Program-made: the position numbers and the translations under genes | Part shown: positions 1 to 53,709 of the stretch, piece after piece | How the letters are laid out: each line of letters begins with the position of its first letter | Numbering within the stretch: the stretch's first letter is position 1 | Assembly (NCBI GenBank): GCA_025355505.1 | Contig: JANXZM010000105.1 | Span: 1 to 53,709 of the forward strand | Length of the DNA: 53,709 nt | Direction of reading: 5' to 3' | From: Acidobacteriaceae bacterium | GTDB lineage: Bacteria > Acidobacteriota > Terriglobia > Terriglobales > Acidobacteriaceae | Notes under the pieces: model-generated | What the model was told of the DNA's origin: nothing | Seen by the model: only the letters and a program-made list of their open reading frames with translations | The model's database searches: none

Positions 1-531
1 CCGCACTTTGATACCGTCGTACTCCACGGTGACCTGGCTTTTCCCATCCGGGCGCAGCCAGGGCAGGGTTTCTTCTTTGCGTACTTCCGATAGGCGCCGC
101 GTTAAGCTGTGCGCATATTGCAGGGCAGCGGGCATCAATTCTGGGGTCTCACGGGTGGCATAGCCAAACATCAAGCCCTGGTCGCCGGCGCCGCCGGTGT
201 CCACGCCCATGGCGATATCGCCGGATTGCTTGTTGATGCTGGAAATTACGGCGCAAGTGTTCGAGTCGAAGCCGTAGACGGCGTTGTCGTAGCCGATGGA
301 TTGGACTACGCCGCGCACCAGGTTCTGGAAATCGACATAGGCTTTGGTGGTGATCTCACCGGCGAGCACGACCAGGCCGGTGCAGGTGAGAGTTTCGCAG
401 GCGACGCGGCTGTTCGGATCGTCACGAAGGCAGGCGTCGAGAATGGCATCGGAAATCTGGTCGGCGATTTTGTCCGGATGTCCCTCGGTTACAGATTCCG
501 AGGTAAACAGAAAACGATTCTTTGCTGGCAA
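1..531 (-). CDS. metK: S-adenosylmethionine synthetase, N-terminal part (cut by window edge)
   Basis: Makes S-adenosylmethionine from ATP and methionine in the cytosol. The reverse strand reads a MetK N-terminus: [19 protein letters not shown] near residues 10-28, with the GHPDK motif that carries the ATP-binding His, and [15 protein letters not shown] at the window edge. About 177 of the usual 380-400 residues are visible. I place the start at the TTG at 531-529 because GAGGAG lies 7 nt upstream of it and no in-frame ATG fits the family. The gene runs off the left edge. The family assignment is secure; only the unusual TTG start is inferred. Confidence 0.95.
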
Positions 532-556
532 TTTGGTATCTCCTCAAGGTAACTTC

Positions 557-600
557 GAGCCTTTATTTTTGCTAAGGGAGGCTTACGAAGCTATGGGCTC
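557..600 (-). promoter_or_regulatory. Possible structured 5' leader of metK
   Basis: On the minus strand GAGCC (600-596) can pair with GGCTC (561-557), enclosing a small GCTTCGTAAGC hairpin (591-581). It lies about 26 nt upstream of the metK start. I compared it by eye with the SAM-I, SAM-II and SAH riboswitch consensus motifs and saw no match, so it is only a possible leader fold. Confidence 0.2.
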
Positions 601-762
601 TTGACCTGGGTTTGGCTTAATCTTCTTGAAAACGGTACCAGAGATGACCTTCTAAACGCAACGGAAATGGCCGGTGAAGGATGGAGCTCACATTGAGTGG
701 AAGGCAGTGGGCATTGAACGGTGGAAGGTGGGTGGTAAATGGAAGAAAAGAAAGAGAGAAAG

Positions 763-1677
763 TTAAGGCGTTGCAGGCGGTGCCGGGGCAGGCGGTAATA
801 TTCCTCGAGGACCAAAAGTGACGGTCTTGACCTCCCCGAATCCTCCCCCGAAGTCGAGTTTTTTTCCGTTGAATCGAAAGTCGATGCCGCCGGCGTTTCC
901 GGCCTTGACCATGATTTCTTTCCGGCCTCGGATGGCGCGCTCGTCGCCGGCGGCCAAAAGTTCGGAGGAGAGCGCTCTGCCGTCGGCGGTGATTGAGATC
1001 CAGGATACTTCGCGGGCCTGGATGACGACGGTAAACTCGCCCGGAGTTGCGGCGGGTGCGGAAACCGCCAAGTCCCGAGGTGTTAAGCCTTGAGGTGTTT
1101 TGGGGGCGACGGACGAGGAAGTTCTTCCAGTTGACGGGCCATTTGCCGGCGAACTGGCCGTGGGCGAAACGGGGCCACTATTTTTATCGGGTACTCCGCC
1201 TGGTACTTCACCAGATACCTGCGTGGGAGCCGTGATTGGAGTTGGCTGAACTGACTGCCGCGCGCGCTGGCGATGGCTCCAGAGGGAGAGTGCGAGCGCG
1301 AGTACGAGTAGAATCGCGGCGAACAGGCCCCAGGGTAAAGGGCGGGCAGGGTCGTCGGCGCTGGCTTCGAGGCGGCGGACGTTCTCTGCATTTTCGCGCG
1401 CACCGTTTTCCCGCGGTGCGATTTCCGTGGACACGGGCGGGGCGTCGCCGGAAGCTTGCAGGTAGTCGGCAACGGTTTGATCTTCGTCGAGGCCAAGGAA
1501 GCGGGAATAGGCGCGGACGAAGCCCTTGTTGAAGATACCTCCCGGCAATTGGTTGAACTTATCCTCTTCCAGGGCTTGCAGCATGCGGGTGCCGATCTTG
1601 GTGGAGACGGAGATCTGCTCCAGTGTGATCTTGCGCTTTTCGCGCTCCAGTTTCAGTTTTTCTCCAAAGGAAGGCAA
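763..1677 (-). CDS. RodZ-like helix-turn-helix membrane protein
   Basis: 304 residues with a cytoplasmic HTH of the RodZ/HTH_25 type (about residues 4-75, containing GEKLKLEREKRKITLEQIS and KGFVRAYSRFLGLD), one membrane helix (about 115-134), a Pro/Thr/Ser-rich linker and a C-terminal beta-rich DUF4115-like periplasmic domain (about 215-290). This is the RodZ layout, and RodZ links MreB to the envelope. The start is the TTG at 1677, with GGGAG upstream; it begins the protein at LPSFGEKL as in relatives. A longer in-frame reading to an ATG at 1818 adds residues with no family similarity. mreBCD lies 30 kb away, so a functional link is only inferred. Confidence 0.8.
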   Translation of the reverse strand: MPSFGEKLKLEREKRKITLEQISVSTKIGTRMLQALEEDKFNQLPGGIFNKGFVRAYSRFLGLDEDQTVADYLQASGDAPPVSTEIAPRENGARENAENVRRLEASADDPARPLPWGLFAAILLVLALALSLWSHRQRARQSVQPTPITAPTQVSGEVPGGVPDKNSGPVSPTASSPANGPSTGRTSSSVAPKTPQGLTPRDLAVSAPAATPGEFTVVIQAREVSWISITADGRALSSELLAAGDERAIRGRKEIMVKAGNAGGIDFRFNGKKLDFGGGFGEVKTVTFGPRGILPPAPAPPATP

Positions 1678-2303
1678 ACCAGTCTCCCGCTTTCGCCGGA
1701 CGGCGAACAAAATTCTACTCTGTCGAGAAGCAAGATCATAGAGGATTGGTGAATGTGCAATTTCTGATTTGGTAAATTGAAACCTATTTCGCGGCTCGAT
1801 CTGGGTTTCAATTGCCAAGTTACAAATTCTTCTCTCCGCACCCTCGGGTAAAAATACTGGGGGTCGGAGTGGAGCCGGGGGGGCGTGTGCATAAGCGCTA
1901 ACTTCCGCTGCATGGTCAAAGCTCGACGTTCAGCATTGGATGGCGGAGGCGTAGCAGATTTAGACGGTATCTTCCGGGTTGCCGACGATGCGGCCGGAAT
2001 CTGCTCACTCCAGGATGCCCGTCACTGGACCGCGATAGTTAGATCTGCGTTGACTCGCTAATACTTTCCACTGAAGTCCTGTCGGCCGTCGCTTTGGCCA
2101 GTGGGGCGCACTCCATTCTTCGCGGCACCCCGAAAACATCGAGGAATTGCTTTCGTCCTTGAAGCCGCGCCAAAAACCAATTAGCTTGTGTGTGTGTCAC
2201 AGGCACTCCTGCCCGGTTGAATGCAGATCAACTACCTTCGGGTCATGTCGAGGTTAACGTCAGGGAGCCTGCACTAGGATTTGCAGCAAGAAACGGAGAC
2301 CCC
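1678..2303. other. Divergent intergenic region, 626 bp
   Basis: This separates the rodZ-like gene (minus) from the TonB-receptor remnant (plus). A perfect 10-bp inverted repeat, AATTGAAACC (1775-1784) and GGTTTCAATT (1804-1813), lies 100-140 bp upstream of the rodZ-like start and could be an operator. A short GT run sits near 2187-2197. I see no convincing gene. Confidence 0.4.
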
Positions 2304-5035
2304 ATGCGCCAGTTCGCCCCCCGACTTTACCCGTCTGTTCTTTCCCCAGGTTTAGTGCTCCTTCTTGCCATAATTTTGATGCTCTCCTCAACTGTAGTTC
2401 ATGCCCAGTCCGCTTCGGCCACGGGACGGCTTGAAGGAACAGTGACCGATTCCACCGGAGCCGCCGTGCCGGCTGCGGACATTACCGTGCGCAACCAGAA
2501 CACAGGGATTTCCGCAAAGCTCCAGTCCAGTACTGAGGGCGATTTCACGTTTCTCTATCTCGAGCCCGGCACCTATGAGGCCTCCATTCAAAAAGCCGGA
2601 TTTAATAAGCTTGTGCTGAAGGACATCGCCATCACGGTTGGTACCCGCGCCATTATTCGCCCGCAACTAGCTGTGGGCAGGGTCGATACCATCGTCTCGG
2701 TAAGTGCCACCACACCTTTGGTGGATACCGCCGAATCCTCTCTCGGCACGGTCGTGGGCCAGGAGAGCATTGAATCCCTTCCCCTGAACGGGCGCAACTT
2801 CACCGACTTTGCCCTTCTCACCCCGGGGGCCACCACCGACGGCGATTTCGGCATGATCAGCTTCAACGGGGTGGCAGGAAACTTCAATAACTACACCGTC
2901 GATGGCGGCAACAGTTTGGAGGTACGGTCGGTGGACCGATCATCCACGATCGTCTTTTTTACGTCGGCAACTATGAGAGTCAGGTACACAACGCGCCGTT
3001 GACGGTCAATGACGGTCCTGCCGTGAATGGACTGCCTCCGGATTTCTTTGCCAACAACCCCGCCCTGGCCGCTCAGGTTCAGGCAGCGGCTGGTTCTTTC
3101 CCCCGCAGTTTCAACCAGAACGTAGCTTTCGGAAAGATCAGCGGCGTCATTAATGACAAGAACACCATCAGTGTCACCTACAACTACCAACGCTTCCGCA
3201 GCCCGCACGGATATTTCAATACGCCTACCTCAACCGGCGATGGTCTATCGCTGACCGACGGAGCCACCAGCCATTTCTTCCAGGCGTCGCTGCAAACCAG
3301 TTTCAACGCCACCACCATCAACGAAGTTCGCTTCCACTTCGGCAGCGACTATCACTTCGATCTTCCCGCGTCTCCCCCCACGTTCCCGGCGGTCACCATC
3401 CAAAATCCGGATAGCGGCTTCGTTTTCGGCGGAAACCGCTTTCAACTTGCCAACACCGACCACCGCTACGAATTCGGCGACACCTTCACGAAGGTGATCG
3501 GGAACCACAACCTGAAGGCTGGTGTGGACATCAACATCAGCCGCAATGCGGATTCCTTCACTTACGGACCCAAGGGGGAATACCGTTTTGGCAGCCTCAC
3601 CGACGTACCCAGCGGCAATTTCGAACTCTACCTGCAATCGTTCGGACAGGGCGCGATCAAGCAGACCTCGCCCACGTATTCCTTCTTCGCCCAGGACCAA
3701 TTCCGTGCCACACCGCGCCTGACTCTCAATTACGGTCTGCGTTACGACCTTCAAGTCCTTGCGCAGCCGAAGCAGTGCAATCCCGCCTTTGCCGCCACTT
3801 GCCACATTCCTTACAGCAAGAACAATGTTTCGCCAAGAGTAGGATTCGCCTACGCGCTCGACGGCAAAGGGGGCACCGTGGTTCGCGGTTCCTTCGGTCT
3901 GTTCTATGTTCAGGCGGACTTGCTCGACGTTTCCCAAGCCTTCGCCTCGAACGGAATCACCCGACCATTTTTGGTCGTTGTGGGACCAGCATTTGGGAAC
4001 ACGAACCCTCTGGTCACCTACCCTAACAGCCTGACTTCGTTTCCCAGCGGCGCTGGCGGCACTCCCTCCATTGTCGTATTCTCCCCGAATTTCCGCAGCC
4101 CCTACGTCGAGCAAGCCAATATCGCGGTAGAACACCAGTTCGGAACCCAAACCGCGCTCAGTGTCGGTTATGTCTACAGCCACGGTCTTCACCTGTTGGG
4201 AAATTCCAATGGCGTCACGCGCCAGGCTAACGGCAATTTCGGATTCGATCTGAACCTTGTCCCACCCGATCAACAAGTCGCTTTCGGAGGTGCCGCCAAC
4301 ACCGCAACTGTGACTTTACCGAACGGAAAGACGTATACGACCCCGGATTTCAGCGCAATCGATGGCTTCATCAATCCCAACTTCGGCACTATTAACGCCA
4401 TCGACAACTCCGGACTGTCCATCTACAACGGCCTGCTGATCTCACTGCGCCACCACTCCCGCCAGTTTCTTACTTCGGTGGCCTACACGCTGTCGAGCAC
4501 GGTGGACCAGGGAACCGGATACTTTAATCAGTTCGCCCAGAAATCGCAGCGCGGGCCTTCGCAACTGGATCAGACCCACCGCTTTGTGGCGACCGGCGTG
4601 TGGTCTCCTCAGTTTCGCGCGCTGAAGAATTTCGACTTCAGCAGCATTGTGACTTTGGGCAGCGGTCGCCCCTACACCGCCGTCTTCGACAACCCAGAGG
4701 TCAATTTTTCCGTGGTGCCCGGGGAGAAGTTCAACTCCTTCCGCGGCCCGACCTTCAAAGATGTCGATTTCAGCGTATCTCGAACTTTCCATCTGGGAGA
4801 ACGCTATCTACTGGCATTCCGAGCGGAGGCTTTCGACATTTTCAATCACCCGAACTTCCAGCAAAACGTAGTCGACAACGTGCAATACAAGGTCGACGGT
4901 CCCTTCGTGAATCCGGCCAGCAGCACCGACCAACTCTGGACCGCAAACCCAAACACGGATTTCGGGGTGCCCGGCGCCATTGTCCCAAAATTCGGCTCAA
5001 GGAGTTTCCAGTTCTCTACACGCTTTACGTTCTGA
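2304..5035 (+). pseudogene. TonB-dependent receptor (Oar-like), broken by internal deletion and frameshift
   Basis: The first part starts at ATG 2304 after an AACGGAGA Shine-Dalgarno. It has a signal peptide ending in VVHAQ (about residue 35), a carboxypeptidase-regulatory-like domain (about 38-120) and the start of the plug domain (PLNGRNFTDFALLTPG, then NNYTVDGGN). Near 2910-2914 the reading jumps to another frame, which continues as QFGGTVGGPIIHDRLFYVGNYE and runs on through the outer-membrane barrel to 5035, ending RSFQFSTRFTF. Intact Oar-like receptors carry some 70-90 residues of plug between these two motifs, so a segment is missing and the phase is lost. The barrel part is otherwise intact, which suggests a recent deletion or an assembly error. 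Family role: TonB-driven outer-membrane uptake, substrate unknown. Confidence 0.85.
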
Positions 5036-5055
5036 GGTTCGGGTTTACGCCACCG

Positions 5056-5074
5056 GGAGCGATTTGAACGCTCC
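5056..5074 (+). other. Small hairpin after the TonB-receptor gene
   Basis: GGAGCG (5056-5061) pairs with CGCTCC (5069-5074) around a 7-nt loop, just before the stronger terminator. It has no T-tract of its own. Confidence 0.4.
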
Positions 5075-5083
5075 AAAGCGGAG

Positions 5084-5117
5084 AAGGTCACGTTCATTTC
5101 TGAACGTGACCTTTTAT
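5084..5117 (+). terminator. Rho-independent terminator
   Basis: AAGGTCACGTTCA (5084-5096) and TGAACGTGACCTT (5101-5113) form a perfect 13-bp stem with a 4-nt loop, followed by TTTATTTA. It lies 48 bp after the receptor stop codon. Confidence 0.85.
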
Positions 5118-5421
5118 TTATGCCGACAACTTGAGACGCTTTGCAGGCCGTGGGCGAAGCCGAAGCCCGCAGCCGAAGTCCTGAGCGTTGCTGGCGAGAA
5201 AATCGCTAGTTGCAAGCGCTAGCGCCACACCTGCGCAGACGTGTTTTTCACGCGCGCCAACACGATGGACTATTTTTTCCGGACGCGTTGTAGTCTGCAA
5301 AACGATATGTGGTTTGCCCTGGATCGCGCCCGAGTGACGGCGCTACGCGGGAACAATTCCGCCTAAAGTTAGCGTTTAAGGGGAGTGGGGTAGCGGGACA
5401 GGTACTGGTTACCGACGTTCG

Positions 5422-5451
5422 TTGCCCGATTGGCGCGCCCAAACCTATAAT
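5422..5451 (+). promoter_or_regulatory. Candidate sigma-70 promoter for the diguanylate cyclase
   Basis: TTGCCC (5422-5427), an 18-nt spacer and a perfect TATAAT (5446-5451) lie 30 nt before the ATG at 5482, leaving room for a GAGGAG ribosome site. The rest of the gap between the terminator and this point (about 5118-5421) shows no gene. Confidence 0.5.
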
Positions 5452-5481
5452 CGAGTATCCAACCACTTGAACGAGGAGTGC

Positions 5482-6534
5482 ATGTCAGAGGCAGCGGGCA
5501 CATCCCCAATTCGCCTGTCGCAAGAGCTGACCATCTTTCACGATGTCGCCAAGGCGCTGACATCCTCGCTGAACCTTGATTCGATCCTGCAGACCATCAT
5601 GGAAAAAATGGCGGAATATTTCCGTCCGGACACCTGGTCGCTGCTGATGGTGGATGAGGAAAAAGATGAGCTGTATTTCGCCATCGCGGTGGGGGCGGCG
5701 GCTGAGGTTTTGTCGAAAGCACGTTTGAAGGTGGGTGAGGGAATCGCGGGTTGGGTGGCCAAGCACGGACAGGCGTTGATCGTACCCGACGTGCAGAATG
5801 ATACGCGTTTTTCATCCCGGCTGGACGATCTGACGCGGTTGCAGACTCGCTCCGTCATCTGCGTGCCGTTGCGTTCGAAACACCGCGTGTTGGGCGTGAT
5901 TCAACTGGTCAACGCGAATGTTGGGCTGAGCGAACAGGAGCTGTTTTTTCTGCAGGCGTTGTGCGATTACGCCGCGATTTCGATCGAGAATGCGAGATCG
6001 GTCGAGAAGATTCAGGAACTGACCATCACCGACGATTGCACCGGCCTGTTCAATGCGAGGCATCTGCACAAGACGCTGGAAACCGAGGTTTACCGCTCGG
6101 CGCGCTTCGGCTACCAGTTCAGCGTAATTTTCATCGACCTCGACCGCTTCAAGCAGGTCAACGACACGCACGGACATCTGGTGGGAAGCCGGCTGCTGTC
6201 CGAAGTCGGATACCTGATCAAAGCGCAGTTACGGCTGATTGATTTTGCGTTTCGCTATGGGGGAGATGAGTTCGTGGTTCTGTTGCCGCAGACCAGCAAG
6301 GACCAGGCGGTGGTGGTGGCGAAACGTTTGCAGGATTCCCTGCGCGCGGGGATCTTCTGCAACGAACAGGGCTTGAACCTGAACCTTCGCGCCAGCATGG
6401 GACTGGCGACTTTTCCGCACGATGCGCAGACGCCGCAAGACATCATCCGGCAGGCCGACGAGATGATGTATATGGTGAAGAACACGACCCGCGATAATAT
6501 CGGCATTGCGTCGCGCGGGCTGATGGAGCCGTAG
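5482..6534 (+). CDS. GAF-GGDEF diguanylate cyclase
   Basis: 350 residues, cytosolic. An N-terminal GAF sensor (about 15-172) precedes a GGDEF domain (about 180-345) expected to make c-di-GMP from two GTP. The active-site motif RYGGDEF is intact (GGDEF at 260-264). Exactly five residues before it is RLID (251-254), a canonical RxxD inhibitory I-site, so product inhibition is likely. The metal/GTP-binding segment FIDLDRFKQVNDTHGH is present. The start at ATG 5482 follows GAGGAG. It is a single-gene unit behind its own promoter. The GAF ligand is unknown. Confidence 0.93.
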   Translation: MSEAAGTSPIRLSQELTIFHDVAKALTSSLNLDSILQTIMEKMAEYFRPDTWSLLMVDEEKDELYFAIAVGAAAEVLSKARLKVGEGIAGWVAKHGQALIVPDVQNDTRFSSRLDDLTRLQTRSVICVPLRSKHRVLGVIQLVNANVGLSEQELFFLQALCDYAAISIENARSVEKIQELTITDDCTGLFNARHLHKTLETEVYRSARFGYQFSVIFIDLDRFKQVNDTHGHLVGSRLLSEVGYLIKAQLRLIDFAFRYGGDEFVVLLPQTSKDQAVVVAKRLQDSLRAGIFCNEQGLNLNLRASMGLATFPHDAQTPQDIIRQADEMMYMVKNTTRDNIGIASRGLMEP

Positions 6535-6595
6535 GGCGAGGGCGAAATCAGCAGCCCAGGGGCTAAAGAGGCGGCACATTTCGAAGAACGTTCGG

Positions 6596-6640
6596 TATCG
6601 CTAAAGCGATAGCCGGATACGAATCCGGCGTTGCTAACGC
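6596..6640. repeat. Three consecutive mini-hairpins between convergent genes
   Basis: TATCGCT/AGCGATA (6596-6611), CCGGAT/ATCCGG (6613-6628) and GCGTT/AACGC (6628-6640) follow one another almost without spacing, between the ends of two convergent genes. No T-tract follows, so this looks like an interspersed palindromic element that might still act as a bidirectional transcript end. Confidence 0.55.
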
Positions 6641-6690
6641 GATGCCCCGATGCGAAACCTAAGTTTTCCAGCAAGCTGCCAGAGATCACC

Positions 6691-9030
6691 TCAGCGCGTG
6701 CCGCCGAAGCCGGCGACGATACTTGCGGGGCCGCCATCCATCTTGTAGCAGTTCAACTGCGCTACCGTCACCTTGATCCGGTTGTTCAAGACCTTGACGG
6801 CCTGCAAGTACTGGTCTGAATTCCGGTTGAGCTGATCCAGTTGGCGCGAACTCAGGTACTCTGCGGTCAGGTCGTAGCCGGTATCGATGAGCGAACTGCC
6901 CCACTTGATGGCGTCGTTGACGTAAGGCGTGTACTGCAAGGCAGCCTTGACATGATTCTCGGCCAAAGCAGCTTGCACCAACTGTTTCACGCCTTCCAGA
7001 TAGCGCGCCGCCTGCTGAAGCTGCTTGGGATCACCTTGCGCCCACTCGCGAAGATCGCGCAGCCGTTCCTGTTCCTCGACGCCGTCTTTCAGGTTTTTCA
7101 AAGATTGCAAAGTGTGTTGCAGGCTCTGGCCGCGGGCGGATGCCTGCTCGATTTGAGAGTGGAGTGACGTCAGCTTCGAGGGATTGGCCTCGCCGGCAAC
7201 CAGCTTCTGCAATTCTTCCGCCTCCGCGTCCGCCTTAAAGATCTTGGCGCGGGTGACGGCCTGTGCCTTGCGCAAGAGATAATCGACGCTAAGATCAAAG
7301 GCCTGCTTCTTGGCATCATGGACGGCGCCATTTACTTCTTCTTCCCATTGCTCGCGCAGGGCATCCTCTTTCTCGTGGTTATCGATCAGGCGGCGGAGAG
7401 CCTCCTTGGCGCCGTCGAGTTGGTTTCTAAGTTCCTCGGGAGAGGGCGGCGAAGGATGGCTCGGAGTGGCTTGGGCGACGGTTGCGATGCAGGCGGTGAG
7501 ATCATCGGCTGGCTGGAGCGACGCATGGGACGCCACCTTGGCCACCGGCGCTGGTGACCGAGCGATCGCGGGTGCCGGCAAGACCGGACTGCCGGCCGTT
7601 TCCGGATGCTGCAGCAGAGCCGGCTGCATATGCTTCGCGCCACTTAAATCGACGATGGTCGATGTGTTCGCCGATGTGGTCGCAGATGGGACCGGGGCGC
7701 CGGAAGCCGGGGTCAGGTTGGCCAGGGCTCCGGCGGCAGTGGTGCGGGTGAGTGCGAAGTGAGCGTTGGCATTGTCGAAGATTTTTCTTGCGGCCGCGGC
7801 CGCGTCGTCGTCGGTTTGGGCCGCCGCCAGCATCTGTTTAAAGGCCAGCTGCTGTTCGACCGTAGGAGCGGTTGCATGTAGCTGGGCTTGGGCGATTTCG
7901 ATCGCGCTCTTGTCCGCTTCCACGTGTCCTTGGGCGGTCTGATAATCGCGGGTGGCGCCGGCGTTTGCCTGGAGTGCTTGCTGATAGTCCCGATTGGCCT
8001 GCTGGAAGTTTTCCACGCGGGGATCTTGCGAGGCGGCGGTCAACGCGGGGTTCTGCTGGGCCGCTTGCAGCGCTGCGTCCTGGGCCAGGGTGCGCTCCGG
8101 GCCATTCAACGTCTGCGCCGCCTGCGCCAGCGCCGGTGCTTGACTTGGTTGCACACCGTTCAGATAGATACCGGGTAGACCCGGCATACCGCTGGAGTTG
8201 GACGGAGCGGCAGGGTCAGCCGCTTGCTCGCCTGGGGGACCGCCGACATAGATACCGGGCAGGCCCTTGATGCCGTAGCCGCCCATTTTCAGTTTCAAGT
8301 CTTCGGGGCCGGATGAATTCATGCCTTTGAGCTGCAAATCCGCTCCGGTGTTCATTGGCTTCAACCAAAGGTCGAAGGGCACGCCCTCCAGCTTCAGGGC
8401 GCGATTCAGCCGGGCGAACATGGCGTCCAGGCGTTGCTGCTGAGCAATGCGCTGCTGCTGTTCCTGTTCCTGTTTGCGGCGGAGAATCTCGTTAGCCATG
8501 GCCTGCTGCTGGCGCTGCGCCTCGGCGGCGTTGTTGAACATCGAGCTGATAAACGAAGTGGCCGCGCCCTGCATGAAGCTGCTGACAATCGGATTCGTGG
8601 TATTGCTGACAATGAACAGATTGGTGGCGTTGGTCACCATATCCTGCTTGAAGTTGCCGGTGTTGGAGATGATGACGCCGGGGGTCGAAGTGGAGGTGGC
8701 AGAACTGTCAGAGGTGCAGGTACACGGTGAAATTGACGGGGCCATTTTACGCGCCGACTCGCACTGGTCTTTGGTTACGCCCGAGGAACTTCGCGTCCCG
8801 CTCCATCCTCCCATGACCTGGGCGCACTGCGGACCGCTGCACTGATAGGTGTAAGAGCAAGTGTCGGCGCGGACGAGCACGACGCCGGCGCTGAGTACAA
8901 AGATAAAGATAAAGACAAAAAAGAGCAGCCAGCGCGGAAACGAGTGCGCTTGCGGGGGGCGTCGGCGAAAGTCAGACCGGCAGTCGAATTGGTGGGTAGC
9001 TTCCTGGCCATACAAACGTACCGAAGACAT
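6691..9030 (-). CDS. Large coiled-coil membrane-anchored protein of unknown function
   Basis: 779 residues; I do not recognise the family. The start is ATG 9030, behind AGGAGG. There is one N-terminal membrane helix (about 33-53), then a Cys-rich stretch (about 56-110) with many paired cysteines, so the bulk is probably outside the cytoplasm. A Gln/Arg-rich helix (about 190-220) is followed by a Gly/Pro segment in which GLPGIY occurs twice (in KGLPGIYVGG and PGLPGIYLNG). Most of the rest is Ala/Gln/Glu-rich helix predicted to form coiled coil, with a Pro/Ala/Thr linker in the middle. It is divergent from the TPR gene at 9297. A structural or envelope-spanning role is possible but unproven. 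Confidence 0.75.
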   Translation of the reverse strand: MSSVRLYGQEATHQFDCRSDFRRRPPQAHSFPRWLLFFVFIFIFVLSAGVVLVRADTCSYTYQCSGPQCAQVMGGWSGTRSSSGVTKDQCESARKMAPSISPCTCTSDSSATSTSTPGVIISNTGNFKQDMVTNATNLFIVSNTTNPIVSSFMQGAATSFISSMFNNAAEAQRQQQAMANEILRRKQEQEQQQRIAQQQRLDAMFARLNRALKLEGVPFDLWLKPMNTGADLQLKGMNSSGPEDLKLKMGGYGIKGLPGIYVGGPPGEQAADPAAPSNSSGMPGLPGIYLNGVQPSQAPALAQAAQTLNGPERTLAQDAALQAAQQNPALTAASQDPRVENFQQANRDYQQALQANAGATRDYQTAQGHVEADKSAIEIAQAQLHATAPTVEQQLAFKQMLAAAQTDDDAAAAARKIFDNANAHFALTRTTAAGALANLTPASGAPVPSATTSANTSTIVDLSGAKHMQPALLQHPETAGSPVLPAPAIARSPAPVAKVASHASLQPADDLTACIATVAQATPSHPSPPSPEELRNQLDGAKEALRRLIDNHEKEDALREQWEEEVNGAVHDAKKQAFDLSVDYLLRKAQAVTRAKIFKADAEAEELQKLVAGEANPSKLTSLHSQIEQASARGQSLQHTLQSLKNLKDGVEEQERLRDLREWAQGDPKQLQQAARYLEGVKQLVQAALAENHVKAALQYTPYVNDAIKWGSSLIDTGYDLTAEYLSSRQLDQLNRNSDQYLQAVKVLNNRIKVTVAQLNCYKMDGGPASIVAGFGGTR

Positions 9031-9123
9031 GGGACGGTGCCTCCTCACAAATACAGGGGAAAGAGCCAGATTCGGGCCGCGCGTGGCCGCCGTCAAGGTA
9101 TCGCTCGTACCATGCCCGAGGGT

Positions 9124-9180
9124 AGTTCTCAGTTCCCATTGCGATTCGATGGCGCGAACTGGGTTTCGCTGAGAACTGAG
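9124..9180. repeat. Inverted CTGAGAACT repeat in divergent promoter region
   Basis: AGTTCTCAG (9124-9132) and CTGAGAACT (9169-9177) form a 9-bp inverted repeat within the 266-bp region between two divergent genes. The same AACTGAGAACTGA phrase recurs near 32548 and, more degenerate, near 15384 and 35193. Confidence 0.5.
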
Positions 9181-9296
9181 CGGCGGTGCAAAATCAAACA
9201 TTACCAACGATAGCTGCGCATCCAGTTTTTGGTTGCCGGTGCTTCCCAGGTTTTCTAACCTTGTCTGTCATTGCCGCAAGATTAGGAGAACCGCAT

Positions 9297-10151
9297 ATGG
9301 GCAACAGGAAGAGATTTTTCACGATTGGCCTTGTACTGTGCCTGGGATGGCTGTTGCCGCAGGCTTCGTTTGCCAGGAAGAACAAAGAGTTTCTGCCGAG
9401 CGATAAGCAAGAAGCTGTGAGCTGGGTGGAGGAGGGCCTCGCATGGGGTCACAAGGACATTAAGGTTACCGATCAATACGTCCTTTATACCTTAGAGGAT
9501 GGCAAATACAGTTTTGGCATCGCCCTGGCGCGCATCGCCTGGACCAAGTTCTCCAATGAAACGAGTGGAAGATATGTGATGGCGCGAGTCACGTGGCAGG
9601 ACTATGCCCATGACACTCCGGATTATGTGCAGCGTCCATACTACCGTGGCGGCGAAACCAAGGATGAGAAGCTGAAGGCGGGTCTGGACTTCCTGGCCGC
9701 TGCCGCGCGCCAGCAGACGAAGGCGCAGATGGATTCGAAGTTCGAGCAGTTCAAAGCGCCGGCGAAGTCGTGGCGTGAGGCGTCCGCCAAACCCGCGATG
9801 CCAGAGTCCGCGCGTGAACATCAAGTGCTGGCTGAGTACGCTTTCAAAGAGAAAGATACGGACAAGGCCATCAAGGAATACTCGGCAGCCCTGGACATCT
9901 TTCCGACCTGGCCGGAAGGGCAGTTCAATCTGGCTACGCTGGCGGGAGAAAAGAAATTCTACGAAACCGCCATCTTCCACATGAAAGAATACCTGGAACT
10001 GGTTCCCGAGTCAAGCGACGCGCTGGCGGCGAAGGACAGCGTCATTATCTGGAAAGACAAGGTAGCCTCGTTGTACGCGGCGGCGGACGCGAGCAATGGT
10101 TCGTCCACGCAACTGAAGAACGTGTCCCTGTTTGGGAAGAAGGCAAAATAG
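9297..10151 (+). CDS. Exported TPR-repeat protein
   Basis: 284 residues. The N-terminal signal peptide (about 1-24, cleavage after ASFA) is followed by an uncharacterised domain and at least two TPR motifs in the C-terminal half (about 175-260: EYAFKEKDTDKAIKEYSAAL and ATLAGEKKFYETAIFHMKEY). TPR proteins scaffold protein-protein contacts; the partner here is unknown. The start at ATG 9297 follows AGGAG at 9283-9287. It is convergent with the next gene. The fold is clear, the function is not. Confidence 0.8.
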   Translation: MGNRKRFFTIGLVLCLGWLLPQASFARKNKEFLPSDKQEAVSWVEEGLAWGHKDIKVTDQYVLYTLEDGKYSFGIALARIAWTKFSNETSGRYVMARVTWQDYAHDTPDYVQRPYYRGGETKDEKLKAGLDFLAAAARQQTKAQMDSKFEQFKAPAKSWREASAKPAMPESAREHQVLAEYAFKEKDTDKAIKEYSAALDIFPTWPEGQFNLATLAGEKKFYETAIFHMKEYLELVPESSDALAAKDSVIIWKDKVASLYAAADASNGSSTQLKNVSLFGKKAK

Positions 10152-10179
10152 CGGTTGGTGGTGCGTTAAGATTTCGAAG

Positions 10180-10225
10180 GAGTTCGTAGTTCCGCCCGAG
10201 GAGGCAAGCCACGAGCTACGAACTC
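10180..10225. terminator. Possible bidirectional terminator / repeat between convergent genes
   Basis: GAGTTCGTAG (10180-10189) pairs with CTACGAACTC (10216-10225), a perfect 10-bp stem around a 26-nt loop, placed exactly between two convergent genes. On the minus strand no long T run follows, so termination is inferred. Confidence 0.4.
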
Positions 10226-10228
10226 AAA

Positions 10229-11248
10229 CTACTGTTTTTCCCGTTTCTGCAGATCCGCGGGCTGGCCGGTTTTTGGTTGTGCTTCTTTTGGGTCCGGTTT
10301 CCACGCCCCTGCGTTGGCGGGCGCGGCAGGGTTCACGCCGAAATCCCACACATAGAGGTTCATTCCTTCTTTTCCCAGCAACTCGGCGACGGCGTATTCG
10401 CCCGCTACCAGAGGTTCGGTGGGCGTGATTTTCACCCAGCCTCCGGTCATGGGGGTGACGGTGGACGCGACAAAACGCTCGTCGGTTTTCATCTTTCCGG
10501 TGACCGCGATCTTGACGGTGCCAGCAACGCGTTTGCCGCCTTTGACCTGGATACGAATGATCTTGAAGCGCTCGGTGGGCGCAAGCGGCAGCGGCTCGCC
10601 AGTGGCGGTCTGCACAGTGGCGGGCGCGCCATGGTTTGCGTCAATAAGATTTGCGTCGATGTTGATGTAGAGAGAAGGTACGGTGGTGTGTGCCTGAATC
10701 TTGGCATGCGCTTCGGGGAGTTCAATGGTTTGCTTGACGCCGGCCAGCGGATTGATCGCCGCCCGCAGAATGTTCGACTTGGTGTTCTTCTCCAGTTCGC
10801 CGCCGGATTGCTGGAGTTCGGACAACTGCGGCTGATTCTGGTAGGTATCGAGCAGGAAGATGCCGCCTTCGTCGGGAAGGCGCAGACCGGGCGCGACCTG
10901 GGGTGAACGGGCTTGTTCGGCTTTGCGTTCGGCGTCGAGTTCCTTGTCGAGTTCGACCGCTTCCGGAGCGAGCTTATCTTGCTGGCGGCCTTGCTCAAAC
11001 TTATCGGTGGCGTCCCAGTCAATCAGCGATTTGGGGATTTCCTCCCATTCGCCGCGCTCGGCGCTGAAATAGCGGACGCGGTCGCCGTGAGTTTCGTACT
11101 TGGTGGCGGACTGGTAGGAGCCGTCTTTGAGGATGAGGCGGCGGGGTTGGGTTTGGGCGGGAGCGGGAAGCTCCTGGGCTAGTGAAAAGACACCTAACGC
11201 CAGGATTGTTGCCGCGACCAGGCCCGCCTTGGTGAGGAATGATTTCAT
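10229..11248 (-). CDS. Secreted protein of unknown function
   Basis: 339 residues with a clear signal peptide (about 1-24, cleavage after SLA). A short domain near 36-70 (RRLILKDGSYQSATKYE) looks like the small beta-domain often seen after signal peptides in acidobacterial proteins. An acidic/Lys-rich helix (about 85-115) and a C-terminal beta-rich domain (about 165-310) follow. The C-terminus is Pro/Lys-rich. No catalytic motif is recognised. It is convergent with the TPR gene and shares the strand with ppc downstream of it on the window. Probably periplasmic or surface-located. Confidence 0.7.
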   Translation of the reverse strand: MKSFLTKAGLVAATILALGVFSLAQELPAPAQTQPRRLILKDGSYQSATKYETHGDRVRYFSAERGEWEEIPKSLIDWDATDKFEQGRQQDKLAPEAVELDKELDAERKAEQARSPQVAPGLRLPDEGGIFLLDTYQNQPQLSELQQSGGELEKNTKSNILRAAINPLAGVKQTIELPEAHAKIQAHTTVPSLYINIDANLIDANHGAPATVQTATGEPLPLAPTERFKIIRIQVKGGKRVAGTVKIAVTGKMKTDERFVASTVTPMTGGWVKITPTEPLVAGEYAVAELLGKEGMNLYVWDFGVNPAAPANAGAWKPDPKEAQPKTGQPADLQKREKQ

Positions 11249-11387
11249 ACCGCCGAATATTATCGGTCTTTTCCCGTTCTCGCGCTTCTGAAAGGTTGGA
11301 TGCGGTCGGGCGTTCCGCTTATCGCGAAGAAATTGGGAAGGACGGGAGAGGGTGCCCGTCTCTCCATTTCGTCTGTGTGAGTGCCCT

Positions 11388-14189
11388 CTATCCCGTGTTG
11401 TGCAGGCCGGCGGCGATGCCGTTCATGGTGGCGCCGATGGCATAGTCCAGGGCCGAATCTTGAACTGTGGCAATGGCCGAATCCGTCATGGCGGCACGCT
11501 TGCGGCACAACAGATCAACCTGAATCAGGCTGAGCGGATCGACATAGGGGTTGCGCAGGCGCACGGATCGAGAGAGGACCAAATTCCTTTCCAGCAACTC
11601 TTGCTGGCCGGTGACCGTGAGAATAAGGCGGCGGGTGCGCTCGAATTCCTGACGCAACATTTCATAGACGCGGTCGCGCAGCGCGGTGTCGGTTACGAGA
11701 TCCGCATAAAGCCGGGCGATGGCGAGGTCGGCTTTGGCCATGGCGATTTCCACATTGCGAACCATGCTGGCGAAGAGCGGAAAGCCGCGCATCATTTCGC
11801 CCAGCTGTCCGGCGTTGGCGGCGCCGCGCCCCGCGAAGCGATCGAGGGCATAGCCAACTCCGAACCACGCGGGCACGGCGTGGCGGCTTTGCATCCAGCC
11901 AAAGACCCAGGGGATGGCGCGCAGGTCATCCAGGCTGCGACTGGCGGTGCGGCGTGCGGGGCGGGAGCCGATGCGGGCGTGTTCCAGTTCATTCACCGGC
12001 GTGGCCTGCTCGAAATATTCCAGGACCTCCGAATTTTCCGCGATGTGTTTGCGGTAGAAAGTAAAAGCGTCGGCGGACATTGCCTCCATCGCCTCATCCC
12101 ATCGCTGCTTGGCCTCGGGCGCGGCTGGCGTCGGCATCGTGAGAGCTTCGAGGCAGGCGGCAATCATAATTTCCAGATTCCACTCCGCGAGCACCGGGTC
12201 GGCATATTTCCAGCTCAGCACTTCTCCTTGCTCGGTGATGCGAATCGCGCCTGAGAAATCTCCTGCAGGTTGCGCGAGGATGGCGGCGTGAGTGGGGCCT
12301 CCGCCGCGGCCGACCGTGCCGCCGCGGCCGTGGAAGAGACGCAGATTCACTCCACACTCGCGCGCGGTCTCATGCAAGTTGTGCTGCGCTTTGTGCAACT
12401 CCCATGTGCTGGTCAGCATGCCTCCGTCTTTATTCGAGTCGGAATAGCCGAGCATGACTTCGTGGGTGCGTCCCCAGGAGTCGAGGAGCGGCTGGTATTC
12501 GGGGGCCTTCCACACTCGGCGCATGACGGTGGGGGAGGAACGCAGCGCGTCGATCGACTCGAACAGGGGCACAGGCATCAGGCCGGGATCGCCGCTGCTG
12601 GCCGCTACGGAGACTCCGCCTAGCGCGGCAAGCCGGACCACAGCGAAAATGTCATGTTCGGACTGCGTATTGCTGATGACGAAATTGCGGATGGCTTGGG
12701 CGGAGTGGGTCTTCTTTAATTCGGCGATGGCGCGGAAGGTCGCAAGAAGTTCAACTGACGAAGCGGAGCGGTCCACCTGGAGGCGCGTGGCGGCTGGCGA
12801 CGGACTGTCCACGGATGCCAGCTCCACGAGCGCTTGCGACTGTATGCGGGCGTGCTGGCGAATGTCGAGCGCGTGCAGGTGAAAGCCGAAGGTGCGCACT
12901 TTATGCAGAAGAGGCGAAACGAGTTCGGCCAGGCGCTGGCCATGATTGGCGCAGAGGCTGTCGCGGATGAGAGCGAGGTCTTCGGAAAACTGCTCGGGCG
13001 ACTTGTAGGCGTGTTCGTGTTTTGACGAATTGCGGCTGAAACGTAAACGGGCGATCAGATATTCGAGGAAGTGGCGGTAGAGTTCGGCCTCGGTGATCTG
13101 TTTCCAGCGGGAATACTTTTCGCCGAGTTGTTGTTCATATTTGCGAGCGCGCTCGGCGAGGGCGTCCGATACTCCGATGCGGCGGGTGGACATACTCAAT
13201 TGCCCGATCAGGCGAGTGGTTTCGGCGATGTAGTGGTCGATGACTACGTGGCGGGCCATGCTGATGGCGGCGCGCGTGGAGTCGGCGGTGACGAAGGGAT
13301 TGCCGTCGCGGTCGCCGCCGATCCATGAACCAAAAGACAATGAACCGAAAGTGAGCATGTCGGGAACTTCGCTGTCGGCGCCGTAAATATCGCGGAGGGA
13401 TTCTTCGAGTTCGGCGAAGAGGCGCGGGAGAGTTTCGAACAGAACCATGGGAAAGTAGTCGAGGCCCATGTGAATTTCGTCGCGCACGGTTGGCTTGTTG
13501 AGGCGAACCTCGTCCGTCTGCCAGAGGGCGGTGATCTCAGCGAGGATCAGCGATTCGTATTTGCGAGCGTCGGAATCGGAAAGCGGCAACTGGTCGAGCT
13601 GCTCGAGGTAGCTGGCGATGCGGCGGCGCTTCAGCCGGATCGTATGGCGCGTGATTTCCGTCGGGTGCGCGGTGAAGACGGGCGTCACCTTGACCTTGCG
13701 CAGCGCGTCGAGCATGGCGCGGGCGAAGACTCCGGCGGACTTCATGCGGGCGAGAGTGCCGCGGAAGGAGCCGTCCACGGGAGTTCTACTGGCCAGCAGG
13801 TGGGCAGCACGGCGCCGGCGCTTGCGATGGTTAGTTTCGGCGAGGTTGGTGAGTTCGAAATAGATGGCGAAGGCCTTGGTGACCCGGTAAGCGTCTTCGA
13901 TGGACAGGGCGCTGACAATTTCGCGAGCTCGGGCCATCAGACTGTGGTCGAGTTCGAGCTTCGAAGTGGCGGGTTGCTCGCGGTGCTGGATCAGCAGGCG
14001 GCGCAACTGCTCGACGACATCGAAAAACGCTGCGCCTTCCTGCTCGACCAGCACACGGCCCAGCAGAATGCCTAGCGAGCGGACATCGCGGCGCAGAGGA
14101 AGTTCTTTCGCCGGATCGGCGGTGTCGGCCGTCAATTCGGCGAGCCGCGCGGCGGGAGCGGTATCGCTCCAGAGGGGATTGTCGAGCAT
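11388..14189 (-). CDS. ppc: Phosphoenolpyruvate carboxylase
   Basis: Carboxylates PEP with bicarbonate to oxaloacetate, replenishing the TCA cycle. At 933 residues it has the normal family length. Signature motifs are present: FTAHPTEITRH with the catalytic His, GYSDSNKDGG, and FHGRGGTVGRGGGP with the catalytic Arg. It ends in the family's ...NGIAAGLHNTG. The start at ATG 14189 has no Shine-Dalgarno, but TAAAAT lies 6 nt upstream on the minus strand (14200-14195), suggesting a leaderless or nearly leaderless message. It stands alone in its transcription direction. Confidence 0.97.
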   Translation of the reverse strand: MLDNPLWSDTAPAARLAELTADTADPAKELPLRRDVRSLGILLGRVLVEQEGAAFFDVVEQLRRLLIQHREQPATSKLELDHSLMARAREIVSALSIEDAYRVTKAFAIYFELTNLAETNHRKRRRRAAHLLASRTPVDGSFRGTLARMKSAGVFARAMLDALRKVKVTPVFTAHPTEITRHTIRLKRRRIASYLEQLDQLPLSDSDARKYESLILAEITALWQTDEVRLNKPTVRDEIHMGLDYFPMVLFETLPRLFAELEESLRDIYGADSEVPDMLTFGSLSFGSWIGGDRDGNPFVTADSTRAAISMARHVVIDHYIAETTRLIGQLSMSTRRIGVSDALAERARKYEQQLGEKYSRWKQITEAELYRHFLEYLIARLRFSRNSSKHEHAYKSPEQFSEDLALIRDSLCANHGQRLAELVSPLLHKVRTFGFHLHALDIRQHARIQSQALVELASVDSPSPAATRLQVDRSASSVELLATFRAIAELKKTHSAQAIRNFVISNTQSEHDIFAVVRLAALGGVSVAASSGDPGLMPVPLFESIDALRSSPTVMRRVWKAPEYQPLLDSWGRTHEVMLGYSDSNKDGGMLTSTWELHKAQHNLHETARECGVNLRLFHGRGGTVGRGGGPTHAAILAQPAGDFSGAIRITEQGEVLSWKYADPVLAEWNLEIMIAACLEALTMPTPAAPEAKQRWDEAMEAMSADAFTFYRKHIAENSEVLEYFEQATPVNELEHARIGSRPARRTASRSLDDLRAIPWVFGWMQSRHAVPAWFGVGYALDRFAGRGAANAGQLGEMMRGFPLFASMVRNVEIAMAKADLAIARLYADLVTDTALRDRVYEMLRQEFERTRRLILTVTGQQELLERNLVLSRSVRLRNPYVDPLSLIQVDLLCRKRAAMTDSAIATVQDSALDYAIGATMNGIAAGLHNTG

Positions 14190-14194
14190 GGAGT

Positions 14195-14200
14195 ATTTTA
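14195..14200 (-). promoter_or_regulatory. Candidate -10 box immediately before ppc start
   Basis: TAAAAT on the minus strand ends 5 nt before the ppc ATG, so a normal start point 6-7 nt downstream falls at the start codon. I see no good -35 hexamer at the usual distance. Confidence 0.35.
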
Positions 14201-14276
14201 GCGGAAGGAAGTCATCTCTCGACGTTGACAGAGGTTCGTCTGGTCTCTACGTTTAAGAGTCGGGTAATAAATACAG

Positions 14277-14879
14277 ATGCATGGATCGAGACGAGCGCTC
14301 TACGGTTGCACCCTCGCCATAATGTTGGTAGGGATTTCGTGGTATCTGTCAGGTCGTGATTTTAGGGCTCTCCAGGACGGGTTGTCGCGCCGGTTTCGCG
14401 ACCGGGGCCGCGTGACCTTCGGGGTTATTAAAAACCTCGGCAACAATGAGACTGACGATTTAACACGGCAAGCGCTCGCCAAGGATGCCAAGACCAGTCT
14501 TAAAGAAGCACATAACGCTGTGCTCACGAGCGAGGACTCGAAGGTTGCGGCAATTCTTGATGCCTATCTAGCGAATGAGGAGTATGTGCGAAAGATCGTG
14601 CCACTTGGGCAGCAGTACATCGAAGCCTCAAAAGAGGCGCTGGATACGGTAAAGGAATTGAGCCGTCTGGACAAGAAAGCTGCCCAGTCCGCCATAGCGC
14701 AGGTAGCGTCAGACAACGAAAAGCAAAAACCACAATTCGAGCAACTGCTTCAGAATGGGAGTGAGGCAGAGCTTGAGATGAAAAACTGTGAAGAAGATGG
14801 CGGTAAGTATTTCGAGTCGCCTCCTGCGCCGTCGGAGGGGCTGAATAAATTATGCCGGGCACCAACAACGCCGAGGTGA
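14277..14879 (+). CDS. Hypothetical protein with N-terminal membrane helix
   Basis: 200 residues, family not recognised. The N-terminus is basic and followed by a hydrophobic helix (about 8-24), either a membrane anchor or an uncleaved signal. The rest is mostly charged helix (Lys/Glu/Asp-rich, about 60-170) that could form a coiled-coil bundle. It starts at ATG 14277 with no clear ribosome site. It is divergent from ppc, with 87 bp between starts, and convergent with the small gene at 14940. Confidence 0.55.
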   Translation: MHGSRRALYGCTLAIMLVGISWYLSGRDFRALQDGLSRRFRDRGRVTFGVIKNLGNNETDDLTRQALAKDAKTSLKEAHNAVLTSEDSKVAAILDAYLANEEYVRKIVPLGQQYIEASKEALDTVKELSRLDKKAAQSAIAQVASDNEKQKPQFEQLLQNGSEAELEMKNCEEDGGKYFESPPAPSEGLNKLCRAPTTPR

Positions 14880-14939
14880 GCGTCATAGTGTTGTCCCCAA
14901 TCCCAGACGATCCGATCGCCTAACGCAGGCCCAACGAAA

Positions 14940-15182
14940 TTAAGCTACGTTTGGGGTACTAGGGTCGTAACCCGCGTCGATCTTCTGCTGTCCCATCCGC
15001 AGGCCGGCCTCAAGCGCCTCGGTGTCGCTTTTGAACAGTTGATCTGACTCGAAATGCGTTACATTGATGTGTCCGCCCTTGTGTGTCTCGATGTCAAAAT
15101 GAACTGTGAACCTAGTGCCGACAGATTGAATTGACGTAGCTTCAATCACATGCTTATTGTGTGTTTTTCTTATCCTGATCAT
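14940..15182 (-). CDS. Small hypothetical protein (DUF6566-like)
   Basis: 80 residues. Its pattern (basic N-terminus, a beta strand, an HFES-type motif near 45, then SDTEALEAGLRMGQQKIDAG) resembles short proteins in which a conserved helix ends in a GxxxxxxxID motif, as in DUF6566. No function is known. The start at ATG 15182 has only a weak ribosome site. It is convergent with the 14277 gene and divergent from pyrG. Confidence 0.5.
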   Translation of the reverse strand: MIRIRKTHNKHVIEATSIQSVGTRFTVHFDIETHKGGHINVTHFESDQLFKSDTEALEAGLRMGQQKIDAGYDPSTPNVA

Positions 15183-17203
<2,021 letters not shown>

Positions 17204-17205
17204 AC

Positions 17206-17254
17206 CATTGAGACATTGAATCATTGAGTTATTCAATGATTCAATGCCTCAATG
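17206..17254 (+). repeat. Near-perfect 49-nt hairpin abutting the kdsA start
   Basis: The left arm (17206-17227, starting CATTGAGACATTGAATC) and right arm (17233-17254) pair at 21 of 22 positions around the loop GTTAT. The hairpin begins 3 nt after the pyrG stop and ends 5 nt before the kdsA ATG, filling the whole gap. It is built from ATTGA/TCAAT units, and one more CCTCAATG unit supplies the kdsA start codon. Confidence 0.9.
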
Positions 17255-17259
17255 CCTCA

Positions 17260-18108
17260 ATGACCTTATCCTTCCAAATCGATAACGTTCGCGTCGGCGC
17301 CGGCGATCTGTTTCTCATTGCCGGGCCGTGTGTGATTGAGAGTGAAGAGCACGCGCTGCGCATGGCGGAGATCATCAAAGGCGTGGTGCGTTCGCTGAAT
17401 ATTCCGTTTATCTTTAAGGCGTCGTACGACAAGGCGAACCGCACGTCGATCCGCAGCTATCGCGGGCCGGGGATGAAGGAAGGCCTGCGCATTCTGAAGA
17501 GAGTCAAAGATGAAGTACACGTTCCGGTGCTGACCGATGTGCATCAGGTGGCCGACGTTGCCGCAGTGGCCGAGGTGGTGGACGTGTTGCAGATTCCGGC
17601 ATTCCTCTGCCGGCAGACCGATTTGATTGTGGCGGCGGCGCTGAGCGGGCGTCCGGTGAACATCAAGAAGGGGCAGTTCGTTTCGCCCTGGGACATGAAG
17701 CACGCCGTCGCAAAATGCCGCGATGCCGGGAATAGCCAGGTTTTTGTGACCGAGCGTGGTTCGAGTTTCGGCTATAACAATCTGGTGGTGGACATGCGTT
17801 CGCTGGCCATCATGCGCAAGTTCGCGCCGGTGGTGTTTGACGCGACGCATTCGGTGCAGTTGCCGTCGGCTTCCTTCGGCGATGAGGATCAGCCCGCGGT
17901 GAGCGGAGGCCAGCCTGAGTTTATCCCGGTGTTGTCGCGAGCGGCGGTGGCGGCGGGGGTGGACGGCGTGTTCATGGAAGTCCACGACAATCCAAAGGAA
18001 GCGAAAAGCGACGGCGCAAACGCGCTCGACACGCGCAACTTGCGCGGCCTGCTCAAAGAATTGCAGGCGGTGAAGAAGGCTGTGGACGCGGCGCACGCGT
18101 CACCGTAG
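17260..18108 (+). CDS. kdsA: 3-deoxy-8-phosphooctulonate (Kdo-8-P) synthase
   Basis: Condenses PEP with arabinose 5-phosphate to Kdo-8-phosphate, the first committed step to the LPS sugar Kdo. 282 residues, normal length. Family motifs: [15 protein letters not shown] near the N-terminus, [12 protein letters not shown], the PEP-site region PVLTDVHQ, and [13 protein letters not shown] 17260 is chosen because the family begins just before it; the longer reading from TTG 17224 only translates the repeat. There is no Shine-Dalgarno: the region that should hold it is the right arm of the hairpin at 17206-17254. It probably forms an operon with pyrG (56-bp gap). Confidence 0.96.
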
Positions 18109-18122
18109 CTTCATTCTCCGAA

Positions 18123-18136
18123 TCTGCTACCATTTC
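18123..18136 (+). promoter_or_regulatory. TCTGCTACCATTTC motif, candidate extended -10 (channel gene)
   Basis: The same 14-mer occurs upstream of kdsD (20436-20449). It contains TGCTACCAT, which reads as an extended -10 element (TG-N-TANNAT). Here it lies 24 nt before the ATG at 18161. Confidence 0.4.
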
Positions 18137-18160
18137 CGCGTCATCTGAATCTGATCGCAT

Positions 18161-19315
18161 ATGCATTGGTGGGCATCGATCGCCGGCATTGTTCTGATCT
18201 TCATCATTCTGATGGATGCGTTTGAGACCGTGGTTTTACCGCGGCGCATCAAGCGCAGTTTCCGTATCGCGTCCTGGTTCTACAAAAATACCTGGGGCTT
18301 CTGGACCAGAGTAGGGCGGCATCTCAAGTCCGCGAACCGGCGCGAAGGGTTCCTGGCGTACTTTGGACCGTTGTCGCTGATCGTGCTGCTTGGCTTTTGG
18401 GCGCTGGGATTGATTTTTGGATTCGCCTGCGTGCAGTACGGACTGGGCGAACATCTAACGCTGGGCAATGAAAAAATCACGTTTGGGAAAGTGCTCTATC
18501 ACAGCGGCGAAACGTTTTTCACGCTGGGCTATGGGGACATCACGCCGAATAACGCGGTTGCCCGCGCCCTCGCCGTGATGGAAGCGGGCATGGGCTTCGC
18601 GTTTCTTGGAGTTGTGGTCGGATATTTGCCGGTGATCTACGGTTCGTTTGCCACGCGCGAGGTTGAAATCTCGCTGCTCGATGCGCGCGCCGGGTCACCG
18701 CCTAGCGCGGCCGAGTTTCTGAGCCGGCTGGGTTGCTGTCCCGATCAGACGGTGCTCGACGATATTTTTCGTGACTGGGAGCGCTGGTGCGCCGAGTTGC
18801 TGTCGAGTCACATTTCCTATCCGGTACTGGTTTTCTTCCGGTCGCAGCACAGCAATCAATCCTGGTTGAGCGCGCTGACGACTATGCTCGATGTCACGTC
18901 GTTGGTTATGACTGGAGTGGACCGCATCCACTCGGACCAGGCGAAGCTTACGTTCGCCATGGCGCGGCACGCCGCCGTAGATCTGGCCCAGGTGGTAAAA
19001 GCGGAATACAGTCCACATGACGCGGGAAGGCTCACGGCGGCAGATTTGGCGCGGCTGCGGGCGGAGCTCGCGCAGCATGGGGTGACTCTCGTCGTTACTC
19101 TAAACGATGGTGCCGACGCGTCAGAACGGCTGGCAGAACTTCGCGTCCTCTACGAACCTTATCTTCAGTCGCTCGGCCGCCGGCTGTTGATGACGCTGCC
19201 ACCGTGGATCCACGCGGATCGCAAGAAAGATAACTGGCAGGGCGGTCCTTGGGACGGTGCGATCCAGGCGCGGGCGCTGGAACATCCGGGCCGACCGGCC
19301 GACGATCACTTCTGA
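18161..19315 (+). CDS. Potassium-channel family protein with unrecognised C-terminal domain
   Basis: 384 residues. Membrane helices lie at about 5-22, 68-92 and 133-160, with the selectivity filter TLGYGDITP (121-129) before the last one, the two-helix Ion_trans_2 pore plan. The cytosolic part (about 165-384) does not show the Rossmann GxGxxG of an RCK/TrkA-N domain; it looks helical, with an Asp/Arg/Trp-rich region near 205-215. K+ conduction is likely, but what gates it is unknown. Its ATG at 18161 lacks a strong ribosome site. It lies 52 bp after kdsA but seems to have its own -10 element. Confidence 0.85.
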   Translation: MHWWASIAGIVLIFIILMDAFETVVLPRRIKRSFRIASWFYKNTWGFWTRVGRHLKSANRREGFLAYFGPLSLIVLLGFWALGLIFGFACVQYGLGEHLTLGNEKITFGKVLYHSGETFFTLGYGDITPNNAVARALAVMEAGMGFAFLGVVVGYLPVIYGSFATREVEISLLDARAGSPPSAAEFLSRLGCCPDQTVLDDIFRDWERWCAELLSSHISYPVLVFFRSQHSNQSWLSALTTMLDVTSLVMTGVDRIHSDQAKLTFAMARHAAVDLAQVVKAEYSPHDAGRLTAADLARLRAELAQHGVTLVVTLNDGADASERLAELRVLYEPYLQSLGRRLLMTLPPWIHADRKKDNWQGGPWDGAIQARALEHPGRPADDHF

Positions 19316-19412
19316 ATCGGGTGGGCGTGCCGGTTGAGGTTGTTGATGTAATCGTGATTTTGCGTCAACAAGGCGCGGCCAGGATGGACGGAGCACGGCG
19401 TCGGGGGAAGAG

Positions 19413-20039
19413 ATGGGGTTGCAGCGATTCATGGCGGCGCAGTTGCGGCGGCCGAAGGGCTGGTTCGGCGCGTTTGTAATGAGTTGTTTTCTGAATCGAG
19501 TCAACGGACAAATCATCGATCGAACGCTCACACTGCTGGATGCGAGGGCAGAGCACAGCGTTTTGGAGATTGGATTCGGCGGTGGCTCTGCACTATGCCG
19601 TCTCGCTAAAGAGGCGGGCAGCGGCGTGGTCACCGGCGTGGATATTTCGCCTGAGATGATCTGTCAGGCGGAGCGACGATTCCGCCACCAGATCGAAACC
19701 GGCCGGTTGCGCGTGCAACTTGGGGACGTTACTCATCTTCCATTTGGCGATGGCGTTTTCGACCGCGTGTTCACGATCAACACTATCTATTTCTGGCCCG
19801 ATGCGCTGCAAGGCCTGGGTGAGATCTACAGAGTTCTCAAGCAGGATGGCCTGGCGGCCATTTCCATTCGGTCGAAGGAGAAGATGAAGGAACATGCCGT
19901 AACCAAGTATGATTTTTGTCTCTTCTCGGCAGACGACGTTGCCCGTCTGATGGGTCAAGCTGGGTTCCGCGAGATTCGCGTAGATCATCGCGACAAAGAC
20001 AAATGGTACGACCAGGTGATTGTTGTCGGATCGCGCTGA
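19413..20039 (+). CDS. Class I SAM-dependent methyltransferase
   Basis: 208 residues. The SAM-binding motif I VLEIGFGGGS (about 50-59), the acidic motif II in VTGVDISPEM (about 75-84) and post-motifs around GDVTHLPFGDGVFDRVF mark a Methyltransf_11/UbiE-like Rossmann fold. The substrate is not evident. The start at ATG 19413 follows GGGGGAAGAG. It follows the channel gene on the same strand with a 97-bp gap, and may be a separate unit within the Kdo-region cluster. Confidence 0.88.
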   Translation: MGLQRFMAAQLRRPKGWFGAFVMSCFLNRVNGQIIDRTLTLLDARAEHSVLEIGFGGGSALCRLAKEAGSGVVTGVDISPEMICQAERRFRHQIETGRLRVQLGDVTHLPFGDGVFDRVFTINTIYFWPDALQGLGEIYRVLKQDGLAAISIRSKEKMKEHAVTKYDFCLFSADDVARLMGQAGFREIRVDHRDKDKWYDQVIVVGSR

Positions 20040-20091
20040 CCAGTGATTTCCCCGCATCTGGTAAAGCACGCGTGATTACAAGCGGAACTCC

Positions 20092-20295
20092 CTATGGATC
20101 GCTCAGCAGGCAATCCAGCCCATTGCAGTCTGGCTGCTTCCGCTGAATGGATTCTAAATACCTGGTCACATTTTCCACGCGCATATTGCCTAAGTCCCGA
20201 TCAAACTCGAGCTCGTGGAAAATCGGTCCCCAAATCGGCATCTCTTTCGAGCCGTGTGCGGGGAGGAGATCGTCTCGGCCAAAGATGATGATGGT
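20092..20295 (-). pseudogene. Cytochrome c gene remnant (C-terminal fragment)
   Basis: The minus strand reads LPAHGSKEMPIWGPIFHELE followed by DLGNMRVENVTRYLESIQ, typical of the C-terminal half of small exported c-type cytochromes in this phylum, with Met as the distal heme ligand in the MPIWGP motif. A stop codon (20298-20296) directly precedes the fragment and no start codon fits. About 60 bp further upstream, in another frame, lies a heme-attachment motif CYACH (20371-20357), also followed at once by a stop. Together they suggest one cytochrome c gene decayed by deletion and frameshift, now overlapping the 5' region of kdsD. Confidence 0.65.
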
Positions 20296-20435
20296 TCACA
20301 CATGAATAGCAGGAAATGCACCGCCAGTTCACTGTACCGCTTCAGTGCGCAGGTCGGTGACAGGCATAGCAGACCTGTGTGATGTCGGCGGGACGGGTGA
20401 TTCCGATCACCCGATGACCCGATGCTCTGGTGACT

Positions 20436-20449
20436 TCTGCTACCATTTC
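20436..20449 (+). promoter_or_regulatory. TCTGCTACCATTTC motif, candidate extended -10 (kdsD)
   Basis: Second copy of the 14-mer seen at 18123. TACCAT (20441-20446) lies 9 nt before the kdsD ATG, so transcription would begin almost at the start codon. kdsD has no Shine-Dalgarno, consistent with a leaderless message. Confidence 0.45.
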
Positions 20450-20455
20450 TCCTTC

Positions 20456-21475
20456 ATGAAACACATCGGCGAAAACGTGGTGCGGATTGAGGCTGAGGCG
20501 TTGCGGGCGCTGGCGGACAGGCTGGCTGGCGTCATGGCCGCGGATTTCGACCGGGCGCTTGAACTGATGTTGGGCTGCCGAGGCCGGGTGGTGGTTACTG
20601 GGATGGGAAAGAGCGGTCTCATCGCTCGCAAGATCGCGGCTACGTTGAGTTCGACCGGGTCGCCGGCGCTCTATTTGCATCCGGTGGAGGCGCTGCATGG
20701 CGACCTGGGGATGATCGTGCGCGGCGATGTGGTGCTGGCGCTTTCGGCTAGCGGCGAGACGGAGGAGATTTTGCAGTTGATGGCTACGCTCAAACGGCTG
20801 CAGGTGCCGCTGATCAGCATGACTTGCGACGACATTGCGGAAACCCCCGCGGACAAGAGTGTCCGCGCCACACGGGCTTCTACTCTGGCGGCTGCTGCTG
20901 ATGTGGCTTTGGACTGCTCGATTTCCGTGGAAGCTTGCTCGCTGGGGCTTGCTCCTACGGCTTCGACCACAACCATGCTAGCTCTGGGCGATGCGCTGGC
21001 GGTGGCGCTTTCGGAAAAACGCGGGTTCAAGGAAGAAGATTTTGCCAACCTGCATCCTGGTGGAAAGCTGGGCAAACGGCTGGCGCGGGTCGAATCGTTG
21101 ATGCACTCGGGAGACGCGGTTCCGCGAGTGACGGCGCAGACAAAGATGCCCGAAGTGATTTACGAAATGTCACGCAAGAAGTTGGGAATGACGACTGTGG
21201 TCGAGGGCGAACGTTTGCTGGGGGTGATCAGCGACGGCGATCTGCGGCGGTTGCTGGAGCAACGCGGCAAAGACACGCTCGACCTGATGGCGCAGGATTG
21301 CATGACGCGATCGCCGAAAACGATCGGCGCGCAGGAGTTTGCAGCCACCGCGCTGGCGCGTATGGAAGAAATGAAGATTACTTCGCTGGTCGTCGTGGAC
21401 AGCGTCGCGGACAACCCTCCGCGCTTGCTGGGGATTGTGCATCTGCACGATTTGTGGGGAACGGAGATGGTGTAG
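20456..21475 (+). CDS. kdsD: Arabinose-5-phosphate isomerase (KdsD/KpsF family)
   Basis: Interconverts ribulose 5-phosphate and arabinose 5-phosphate, feeding KdsA. 339 residues: a SIS sugar-isomerase domain (about 25-190; VVVTGMGKSG, STGSPALYLHPVEALHGDLG, ALSASGETEE) and two C-terminal CBS domains (about 215-335). The start is ATG 20456, as in relatives. Residues 128-141 (AETPADKSVRATRA) have no counterpart in typical KdsD, where a Thr-Gly-rich turn leads straight to STLA. They are encoded by a palindromic repeat (20849-20877) inserted in frame. The catalytic region after it (EACSLGLAPTASTT) is intact, so the enzyme is probably functional. Confidence 0.95.
   Translation: MKHIGENVVRIEAEALRALADRLAGVMAADFDRALELMLGCRGRVVVTGMGKSGLIARKIAATLSSTGSPALYLHPVEALHGDLGMIVRGDVVLALSASGETEEILQLMATLKRLQVPLISMTCDDIAETPADKSVRATRASTLAAAADVALDCSISVEACSLGLAPTASTTTMLALGDALAVALSEKRGFKEEDFANLHPGGKLGKRLARVESLMHSGDAVPRVTAQTKMPEVIYEMSRKKLGMTTVVEGERLLGVISDGDLRRLLEQRGKDTLDLMAQDCMTRSPKTIGAQEFAATALARMEEMKITSLVVVDSVADNPPRLLGIVHLHDLWGTEMV
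20849..20877 (+). repeat. GCGGACA palindromic repeat, copy A (inside kdsD)
   Basis: A 29-bp unit with a 7-bp stem (GCGGACA/TGTCCGC), a 4-nt loop and the tail GCCACACGGGC. It differs from copy B at 22868 at only two positions and lies within the kdsD reading frame. Confidence 0.9.
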
Positions 21476-21539
21476 CGGCGTTCGCGACTACGGGTGAGCT
21501 TTGCTCGCCTGCCCGGACCTGCATGATTCCGGGAAGATT

Positions 21540-22280
21540 CTAGCGGGAGACCTTAACCTTCGGGGCATGAAATGCATCGGGAAACGTAAAGGTGACCAAC
21601 GTTCCTTCCCGTACATTGCCGACCAGCGCGGGGCGGAAGCAGGCAATGCAGGTGCCACCGGCGTGGCGAACGCTGGGATAGACAGCTCCGGCTGAGCCTT
21701 GATCGAGCAGGCGGCGGGCGAGTTGCTGGGACGCGCGATAGCTGCCGGGCAAGAGGTATTTTTCGTAATCGGAGTCGCCGCGCTGATCGCCATCTTGAAG
21801 ACCTTGGTTACGCAGATCGTGGAACTCGGCGCGAAAGTCAGCCAGGTATTCGCGGTAATCGACGGTTTCTTCTTCCTGCCAATGCACCTCGCGCAACCCC
21901 TCGCCATAGTGGAAGGCAACCTCGGCTTGCGCGGTCTTCAGTGAGAAGCCGGCATACCAGGCTCCACGGTCGGCTCCGCTGAAGCGGCTGCCTTCAGGCC
22001 GGGCGTGCGTGAAAGCGGCGTTGACGATGTGATAGTGGGGCACTCCGAAAACCAATTCGTGCACGGTGATTCCGGGGAGGAGGTTGGCCTCACCGGCGAG
22101 CCGCCCGTTGGTGGCGTCGTCGAGCTGAAACAGATGGTCCATTTGCGCCGGTGGAAGTCCGAGCCGCGATAACACGCTCTCGCCGTCCTCATAGAACTTA
22201 TTGGGAATGAGGCGGTGCGTATCGTCCTGCGAAATGGGCGTGGTTTTGGGGAGCACGTTAGCTCGCACGCTCGCGGGCAC
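21540..22280 (-). CDS. RES-domain toxin of a RES/Xre toxin-antitoxin pair
   Basis: 246 residues. The RES triad can be placed at Arg99 (GSRFSGADRG), Glu120 (AQAEVAFHYG) and Ser203 (AVYPSVRHAG). Characterised RES toxins break down NAD+ in the cytosol and arrest growth. The domain spans about 60-225. The GTG start at 22280-22278 overlaps the antitoxin stop by one base (TAGTG), so translation is coupled. The antitoxin gene lies directly upstream, the usual antitoxin-first order. The N-terminal ~60 residues are less typical. Family membership is strong; NADase activity is inferred. Confidence 0.88.
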   Translation of the reverse strand: MPASVRANVLPKTTPISQDDTHRLIPNKFYEDGESVLSRLGLPPAQMDHLFQLDDATNGRLAGEANLLPGITVHELVFGVPHYHIVNAAFTHARPEGSRFSGADRGAWYAGFSLKTAQAEVAFHYGEGLREVHWQEEETVDYREYLADFRAEFHDLRNQGLQDGDQRGDSDYEKYLLPGSYRASQQLARRLLDQGSAGAVYPSVRHAGGTCIACFRPALVGNVREGTLVTFTFPDAFHAPKVKVSR

Positions 22281-22765
22281 TAGAGGCCGCCGCGACGTGC
22301 ATCCAGCAGTTGGCGAACGCGCAGCAAGGAGGGCACTCCGCCCTTTCGCATGTAGGCCAGCGGCGTCTGACCGCCGAAAATGGGATTTGAGTTCGGCAAC
22401 TGCACCCAGGCGTCGGCGAGCTTGGCGCTGTAGAGGATATTGAGGGCCTTAAAAATGCCTACCAGCAGGGATAGGCGTGTGAGTTTGTCCTGGTCTAAAG
22501 TTTTGATGTCCAAAGTCTTGGCATCCGACGTTTTGGTGGTGCTGCGTTTGAGCTGATAGAACGAGCCGTTGGAGATGCCGCCCATCAAGCCGCGAGCGTC
22601 TTCGTCGCGTAGCTTCCAGTGGGACGTCAGGCGGAAAAACGCGCGGATGGCGACCGGGCTGAGCTTTTCCTGCACCGCCCGGCTGGAGAGGTCGGCGGGC
22701 TGATCCCAGGCTACGCCGTGAAGGTGGACTACGTTGGAGGAGCCAAGAACGATATTTCCAAACAT
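22280..22765 (-). CDS. Xre/MbcA/ParS-type antitoxin (DUF2384 domain)
   Basis: 161 residues from ATG 22765. The middle resembles the Xre-like HTH of these antitoxins. The C-terminus (PNSNPIFGGQTPLAYMRKGG, then a short helix to the end) is the MbcA/ParS/Xre toxin-binding domain that plugs the RES active site. Between them KTSDAKTLDIKTLDQDK is unusually repetitive (ATTTTGG-like TTTGGxxTC units in the DNA). A start six codons upstream (22783) is possible, but that ATG overlaps the -10 box, so the downstream ATG is preferred, on a leaderless message. Such antitoxins usually repress their own promoter. Confidence 0.85.
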   Translation of the reverse strand: MFGNIVLGSSNVVHLHGVAWDQPADLSSRAVQEKLSPVAIRAFFRLTSHWKLRDEDARGLMGGISNGSFYQLKRSTTKTSDAKTLDIKTLDQDKLTRLSLLVGIFKALNILYSAKLADAWVQLPNSNPIFGGQTPLAYMRKGGVPSLLRVRQLLDARRGGL

Positions 22766-22771
22766 GACAAT

Positions 22772-22800
22772 ATTATTATACATATTTGGAGTTACGTCAA
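22772..22800 (-). promoter_or_regulatory. Promoter of the antitoxin-toxin operon, leaderless layout
   Basis: On the minus strand TTGACG (22800-22795), a 17-nt spacer and AATAAT (22777-22772) precede the ATG at 22765 by 6 nt, so the predicted first transcribed base is the A of the ATG. An overlapping TATAAT (22780-22775) gives a 14-nt spacer and is less likely. Confidence 0.6.
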
Positions 22801-22867
22801 GGGGGACGTGGAATGCGGAAAAACGGCGGGAGAGTATCGGGGTCTGGAGTTTGCCGGCAAAGTTTTT

Positions 22868-22896
22868 GCGGACAGGAGTGTCCGCGCCACACGAGC
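22868..22896 (+). repeat. GCGGACA palindromic repeat, copy B (intergenic)
   Basis: GCGGACAGGAGTGTCCGC plus the tail GCCACACGAGC, 27 of 29 bases identical to the copy inside kdsD. It sits 68 bp beyond the antitoxin -35 box and ends 1 bp from the stop codon of the Sel1 remnant. Confidence 0.9.
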
Positions 22897-22897
22897 G

Positions 22898-23137
22898 CTA
22901 GTGGCAGAAGCGCTGTAGTTTCGACGGAGGCGGGGTAGGGAAGTCGTCGAACTCTTTGTCCCATCCGGAGCATCCGCGAGCCGTGGCCGCGATCGGATAA
23001 CCGGCGTCGGCCGCAATGCTGAACCCGACGTAGGCAGTGAAGCGATCCGGTGCGATGCCGCGGCCGTCTTGCAGCGTTCTGGCGTAGAAATATTGCGTTT
23101 GGGGCAGACCCTGATCGACGCCAATCTTTACGAAAGT
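22898..23137 (-). pseudogene. Sel1-repeat protein remnant
   Basis: The minus strand encodes about 79 residues containing TQYFYARTLQDGRGIAPDRF followed by AYVGFSIAADAGYPIAA. This fits the Sel1 consensus (AxYxLGxxYxxGxGVxxDxxxAxxWxxxAAxxG). A stop codon (23140-23138) lies directly upstream and there is no ATG, GTG or TTG start at the head, so the N-terminus is gone. The C-terminal end WDKEFDDFPTPPPSKLQRFC is intact up to a TAG. It is a leftover of a secreted or scaffold Sel1/TPR-like gene, now wedged between the toxin-antitoxin operon and the methyltransferase gene. Confidence 0.6.
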
Positions 23138-23186
23138 TCAACGGGGCTACACTTACGACTGCGGTGTAGAGGGTGAGGAGGCAGAA

Positions 23187-23795
23187 GTGGCAATTTCAGA
23201 AACACTTCATGTGGCCCAAAGAGCGGCGTTCTACGCGGTCATCGTTTGCTGGTGGGTATTTGGACTGACATTCTGGCTGAGGAAACGTCCGCCCCGAGCC
23301 CGCGAGGCGAAACGCGATTGGACTTCGCTGATGGGATTGTCGCTGCAAGCCGTCGCCTACTTCTGCGTCTGGTTTCATCCCTTGCAGCGGAGAGAGTTTT
23401 CGCCGGTTGCGTCCGGGGCGCAAGTGGTGCAATGGGGACTGGCGGCGCTGACCGTGGCCATCGCAGTCGCTTCGGTGTGGTTGGTAAACGTCGCCGCGCG
23501 CCGTTTGGGGAAGCAATGGGCTCTGGCGGCGCGCCTGGTGGAGGGCCACACGCTCATCCAGGAAGGACCTTACCGCTTCGTCAGAAATCCCATCTACACG
23601 GGCATGTTTGGAATGCTGCTGGCTACCGGACTGGCTGCGGCTCAGTGGATCCAGTTGCTGGTTGCGATCGTCCTGTTTATTGCCGGGACTTACATCCGCA
23701 TTCGCAGTGAAGAGCGGCTGCTGCGTGAGGCCTTTGGCACCGAGTTCGAAGCGTATGCGCGAAAGGTGCCGGCGTTGATTCCGGGAATTTATTGA
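23187..23795 (+). CDS. Isoprenylcysteine carboxyl methyltransferase-like membrane protein
   Basis: 202 residues, with about four or five membrane helices. The C-terminal half holds the ICMT/PEMT signature: EGPYRFVRNPIYTGMFG (about 127-143) and, after the last membrane segment, EERLLREAFGTEFEAYARKV (about 172-191), which together bind SAM at the membrane surface. Bacterial members methylate lipids or other small membrane substrates; this one's substrate is unknown. The GTG start at 23187 follows GAGGAGG. It is convergent with the aminotransferase gene. Confidence 0.85.
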   Translation: MAISETLHVAQRAAFYAVIVCWWVFGLTFWLRKRPPRAREAKRDWTSLMGLSLQAVAYFCVWFHPLQRREFSPVASGAQVVQWGLAALTVAIAVASVWLVNVAARRLGKQWALAARLVEGHTLIQEGPYRFVRNPIYTGMFGMLLATGLAAAQWIQLLVAIVLFIAGTYIRIRSEERLLREAFGTEFEAYARKVPALIPGIY

Positions 23796-23834
23796 GCCTG
23801 GACGGGTGGGAACGCCGGTTGCTCCACATGCATT

Positions 23835-25043
23835 TTAGCGGTAGCGCTCGCGCATAAAATCGCCAATCGCCGAGTAAGCGGCGGTCAGCGTCTTTTCGTC
23901 GGGCAGGAAAACGATGCGGAAATGTTTCGTCCCGGGACGCTGGCCGAAACCGGAGCCGTGCACGACTGTCACATACTTCTGGCGAATGAGTTCGGTGACG
24001 AAGACTTCGTCGCCTTCCGGGATATCGATGCGCGGGTAGGCGTAGAAAGCCCCGCGCGGCGCCACACAACTGACGCGCGAAGTTTCGGCGCACCACTTCA
24101 TGGTCAGATCGCGGCGACTGCGCAGCTTGCGCTTGACTTCGACGAGGTGATCCTGCGGGCCTTCGAGCGCAGGCTCGATGGCGTACTGCTCGGGATGGTT
24201 GGCGCACAGGCGCGCACGCAACAGCTTATTCACGCCTTCGAGATAGGGTTTGATGACGGAAGCTTCGCCGCTGGCAATGCCCCATCCGATCCGCCATCCT
24301 GGGGCGAGGTAGTTCTTGGATAGTCCGCCGAAAGTAATGACGGGCACATCGGGCGCGACCGAGGCCATGGCAACATGCGGGTCGTTGTCGATGATCAGCT
24401 TGTCGTAGATCTCATCGGCAAAGATGATCAGGTTGTGGCGGCGCGCGAGTTCGGCGATCTGCTCGAGCGTCTTTCGTGTAGAGACCGAGCCGGTAGGGTT
24501 GTTGGGATTGATCAGCACAATGCCGCGCGTCCGCGGCGTGATTTTTTTCTTGATGTCGTCGAGATCGGGCTGCCAGCCGTCTTCTTCGTTCAGATAATAG
24601 GCGTTCAGTCCGATTTCGATTTTTGCCAGAACCGCGGAATAGAGCGGATAGTCGGGGCAGGGGGTGAGCAGATTGTCGCCCGGATTGAGCAGCGCGGTGA
24701 GGCAGATGTCCACCGTCTCGCTGACGCCGGAGGTGATGAATACATCCTGAATGTTGGTGATGCCCTTGCGCGCCGCCTCGCCACGAATCGCGTGAATCGC
24801 CGGGGGGATGCCTGAAGAACTCGAATATCCATTCTTGCCGTCGCGCATGGCCTGATAGACGGCCTCAATCATGTGGGCGGGTGTCTGGAAGTCAAAGTTG
24901 AGTGGGTCGCCGATGTTGAGCGGCAGAATTTTGTGTCCCTGGCGAGCGACCTCGTCGGCGATGCAGGCCAGGTCGCGAATGGCGTACCGGACGTTTTCGA
25001 GGCGAGTGGCAGGGGCAATCTCGCGGAGTTGAGTCACAGGCAT
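23835..25043 (-). CDS. PLP-dependent class I/II aminotransferase (AlaA-like)
   Basis: 402 residues with a complete fold-type I aminotransferase layout: substrate-loop LPLNIGDPLNFDF, the NPNNPTGS motif, DEIYDKL, the PLP Lys in GGLSKNYLAPGWRIGW, and the C-terminal Arg that binds the substrate carboxylate in KHFRIVFLP. It most resembles AlaA-type alanine/glutamate-pyruvate transaminases, but the substrate cannot be fixed from sequence. The start is ATG 25043, with TTGGAG upstream, rather than the ATG 18 bp earlier, which has none. It lies downstream of the aldehyde dehydrogenase, separated by a strong hairpin. Confidence 0.92.
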   Translation of the reverse strand: MPVTQLREIAPATRLENVRYAIRDLACIADEVARQGHKILPLNIGDPLNFDFQTPAHMIEAVYQAMRDGKNGYSSSSGIPPAIHAIRGEAARKGITNIQDVFITSGVSETVDICLTALLNPGDNLLTPCPDYPLYSAVLAKIEIGLNAYYLNEEDGWQPDLDDIKKKITPRTRGIVLINPNNPTGSVSTRKTLEQIAELARRHNLIIFADEIYDKLIIDNDPHVAMASVAPDVPVITFGGLSKNYLAPGWRIGWGIASGEASVIKPYLEGVNKLLRARLCANHPEQYAIEPALEGPQDHLVEVKRKLRSRRDLTMKWCAETSRVSCVAPRGAFYAYPRIDIPEGDEVFVTELIRQKYVTVVHGSGFGQRPGTKHFRIVFLPDEKTLTAAYSAIGDFMRERYR

Positions 25044-25060
25044 TGAGCACTCCAAAAACA

Positions 25061-25133
25061 TTTAACCGCAGAGAACGCGGAGTACGCAAAAGAAATGAAA
25101 AACTTCGCGCTCTCCGCGTCCTCTGCGGTTAAA
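25061..25133. repeat. Long inverted repeat (AACCGCAGAG type), probable terminator on the minus strand
   Basis: The left arm TTTAACCGCAGAG (25061-25073) plus CGCGGAG (25076-25082) pairs with CTCCGCG (25112-25118) plus CTCTGCGGTTAAA (25121-25133): 20 bp with a single 2-nt internal mismatch. Read on the minus strand it is followed by TGTTTTT, so it could end the dehydrogenase transcript 7 bp past its stop codon. Confidence 0.85.
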
Positions 25134-25139
25134 ACATTT

Positions 25140-26678
25140 TTACTCCGGCCGGTCGATCTGCGCTTTTTGCAGGGTGTCGGAGTAATCGATGTAGACGGAT
25201 TTCCATTCGGTGTAGAAGTCAATTGCGCCGATGCCGCCTTCGCGGTGTCCGTTGCCGGTGGCCTTGGTGCCGCCGAAGGGAAGGTGAACTTCGGCGCCGA
25301 TGGTTGGGGCGTTGATGTAGGTGATACCGGCCTCGAGATCGCGGACGGCGGCGAACGCCTTGTTCACGTCCTTCGTGTACAGAGACGACGATAGCCCGTA
25401 CTCGATGTTGTTGGCGATGGCGATGGCATCTTCGAGGTCATCGCAAGGAATGATGGAAACCACCGGTCCGAAGATTTCTTCCTGCGCGATGCGCATCTTG
25501 GGATCGACGTCGATGAACACGGTGGGCTCAAGGAACCAGCCATGCTGGTAGTCGCCTTTGTCGAGCCGATTGCCGCCGGTGACAAGTTTTGCGCCTTCGG
25601 ATCTGCCGATTTCGATGTAGCTCAGGTCGGTCTTGAGTTGGCTCTCGTTTACCGCCGGGCCCATCTCGACGGTCTCGTCGAGGCCGTTGCCGACTTTGAT
25701 TTTTTTCGCGCGAGCGACGAAGTGTTCGACGAACTCGCGGTAAACGCCTTTCTGCACAATGATGCGGCTGGTGGCGGTGCAGCGCTGTCCGGTGGTGCCG
25801 AACGCGCCCCAGAGTCCGCCTTCGACGGCGAGTTCAAGGTTGGCATCGTCGAGCACGATCATCGGGTTCTTGCCGCCGAGTTCGAGCGAGCAGTGCTTGA
25901 AGCTCTTGGCCGCCGTGGTCCCCACGATTCTGCCGACCGCCGAAGAGCCGGTGAGCGAGATGGCGCGAACTCCCGGGTGCTCGGTGAGCGGCGTGCCAAC
26001 TTCAGTGCCGAAGCCGGTCACGATGTTGATGACGCCTTTGGGGATGCCGGCATCGGTGAGCGCCTGAACAAGATTGAAAGTGGAGAGCGGAGTGTCTTGC
26101 GCGGGCTTGATCACGCAGGTGTTGCCGCAGACTACCGCGGGCAGCAGCTTCCACGAAGAAATTGCCATGGGAAAATTCCACGGCGTGATCATGCCGCAGA
26201 CGCCGATCGGCTGGCGGATGGCCATGGCGAACTTGTTAGGCAGTTCCGACGGCACGGTGGGGCCGAAGAGACGACGGCCTTCGCCGGCGTTGTAGTAGGC
26301 GGCGTCGATGGCTTCCTGCACATCGCCGCGGGTTTCTTTCAGCACCTTGCCCATTTCGCGGGTCATTTCGCGGGCATGGTCTTCTTTGCGTTCAATGAGG
26401 ATCTCGGCGGCGCGGAAGACCATCTCGGCACGGCGGGGCGCGGGCACCAGACGCCATTTGGCAAACGCGCGCTTGGCCGCATCCACGGCCAGGTCCACAT
26501 CGGCCTTATTGGAGCGCTGGAAGATGGCGACGACATCGCGCGTGTCGGCGGGATTGCGGTCTTCGAAAGTCTGTCCGCCGGCGGATTCGACCCATTCGCC
26601 GTCAATGAAATTCTTGAAAACCTTAGTTTTGGTCGCGCCGCCCGCAATCGCCGGGCCGGTCAGGGTATCGGTCGCCAT
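25140..26678 (-). CDS. NAD(P)-dependent aldehyde dehydrogenase
   Basis: Oxidises an aldehyde to the acid. 512 residues, normal for the superfamily. Key residues are present: [16 protein letters not shown] (cofactor region), Glu266 in LELGGKN and the nucleophile Cys300 in GQRCTATSR, with the usual 34-residue spacing. The C-terminal [14 protein letters not shown] is also typical. It could act on semialdehydes (2-oxoglutarate semialdehyde, piperideine-6-carboxylate or similar); sequence alone does not decide. The start at ATG 26678 follows AGGAGG. It is divergent from the kinase gene, with 193 bp between starts. Confidence 0.94.
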
Positions 26679-26854
26679 AGAAGCCTCCTGGGAATAGTGC
26701 AGAACTTCCATGCTAACAACCGGGGTGAATACGGGCAAGCGAGGGTCAATGTCGGTGAGCGGAGTATGTGCTCGCGCGACTGGAATACTTCCGGATTGCG
26801 GCCAAACCGTCCAAGAATCGCAATCGCCGGATGGGTTGCAACGGGTGGCGCAGG

Positions 26855-26860
26855 TATAAT
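26855..26860 (+). promoter_or_regulatory. TATAAT box 11 nt before the kinase start
   Basis: A perfect TATAAT (26855-26860) lies 11 nt before the ATG at 26872, predicting a 5' leader of only about 5 nt. The sequence between lacks a ribosome site. Confidence 0.5.
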
Positions 26861-26871
26861 TGCCCGCACGG

Positions 26872-29541
26872 ATGTCGCTCACCTCTGGCACCAAACTTGG
26901 GCCGTACGAAATTCAATCGCCGCTGGGCGCGGGCGGTATGGGCGAGGTGTATCGAGCGAAGGACACTCGCCTCGACCGCACCGTTGCGGTCAAAATTCTG
27001 CCGAGTCATCTCTCTGACAATCCCGAAGCTAAGCAACGTTTCGACCGCGAAGCCCGGGCCATCTCTTCTCTGAACCATCCCAATATCTGCACGATGCATG
27101 ATGTCGGCCATCAGGATGGCATCGATTTCCTGGTCATGGAGTTTCTAGAGGGGGAGACCCTTGCCGACCGCTTGCTGAAAGGTCCGCTCGCGACCGAGCA
27201 GGTGCTGAAATACGGGATCGAGATTTGCGAGGGCCTGGAGCGAGCGCACAAAAGCGGCGTCGTGCATCGAGACCTCAAACCGGGAAACGTGATGCTGACG
27301 AAAACCGGGGCAAAGCTCATGGACTTCGGCCTGGCCAAAGCAACTCCAGCGGGCGCCGCACCAGCTTCCAGTCTGACCATGACGGTTGCCAACACATCGG
27401 CTGATCAGCCGCTGACGGCACAGGGCACATTGGTGGGGACGTTCCAGTACATGTCTCCGGAGCAGACCGAGGGCAAAGACGCCGATGCGCGCTCCGACAT
27501 TTTCGCGATGGGCGCTCTGCTGTACGAAATGGTAACCGGCAAGCGGGCCTTCACCGGGAAGAGCCAGGCCAGTATCGTGGCGGCAATCCTCGCATCGGAG
27601 CCCATGCCAATTTCGGTCGCGCAGCCGATGACTCCACCGGCACTGGCGCAGGTGGTGAAGACCTGCCTCGCCAAAGATCCCGAGGAGCGCTTCCAGACGG
27701 TGCACGACCTCAAGCTGCAATTGAAATGGATTGCGGAGGCGTCTTCCAGTCAACTGGCTGCGCCTGCCCAAGTCCGCGCTCGCCGCGTAGTGCAGAAGCG
27801 AACCTTGCTGGTTGCCGCTGCTGCTGGTTGGATTCTCGCCGCTGCCGCGCTCGCTGTTTACCTCTCCAGCCGTGCTCAGCTTGACGACGCGCGACGTCCG
27901 ATGACCGCATCCTGGCTCGCTCCGAACGATACGGAATTTTCGATGGTAATTGTAGGCGCGCCTGCGCTTTCTCCGGACGGTTCGAAACTCGCCTTCCTCA
28001 CCGGCGACGAGTCCGACACGAACACGAAATTGTGGGTGCGCGATGTACCGACTGGAACGGTGCACGCGGTGGAAGAGGCGGTTCGGCCAAGATTTGCGTT
28101 CTGGTCTCCCGATGGCAAGGCGATTGGATTTTTTTCCACGGGAAAATTGAAGAAAGTTGCGCTGGCCGGCGGACCCGTCCAGGTGCTCTGCGATGCGCCC
28201 GAAGGGCGTGGCGGATCGTGGAGTGCGCGCGGCGTGATCATCTTCACGCCCAACATTTTTGAGCCCCTGTACAAGGTGCCGGAGGGCGGCGGCACGCCCG
28301 AGAAGATCACCGAAACAAAAGCAGGCTGGACCCATCGCAACCCCTACTTTCTCCCCGACGGCGATCACTTCCTGTTCGTTTCCCGCGAAGCGGTGGGGAC
28401 GACAGGTTCTGTCGGTGCGTTGTACGGCGCCTCGCTCTCCGGCGAGAAGCCGCGCCAAATTCTGGAGCGCGCCTCGAACGTCCAGTATTCCGAGGGATAC
28501 CTGCTGTACCTCCGCGAAACCGTGCTCGTAGCGCAGCGCTTCGATCCGAAATCGCTCCAGTTCACCGGCGACCCGAAGCCTGTAGTCGAAAAGCTCGACT
28601 ATTGGAACGCCCGCGACATCGCCGCCTTCACCGCCGCGCACGGCACGCTCGTCTTCCGCCATGGATCTTTGCAGAAGACCCAGCCCATGTGGGTGGACCG
28701 CACGGGCAAAGAGCTGGCACGCTTTGGGGAGTTCGGTCTCTATTCGTCGCCGAAGCCCTCCGAAGACGGCTCCTTGGTCGGATTGGTGCGGCCCGATCCT
28801 GACACGGGCCGTGGCGACGTTTGGATTGTCGATACCAAGCGCAACACGGTTTCGCGCAGCACCTTCGCCGATGCGTCCAGCATTACGTTTGCCATTTCTC
28901 CAGACTCGAAGAAGCTTGCGGTCAGCACTATCGCGGGAGCAGTCTCGGGAGGAATCTGGATCCAGCCGATCAGCGGTCCCGGCAACCAGGAGCAGTTGGA
29001 GAGGCCCAAGCACTTTCTCTCGGTGAATAGCTGGTCTCCCAACGGCCGCTATCTGTTTTTCATGTTGCAGGACAACGCCACGCGCGAGGACGTTTACTAT
29101 GTTGATCTGAACGGCGACAAGAAATTGACTCCTTTTCTGCATTCGCCCGCCAACGAAGTCGACGCCGTGCTCTCGCTCAACGGCAAATGGCTCGCCTACA
29201 CTTCGGACGAATCGGGCCGGGCCGAAGTCTACGTCACCGCCTTCCCCGATCCCGGAGGAAAGTGGCAAGTCTCCAACGGCGGCGGCAGTAACCCGTCGTG
29301 GAGCGCCGACGGCAAGCAGCTCTACTACGGCATCGGAGACAAGCTCATGATGGTGCCCATTCAAAACGTAGAGACTTTCGAATTCGGAGCGCCCTCCGCG
29401 TTACCCATTCACCTGAACGAATTCGCGACGCTAGGGCCGGTCGCGCCCGGCGAACGTTTTCCCGCTCTGAAGCCCCTCAGCGGAGGCCAGTCGCACCCAC
29501 AGGAAGTCATCCTCAACTGGACCGGAACACTGAAGCAGTAG
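26872..29541 (+). CDS. Transmembrane Ser/Thr protein kinase with PD40/TolB-like propeller
   Basis: 889 residues. The N-terminal Hanks-type kinase (about 11-290) has the Gly-loop LGAGGMGEV, Lys41 in [15 protein letters not shown] (132-139) and DFGLAK (151-156), all intact. One membrane helix (about 309-332) leads to an external part with repeated PD40 motifs ([45 protein letters not shown]) forming a beta-propeller sensor. This fusion is very common in Acidobacteriota. The ATG at 26872 lacks a Shine-Dalgarno but sits just behind a TATAAT box. It is a single-gene unit; its substrates are unknown. Confidence 0.95.
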
Positions 29542-29859
29542 CCGCCCCCTTTACCGCCAGCGGCTGGCCGATAAACGACGTCACTTAGACGTTGTCTGCC
29601 GGATCACTATTGGTAATTGTGCCAGGATCACGGGCGTTAGAACCAACTTGCGCGCGCACACCGGCCTTCACCGTGAAGCAGGGAGTCCTCCCGAAACTGA
29701 GATGACCGGTTGGCGAGGGACTGCTTCCCTGGTGGTCACTTTCGTAACCCCATCCTCCCCTAACGCAAGTTTAATACCCATCCCAGCAGGGATATGATGG
29801 TCATAGCGTAAGAGATATCCAGTATTCGCAGAATTTTGCAATGAGGTTGGCACGGGTCC
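29542..29859 (+). other. Intergenic region / leader before the FecR-domain gene
   Basis: This 318-bp gap has no gene. A branched fold is possible at 29669-29734: CACC/GGTG and GAAGCA/TGCTTC close a region that contains the hairpin GGGAG/CTCCC (29681-29692). I compared it with the c-di-GMP-I and TPP riboswitch consensus sequences; short stretches look alike but the conserved core is not all there. Confidence 0.35.
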
Positions 29860-31149
29860 GTGTCGAATAAACAAAAGCCGGGGCTCTACGTCGCATGGAA
29901 GACGGTGACGTACCGCAGCGTGCTCATGGCACTGCTGGGTGCGGCGCTGATATTTGGGGCTGTAATGCACGTGGTGTTTCCGAAATTCACCGACTCGACG
30001 GTGAAGGCGGCCGGGCAGTTTTCGACGAGCTTGCTGGAAAAAGTGGCGGGACTGGCGCCTCCGCTCAAGGGGCCGTCGGCTGCGGTTTCGCAGCAGGCGC
30101 ACTTTACGGCGCTCGATGGCACCATCCGCGTAAGGAAAAGCAACGGCAACAGTTGGATCAACGCCGACTACAACGTGCCGCTCGAAAAAGGCGACGTGGT
30201 GCAGACCGGGGCCGAAGGCATGGCCAAGATTGTTTTCAACGACGGTACCAACTACACAGTGAAACAGGATTCGCTGATCGTAATCGAAGAGAACTCAGCC
30301 AACGACCAGCAGCAAACCAACGTATCGGTGGCGGTCACAACCGGCACGGTGGATTTGACCACGGCGACTTATGTTCAGGGTTCGAAGTCGCAGGTAATTG
30401 TCGCGGGTGCGAAAGCTTCGCTTGCTCCCGATTCGTCGGCCATGGTGCACAATAACCCCAAAGACGATCAGCATGAAATTCTGGTAAAGAAAGGCAGCGG
30501 CGAAATCGAACGCAATGGAGAAGTGGTTCATCTGTCGAACTGGGAAAAGGTAAGTTTCCAGAGCGCATCGAAAACCATGGAAAGGGCCACGGAAATCGGT
30601 CCGCCAGCGCCCATTACGCCGGGCAACATGATGCCGGTTTTCATCGCCGCCGCGGAGAAGTCGAAGGAAGTGGAGTTTGCCTGGTCACCCATGACGAGCG
30701 CCGCCGGATACCGGCTGCGCATTTCGCACAATCCGTATTTTTCGTCATTGTTGCTGGACCGCAAGGTGGAGACCACGAGTGTGGTTGTGACCGGTCTGCC
30801 CGTCGGGGCTTACTATTGGTCCATCCAGTCTTACGATGCGGCCGGCAAGGAGTCGGTGGAGAGCGAAAAAAATCGCTTTACTATCATTGTCAAGGCCAAG
30901 GAACAAATAGAGCTGTCGCTGGACATTGATCCTCTGGTCCAGCACGGACACGTGATCGAGGTGACGGGCAAGACCGAGGCGGGAGCGCGCGTCATGGTGA
31001 ACGGCAGGGAAGTGCCGATCGTCGGCGACGATGGTACGTTCCACTATTTCACGCCGCCCTTGCCGAACGGGGAAAACCTGGTCACGGTCACGGCGCAGAA
31101 TTCCAAAGGCGGGGTGAACACCCACCAGGACAAAGTCGTGATTCAATAA
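29860..31149 (+). CDS. FecR-domain membrane-anchored protein
   Basis: 429 residues. A signal anchor (about 20-45) is followed by a FecR-like domain (about 85-230: ALDGTIRVRK, GDVVQTGAEGMAKIVFNDGT), then an Fn3-like module (about 255-345; WSPMTSAAGYRLRISHNPYF) and a C-terminal beta-sandwich resembling bacterial Ig-like or PEGA folds (about 350-425). FecR domains outside iron-uptake systems often sit in envelope or polysaccharide-associated proteins. The GTG start at 29860 is chosen; the ribosome site is weak. It precedes mreB by 209 bp on the same strand, so it may share regulation with the cell-shape genes, but this is inference. Confidence 0.8.
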   Translation: MSNKQKPGLYVAWKTVTYRSVLMALLGAALIFGAVMHVVFPKFTDSTVKAAGQFSTSLLEKVAGLAPPLKGPSAAVSQQAHFTALDGTIRVRKSNGNSWINADYNVPLEKGDVVQTGAEGMAKIVFNDGTNYTVKQDSLIVIEENSANDQQQTNVSVAVTTGTVDLTTATYVQGSKSQVIVAGAKASLAPDSSAMVHNNPKDDQHEILVKKGSGEIERNGEVVHLSNWEKVSFQSASKTMERATEIGPPAPITPGNMMPVFIAAAEKSKEVEFAWSPMTSAAGYRLRISHNPYFSSLLLDRKVETTSVVVTGLPVGAYYWSIQSYDAAGKESVESEKNRFTIIVKAKEQIELSLDIDPLVQHGHVIEVTGKTEAGARVMVNGREVPIVGDDGTFHYFTPPLPNGENLVTVTAQNSKGGVNTHQDKVVIQ

Positions 31150-31358
31150 AGATTCGATGTCCAGAAACGATCGGAAATGACGTTCAGGACCATGTTCGAA
31201 ACAACCGGTGCCCAAGTGACAACCAGTTCTTCTGAACATCGAAGTAGAATAGAAGAAACGTAGAATAGAAGAAGCCAGGGGAGAACGACTCACAGGGAAA
31301 CCGACGAAGGCCCAGGTTCCAGGGGCGAGACGAATTCCCGGAAGAGGGAAGTATAGCC

Positions 31359-32423
31359 ATGTCAAACAACGGGTTTAGTAACGGCTCATCGCGTTCGCAC
31401 AATCTGCGTTCGCTGTTCAGCATGTTTTCGAGCGACCTTGCCATTGATCTCGGGACGGCCAACACGCTGGTGTACGCGCGCGGCAAGGGCATCGTGGTGA
31501 ATGAGCCTTCGATCGTGGCCATCAACAAGAACACCGGCGAAGTTGAAGCCGTGGGCAAAGAAGCCAAGGAGATGCTGGGACGCACGCCCGGCAACATCGT
31601 GGCCATCAAGCCGATGAAAGACGGCGTCATCGCGGACTTCAAGGTCACCGAGAAGATGCTGAACTACTTTATTCAGAAAGCGCACAACCGCAAGATGCTG
31701 GTGCATCCGCGGATCGTGATCGGCGTGCCTTCGGAAATCACGCAAGTGGAAAAGCGAGCGGTCATGGATTCCGCCTATCGCGCCAAGGCCAGTGAAGTGC
31801 ACCTGGTGGAGCAGGCCATGGTAGCTGCCATCGGCGCGGGGTTGCCGATTACCGAGCCCAGCGGCAACATGGTCGTCGACATCGGCGGTGGTACCACCGA
31901 CATCGCGGTAATTTCGCTCAGCGGCATCGTTTATTCGCGTTCCGTGCGCATGGCGGGCAACCAGATGGACGAGGCCATCATGAACTACCTCAAGCGGAAA
32001 TATAACCTGCTGATCGGCGAGCGCACCGCCGAGCAGATCAAGATCGAAATCGGCTCGGCGTATCCGCTCGACAAGCCGCTGACCATGGAAATCAAAGGCC
32101 GCAACCTGATCGAAGGCGTGCCCAAGACCATCACGGTGGACGATAGCGAAATCCGCGAATCGTTGAGCGAATGCGTTTCGACCATAATGAATGCGATCCG
32201 TGTCGCACTCGAGCGCACGCCACCGGAACTCTCCGCCGATATCAGCGACCGTGGCATCGTGCTGACCGGTGGTGGCGCGCTGATCAAGAACCTCGACAAA
32301 CGCATCCGCGAGGAAACCGGATTGCCGGTCTCGATTGCCGACGATCCGCTCTGCAGCGTGGTGCTCGGCACCGGCAAGATGCTCTCGGATTTCAAGCTGC
32401 TGAGAAAGATTTCGATCGAGTAA
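31359..32423 (+). CDS. mreB: Rod shape-determining protein MreB
   Basis: Bacterial actin homologue that forms membrane-bound filaments guiding side-wall peptidoglycan synthesis. 354 residues. Actin-fold nucleotide motifs: [14 protein letters not shown] (phosphate 1), [15 protein letters not shown] (phosphate 2) and [14 protein letters not shown] (adenosine). An extra N-terminal stretch of about 25 Ser/Asn-rich residues precedes the core. The ATG at 31359 follows AGAGGGAAG. It is first in the mreBCD cluster, with a 162-bp repeat-rich gap to mreC. Confidence 0.97.
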
Positions 32424-32463
32424 AGTTGCAAGCTTCGAGCCGCGCGCCACGGGCTGGAACAAT

Positions 32464-32492
32464 GCAGATTCCTCGCTTCGCTCGGGATGACA
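32464..32492 (+). repeat. GGATGACA-family interspersed repeat, copy 1
   Basis: The phrase CCTCGCTTCGCTCGGGATGACA closely matches the right half of the element at 37102-37129. It lies in the mreB-mreC gap. Confidence 0.7.
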
Positions 32493-32547
32493 ATTTCAGG
32501 CGGGAGGATGTTGTACGGCGAGAACACAATCTCAGGGATGACGGGTT

Positions 32548-32579
32548 CACTGAGAACTGACAACTGAGAACTGAGAACC
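32548..32579 (+). repeat. AACTGAGAACTGA short tandem repeat before mreC
   Basis: Four nearly identical 7-10 bp units (ACTGAGA, ACTGACA, ACTGAGA, ACTGAGA) end 6 bp before the mreC start. The last unit, GAGAA, may stand in for a ribosome site. Confidence 0.75.
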
Positions 32580-32585
32580 GGTGTT

Positions 32586-33800
32586 ATGGACGTCCTCGGA
32601 CGCTACCGCAACCTGATTGTGCTGGTGGGAGTGTTATTCGCCCAGGTACTCGGCTTGGCCGTGCAGGTCAAGCGGACGACCGACAGCGAACCGACGCGCC
32701 TGATACGGATTTGGGCGGTGGGAACGGTCACTCCTCTGGAAAAGGCGCTGGTGTGGGCGCAAACCTCCACCGGCAACATCTGGCACAACTACTTCTACTT
32801 GCGCGGAGTGCGAGCCGAGAACCGCAGCCTCAAGGCGCAGATTGAGCGAATGAGTCTGGAGCAGGTGCGGATGAGCCAGGACGCCGATCAGGCGCGGCGT
32901 CTGCAGGCGTTGCTGGCCTTTAAGGAACAGTTCATCTCGCAGACCATGGCGGCGCAGGTCATCGGATCGAGTGGCAGCGAGTTGTCGCGCTCGGTCTACA
33001 TCGACAAGGGTGTAAGCGACGGCATCAAGCCCGACATGGCCGTCATAACCGCCGACGGCATCGTGGGCAAGATTTTGCGCGTGTACGGCTCCACTTCACT
33101 GGTGCTGTTGATCAACGACCAGACCAGTGGAGTGGGCGCGCTCCTCGACAAAACGCGGCTGCAGGGCATACTGCGCGGCACGCCGGCAGGCGAAGTGGTG
33201 ATCGAAAAAGTGATGAGCGACGAAGCCGTGCTTGCTGGAGAACTGGTTCTCACCAGTGGCGGAGACGGCATTTTTCCCAAAGGCCTGCTCGTCGGCAAAG
33301 TAACAAAGGTTTCAGCGGGCAGTGAACTCTTTCTCAATATTCGCGTGCGTCCCGCAGCCGATCTCAGCAAGTTGGAAGAAGTACTGGTTGTAACGAAGAT
33401 TGATGAAAGACAGGCCCAGCCCGACCAAACAGGCGCGGCGCGCGCCGTCGATATCCTGGCCGAGCGCCTGCCGACCGTGCCTGCCAAGCCGGAAAATGCT
33501 GAGAAAGGTGCCGTGGCGGGGACTACTGCACCAGCGCCTGTCGCGCCAACGACTGCCGCACCAATGACTGTTGCGCCAACGACCACAGGCTCGGGTGCCA
33601 AGCCAAAAGCCGCGCCCCCAGAAGCCTCTGCTGGCAGAGGTGGGCCCGCTGCGCGAAAAACGGCGACGCCCTTGTCTTCTAACGGAACTTCTTCTGCAAC
33701 CAAAGCAACCGCAATCGACGCTCCAAAAGTTTTCCCTAAGCCTGTGAAGTCGGCGGTCCAACCCAAAGCGCAACCCGCCGTACAGGATAGTCCGCACTAA
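32586..33800 (+). CDS. mreC: Rod shape-determining protein MreC with long C-terminal tail
   Basis: Periplasmic scaffold that links MreB/MreD to the elongation PBP. 404 residues; the family usually has 270-300. An N-terminal membrane helix (about 10-25), a coiled coil (about 65-110) and the beta-rich core (about 110-275; DKGVSDGIKPDMAVIT, LLINDQTSGVGALL) are typical. After about residue 285 comes a low-complexity Ala/Pro/Thr/Lys-rich tail, with APTTAAPMTVAPTTT as an internal repeat, that the core fold does not need. The ATG at 32586 is preceded by the AACTGAGA repeat rather than a clean Shine-Dalgarno. It ends 1 bp before mreD. Confidence 0.93.
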   Translation: MDVLGRYRNLIVLVGVLFAQVLGLAVQVKRTTDSEPTRLIRIWAVGTVTPLEKALVWAQTSTGNIWHNYFYLRGVRAENRSLKAQIERMSLEQVRMSQDADQARRLQALLAFKEQFISQTMAAQVIGSSGSELSRSVYIDKGVSDGIKPDMAVITADGIVGKILRVYGSTSLVLLINDQTSGVGALLDKTRLQGILRGTPAGEVVIEKVMSDEAVLAGELVLTSGGDGIFPKGLLVGKVTKVSAGSELFLNIRVRPAADLSKLEEVLVVTKIDERQAQPDQTGAARAVDILAERLPTVPAKPENAEKGAVAGTTAPAPVAPTTAAPMTVAPTTTGSGAKPKAAPPEASAGRGGPAARKTATPLSSNGTSSATKATAIDAPKVFPKPVKSAVQPKAQPAVQDSPH

Positions 33801-33801
33801 C

Positions 33802-34320
33802 ATGGCCATTACTTACACATCGGGAGAGCAGGTTGAGGTTTACCGTTTCAGTATTCCTGCGACGATTCTGATTCCGCTGGCCGCGGTTTTCCTGCAGGCG
33901 TGGCTGCCGCTGCGCTTTCCTTTTTTCACAATCTTCGATCTTCCGCTGCTGGTCACCATTGGTTTTGCGACGGCGCGGCGCAGTCCGTTGGCGGGCTTGC
34001 TCACGGGCAGCTTGATCGGCATTCTACAAGACGCATTGACGCATCAGCTTATCGGGCTTTACGGAATTGCGAAGACGATCGTGGGATTTGGCGCGTCCTC
34101 GCTGGGGATCAAGCTGGACGTGGAAAATGCCGGCGCTCGTTTTTTGCTGACGATTTTTTTCTACGTGGTGCATAAGGTTGTCTACTTCATGATTGCCCGC
34201 GGCCTGGCGGGGTTGCGTATGGCGTGGAGTTGGCCGCACGAATTCCTGTCTTGCGGAGCCAATGCCCTGCTCGGCGTCCTGGTCTTCATGCTCCTGGACC
34301 GCGTCAAGCAGCGAACGTAA
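33802..34320 (+). CDS. mreD: Rod shape-determining protein MreD
   Basis: 172 residues with about five membrane helices, standard for MreD, the inner-membrane partner of MreC in the elongasome. Recognisable from its position (ATG one base after the mreC TAA) and the helix pattern with ARRSPLAGLLTGSLIGILQD near 50-70. No Shine-Dalgarno lies before it, so translation is probably coupled to mreC. The usual next genes mrdA and rodA are not here; a convergent unrelated gene follows instead. Confidence 0.9.
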   Translation: MAITYTSGEQVEVYRFSIPATILIPLAAVFLQAWLPLRFPFFTIFDLPLLVTIGFATARRSPLAGLLTGSLIGILQDALTHQLIGLYGIAKTIVGFGASSLGIKLDVENAGARFLLTIFFYVVHKVVYFMIARGLAGLRMAWSWPHEFLSCGANALLGVLVFMLLDRVKQRT

Positions 34321-34343
34321 TCCGTTGCAGCCTGTCGCTTGTA

Positions 34344-34420
34344 GAGACGGGGCTTGCCCGGTCTCCTGCGTGCCCCGCCCCCAACGCTGCGTTCGGTCGA
34401 GACGCGGCAAGCTGCGTCTC
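34344..34420. repeat. Paired GAGACGCGGCTTGCCGCGTCTC-type palindromes
   Basis: Two 22-bp palindromic units, at 34344-34365 and 34399-34420, lie between the convergent mreD and DUF92 genes. The second touches the DUF92 stop codon. Each is imperfectly self-complementary, and the two also pair with each other. A third copy lies at about 35401-35427. Confidence 0.8.
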
Positions 34421-35175
34421 TACCGGAAATTTTCGATTACCACCGACATGCCATACGCGAGCACAGCCGCCGCCAGAGTGGCGAAGAAATTCACCGTTTG
34501 ATTGCCGATCCAGCCGCGGCGTTGCAGGGTGGCGCCAAGAAGGCTGTCGATGAGCATTCCGGCCAATCCAGCGGTCACCGGAATCCAGAGCTGAGCTTGA
34601 GGAATCATCCTGCCCAAAGCGGCAACGGCCGCTATCATCAGACCGGCTGCCATGCCGGCGACGCTTCCGGGAATCGTGATGCCGCCGTCGGTACCGGCTG
34701 GGACGCGTTCCCATGTAGTGATCCGCCGCGCGTAGGGGCCGCGGGTTTGCCCGAGTTCGCTGGCCACGGTGTCCGTCGCCGCTTCGGCCAGAGCTGCCAG
34801 AACCGCGACCAGCCAAACCCGGTTACCGGTGGCGCTGAACCCAACCGAGCCGAGGGCAGCGACTGCCAGATTGGCGAGGACTTGCCACGCGTTCCGGCCT
34901 TCCCGGGGCTCGGCGAGCCCGAGTGCCAGCTTACGGCGATATCCCAGGCGGGTGGCTGCCCAGGTCACCAGAAACAGCGTTGCCAGCGCGGCGAAAGCGG
35001 TTGGTCCGGCTCCGGCAAAAAGCAGGAAACAGGCAAGTCCTCCCGCCAGAGCCCCGGATCGATTGACGCCGTGCACGGCGCGAGCCAGCACCGCGAAGCC
35101 CAGGGTCACGGCGGCAGCGAGTGCCAGCCGCTCCGGGGATGACGCCCAGCCATGTGCTAGAAAATGGGTTAGCAT
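34420..35175 (-). CDS. DUF92 family integral membrane protein
   Basis: 251 residues, mostly hydrophobic with about six or seven membrane helices. The Asp/Glu-bearing motif AEAATDTVASELG (about 131-143) and the following PGTDGGITIPGSVAG-like segment (here PAGTDGGITIPGSVAG) are hallmarks of DUF92 (TMEM19 / VTE6), whose plant members are linked to phytyl-phosphate kinase activity in tocopherol synthesis. The bacterial role is not known. The start at ATG 35175 is taken from the hydrophobic profile. It is convergent with mreD. Confidence 0.88.
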   Translation of the reverse strand: MLTHFLAHGWASSPERLALAAAVTLGFAVLARAVHGVNRSGALAGGLACFLLFAGAGPTAFAALATLFLVTWAATRLGYRRKLALGLAEPREGRNAWQVLANLAVAALGSVGFSATGNRVWLVAVLAALAEAATDTVASELGQTRGPYARRITTWERVPAGTDGGITIPGSVAGMAAGLMIAAVAALGRMIPQAQLWIPVTAGLAGMLIDSLLGATLQRRGWIGNQTVNFFATLAAAVLAYGMSVVIENFR

Positions 35176-35592
35176 TGATAAGGGTGCTTTCAGTTGTCAG
35201 CGCTCAGCTATCAGTAGAATCTCACGTCCCTGGCGGTTGGTATGCCCGAGCCCTGGTCGATAACACTATATTCGGTGCCCGGCGGCAGCGGACCGCGCCA
35301 TGTAGTGCTTGGCTTTTGGATTCCCCCCGCAATCTCGCGGCATCACCCCCCCACTAATTTAGGCTGCATTCTGTATGCTTTGGGTGGATTTTGATTTCGT
35401 GGTACGCGGCCTGCCGCGTCTCTACGGTAGCTTTTCTTTGCGACCCGAAACCTGTCCCGGCAACCAAACCCATGTCTACGCGCTTCTTCACCAAAGCGAC
35501 GGGCTAAGCCCCGCCTGATTTCCCCTCGCGACCCGGTTCCCGATACAATATCGGTTTCCGGCGCAAGGCTAATTTTCTTCTACGGAGTTTGA
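35176..35592. other. Repeat-rich intergenic region
   Basis: 417 bp without a gene. It holds a degenerate CAGTTGTCAGCGCTCAG repeat (about 35193-35215), a third GAGAC-type palindrome (about 35401-35427) and, near its right end, CCGATA/TATCGG (35540-35551-type palindrome) around TACAAT at 35544-35549, which could be the -10 box of the next gene. Confidence 0.45.
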
Positions 35593-37047
35593 ATGACGCG
35601 GTTTCTCTGGCTGGGGTTCGTGCTGTTTGTTTATCTGATCTGTAGCGGCTGCGGCGATACGTTCCGGCCGATTATTATCCCGAATCCTCCGACGTTCCCC
35701 GACCCGAAGGCGGCTCACACCGTGGTGTCGATCAACGATAACGGAACCGTCGTGCCCGGCAGCGCCATGGTGATCGACGTCTCCGGCGACTCGGCCGTGA
35801 GCCTCGCCGATGTGAACCTCGCGCCTGTCCATGCCGCGCAGCAATCCGCCAGCGAGGTTCTGGTCGTAAACCAAGCCGTGACGGGACTAACTCCGCCGCC
35901 CACTGGTTGTTTGGTAACAGTTAACAATCAAGTGTTGAATGTGTGTCCTTCGATTACCAAGCTGAACTTCAACAGCATCCTCCAGATCTCCAGTACTACC
36001 ACCATCACCTTGCCACCGAGTTCGGCAGCGAACTTTGTGGCCGTTGCCCCATCGGACACGACGGCGTACGTGACGTTGCCGAGCTACGTGCCGGACCCCG
36101 TCAATTTTCCCAATGTCGTTGTTCCTTCGGTCGGCGTGGTCGATACCCAGGGCAACCGTCTGGTGGCCACCATCCCGGTCGGAAAAAATCCGGTCGCCAT
36201 AGCCGTTACCCCCAACAGGAGCAAGCTCTACGTAGCGAACCAGGGTGCCAGTTCAATTAGCGCTTTCAATACTCTCGACCGGTCAGCGCGGACCATCATC
36301 GGTTCATTCAACGCACCGCTCTGGGTGATTGCTCGTTCCGACAGCCAGCGGGTGTATGTGCTAAACGGCAATGGTGTGGTGAGCACAATTGATACCACCT
36401 CGACCGCCCCCTCCGATACCGTGATCGATGCCAGCGTAAATGCTCCCCTTGCCGCTTACATGCTCTACGACGGGCATCTGAATCGGCTGTACATACCGGG
36501 AGGCAGCCAGTTGACGGTGCTGGATGTCTCGCCGTCCATCCCGCAGGTTCTTGGGGGAGGCCCGATCACCATTCCCACGGTGGCGCCCAGTTCGCGCGGC
36601 ACTTCGGACCCCTGTTCCAGCACCACCGCGCAGACGTTGACCGTCGCTGCCGTGGCCGCCCTGCCGGATGGAAGCCGCGCTTATGTGGGGGCTTACTACG
36701 AAGACTCGAACAATAATATTTGCCCGCAGGTGACGGTGATTGACGCCAGGAGCTATACCGTCAGGAGCTCGACTGCGGTTCCCGGTTTTCCCGACGCGAC
36801 CATCTTCGGTTCCCTGTACTACGTTCCAGCCTGCACCACCACCCGCTTCCGCTTCACCATGGCGGCCGGCGGCGATAGTTCCCGCGCCTACCTGGCCAGT
36901 TGCGATGGAGGAAATGTCAACATCATCGATACCACCAACGACACCTATATCCAGAATCTACCGGCCCCAATCGGTGCGCGCCCGCCGATTCCACCGAACC
37001 TGCAGAACCCGCCGCAGAATCCGGTGTTTCTATTTGCCGGTCCGTAA
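35593..37047 (+). CDS. Lipoprotein with YncE-like beta-propeller
   Basis: 484 residues. The lipobox CSGC places the modified Cys at residue 20, so the protein is probably lipid-anchored. The rest is beta-rich with YVTN/YncE-type repeats (PVAIAVTPNRSKLYVANQGA, RVYVLNGNGVVSTIDT, AALPDGSRAYVGAY, RAYLASCDGGNVNIIDTTND), which build a seven-bladed propeller. Such proteins are envelope-located and usually of unknown ligand. A Pro-rich C-terminus follows. The start at ATG 35593 follows ACGGAG. It is a single-gene unit ending in a palindromic repeat. Confidence 0.82.
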   Translation: MTRFLWLGFVLFVYLICSGCGDTFRPIIIPNPPTFPDPKAAHTVVSINDNGTVVPGSAMVIDVSGDSAVSLADVNLAPVHAAQQSASEVLVVNQAVTGLTPPPTGCLVTVNNQVLNVCPSITKLNFNSILQISSTTTITLPPSSAANFVAVAPSDTTAYVTLPSYVPDPVNFPNVVVPSVGVVDTQGNRLVATIPVGKNPVAIAVTPNRSKLYVANQGASSISAFNTLDRSARTIIGSFNAPLWVIARSDSQRVYVLNGNGVVSTIDTTSTAPSDTVIDASVNAPLAAYMLYDGHLNRLYIPGGSQLTVLDVSPSIPQVLGGGPITIPTVAPSSRGTSDPCSSTTAQTLTVAAVAALPDGSRAYVGAYYEDSNNNICPQVTVIDARSYTVRSSTAVPGFPDATIFGSLYYVPACTTTRFRFTMAAGGDSSRAYLASCDGGNVNIIDTTNDTYIQNLPAPIGARPPIPPNLQNPPQNPVFLFAGP

Positions 37048-37056
37048 GCCTGATGC

Positions 37057-37129
37057 TGTCATCCTGGATGGAGCGAAGCACCTTGAGTATTCGCTATGCA
37101 CGAGGTCCTTCGCTTCGCTCAGGATGACA
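37057..37129. repeat. GGATGACA-family palindromic repeat, copy 2 (full element)
   Basis: TGTCATCCTG (37057-37066) and CAGGATGACA (37120-37129) form a perfect 10-bp outer stem. Inside, GAGCGAAGCACCT and AGGTCCTTCGCTTCGCT extend it imperfectly. It lies between the convergent lipoprotein and cheX genes and may end both transcripts. Confidence 0.8.
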
Positions 37130-37225
37130 ACCCGAACGTATGTCGCGAATTGCGCATAGGCTTATTTGGGTGAGTTACAGCGTCGAACGGCTAAGTACCA
37201 GTGACTAACGACCAGCGCACAGTTA

Positions 37226-37726
37226 CTAGCCTGCGACGGCAGAGCGTTCCAACGCCCGGCGGCGGTGGTAGCGCAGCGCCACATTCATGAAGACGTTTCC
37301 GCTCGAAGTATTGAAGCCCATCACCATGGCTTCGGTATCTTCACTGCTCTTGCTGCCTTGCTCGGAAGTGTGCTGGGTGGGTGGACGAACGTGAAAATGA
37401 AATCCCTGGTCGTTGAGCGTGGTGACGGCGTTGCCAATGATCTGGTTGGCCAGTTCACAGACCGCCTCACGCACCAGGTCGTCGTCGGTCTCGGATACTT
37501 CGACGCCGCCCAGACGGCTGGCGAGTTGTACCGCTGCTTCCAGGTCCACGTCAAAGATGACCCGCCCTTCGATCTCGCCCGTCAGGTAAACCTCCGCAGC
37601 GATGCCTTTCCGCCGGTACGCCTCTTCTTCCATGCTCAGGGTCTCGATGGAAACGGGCGACTGCAGCCCCTGCGCCAGCACGGCATCGGCCGAGTTAATG
37701 AAAGGCTGAATCAGGTCCATCCGCAT
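37226..37726 (-). CDS. cheX: CheX-family CheY-P phosphatase
   Basis: 166 residues. The CheC/CheX/FliY phosphatase signature ExxN occurs in REAVCELANQIIGNA (Glu and Asn of ELAN, about residues 91-94). The N-terminus (MDLIQPFINSADAVL) and the SVGLTG-type beta strand (VYLTGEIEGRVIFD) match CheX. It dephosphorylates CheY-P, ending the chemotaxis signal. It is the last gene of the che operon, starting 3 bp after the cheY stop, so the phosphatase and its substrate are made together. Confidence 0.9.
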   Translation of the reverse strand: MRMDLIQPFINSADAVLAQGLQSPVSIETLSMEEEAYRRKGIAAEVYLTGEIEGRVIFDVDLEAAVQLASRLGGVEVSETDDDLVREAVCELANQIIGNAVTTLNDQGFHFHVRPPTQHTSEQGSKSSEDTEAMVMGFNTSSGNVFMNVALRYHRRRALERSAVAG

Positions 37727-37729
37727 TGA

Positions 37730-38170
37730 CTAGACTCCAGCTCCCGCGCCGCGCGCCGTCGTTCCGTCGTCGCGCATCACGTACTTGATGACTTCATAGA
37801 GAACTTCCGGCTTCACCGGTTTCTGCACGAAGTGGCGGGCACCTCGCTGCAAGGCCGCCACGATGTTCTCCTGGTAGCCGACCGACGACACCATTACGAT
37901 GCGGGCGTTGGGATGGTCGCGGACAATCTTCTCCGCCGCTTCGATGCCTTCCATCTGGGGCATGGTGATATCCATCAGAACGATGTCGGGCATGAGCCGG
38001 GCATACTCGCTGATCGCCGATACTCCGTCGCCCGCCTCGCCGATTACCTGTCCACCGAATGTTTCCACCATCCGGGCCAGGTTCTTGCGGGCGAACACCG
38101 AGTCATCCACGATCAGATAGCGCACCGGCTGTCCGTCTTCGCTCCGTTTTACGGGCGCAAACTTTTCCAT
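37730..38170 (-). CDS. cheY: CheY-like single-domain response regulator
   Basis: 146 residues, one receiver domain preceded by about 15 extra residues. Phospho-acceptor Asp67 in IVLMDITMPQ, the acidic pair in VDDS (Asp22/23), and Lys117 in VQKPVKP are all present. It is expected to carry the signal from CheA to the output machinery. The ATG at 38170 follows GGAGGAG. The gap to cheB (67 bp) contains two hairpins, while the gap to cheX is only 3 bp. Confidence 0.93.
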   Translation of the reverse strand: MEKFAPVKRSEDGQPVRYLIVDDSVFARKNLARMVETFGGQVIGEAGDGVSAISEYARLMPDIVLMDITMPQMEGIEAAEKIVRDHPNARIVMVSSVGYQENIVAALQRGARHFVQKPVKPEVLYEVIKYVMRDDGTTARGAGAGV

Positions 38171-38204
38171 GACACTCCTCCACCACTATCACTTAATCAC
38201 GATG

Positions 38205-38247
38205 CTACCGACCTTCGGTAGATAACTCTAGGTAACTCTAGTTACCT
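38205..38247 (-). other. Two tight palindromes between cheB and cheY
   Basis: CTACCGA/TCGGTAG (38205-38221, 3-nt loop) and AGGTAACT/AGTTACCT (38230-38247, 2-nt loop) follow each other; the second contains the cheB stop codon. No T-tract follows, so they may mark RNA processing or partial termination rather than a full stop. Confidence 0.6.
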
Positions 38248-39338
38248 CCGGCACCAGTTGCCCGCTTGACGTCGCTGCTGTCCCCCCGGCTGCGGTCGGG
38301 CGCGCGCTGTGCCTGCAAAATATGGGGCAAGTCCTGGAGGTCCGCGATACGCATCGCGTAGCCCCGTTCGATGGCCGCCTTGGGCATGCCGGAAACCACG
38401 CATGTCTCCTGGCTCTGCGCCACCGTGTATCCCCCGGCCGCCCGGATCTGTCCCAGGCCAACCGCCCCGTCTTCTCCCATGCCGGTCATCAACACCGCCA
38501 TCGCTTGCGGACCAAACTCCTTGGCTATGCTGTGGAACAGCACATCCACCGAAGGACGATGCCCGTTTACGGGGGCTTCCTCGGACAGCACCGCCACGTT
38601 GCCCAGCGGCAACTTCTTCACTTTCATGTGCCGGTTTCCCGGACAAATCAGCGCTCGCCCGGCCACCAGCAAATCGCCCGATTGCGCTTCTTTCACCCGG
38701 ATGGGGCAAGTCTTGTCCAGTCGTTTGGCAAACAGTTCCGTGAACCCATCCGGCATATGCTGCACCACCAGGATGCTGCCCGAAAATTCCACCGGCAGCT
38801 GCGAAAACAGGTAATGCAAGGCATTCGGACCGCCCGTGGAAACGCCGATGGCGATGATGTGCGTCGGTGCGATGGGTCGCATCTTGGGTGGCAGCACCCC
38901 TTGTGGCTCCCCCGGCAGGAACTGCGTTTGCACCCCGCCACTCTGCGCCGCCGCCCGGATCTTTTTGATCAACTCGGTGGCAATTTCCGGCATGTGCGCG
39001 AAAACATCCTTCGGCTTGGCCACGAAATCAAACGCGCCCAGCGCCAGCGCCTTGAGCGTGATCGACGCCCCGGCCGTGCTGTGCGAGCTGACCACGATGA
39101 CCGGCAGCCGCCCGTGCCGCGTGATCGCTTTCAGAGTATCGATCCCGTTCAGTCCGGGCATTTCGAGGTCGAGCGTCACCACATCCGGCGACAGGTCCTC
39201 GATTTTTTTCAACGCAAAATGGCCGTCTATCGCCGTACCCACAACCTCGATCGAGGCATCCTGTTCGAGGATTTTGGGAATCAGCTTGCGCATCAGGGCC
39301 GAGTCGTCCACTACCAGAACCTTCACCGGCTTTTTCAT
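38238..39338 (-). CDS. cheB: Chemotaxis response regulator / protein-glutamate methylesterase CheB
   Basis: Removes methyl groups from (and deamidates) chemoreceptors when phosphorylated. 366 residues: receiver domain (about 5-122, Asp57 in DVVTLDLEMPG, Lys109) and methylesterase domain (about 155-345) with the triad Ser167 (GVSTGGP), His194 (VQHMP) and Asp290 (TGMGEDG). The C-terminus carries a short Arg/Asp-rich tail. Its ATG overlaps the cheA stop (ATGA), so the two are translationally coupled. Confidence 0.96.
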   Translation of the reverse strand: MKKPVKVLVVDDSALMRKLIPKILEQDASIEVVGTAIDGHFALKKIEDLSPDVVTLDLEMPGLNGIDTLKAITRHGRLPVIVVSSHSTAGASITLKALALGAFDFVAKPKDVFAHMPEIATELIKKIRAAAQSGGVQTQFLPGEPQGVLPPKMRPIAPTHIIAIGVSTGGPNALHYLFSQLPVEFSGSILVVQHMPDGFTELFAKRLDKTCPIRVKEAQSGDLLVAGRALICPGNRHMKVKKLPLGNVAVLSEEAPVNGHRPSVDVLFHSIAKEFGPQAMAVLMTGMGEDGAVGLGQIRAAGGYTVAQSQETCVVSGMPKAAIERGYAMRIADLQDLPHILQAQRAPDRSRGDSSDVKRATGAGGN

Positions 39339-41500
39339 GCCTGCCCCCCGGCTGTGCCGCGGGCCCGCATCTCGATACCATCAGCGCTGGAGCCAACGGG
39401 TACGACACTCGACAGCAGGCCTGCCATCCGCGGGCCGGTTACGCCCGCCCGCCCGCGCGTGAAGCGATCCATCAGCGCAATCATGTTCAGGATAAGGACC
39501 ACTCTCCCATCGCCCAGAATTGAAGCCCCACTCACCAGGTCGGTCGTAATCGACTGGTCGTCGAGCGCCTTGATCACCAGCTCGCCTTCGCCCTCCAGTT
39601 CGTCGACCACGAGACCGAACTTGCGCTCCCCGCTGTTGATCACCAGCACGAAGACTTTACGTCGCGACGTTTCCGGCTCACTCGCGGGCTTCGCCCCCAG
39701 GCGCAGCAGAGGCAACACGTCGTTGCGCAGTTGCAGCACGTCGTAGTGCTCCACTTGATGGATGTTTCCTTCCACCGTGCGCGCGATCTCGGCTACCGCG
39801 TTCAGCGGCAGAGCATAGAGCCGCTGCTCCACCCGGAACATCAACGCCCGGATAATGGCCAGCGTCAGCGGAAGCCGCAGGCGGAACGTGGTGCCCCGTC
39901 CCAGTGCAGTTTCGATCTGCACCGTTCCCTTCAGGCGTCCCAGCACGCTCTGCACGACGTCCAATCCCACGCCGCGGCCCGAGAGTTCCGTGATCTCTTC
40001 CGCCGTGGAGAATCCCGGTTGCAGAATCAGATCCAGAGTCTCCGCGTCGTTCAGGCGGGCTGCCTGCTCGGCTTTCAGCAATCCCTGGGACAGGGCGCGC
40101 TGTCGCACTTTTTCCGCATCAATGCCGGCGCCGTCGTCGGAGACCTCGATGACCACCTGGTTTCCCTGGTGATAAGCGCCCAGCCGCAATGTTCCCTGCG
40201 GCCGCTTGCCGGCGCGAACCCGCTCTTCGGTGGTCTCGATGCCATGGCCGATGGCATTTCGCACCAGGTGGGTCAGCGGCTCGGCGATCGCATCCAGAAT
40301 GCTTTTGTCGAGATCGGTTTGCCCGCCCCTGACCATCAGCTCGACTTCTTTCCCGCACTGACGCCCGACATCCCGCACCATGCGCGGGAACCGGCGAAAT
40401 AGCTGATCGACCGGCACCATGCGAATCTTCATCACCGAGTGCTGCAGGTCATTTAAGACCCGCCCCTGGAATGCCATGGCATCGGAAAACTTTCCCCGTA
40501 AGACATCTTTCGGAAAGCGCTGTCCAAATTCCAACAGCGCTTGCTGCAACATCGATTTCGCCAGGATCAGTTCACCGACCAGATTGAGTACGCTGTCGAT
40601 TTTTTCCGCATCCACTCGCAGCAGGTTGTCGGGGCCGCTCGCCACGGCGGGCGTCGCGGAAGGTTCCCCGGTTGAGGGCGCGTCGTCGGCAGTGACGCCG
40701 GCACCGATATTGGCGGCCACAGGCATCGCGGTCTCGTGCATGCTTTCAGAATCGGCAGCGGAAGCCAGCGGGCTCGACAGGGTTGGGGCGCGCAAGGGCG
40801 CCACTCGGACATTGAGTGCAATCGTTGGGATGCTGCACTTCGCCCGGATTTGCTCCGCCGGCTTTTCCGACGCGAGAGCTGCTTCGATGCGGTCTCCGGG
40901 ATCGAGACTGCCTTCGACCGGATAGAGAGCCAGCACCTCGCCCAGTTCTGCAAGGGCTAACTGGACCATCTGGCGCGCGGCGATGGGCATGCCGCACTGT
41001 GGGTCGATCTGCACCACCACGTGATGAATCCGCTTGCTGTCCGCCACCGCTCGGGTGATCGCCAGTTGCTCGTATTCCGACCAGCGGCTGGTCTTCGCCG
41101 CGGCTTTCTTTTTCTTCGTTTTGAGCGCGCCGCCCGGTGCCGGGTGTGCCAGACGGGCGATGTCCGCGCGTAAAGACTGGATGCTGGGAAGTTTGGTCCC
41201 TTTCCGGTACGCCTCCAGCAAGGCCCCAAACACGTCGGCCGCGCGCAACGCGATCTCCGGAACCGAAGCCGCTGCTGCCGTGTTCCCGAGCGTCAGCACG
41301 TCTTCAAACTCATGCGACAGTTCGCTGAGTTCGCGGAATCCGCAAGCGGCCGCGTCCCCCTTCAGCGTATGCACTGTCCGCCGCAGGCTGCGGGTCGTCT
41401 CCGCATCGCCCGGCGATTTCTCCAGCTGCATCGCTTCGTCGTTCAGCTTCTGGACCAGTTCCCCCGCGCTTTCGAAAAACAACTGGCGGAGTTCGGTCAT
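39335..41500 (-). CDS. cheA: Chemotaxis histidine kinase CheA
   Basis: 721 residues. The P1/HPt domain has His44 in TVHTLKGDA. A P2-like region (about 150-255) follows a Lys-rich linker. Then come the dimerisation P3, the ATPase P4 (HLVRNAIGHGIE N-box, GRGVGLDVV G-box) and the CheW-like P5. It phosphorylates CheY and CheB on command of the receptor array. The start is ATG 41500, behind CCGAGGA; the longer reading upstream overlaps cheR and lacks similarity. It lies 20 bp after cheR. Confidence 0.96.
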   Translation of the reverse strand: MTELRQLFFESAGELVQKLNDEAMQLEKSPGDAETTRSLRRTVHTLKGDAAACGFRELSELSHEFEDVLTLGNTAAAASVPEIALRAADVFGALLEAYRKGTKLPSIQSLRADIARLAHPAPGGALKTKKKKAAAKTSRWSEYEQLAITRAVADSKRIHHVVVQIDPQCGMPIAARQMVQLALAELGEVLALYPVEGSLDPGDRIEAALASEKPAEQIRAKCSIPTIALNVRVAPLRAPTLSSPLASAADSESMHETAMPVAANIGAGVTADDAPSTGEPSATPAVASGPDNLLRVDAEKIDSVLNLVGELILAKSMLQQALLEFGQRFPKDVLRGKFSDAMAFQGRVLNDLQHSVMKIRMVPVDQLFRRFPRMVRDVGRQCGKEVELMVRGGQTDLDKSILDAIAEPLTHLVRNAIGHGIETTEERVRAGKRPQGTLRLGAYHQGNQVVIEVSDDGAGIDAEKVRQRALSQGLLKAEQAARLNDAETLDLILQPGFSTAEEITELSGRGVGLDVVQSVLGRLKGTVQIETALGRGTTFRLRLPLTLAIIRALMFRVEQRLYALPLNAVAEIARTVEGNIHQVEHYDVLQLRNDVLPLLRLGAKPASEPETSRRKVFVLVINSGERKFGLVVDELEGEGELVIKALDDQSITTDLVSGASILGDGRVVLILNMIALMDRFTRGRAGVTGPRMAGLLSSVVPVGSSADGIEMRARGTAGGQA

Positions 41501-41520
41501 CCGATCCTCGGGGGGAACGC

Positions 41521-42423
41521 TCACGCATTCCCCTCGACTCGCTGGTATGCCGTCCCGCTGTTGCGATGCACCATCTGAAATTTGTCCGTCAGCCCCAGCA
41601 GGCTTTCGGCATGGCCGACAAACAGGTATCCCCGGGGATTCAAGCAACGATAAAACTTCTCGACCAGCCGCTTCTGCTCGGCTTCGTCGAAATACATCAT
41701 CACATTGCGGCAAAAAATAATGTCGTTGCGCTGCGGCAGGTATTCCGTCTTCAGATTGTGAAAATCGAAGTGCACCAGTTCCTTAAGGTTCTTCTTCACC
41801 GCGTAGCGGTCGCCCACTTTGTCGAAAAAGCGCAAGCGGTAGCCATAATCGACTCCCGCCATCTGGTGCTCACTGTAGGAGCCCTCCTGCGCCGTGCGCA
41901 GAACCGAATAGTTGATGTCGCTGGCCAGGATCTCCACCCGCCAGGGCGCGGGTACCAGAGGCTTGGGAACCGGCGATTCGAACGGCAAAGGATGGCGCAG
42001 ATAGTGATACGACAACACATCGGCCACCTGCATGGCCATGGTGTAAGGTTCCTGTCCGGTGGAACAGCCGGCGCTCCAGATTCTCAAGTTGTAGTCCCGG
42101 CGCTCCTGCTTGCTCCGCAGAATATCGTCCATCACGTCCCGCTGAAACAGGTCCAGCTGCGCCTTGTTCCGGAAGAAGCTGGTCTCATTGACCGTGAGGT
42201 TTTCCAGCAACCTCGTCAGCTCTTGTTTTCCCTGCTGGCTGATGAGCAGGCGATAGTAGCTGTAGAACGAATCTACCTGGCACTCTTTCAACCGGCGCTG
42301 CAAGCGGTCTTGCAGAAAGGGGGTACGCCGATCGTCAAAATGCATGCCGCACTCCTGGTAGACCAGGTTCTGCAGCAGTTTCAGTTCTGCGTCGGTGAGT
42401 GCGGGTACCTCGCTCGCGTTCAT
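41521..42423 (-). CDS. cheR: Chemotaxis protein methyltransferase CheR
   Basis: Methylates receptor glutamates with SAM for adaptation. 300 residues: N-terminal helical CheR_N (about 10-65) and a C-terminal SAM-binding domain with IWSAGCSTGQEPYTMAM (motif I) and NDIIFCRNVMMYFD. The short N-terminal residues before PALTDAELKLLQ and the ATG at 42423 match the family; further upstream reading runs into cheW. It sits between cheW and cheA. No pentapeptide-binding C-terminal TPR is fused. Confidence 0.95.
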   Translation of the reverse strand: MNASEVPALTDAELKLLQNLVYQECGMHFDDRRTPFLQDRLQRRLKECQVDSFYSYYRLLISQQGKQELTRLLENLTVNETSFFRNKAQLDLFQRDVMDDILRSKQERRDYNLRIWSAGCSTGQEPYTMAMQVADVLSYHYLRHPLPFESPVPKPLVPAPWRVEILASDINYSVLRTAQEGSYSEHQMAGVDYGYRLRFFDKVGDRYAVKKNLKELVHFDFHNLKTEYLPQRNDIIFCRNVMMYFDEAEQKRLVEKFYRCLNPRGYLFVGHAESLLGLTDKFQMVHRNSGTAYQRVEGNA

Positions 42424-42442
42424 GTAGGCTCGGTTCCTTCTG

Positions 42443-42973
42443 CTACTTTCCGGACGAGGCGCTTTTTGTTCCCGTCCCCGCCTTGGTCCCCGCTTTGCCG
42501 CTATCGCCGGCCGCCGGCTTTTCCACCGCCGGCTGGTTCCGAACCTCGGGCGTCGCCAGCACCTTGCTGACATCCAGCAGAATAATCAGCCGTCCCTTGT
42601 ACTTGCCTAGTCCGGTCACACAGTCCAATCCGCCTTCCTGCATCATGGTGGGCGCGGCTTCGATGTCGCTTACGGGAATTTTCAAGACCTCCGACGCCGA
42701 GTCCACAATCATGCCCGCCAGCCGGCCCCGGTGTTCCACCACCAGAATGCGGCTGCGCCGGTCGAGTCCCGTGAACGGCTGCCCGAACCGCTTCCGCAGA
42801 TCCACCACCGAAACGATCTTGCCGCGCAGGTTGATCACCCCTTCCAGATAATCGGGCGCGTCCGGCACCGCGGTGATCTCCGGCACGCGCACAATCTCAC
42901 GCAGCGATGTGATGGGCACGCCGTAGGTCTCGCGGCCGACACGGAAGCCCACAATATGTGTTTCCCCGCTCAT
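42443..42973 (-). CDS. cheW: Chemotaxis coupling protein CheW
   Basis: Couples receptors to CheA in the array. 176 residues. The CheW double beta-barrel is clear (about 5-145): FRVGRETYGVPITSLREIV, APDYLEGVINLRGKIVSVVD, then ILLDVSKVL. A Pro/Ala/Lys/Gly-rich tail of about 30 residues follows and is not part of the fold. The start at ATG 42973 follows GAGGGAA and lies 13 bp after the mcp stop. Confidence 0.95.
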   Translation of the reverse strand: MSGETHIVGFRVGRETYGVPITSLREIVRVPEITAVPDAPDYLEGVINLRGKIVSVVDLRKRFGQPFTGLDRRSRILVVEHRGRLAGMIVDSASEVLKIPVSDIEAAPTMMQEGGLDCVTGLGKYKGRLIILLDVSKVLATPEVRNQPAVEKPAAGDSGKAGTKAGTGTKSASSGK

Positions 42974-42986
42974 GAATGGAATTCCC

Positions 42987-44966
42987 TCAACGAGATCCCG
43001 CCACCGCAGTCCGGGCTGCGTTCCCGTACCCCGATGTGCTGTCATTCGACTTGTCGTTCGAACGCAGCGCAAAACGGTCCATCGAATCCAGCAGTCCCTG
43101 CGACATCTTTGACATCTGATCCGAGGAAGCGGCCAGTTCGGTGGAACTCGACGTGGACGACTGCACCAGTTCCCGCATGCGCTCCATGGCCTGCACCACC
43201 GCGCCGGCTCCGGATGCCTGTTCTTCCACCGCCGAGTTGATCTCGTGCGTGATTTCGTTCAACCGCGTGGTGGCGCGCGCAATTTGCGACGAGCCGTGCG
43301 ACTGCTCGTTGGTGGCGGCCCCGATTTCCTGCGCGAACTTGTACACCTCGGTCACCACGTTCGAAATCTTTCGCAGCGCGGCATTCAGTTCCTGTCCGAG
43401 ATTCAGTCCTTCGTTCACGATCGTGGTGCTCTTCTCCATGTTGTCGACCGCTTTGCGCGCTTCTTTCTGGATGCTCGCGATCAGCTCGGAAATCTCCTTA
43501 GTGGACTGCGCGGATTTCTCCGCCAGCTTCCGGACTTCGTCCGCCACCACCGCGAATCCAAGGCCGTGCTCGCCCGCCCGCGCCGCTTCGATGGCGGCAT
43601 TCAAGGCCAGCAGGTTGGTCTGCTCCGCCAGATCGTCGATCACTTCGACGATCTTGCCGATGTCGTCCGCCCGCCCGCCGAGCGCGTCAATAATCTCGCC
43701 CGAAGAGCGGATCGTCGTGTTGATCCGGTTCAGGCCGTCGGTCGCCTTTTCCATGGTGCCGATGCCGCTGTGCACCTCTTCCCGCGAACGGTTCGAGATG
43801 TCGAGTAGGACCTTCGCCGTATCCGCCACCCGCTGGATCGAGGTCACCATCTGGTCGATCGATGCCGAGGTTTCGCTGACGCTCGAGGCCTGCGTCTGCG
43901 TGCTCTTCACCATATTCTGCACGTTCACGCTCATTTCGTGCATCGTGCTCGTCACTTCATCGATGGCCGAAGAAGTCTGCAGGCTGTTCCTGGCCGACTC
44001 CTCGGAAGCGCTGGCCACCTGGCTGGAAGCGCTGGCCACCTGGGTGGCGGAGTCGCGCACGTGGCGCACCATTCCGCGCAGGCCTTCCACCATACGCGTG
44101 AACGCGTTCGCCAGCGTGTCGTTGGCGGAGCGCGGACGGACTTCCACCGCCAGGTTGCCCCCGGCGATGGCTTCCGAAACCGCCGCCATTTCCTTCAGGT
44201 ACTTCACCATGGAGTCGAACGTCCTGGCCAGTTGCCCGATCTCATCCTTACCGTGAATTTCAATAGTGTGATCCAGATCTCCGGACTGGCCGATCTGCTC
44301 CGCCACGTGAATCAACCGGTGCAGCGGTCCCGTGATTCCGGCGGCGGTCCGGTAGGCGATGATCACGCCCAGACCCAGAGCGAACAGGGAACTGATCACC
44401 GAAACCAGAATCGTAAAGGTCGCTGCCAGCTCATCGGAGTGGCGCCGCTCATCCAGCAGTTTCCGGTTCTCCCGGTCAACATCGCTCAAAACTTCGCTCG
44501 AACGCGACACCCAGGAGTTCGGATCTTTCTGCAGATAAAAAATCTGCAGTTCGGCCACTGTCGCATTGCCGCTGTCCACGGCTCGACGCTTTTCCACCAG
44601 CGGATTGGCAAAATCGGTGCCCCAAGCCTGCTCCAGCCCCTGCACTTTTTCCAGGCTGCTTCGCTGTTGCGCGGAATTCGCCAGTTCCTCCGCGTGATGA
44701 ACGGCGTCACTCAACTGATGTCCGCCGTCATTCATTTTTTCCACGTCCCGCGAGTCTCCGCTGAGCAGGTAGTTCTGCAGGTGAAGCCGGTTCTGCATCA
44801 TTTCGAAGCGGACCGACGAGGTCACCTCGGTCATGTCGATCGAACGCTGCGCCGCCGCCTTGGTATCATGCTCGCGTTGTACCGCGATCAGGTTGATCGC
44901 CAGCAGCACCAGAACCGTCGCCAGAATGATGCCGAAACTTAGATAAAGCTTTTTTCCGATATTCAT
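42987..44966 (-). CDS. Methyl-accepting chemotaxis protein
   Basis: 659 residues: membrane helix 1 (about 8-28), a periplasmic helical-bundle sensor of the 4HB type (about 30-183), helix 2 (about 184-208), HAMP (about 210-265), possibly a second HAMP-like segment, and a long signalling coiled coil. The hairpin tip reads [19 protein letters not shown], followed by [18 protein letters not shown], the conserved CheA/CheW contact. The ligand is unknown. It is the first gene of the che operon; the ATG at 44966 follows GGAAGG. It has no C-terminal CheR-docking pentapeptide. Confidence 0.94.
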
Positions 44967-45008
44967 ACCCCAACCTTCCTCAGCCAGCGCTTCGGACCCT
45001 GCGATACC

Positions 45009-45356
45009 TTACTGGGCCGGATTAAAATGGAATTCCACAATCCCCGTTGTATCTTCCGAGCCCGCCTCGAAACGCCACTTCTTGATCGCATCCAGAACGG
45101 CGTTCGCCAACACCGGATGCCCGCCCACTAACTTTGCGTTCTTGATCGACCCGTTGGCAGCGACCGTGATCTGGACCTTCACCACGCCCGTGATGTTCAT
45201 GCGCCTCGCCAGTTCCGGATACACTGGCGACACCTTGCTCTTTGGCTTTCGATTGATTTCTTCCTGTCCCCATGCCAGGGGAGCGCTGCTCGCAGCCCAT
45301 CCGCCAAGCAACAGCAGACCCACTGCGAACCCACGATTCAGGGCTTGAATAGACAC
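45009..45356 (-). CDS. Small secreted TonB C-terminal-domain protein
   Basis: 115 residues with a signal peptide (about 1-30, cleavage after LAWGQ region) and then a TonB/TolA C-terminal-like domain (about 36-112: VSPVYPELARRMNITGVVKV, ITVAANGSIKNAKLVGGHPV, AIKKWRFE). Unlike true TonB there is no membrane anchor plus Pro-rich spanner, so it is a stand-alone periplasmic domain. The GTG start at 45356 follows GGAGGA. It lies just upstream of the che operon on the same strand (42-bp gap to mcp). Confidence 0.85.
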   Translation of the reverse strand: MSIQALNRGFAVGLLLLGGWAASSAPLAWGQEEINRKPKSKVSPVYPELARRMNITGVVKVQITVAANGSIKNAKLVGGHPVLANAVLDAIKKWRFEAGSEDTTGIVEFHFNPAQ

Positions 45357-45778
45357 GGTTCCTCCGTATGTCGCTTTGCCTTTACGCTATATTCGTGTAC
45401 GGACCACGCCAGCGGATACCAAAAGTTCTCCCCACGCATTACTTTCGTGATCTCCGCAAAGCCATGAAGCATCGATCCTTAGCTTCGCTCCATCTCATAC
45501 TGCGGTTCCCAGACGTACCAAATATCGTGCGCTTCTCGACAAATTCAGAACCTCAGAGTGCAAAATGAGACGCTGATATCACTTTGGTACCGTTTCACAA
45601 GTCGGTACTGCCACCGTATATTCCCTTGACTCAATTTGAGAATCAAGCGTACGTTTTATATATAATTCAATTGTTTTCAACCGCTTAGCTAAGAGATTGG
45701 TGCGCACTGACAATTCACACCGGAAATCCGGGTCCTGGCCACGCGTCTCAATCTGACGAGGCTTTCCAGAAGCTTCTC
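45357..45778. other. Divergent control region between che and kinase operons
   Basis: The 422-bp region becomes AT-rich towards its right end. It holds the candidate promoter and operator described separately (45625-45664). From 45689 onward the frame of the kinase gene is already open and looks coding, so the true kinase start may lie in this stretch. No other gene seen. Confidence 0.5.
45625..45664 (+). promoter_or_regulatory. Candidate promoter with overlapping inverted repeat (kinase operon)
   Basis: TTGAGA (45636-45641), 17 nt and TATATA (45659-45664) make a fair sigma-70-like promoter; a TATAAT at 45661-45666 gives a longer 19-nt spacer. The -35 region is covered by an inverted repeat, CTTGACTCAA (45625-45634) against TTTGAGAATCAAG (45635-45647), a possible operator. 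Confidence 0.4.
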
Positions 45779-48700
45779 GTGGAGCTTTCCCGCGCCGTTT
45801 TCCAGAGCAGCGATCCCAGCCAGCTTATCCTCTCTTTTTGCGCCCTTACTCGCGCCTTCTTCCACGCCAGCGGCGCCTACTTTTGGAGTCGTTCCCCAGA
45901 CGGTGAACTCGTCGGAGCCGAAGCCGACGGCGACCACGCCGACTCCTTTCGGGGCATCCGCCTGTGCGCCGCCGATCCATCCATCGCCCCATCCATCGCC
46001 ATCGAGGCGGTGCAGAAACGTCGCCCCTTCTTTCTCAACCACGTCGACGTTGCCCGTTACCCATGGCTGGCCGAATGCCACGCCCATGCCGCTATGGCCG
46101 CTCCGCTGCTGGTTTCAGGGCAAGTGGTCGGTGCCATCGCGTTTTTGCAGAGCGCCTCCGATGCCGGCTTTATCCATGCTTGCTTTGACGACGCCACCCT
46201 AGCCAAAGTCACCATCCTCGCGGCCCAGCTCGGTACCGCGCTCGAAGCCCTCCGCTTGAACCAGCTTTCCCGCGAAGAGCGCCGCCGCGCCAGCATTCTA
46301 GTTGAGGTCGCCACCGCACTCCATGGCTTGCCCGACACCGCCGCCGTCACGGAGAACATCGCCGACCGCCTGCGCGTGCTGCTGCATTCGCCCGCCGTTC
46401 TGGTTTTCGTCCAACAAGAGAAACTATTCCAGCTGCAGGCGGTGTCCACCGAGGCCCCCAGGCTCGCTCTCTCCATCCGCTCCCGTTTCCAGCAGAACGA
46501 TCTCCGCTCTTCGCTTGAGATCGCCACCCGCGCCGTTGCCGCCGGCGAGCGCATTACGGTGAGCATCGACGGCGGCGCTCACTTCGGAGAAGATTCGCCG
46601 CCCGGAGTTCTCATCGCGGTTCCGTTTCGCACCTCGAGCTCCCACGGCGCCATTCTCGTCTACCCCCGTCCCGCTCAGCCCTTCACCCATGAAGATAAAA
46701 CCCTGGTCTCGGCCCTGGCCGGCTTTGGCGCGGTGGCCATCGCCAACGCCGAGTTGTACGGTATGGCGCGCGCCCAAGCCCACGAACTGCACGAAATTCT
46801 CGAAATTTCCTTCGAACTCGGTTCCGCCGGAAAACTCGACGAGTTCATGCACACCTCGGTGATCCGTGCCGCCAGTTTCCTCGGTTTCCAGCGTTGTTTC
46901 ATCGGGCTGCTCGAAGAGGCCACCTTCCACATTCGCTGGGGAGTGGAGAAGGGCGTGGCCCGCCCCGTCGATATCCCGCTCTACGATGGCGTCGCGACCA
47001 GCACGCTAAAGAATAAAAATGTTTTCTTCACCGAAGACGCCTCCAAAACTGTGGGCGCCAATTTGGATTTCGTCGCTGCTTTCCATATCCGCCAACTCCT
47101 CGCTGTCCCCCTGCTCGGTTCCAACGGCGATGTGCTTGGGATGTTCGGAGTGCTCGACCGCATCGAGCCGGGGCCGATCAACGACGAAGACGTTCGCCGC
47201 GCCCGCGCTCTGGCCGCGCAAGTTGCCATCGCTCTCGAGCTTACCCGTAACCTGCACCAATCCGAGGAGCACCGCCGCCGCGCCGAGGCTTTGGTTACCA
47301 TCGCGCTCGAACTCAACACCGTCCTGCATCTGCCCGAGTTCATGCGCAACTTCGCGCTGCGCGCGGCCAGCCTGCTCGGGAGCCGCTCCGCTGCCCTCAG
47401 CCTTTTCCAGACCGCGGAACTCGATACCGTCCTCGTGTGCGGCGCCTCCGAAGCAGGTGTTGAGGTTAACGACAAGCAACTGCTCCGCCGCTTCAGTCAG
47501 GCGCTCAGCGCAGCCCTGCCGAAATACCCCGCCGATGTCGCCTTCGCCGCGGCCGGCGATGTCCTCGGACCCGCCCTCGCCTCCAGTCTGGGATGGGCCG
47601 ATTGCACGCTGGTCCGGCTGGCTGGCTCATCGGGCGAACTTGTCGGCGTGCTTTGTCTCGCCGACCGCGGCGCCCCGCCCGCCATTGAAGATCACCAGTT
47701 GCTGCGCGCCATCGCCGGCCATGCCAGCATTGCTCTCGAGAACGCCTGCCTGTTTACCCGCATGCAGCAGGCCAACCGCCACTGGCTGGAAGTCTTCGAT
47801 GCCATCAGCGACTTCATTGTCGTCCATGACCAGCAGCACAACATTCTCCGCGTCAATCGCTCCCTCGCCGATTTCGTCGGTATCGCCCCCGACCAGCTAA
47901 TCGGCATCAACATGCGGGCGCTCGACGCCCTTACCACCGGCGCTTCGCCCCACTCCTGTCCCTTCTGCCGCTCCGGCGAGGGGCTCGACGAATACGTCCA
48001 CCCCGTTCTCGAACGCACCTACCTGATTTCCACCTCAAGCATTCATGCCGCCAGCAGCGCCCAGTGGCAGACCGTCCACGTTCTCAAGGACATCACCGAC
48101 CGGTGCGAAGCCGAGCGCCGCTATCGCGAACTCTTCGACAACATTCAGGAAGGAATTTACGTCTCAACCCCCCAAGGCCGCTTTGTCGAAGTCAACGACG
48201 CGCTGGTTCGCATCCTCGGCTATAGCAGCCGGGACGAAGTACTTCAGCTGGACATTCCCACCCAGGTCTACTTTTCTCCGCAGCGGCGGCAGGAACTCGC
48301 GGAAGTGCTCAAACGCGGGGGCGGAATGCGCAATCACGAAGAAATTTTGCGGCGCAAGGATGGATCGCCCGTCCACGTATTCATGAACTGTTTTGCGATG
48401 CGCGATCTGGCCGGCAATATCCTGCAGCACCGCGGCCTCATGCTCGATGTCACCGGCCTCCACCAATCGCAAACCGAGCTGCAGAAAGAGCGCGATTTCT
48501 CCAGCAAAATCCTCAGTCATACCCAGAGCCTGATTCTGGTCACCGACACCGAAGGCGTGATCAGTTATGCCAACCGGCGCTGGAGCGGCCTCGGCTTTCA
48601 GCAGAACCAGATCCTCGCCCATCCCTTGCCCGATCTGTGCGCCGCGCCGCGCCGCGCTGCGCTCCGCGAAGCGCTGGCCGCCGTGGCCCGCGGCCAACAG

Positions 48701-49579
48701 GTCGATAATTTCGATATGCCCCTGGTTCGCGGCGACGGCGTCAGCGCCCAGTTCTCCGTCAATCTCAGCCCCATCAGCGGCGAAGACGGCCGCGTCACCA
48801 GCATCGTAGTAGTCATGACCGACGTCACCGACTCCGCCATGCTGCGCTCCAAGCTCATGCACGCTGAAAAGATGGCCGCCGTCGGACAGTTGGTCTCCGG
48901 CGTTGCCCACGAAGTCAATAATCCCCTTACCGCCATCCTTGGATTTACCGACCTCCTCATGGAAAACCCCGAGCTCCCCGAAAGCGCTCGCCGCGATCTC
49001 CGGGTCATTCTGCAGGAAGCGCAGCGCACCAAGCAGATCGTGCAAAACCTGCTCAGCTTCGCCCGCCAGATGCCGCCCGAGCGACAATCCGTTCAGCTTA
49101 ACTCCATCGTGCAACGCACCGTGCACTTGCGCTCCTACGACTTCATGAGCCACGGCATTCAGGTGGTCGAACACTTCGACGAATCGCTGCCCCAGGTCAT
49201 CGGAGATTCCCACCAGTTGCAGCAGGTATTTCTCAACATCCTGAATAACGCTTACGACGCCGTCCGCGAAACCACCCGGCCCGCACGCATTGAGATCATG
49301 AGTAGCCGCGCGGGTTCTTTCGTCGAGATTTCTTTCCGCGATAACGGTCCCGGCATCCCCGATCCCACCATCATTTTTGATCCTTTCTTCACCACCAAAG
49401 AGGTTGGCAAGGGTACTGGTTTGGGCCTGAGCATTTGCTATGGCATTGTCCGCGAACATGGCGGAGAAATTGTTTGTGACAACAACCTGAACTCTGAAGG
49501 AGCGACTTTTACTGTCCGCCTCCCGGTGGCATCCGAGGCGGCATCCTTTGGAGCAGTTGCAGGAGTGCATCCCAAATGA
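45779..49579 (+). CDS. Giant multi-GAF/PAS sensor histidine kinase
   Basis: 1266 residues from GTG 45779, no membrane helix, so cytosolic. In order: about four GAF-type sensor domains (about 1-160, 165-330, 340-500, 505-660), three PAS domains (about 665-780, 785-905, 915-1030), HisKA with His1044 in SGVAHEVNNPL, and HATPase (NNAYDAV N-box, DNGPGIP, FFTTKEVGKGTGLGLS). The H box is of the NtrB-like HEVNNPL type, matching the NtrC-type activator two genes on. The frame is open back to 45689 with coding-like residues (SDEAFQKLL before VELSRA), so the real start may be a non-ATG codon further upstream. Its stop overlaps the next start (ATGA). Confidence 0.93.
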   Translation: MELSRAVFQSSDPSQLILSFCALTRAFFHASGAYFWSRSPDGELVGAEADGDHADSFRGIRLCAADPSIAPSIAIEAVQKRRPFFLNHVDVARYPWLAECHAHAAMAAPLLVSGQVVGAIAFLQSASDAGFIHACFDDATLAKVTILAAQLGTALEALRLNQLSREERRRASILVEVATALHGLPDTAAVTENIADRLRVLLHSPAVLVFVQQEKLFQLQAVSTEAPRLALSIRSRFQQNDLRSSLEIATRAVAAGERITVSIDGGAHFGEDSPPGVLIAVPFRTSSSHGAILVYPRPAQPFTHEDKTLVSALAGFGAVAIANAELYGMARAQAHELHEILEISFELGSAGKLDEFMHTSVIRAASFLGFQRCFIGLLEEATFHIRWGVEKGVARPVDIPLYDGVATSTLKNKNVFFTEDASKTVGANLDFVAAFHIRQLLAVPLLGSNGDVLGMFGVLDRIEPGPINDEDVRRARALAAQVAIALELTRNLHQSEEHRRRAEALVTIALELNTVLHLPEFMRNFALRAASLLGSRSAALSLFQTAELDTVLVCGASEAGVEVNDKQLLRRFSQALSAALPKYPADVAFAAAGDVLGPALASSLGWADCTLVRLAGSSGELVGVLCLADRGAPPAIEDHQLLRAIAGHASIALENACLFTRMQQANRHWLEVFDAISDFIVVHDQQHNILRVNRSLADFVGIAPDQLIGINMRALDALTTGASPHSCPFCRSGEGLDEYVHPVLERTYLISTSSIHAASSAQWQTVHVLKDITDRCEAERRYRELFDNIQEGIYVSTPQGRFVEVNDALVRILGYSSRDEVLQLDIPTQVYFSPQRRQELAEVLKRGGGMRNHEEILRRKDGSPVHVFMNCFAMRDLAGNILQHRGLMLDVTGLHQSQTELQKERDFSSKILSHTQSLILVTDTEGVISYANRRWSGLGFQQNQILAHPLPDLCAAPRRAALREALAAVARGQQVDNFDMPLVRGDGVSAQFSVNLSPISGEDGRVTSIVVVMTDVTDSAMLRSKLMHAEKMAAVGQLVSGVAHEVNNPLTAILGFTDLLMENPELPESARRDLRVILQEAQRTKQIVQNLLSFARQMPPERQSVQLNSIVQRTVHLRSYDFMSHGIQVVEHFDESLPQVIGDSHQLQQVFLNILNNAYDAVRETTRPARIEIMSSRAGSFVEISFRDNGPGIPDPTIIFDPFFTTKEVGKGTGLGLSICYGIVREHGGEIVCDNNLNSEGATFTVRLPVASEAASFGAVAGVHPK

Positions 49580-49980
49580 CGCAGACTGGAACTAAACCTG
49601 CTTGTGCGCCAGTGCTTCTGATTGAAGATGAACCCGCCGTCATGGCATTGGTACGCGCCGTTCTCGAGGGCCACGGGTATTCCGTCGTTTCCACCGAATC
49701 GGGCGCCGAAGCCCTGCGCCTGCTCGATACCGGCCATTTTCACGGCGTCGTCTCCGACATGCGCACCCCTGGAGGCGTCGATGGTGCGCAGGTCTATGCC
49801 TGGATCGCCACCCATCGCCCGGAACTCGCCTCCCGCCTCGTTTTCATTACCGGCGACATTGCCAACGAAGAAACCGCTGCCACCCTGCGCCGCACCGGCG
49901 CGCCGTGCGTGGAAAAACCGTTTCGCGTCCACGACTTCATTCGAGTGGTCGAGCAGACACTGGGTAAGGTTGTTTTATGA
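49576..49980 (+). CDS. Single-domain response regulator
   Basis: 134 residues, one receiver domain: acidic pair in LIEDEP (Glu17/Asp18), phospho-acceptor Asp61 in VVSDMRTPGG, Lys114 in VEKPFRV. It has no output domain. It overlaps the kinase gene at its start and the NtrC-like gene at its end by ATGA, so the three proteins are probably made in fixed ratio. It may be a phosphate relay or sink between the kinase and another protein, or compete with the NtrC-like regulator. Confidence 0.92.
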   Translation: MTQTGTKPACAPVLLIEDEPAVMALVRAVLEGHGYSVVSTESGAEALRLLDTGHFHGVVSDMRTPGGVDGAQVYAWIATHRPELASRLVFITGDIANEETAATLRRTGAPCVEKPFRVHDFIRVVEQTLGKVVL

Positions 49981-51374
49981 CTCAAGACTTCCGCATCCGA
50001 TTGTTGATTGTCGATGACGAGCAGACCATTCGCCGCCTCTGCATCACCATCGGCGAATCCCTCGGCTTCTCCTGCATCGAAGCCGAGAGCGGTGACGCTG
50101 CCCTCGCCCTGCTCCAGGAACAGCCCGTGCACATGGTCCTCACCGACATGGTCATGCCCCGCATGTCCGGAATCGAATTCCTGGAACAGGTCAAGCGCGC
50201 CCACCCCCGCATCGAAGTCGCCGTCATGACCGGCCACGGCTCCGTCGAAACCGCCGTCCAGGCCATGAAGCTCGGAGCCTACGATTACATTTCCAAGCCC
50301 TTCGCTCCACTCGATGAACTGCGCCTTTTCCTGCGCCGCATGGCCGACAAGGTCCGCCTCGTCGAAGAAAATCTCTACCTCCGCGAACGCTCGGAAACCG
50401 AGACCTCACTGCACGGCATCATCGGCAATTCCACCGGCATTCAGAACGTCCTGCGCCTCATCTCCCGCCTCAAAGACACGCGCACCCCGGTCCTGATTTC
50501 CGGCGAAAGCGGAACCGGCAAGGAACTTGTCGCCCGCGCCCTTCACTTTCGCGGAACCATGGCCAGCCGTCCCTTTGTCGCCGTCGATTGCGGATCGCTC
50601 GTCCCCACTCTCATCGAAAGCGAATTGTTCGGCTACGAAAAAGGCGCTTTCACCGGCGCTCTTCGTTCCAAGCAGGGCCTTCTCCAATCCGCCGACACCG
50701 GCACAATTTTTCTCGACGAGGTTGGCGAACTCCCCCTCGAGATGCAAGCCAAACTCTTGCGCTTTCTCCAGGAAAAAGAAGTTCGCCCCGTGGGCAGTAA
50801 TCAAAAGGTCAAAGTGGACGTGCGCATCATGGCCGCCACCAACCGCGATCTCGACACCGAATACCAGAAAGGAACCTTCCGCAAGGATCTCTATTTCCGC
50901 CTCAACGTCGTCACCATTTCTCTGCCTCCCCTGCGCGAGCGCCGTTCCGACATTCCCATCCTGGCCGCGTTCTTCCTCGAACGCCTTGCTCCCGGACGCG
51001 GCGTCCAGGTCTCCGGCAACGCCATGAAAGCCATGCTGGCCTACGACTGGCCCGGCAATGTCCGCGAGCTCGAAAATTGCCTGGAGCGCGCCGTAGCTCT
51101 CGGCGATCAGCGCATCATCGAAGTCAACGATCTGCCGCCCTCAATCGCGCGCGCGGAAGTCCATACCCAACCGCTCGATGCACCCGAATTCTCCCGCACC
51201 GACCTCGAAGATATCGAGCGCGCCACCATCGAGCGCGTCTTCTCCCAGGTCAAGGGGGACAAAGCTTTAGCCGGCAAGATGCTCGGCATTAGCCGCGCAA
51301 CCCTCTATCGCAAACTGAAGCGCTACAGCATCGGCGGACGCGAAGACCCCACTCAATCCACCACCCTGCAATAA
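49977..51374 (+). CDS. NtrC-family sigma-54-dependent transcriptional activator
   Basis: 465 residues. Receiver domain (about 6-120, Asp57 in VLTDMVMPR, Lys107), AAA+ domain (about 145-385) with Walker A GESGTGKE, the sigma-54 contact loop GAFTGA, Walker B IFLDEVGELP, and a C-terminal Fis-type HTH (about 415-455: KMLGISRATLYRKLKRY). Once phosphorylated it should activate sigma-54 promoters. It is the probable output of the upstream kinase. I saw no clear TGGCACG-N4-TTGC site in the window. Confidence 0.95.
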   Translation: MTQDFRIRLLIVDDEQTIRRLCITIGESLGFSCIEAESGDAALALLQEQPVHMVLTDMVMPRMSGIEFLEQVKRAHPRIEVAVMTGHGSVETAVQAMKLGAYDYISKPFAPLDELRLFLRRMADKVRLVEENLYLRERSETETSLHGIIGNSTGIQNVLRLISRLKDTRTPVLISGESGTGKELVARALHFRGTMASRPFVAVDCGSLVPTLIESELFGYEKGAFTGALRSKQGLLQSADTGTIFLDEVGELPLEMQAKLLRFLQEKEVRPVGSNQKVKVDVRIMAATNRDLDTEYQKGTFRKDLYFRLNVVTISLPPLRERRSDIPILAAFFLERLAPGRGVQVSGNAMKAMLAYDWPGNVRELENCLERAVALGDQRIIEVNDLPPSIARAEVHTQPLDAPEFSRTDLEDIERATIERVFSQVKGDKALAGKMLGISRATLYRKLKRYSIGGREDPTQSTTLQ

Positions 51375-51583
51375 ATTGTGCGTGGAGCGACGAGCGTCCT
51401 CGCCCGTCCAAGCCGAGCGCATCTCGGCCTTCACCTCGAACTCCTCCGGTTTTTCGCAACCCGCGAACTGAGACAAACGTGTCACTATGAGACGCACTTT
51501 CCCCGAGTCCCGAAGAATTACCCCGCTCCGCTCCCACTCGTCCGCGCTAACTGCTTGTCCTTCTTTTACTTGCTCTTAGGTGC

Positions 51584-52090
51584 ATGACCTTCAAGTTTTT
51601 GGTGGCACCCGTGCACAAGAGAATGCTGATAAAGCAGAGCGAGTCTCCCTTCTTTCAAACCAGGAAAAGTGGAGGCTCGGCTGTTCCAGCTCCCGGTCGA
51701 GGTCTACTAGTGCCCAACCATGCAACTGCTCGTGCTCTCGAATCAGACATCGTAAGCCGTCTGGCCCGTTTCTTTCCCGAGGCTACTCGGGTGCGGATTC
51801 CCATCAAGCTCAGCTGCTCCCATGGCAACGGAAACGGCAACGCCGGCTCCTCCGAAAACGAGGCCGTTTTTTTTCAGAACACCGTCATCGAGTTCGGCAC
51901 GCCGCATGAAGTCCTATTTGTGGCCGACATTCCTCTGGAATTTTCCGATCGCGTCCTCGTTGAAAGCAACGACGGCTCGCTGCATGCCGAAGCCTCCGTA
52001 GTCGCGGTTCAATATCATCATCAGCCCGAACGGACAGTGGTTGCCGTCCGCTTCCTGAAACCTGTTCCTAATTGGATTGTGAAATCATGA
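51584..52090 (+). CDS. PilZ-like or unrecognised small beta-domain protein
   Basis: 168 residues, family not certain. The C-terminal part (about 60-165) is beta-rich, with RVRIPIKLSC, a Gly/Asn loop, IEFGTPHEVLFVADIPLEFSD-like strands and TVVAVRFLKPVPNW, in the size and style of the atypical PilZ domains found in acidobacteria. The canonical RxxxR and D/NxSxxG c-di-GMP motifs are not clear. Start choices are ATG 51584, ATG 51623 (with AAGAGA before it) or GTG 51710 (with GAGGT before it). The stop overlaps the next gene's ATG (ATGA). It lies 209 bp after the NtrC-like gene. Confidence 0.5.
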   Translation: MTFKFLVAPVHKRMLIKQSESPFFQTRKSGGSAVPAPGRGLLVPNHATARALESDIVSRLARFFPEATRVRIPIKLSCSHGNGNGNAGSSENEAVFFQNTVIEFGTPHEVLFVADIPLEFSDRVLVESNDGSLHAEASVVAVQYHHQPERTVVAVRFLKPVPNWIVKS

Positions 52091-53037
52091 CTGCATCCTC
52101 CCAACCTTCGTACCAGCCTTCCTTCGAAGAGCAGGCGTCCACCCTCTCCGCCCTCCAGCCGATTTACTCTGCCCTGGTGCGCGAGTTTGTAATTGAGGCG
52201 TCCGCCTGCCCCATCGCTGAGGAATTTTCGCCTTCGCCCGAGTCGGTCGAGCACGCCAATGCCTGGTTCCAGCAGGTCGACGCCCAGATCCAGGTGCACC
52301 AGTTGCGCCAGTTTCTACAGACCACGTCGCTTGCCAACGAAGCCGGGTTGCGCCATCTGCTCGCGCATCACTTGCAGAAGACCGAGAAGGCCGCGAGTGA
52401 CCGCGACAAAACCGATTTCCTGCTCGTCCAGTATTTTTCGCTGTGCGCCCCCTCCGGCATGGAAGACGCCGACGTGGACCTCGATTACGTTGCCCAGGTG
52501 CTCGAGCCCGTGCTCGGGCCGCAACAGCCGGAAATCCCGGCATGGTTGAGTTCGCTGGAGTCCATCCTGCAGTCGGTAACGCGTTGCCGCCGTCTCAGCG
52601 AACTGCTCCACAGCGGTGCGCTCGAGCAGGGGCGCAAGCTCAAGTCGCAGAACGCGGTCCGTTACTTCCAGCCCTCGGCCATGGTGGCCTTTGCGCGGTT
52701 TAGCTTCATGGTCCGGCGCATATTTTTCCGTCTCATGCACGACGATCTCAACGCCATCCAGGACGGTTTGCGCGAACTCGAGCGCCGCGGCGTCTCCACC
52801 ATCGATTGCCGCCGCGCCCAATTCTCCGCCGACGAACCCACCGGGCGTCTGCGTATGATCTGCCAATCCTGGAAAGTAATGTTCCACGCCGAATATTCCT
52901 CTGGACAGCCGCTGCGCATGCTGGTCGATCTCCGAGCCGCAGTCGACGACGCACTCCAGACCGGGGCGCGCAAAAATCCGCTGGCCAAGGGCGCCGCCGC
53001 TGCTTCTGGAAAACCTATTGGGGAAATCACTAAATAG
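52087..53037 (+). CDS. Hypothetical protein coupled to the PilZ-like gene
   Basis: 316 residues, family not recognised. It has no signal peptide or membrane helix. It appears largely helical (about 25-285), with conserved-looking patches AVRYFQPSAMVAFARFSFMV and RLMHDDLNAIQDGLRELERR, and ends in an Ala/Lys/Gly-rich tail. The ATG at 52087 overlaps the upstream stop, so the pair is co-translated. Its position after a kinase/regulator operon suggests a cytosolic signalling partner or adaptor, but nothing in the sequence proves a function. Confidence 0.65.
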   Translation: MTASSQPSYQPSFEEQASTLSALQPIYSALVREFVIEASACPIAEEFSPSPESVEHANAWFQQVDAQIQVHQLRQFLQTTSLANEAGLRHLLAHHLQKTEKAASDRDKTDFLLVQYFSLCAPSGMEDADVDLDYVAQVLEPVLGPQQPEIPAWLSSLESILQSVTRCRRLSELLHSGALEQGRKLKSQNAVRYFQPSAMVAFARFSFMVRRIFFRLMHDDLNAIQDGLRELERRGVSTIDCRRAQFSADEPTGRLRMICQSWKVMFHAEYSSGQPLRMLVDLRAAVDDALQTGARKNPLAKGAAAASGKPIGEITK

Positions 53038-53150
53038 TTTCGCCGGCTCTTGGGCAAGCAGCTAAAAAACTTTAATGCAAGCAACGTGAGGGGAAAGGGC
53101 ACCGCTTCACAGCTTGCGAAACAATCAGTTGTTGATTTTGTTTTGAAAGG

Positions 53151-53204
53151 GCGCGGCCTCAGCCGCGTCGCAAACGCAATGGTGGTTTTAGCCGCTGAGG
53201 CGCC
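53151..53204. repeat. CAGCCGC/GCTGAGGC palindromic intergenic element
   Basis: GCGCGGCCTCAGCCGCG (53151-53167) is followed by GCCGCTGAGGCGCC (53191-53204). GCCTCAGC and GCTGAGGC pair perfectly over 8 bp. This is a layout I associate with a widespread acidobacterial intergenic repeat. Confidence 0.6.
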
Positions 53205-53243
53205 ACCGAGTTTGACGGCAATTCACAGAGCCAGAAAGCGACG

Positions 53244-53591
53244 ATGAGCAGCAATCGCCCGACCGTCCTGATCCTTGCCAGCGACCCCGCCTTCTCGCGC
53301 GAGATCATCGCCAATTGGCCCCAGGACCACGCTCCGAATTCCGATGTCCATTCCGATACTCCGGAATTCATCGTCCTCCACCAAGCCTTCTCGCGCGACC
53401 TCAAGGGCAGTAACTATGACCTGGCGATCGCCGACGCCTCTTCCTATGAAAAGCGAACGCACAAAGGCGACAACCACGAGAGCAAAGACAGGAAAGACCA
53501 GAGTAGTAATAAAGACCAGAGTACTAAGGCGAACCAGAGTATTAAGAAAGACGAGAACAACGCACTTAAGGAACGTCTGAACAAGTTCTGA
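53244..53591 (+). CDS. Receiver-like N-terminus fused to a Lys/Asp-rich hexapeptide-repeat tail
   Basis: 115 residues. The first 65 look like the start of a response-regulator receiver domain (TVLILASDPAFSREIIANW with the first acidic residue, then YDLAIADASS in the place of the phospho-Asp strand). The expected second half, including the conserved Lys, is missing. From about residue 68 the chain is a low-complexity hydrophilic tail of six-residue repeats (DQSSNK, DQSTKA, NQSIKK). It is either a receiver gene truncated by a minisatellite or a small novel protein. Start ATG 53244; the ribosome site is weak. Confidence 0.5.
   Translation: MSSNRPTVLILASDPAFSREIIANWPQDHAPNSDVHSDTPEFIVLHQAFSRDLKGSNYDLAIADASSYEKRTHKGDNHESKDRKDQSSNKDQSTKANQSIKKDENNALKERLNKF
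53503..53565 (+). repeat. 18-bp tandem repeat (minisatellite) in the 3' end of the 53244 gene
   Basis: Three 18-bp units begin GACCAGAGTAGTAATAAA, GACCAGAGTACTAAGGCG and AACCAGAGTATTAAGAAA, followed by a weaker fourth, GACGAGAAC. The unit length is a multiple of three, so copy-number change would keep the reading frame. Confidence 0.75.
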
Positions 53592-53659
53592 TTGCAACCG
53601 CTCGGCGCCGGAAGTAAAGGCGTCCAGCGGTTTTATACAGCTCAGAAAGATACAACGAC

Positions 53660-53696
53660 CCGCCGCATCTGCTCCGTGGGAGCGATGCGGCGGTTT
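53660..53696 (+). terminator. Strong rho-independent-like terminator
   Basis: CCGCCGCATC (53660-53669) and GATGCGGCGG (53684-53693) form a perfect 10-bp stem, extended by GCTCC/GGAGC around a GTG loop with one bulged T; TTT follows. It closes the plus-strand signalling cluster. Confidence 0.7.
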
Positions 53697-53709
53697 CGGG
53701 ACACACTAC

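What the first reader, a model, noticed from the sequence alone, without database searches (positions are those of the whole stretch)
17206..17254. A 21/22-bp hairpin fills the pyrG-kdsA gap and replaces the kdsA ribosome site
The arms pair almost perfectly, with a 5-nt loop; the structure ends 5 nt before the kdsA ATG. No Shine-Dalgarno is present, and the repeat unit itself provides the ATG context. A stem this stable so close to the start should hinder initiation unless ribosomes arrive from pyrG or the stem is used as a control device tying Kdo synthesis to CTP supply. It may equally be a repeat that happened to land here.
Basis: partly seen in the sequence, partly recalled or inferred. 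Interest (0 to 1): 0.6.

Follow-up and report, generated by a model that had tools for sequence, protein, structure and literature searches.

The report
Interchangeable repeat hairpin between two genes
The hairpin between pyrG and kdsA in this acidobacterium is one copy of a scattered repeat, and most relatives carry a hairpin in the same gap built from unrelated repeats, which points to a slot that keeps being refilled rather than a switch tying Kdo synthesis to CTP.

Summary
Arms 17206-17227/17233-17254 pair at 21 of 22 positions around a 5-nt loop, and the stem ends 5 nt before the kdsA ATG. The arms are tandem copies of an 8-nt unit, CATTGANN, scattered through the genome (29 hits against 2 for a reversed control).

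In 33 pyrG-kdsA gaps of the same family, 26 fold clearly better than shuffles (z <= -2). The repeat type differs: at least eight types by eye, which do not follow the tree (22 changes, shuffled mean 21.6). Hairpins are concentrated at certain junctions, and three other junctions have relatives with short, hairpin-free gaps. No row has a Shine-Dalgarno motif between hairpin and kdsA start (0 of 33). In this genus only, a rare AGA codon just before the hairpin is kept in 18 of 22 rows.

Best reading: a dispersed short-unit palindrome in a tolerant operon junction that is refilled repeatedly, with kdsA probably translated by coupling to pyrG. The CTP-Kdo device is not supported. That any hairpin is selected there is not excluded.

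The parts
15509..17203 (+). pyrG, CTP synthase
   Evidence: Pfam CTP_synth_N and GATase; NCBIfam CTP synthase over its cut-off
17196..17199 (+). GGAG in the last pyrG codons (TGG AGA TAA), SD-like, on the upstream side of the hairpin; possible ribosome site for kdsA, inferred
   Evidence: sequence; AGA is the last pyrG codon in 18 of 22 genus rows, AGA being 2.2% of 895 Arg codons
17206..17227 (+). left arm, three copies of CATTGANN
17228..17232 (+). 5-nt loop
17233..17254 (+). right arm, inverted copies of the same unit
17255..17262 (+). extra inverted unit outside the stem; supplies the kdsA ATG
   Evidence: match 17249-17262 on the minus strand
17260..18108 (+). kdsA, 3-deoxy-8-phosphooctulonate synthase
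   Evidence: Pfam DAHP_synth_1; NCBIfam PRK05198 and KDO8P_synth over their cut-offs

Best explanation
The hairpin is one copy of a dispersed class of intergenic palindromes whose arms are tandem arrays of a short degenerate unit (8 nt here, CATTGANN; 7 or 8 nt in most of the periodic ones). Shown: it is dispersed, the gap is a hairpin in most relatives, and the sequence type changes between close relatives without following the tree. Inferred: such elements insert and are replaced at operon junctions where they do no harm, and the pyrG-kdsA junction is one. Inferred: kdsA, which lacks an SD next to its start, is translated by ribosomes delivered from pyrG (coupling or reinitiation), with the purine tract at the pyrG end helping in this genus, so that a self-folding insert is tolerated. 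No specific regulation of Kdo by CTP is needed.
For: Dispersal: 29 pattern hits against 2 for the reversed control in the own genome, 17 BLAST places (some are the two strands of one place). An unbiased scan of 854 kb of the own genome found 43 inverted repeats against 1 in one Markov-chain control, 38 of 43 between genes by my rough gene calls, where non-coding DNA is 12-21%. Of 140 inverted repeats in 1.84 Mb of genus DNA, 71 have periodic arms: 7 or 14 nt in 36, 8 nt in 34, 9 nt in 1. Same gap, other sequence: 26 of 33 family rows have z <= -2; labels change 22 times, shuffled mean 21.6; sister pairs such as G001/G011, G010/G004 and G016/G014 show no gap similarity (z -0.8, 0.3, -1.3). Other junctions: hscB-hscA 14 of 16 genomes with a hairpin with at least four unit types by eye. 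Filled and empty alleles: a gap of 1-3 nt in 8 of 17 genomes and inserts in the others.
Against: Occupancy is uneven (chi-square 114 for 26 df over 27 sites, largest of 2000 permutations 58), which plain random landing does not predict. Flanking duplications, the mark of insertion, are exact at 7-11 nt in only four alleles seen (G008 and G009 at one junction, G018 and G007 at another), two of these without a hairpin, and I computed no chance level. No mobilising enzyme was found. Coupling is not shown, and one review reports that structure just downstream of the stop codon correlates negatively with coupling (PMC12548453, passages seen).
Confidence: 0.65

Rival explanations
1. A hairpin of any sequence is selected at this junction: it brings the SD-like pyrG tail near the kdsA start, or sets coupling or mRNA processing. 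Repeats are merely the raw material.
For: 26 of 33 rows with z <= -2 although the sequence type has no phylogenetic signal; strong site-to-site differences in occupancy; 0 of 33 SD motifs between stem and start; AGA kept as last pyrG codon in 18 of 22 genus rows while 38 of 40 Arg columns have at most 13% AGA; AGA ends 4 of 67 Arg-ending genes of the own genome.
Against: G012 has a gap no more stable than shuffles (z +1.2) and 7 of 33 rows miss z <= -2. Outside the genus only 1 of 11 rows ends pyrG in AGA, though their gaps are hairpins too. The short folded distance is not special: unpaired outer residue median 7 nt, shuffled 9 nt. The 18 AGA rows may be one ancestral state. Two junctions with hairpins have relatives with a 1-5 nt gap. 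Compensatory changes were few at hscB-hscA: 0 of 21, 4 of 30 and 1 of 23 pairs in three groups.
Confidence: 0.22
2. A control device tying Kdo synthesis to CTP supply.
For: Only the gene order pyrG-kdsA and the hairpin position.
Against: No conserved arm, loop or ligand-like feature at the site across relatives; no Rfam match in the window; the same kinds of hairpin at junctions unrelated to CTP or Kdo. The pyrG-kdsA order occurs in other bacteria, with a gap under 30 nt in 50 of 70 non-family loci (recounted without three family loci).
Confidence: 0.03
3. A terminator, attenuator or mRNA-end stabiliser for pyrG, as reported for REP elements (recalled).
For: A stable stem directly after a stop codon.
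Against: No T-run follows on the plus strand; the only terminator-like calls using this stem are on the minus strand. kdsA would be cut off from pyrG with no clear promoter of its own (one 9-of-12 match, about the shuffled mean of 0.5).
Confidence: 0.1

Closest known systems
REP/REPIN elements with RAYT transposases
   Same: Dispersed, intergenic, palindromic, non-coding, able to form hairpins.
   Different: No GT(A/G)G head, arms are tandem 8-nt units and not GC-rich, many unrelated unit types in one genome; RAYT-like genes of the genus are mostly not flanked by such hairpins.
Mycobacterial interspersed repetitive units (MIRU)
   Same: Short dispersed elements sitting at start/stop codons of neighbouring genes with little harm, as the review passage describes (PMC12548453).
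   Different: MIRUs are described there as carrying an ORF coupled at -4 nt; here the element is a hairpin with no ORF shared by relatives. The 3-codon ATG CCT CAA TGA overlapping the kdsA ATG follows from the repeat unit (read).
Short tandemly repeated repetitive (STRR) heptamers of cyanobacteria (recalled, no call)
   Same: Short 7-nt units in dispersed arrays.
   Different: Here units are paired into hairpins, and 8-nt units are as common as 7/14-nt ones.
Phage T4 genes 38 and 25, where a hairpin brings a distant SD to the start codon (recalled; search found no direct paper)
   Same: A hairpin between a purine tract and a start codon that lacks a nearby SD.
   Different: There one conserved stem is known; here the stem sequence is interchangeable and function is untested.

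Membership tests
REP (RAYT-associated) | GT(A/G)G head (PMC2817692, passage) | tested here: not met
   the sequence before and in the left arm is AAACCATTGAG, without GTAG or GTGG
REP (RAYT-associated) | GC-rich imperfect palindrome | tested here: not met
   arms are CATTGA units; imperfect palindrome yes, GC-rich no
REP (RAYT-associated) | found beside the RAYT gene | tested here: not met
   30 of the Y1_Tnp loci of the genus (of 61 rows listed) scanned: no CATTGA hairpin; 2 of 30 had another short-unit hairpin, several had 11-12 bp hairpins of another kind
MIRU | mobile, inserts at start codons | tested here: inconclusive
   hairpins abut starts and short gaps exist in relatives, but exact flanking duplications in only four alleles
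MIRU | internal ORF coupled to the next gene | tested here: inconclusive
   a 3-codon ORF overlaps the ATG here, but TTG or GTG starts in 25 of 33 rows make it non-general
Intrinsic terminator | GC-rich stem followed by a T-run on the coding strand | tested here: not met
   no plus-strand match using this stem
Known RNA family or riboswitch | match to an Rfam 15 model at the gathering score | tested here: not met
   0 matches in the window
Hairpin-bridged SD (T4 gene 38/25 type, recalled) | SD upstream of the hairpin that is needed for initiation | not testable with these tools
   SD-like codon bias in this genus only; needs a reporter

The most novel reading that the evidence does not exclude
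Selection keeps a hairpin of any sequence at particular operon junctions, pyrG-kdsA and hscB-hscA among them, where the downstream gene lacks its own SD; the hairpin acts as a folding spacer that lets ribosomes pass from the upstream gene or its purine-rich tail to the next start, and rapidly turning-over repeat families supply replaceable hairpins.
Probability: 0.2. Interest if true: 0.8.

Novelty: new variant of a known kind. Interest (0 to 1): 0.5.

Why it matters
Dispersed bacterial palindromes are usually described one family at a time. Here one operon junction is mostly a hairpin across a family while the repeat type is swapped between close relatives. That separates position or structure from sequence and makes a plain test possible: is the hairpin itself used, or is the junction simply a safe landing place? 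It also warns against reading a single-genome hairpin before a start codon as a gene-specific switch.

Tried and rejected
Rfam search of the window: nothing. RAYT mobilisation: Y1_Tnp genes match in 21 of 24 genus genomes, but 30 scanned loci gave no CATTGA hairpin and only 2 with another short-unit hairpin; not supported. Terminator reading: no plus-strand support. Collapse to a short folded distance as evidence of design: dropped, since shuffled gaps fold to a similar outer residue (7 against 9 nt). Arm covariation in 38 CATTGA elements: 30 of 57 variable dinucleotides match their partner (shuffled mean 15.6, largest of 2000 shuffles 29), but this count favours the best register; with best-register hybrids the arms pair only modestly better with their own partner (20.2 against 17.4; 29 of 38 elements), so I do not lean on it. 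Compensatory change at hscB-hscA: weak; its own tree shows no clustering of labels (12 changes, shuffled 10.6), but two of those labels are close subtypes, so changes are overcounted.

Literature: string searches gave no relevant paper; word searches for acidobacterial intergenic palindromes, REP with target duplications, MIRU and coupling, SD-bridging hairpins, cyanobacterial repeats and swapped repeat families at one site gave no description of this class in the listings seen. Passages only were seen of PMC12548453, PMC2817692 and PMC3116915. The library lacks most subscription journals, so absence from print is not shown.

Full report
WHAT IS THERE. The hairpin is real. Arms 17206-17227 and 17233-17254 pair at 21 of 22 positions with a 5-nt loop, and the region folds better than all of 200 shuffles. 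pyrG ends 2 nt before it and kdsA starts 5 nt after it. The gene names hold: CTP synthase and 3-deoxy-8-phosphooctulonate synthase. The arms are tandem copies of CATTGANN; five matches to CATTGANNCATTGA lie here against 0.2 expected in the window, and the ATG of kdsA is part of a further copy.

DISPERSED REPEAT. In the own genome (4.16 Mb, 119 contigs) the pattern has 29 hits against 2 for the reversed pattern. In 61 genomes (own and relatives) 30 have a hit; within the genus counts run from 0 to 123. In 297 genomes spread over the phylum 70 have a hit, mostly one or two, with one distant genome (G083) at 23, some in facing pairs. An unbiased scan of 854 kb of the own genome gives 43 inverted repeats against 1 in one Markov-chain control. 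By my rough gene lie in tandem, 9 in convergent and 7 in divergent gaps, 3 inside genes and 2 at stretch ends. Many unit types occur; in 1.84 Mb of genus DNA, including many orthologous stretches, 71 of 140 inverted repeats have periodic arms of 7/14 or 8 nt, one of 9 nt.

THE SAME GAP IN RELATIVES. KdsA was sought in 61 genomes. Of 37 in the family 35 matched. Five were dropped before the gap count: G021 (fragment, not fetched), G023 (contig edge), G030, G031 and G035 (no pyrG found upstream). The other 30 genomes gave 31 rows (G018 has two), plus two named records (L077, and L078, Candidatus Sulfotelmatobacter), 33 in all. A further near relative, L085 (KdsA 83% identical), was left out: 442 nt part pyrG from kdsA there, by eye with another ORF and no short-unit palindrome next to kdsA. 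The named neighbours place the window in Acidobacteriota, Terriglobia, probably near Candidatus Korobacteraceae (inference). Gaps run from 51 to 359 nt. 26 of 33 have z <= -2. The seven others are G015 (-1.9), G020 (-1.8), G032 (-1.8), G013, G022 and RYN10 (-1.4 each) and G012 (+1.2). By eye the fillings fall into CATTGA (3 rows), CCGCCGAGACGC (10), TTAGCTTTTAGC (2), CACGGAG/CACAGAG and similar (4), TTTGTAATTTG (4), GTTTCTAGTTTC-like (5), ATCGGGTGATC (2), CAATTGGCAATTTGC (1) and two unassigned; some of these calls (KAN5, RYN10, G028) are weak. On the pyrG+kdsA tree the labels need 22 changes, shuffled mean 21.6; only 12 of 30 inner branches are well supported, but those alone force for instance 7 changes for the largest type. 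Sister pairs have unrelated gaps. Outside the family, 50 of 70 loci with pyrG upstream have gaps under 30 nt; of the other 20, 9 have z <= -2 (recounted without three family loci that my filter had let in).

OTHER JUNCTIONS. I compared 30 orthologous gaps in 5-20 genomes each around three anchors: 87 of 344 cells hold a hairpin. pyrG-kdsA 10 of 10, hscB-hscA 14 of 16, many sites 0. Occupancy is uneven beyond chance (chi-square 114, largest of 2000 permutations 58); this treats genomes as independent. The anchors were picked because the own genome has a hairpin there, so their own rates are biased upward. At hscB-hscA the types again differ. Upstream of a TadA-type ATPase gene, 2 genomes have a 5-nt gap and most others an insert; one gene further on, 8 of 17 have 1-3 nt; at the next gap 7 of 17 have 26-29 nt with an SD, and the own-genome insert leaves that SD intact. 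Exact repeats of 7-11 nt around the upstream stop codon flank inserts in G008 and G009 at the first site and G018 and G007 at the second; the last two have no hairpin, other filled alleles lack them, and no chance level was computed.

TRANSLATION. GGAG, GAGG or AGGA 5-20 nt before kdsA: 0 of 33 rows; at called starts of the own genome 30% of 639, shuffled 17%. Before the stem the last pyrG codon is AGA in 18 of 22 genus rows, where AGA is 2.2% of 895 Arg codons; the Arg codon two places earlier is AGA in 9 of 19, and the other 38 Arg columns have at most 13%. In the own genome AGA ends 4 of 67 Arg-ending genes. SD-like motifs in the last 20 nt of the upstream gene are commoner for close tandem pairs (43% of 42) than for convergent (18% of 84) or far tandem pairs (19% of 160). 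This suggests a purine tract serving kdsA across the hairpin. Against it: only 1 of 11 non-genus rows ends in AGA, the AGA rows may be one ancestral state, and the folded distance is no shorter than in shuffles. The start codon is TTG in 20 rows, ATG in 7, GTG in 5 and unassigned (CTG) in 1; in this genome the repeat supplies ATG.

VERDICT. An ordinary kind of thing, a dispersed intergenic palindrome, with an unusual population history: the slot is mostly kept filled, the filling is interchangeable. Shown: dispersal, occupancy, change of type. Inferred: insertion and replacement, coupling. Not shown: any regulatory role. No CTP-Kdo switch is needed or supported.

Noticed in passing
window 25061-25133: A second hairpin in the window (TTTAACCGCAGAGAACGCGGAG arms, loop 29) upstream of an aminotransferase gene; relatives hold CGCAGAG-type or CCGCCGAGACGC-type repeats there, or another upstream gene.
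   Followed up: partly
L051 2368-2637, minus strand (relative G015): The pyrG-kdsA gap of G015 is 359 nt; the stretch between its CCGCCGAGACGC arms holds an 85-aa ORF with a hydrophobic C-terminal part by eye, as if the hairpin carried a small gene.
   Followed up: no
L381, L382, L383 (relatives G001, G008, G011): A Y1-type transposase-like gene lies about 230-380 nt downstream of kdsA on the other strand in three relatives.
   Followed up: no
pyrG-kdsA gaps in L048, L050, L054, L056: A second palindrome (GATCCCTCGCTTCGCTCAGGATGACA type, either strand) lies in the loop of CCGCCGAGACGC hairpins, as if nested; the own genome has it free-standing as well.
   Followed up: no
L236-L258, own genome hairpins such as C106:33893 and C68:44057: GTAGAGACGGGGCTTGCC-type palindromes have the GTAG head described for true REPs, so REP-like and short-unit hairpins probably coexist in this genome.
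   Followed up: no
window 20345-21475: A KpsF/KdsD-type arabinose-5-phosphate isomerase gene lies near kdsA, so two Kdo-pathway genes are close together.
   Followed up: no
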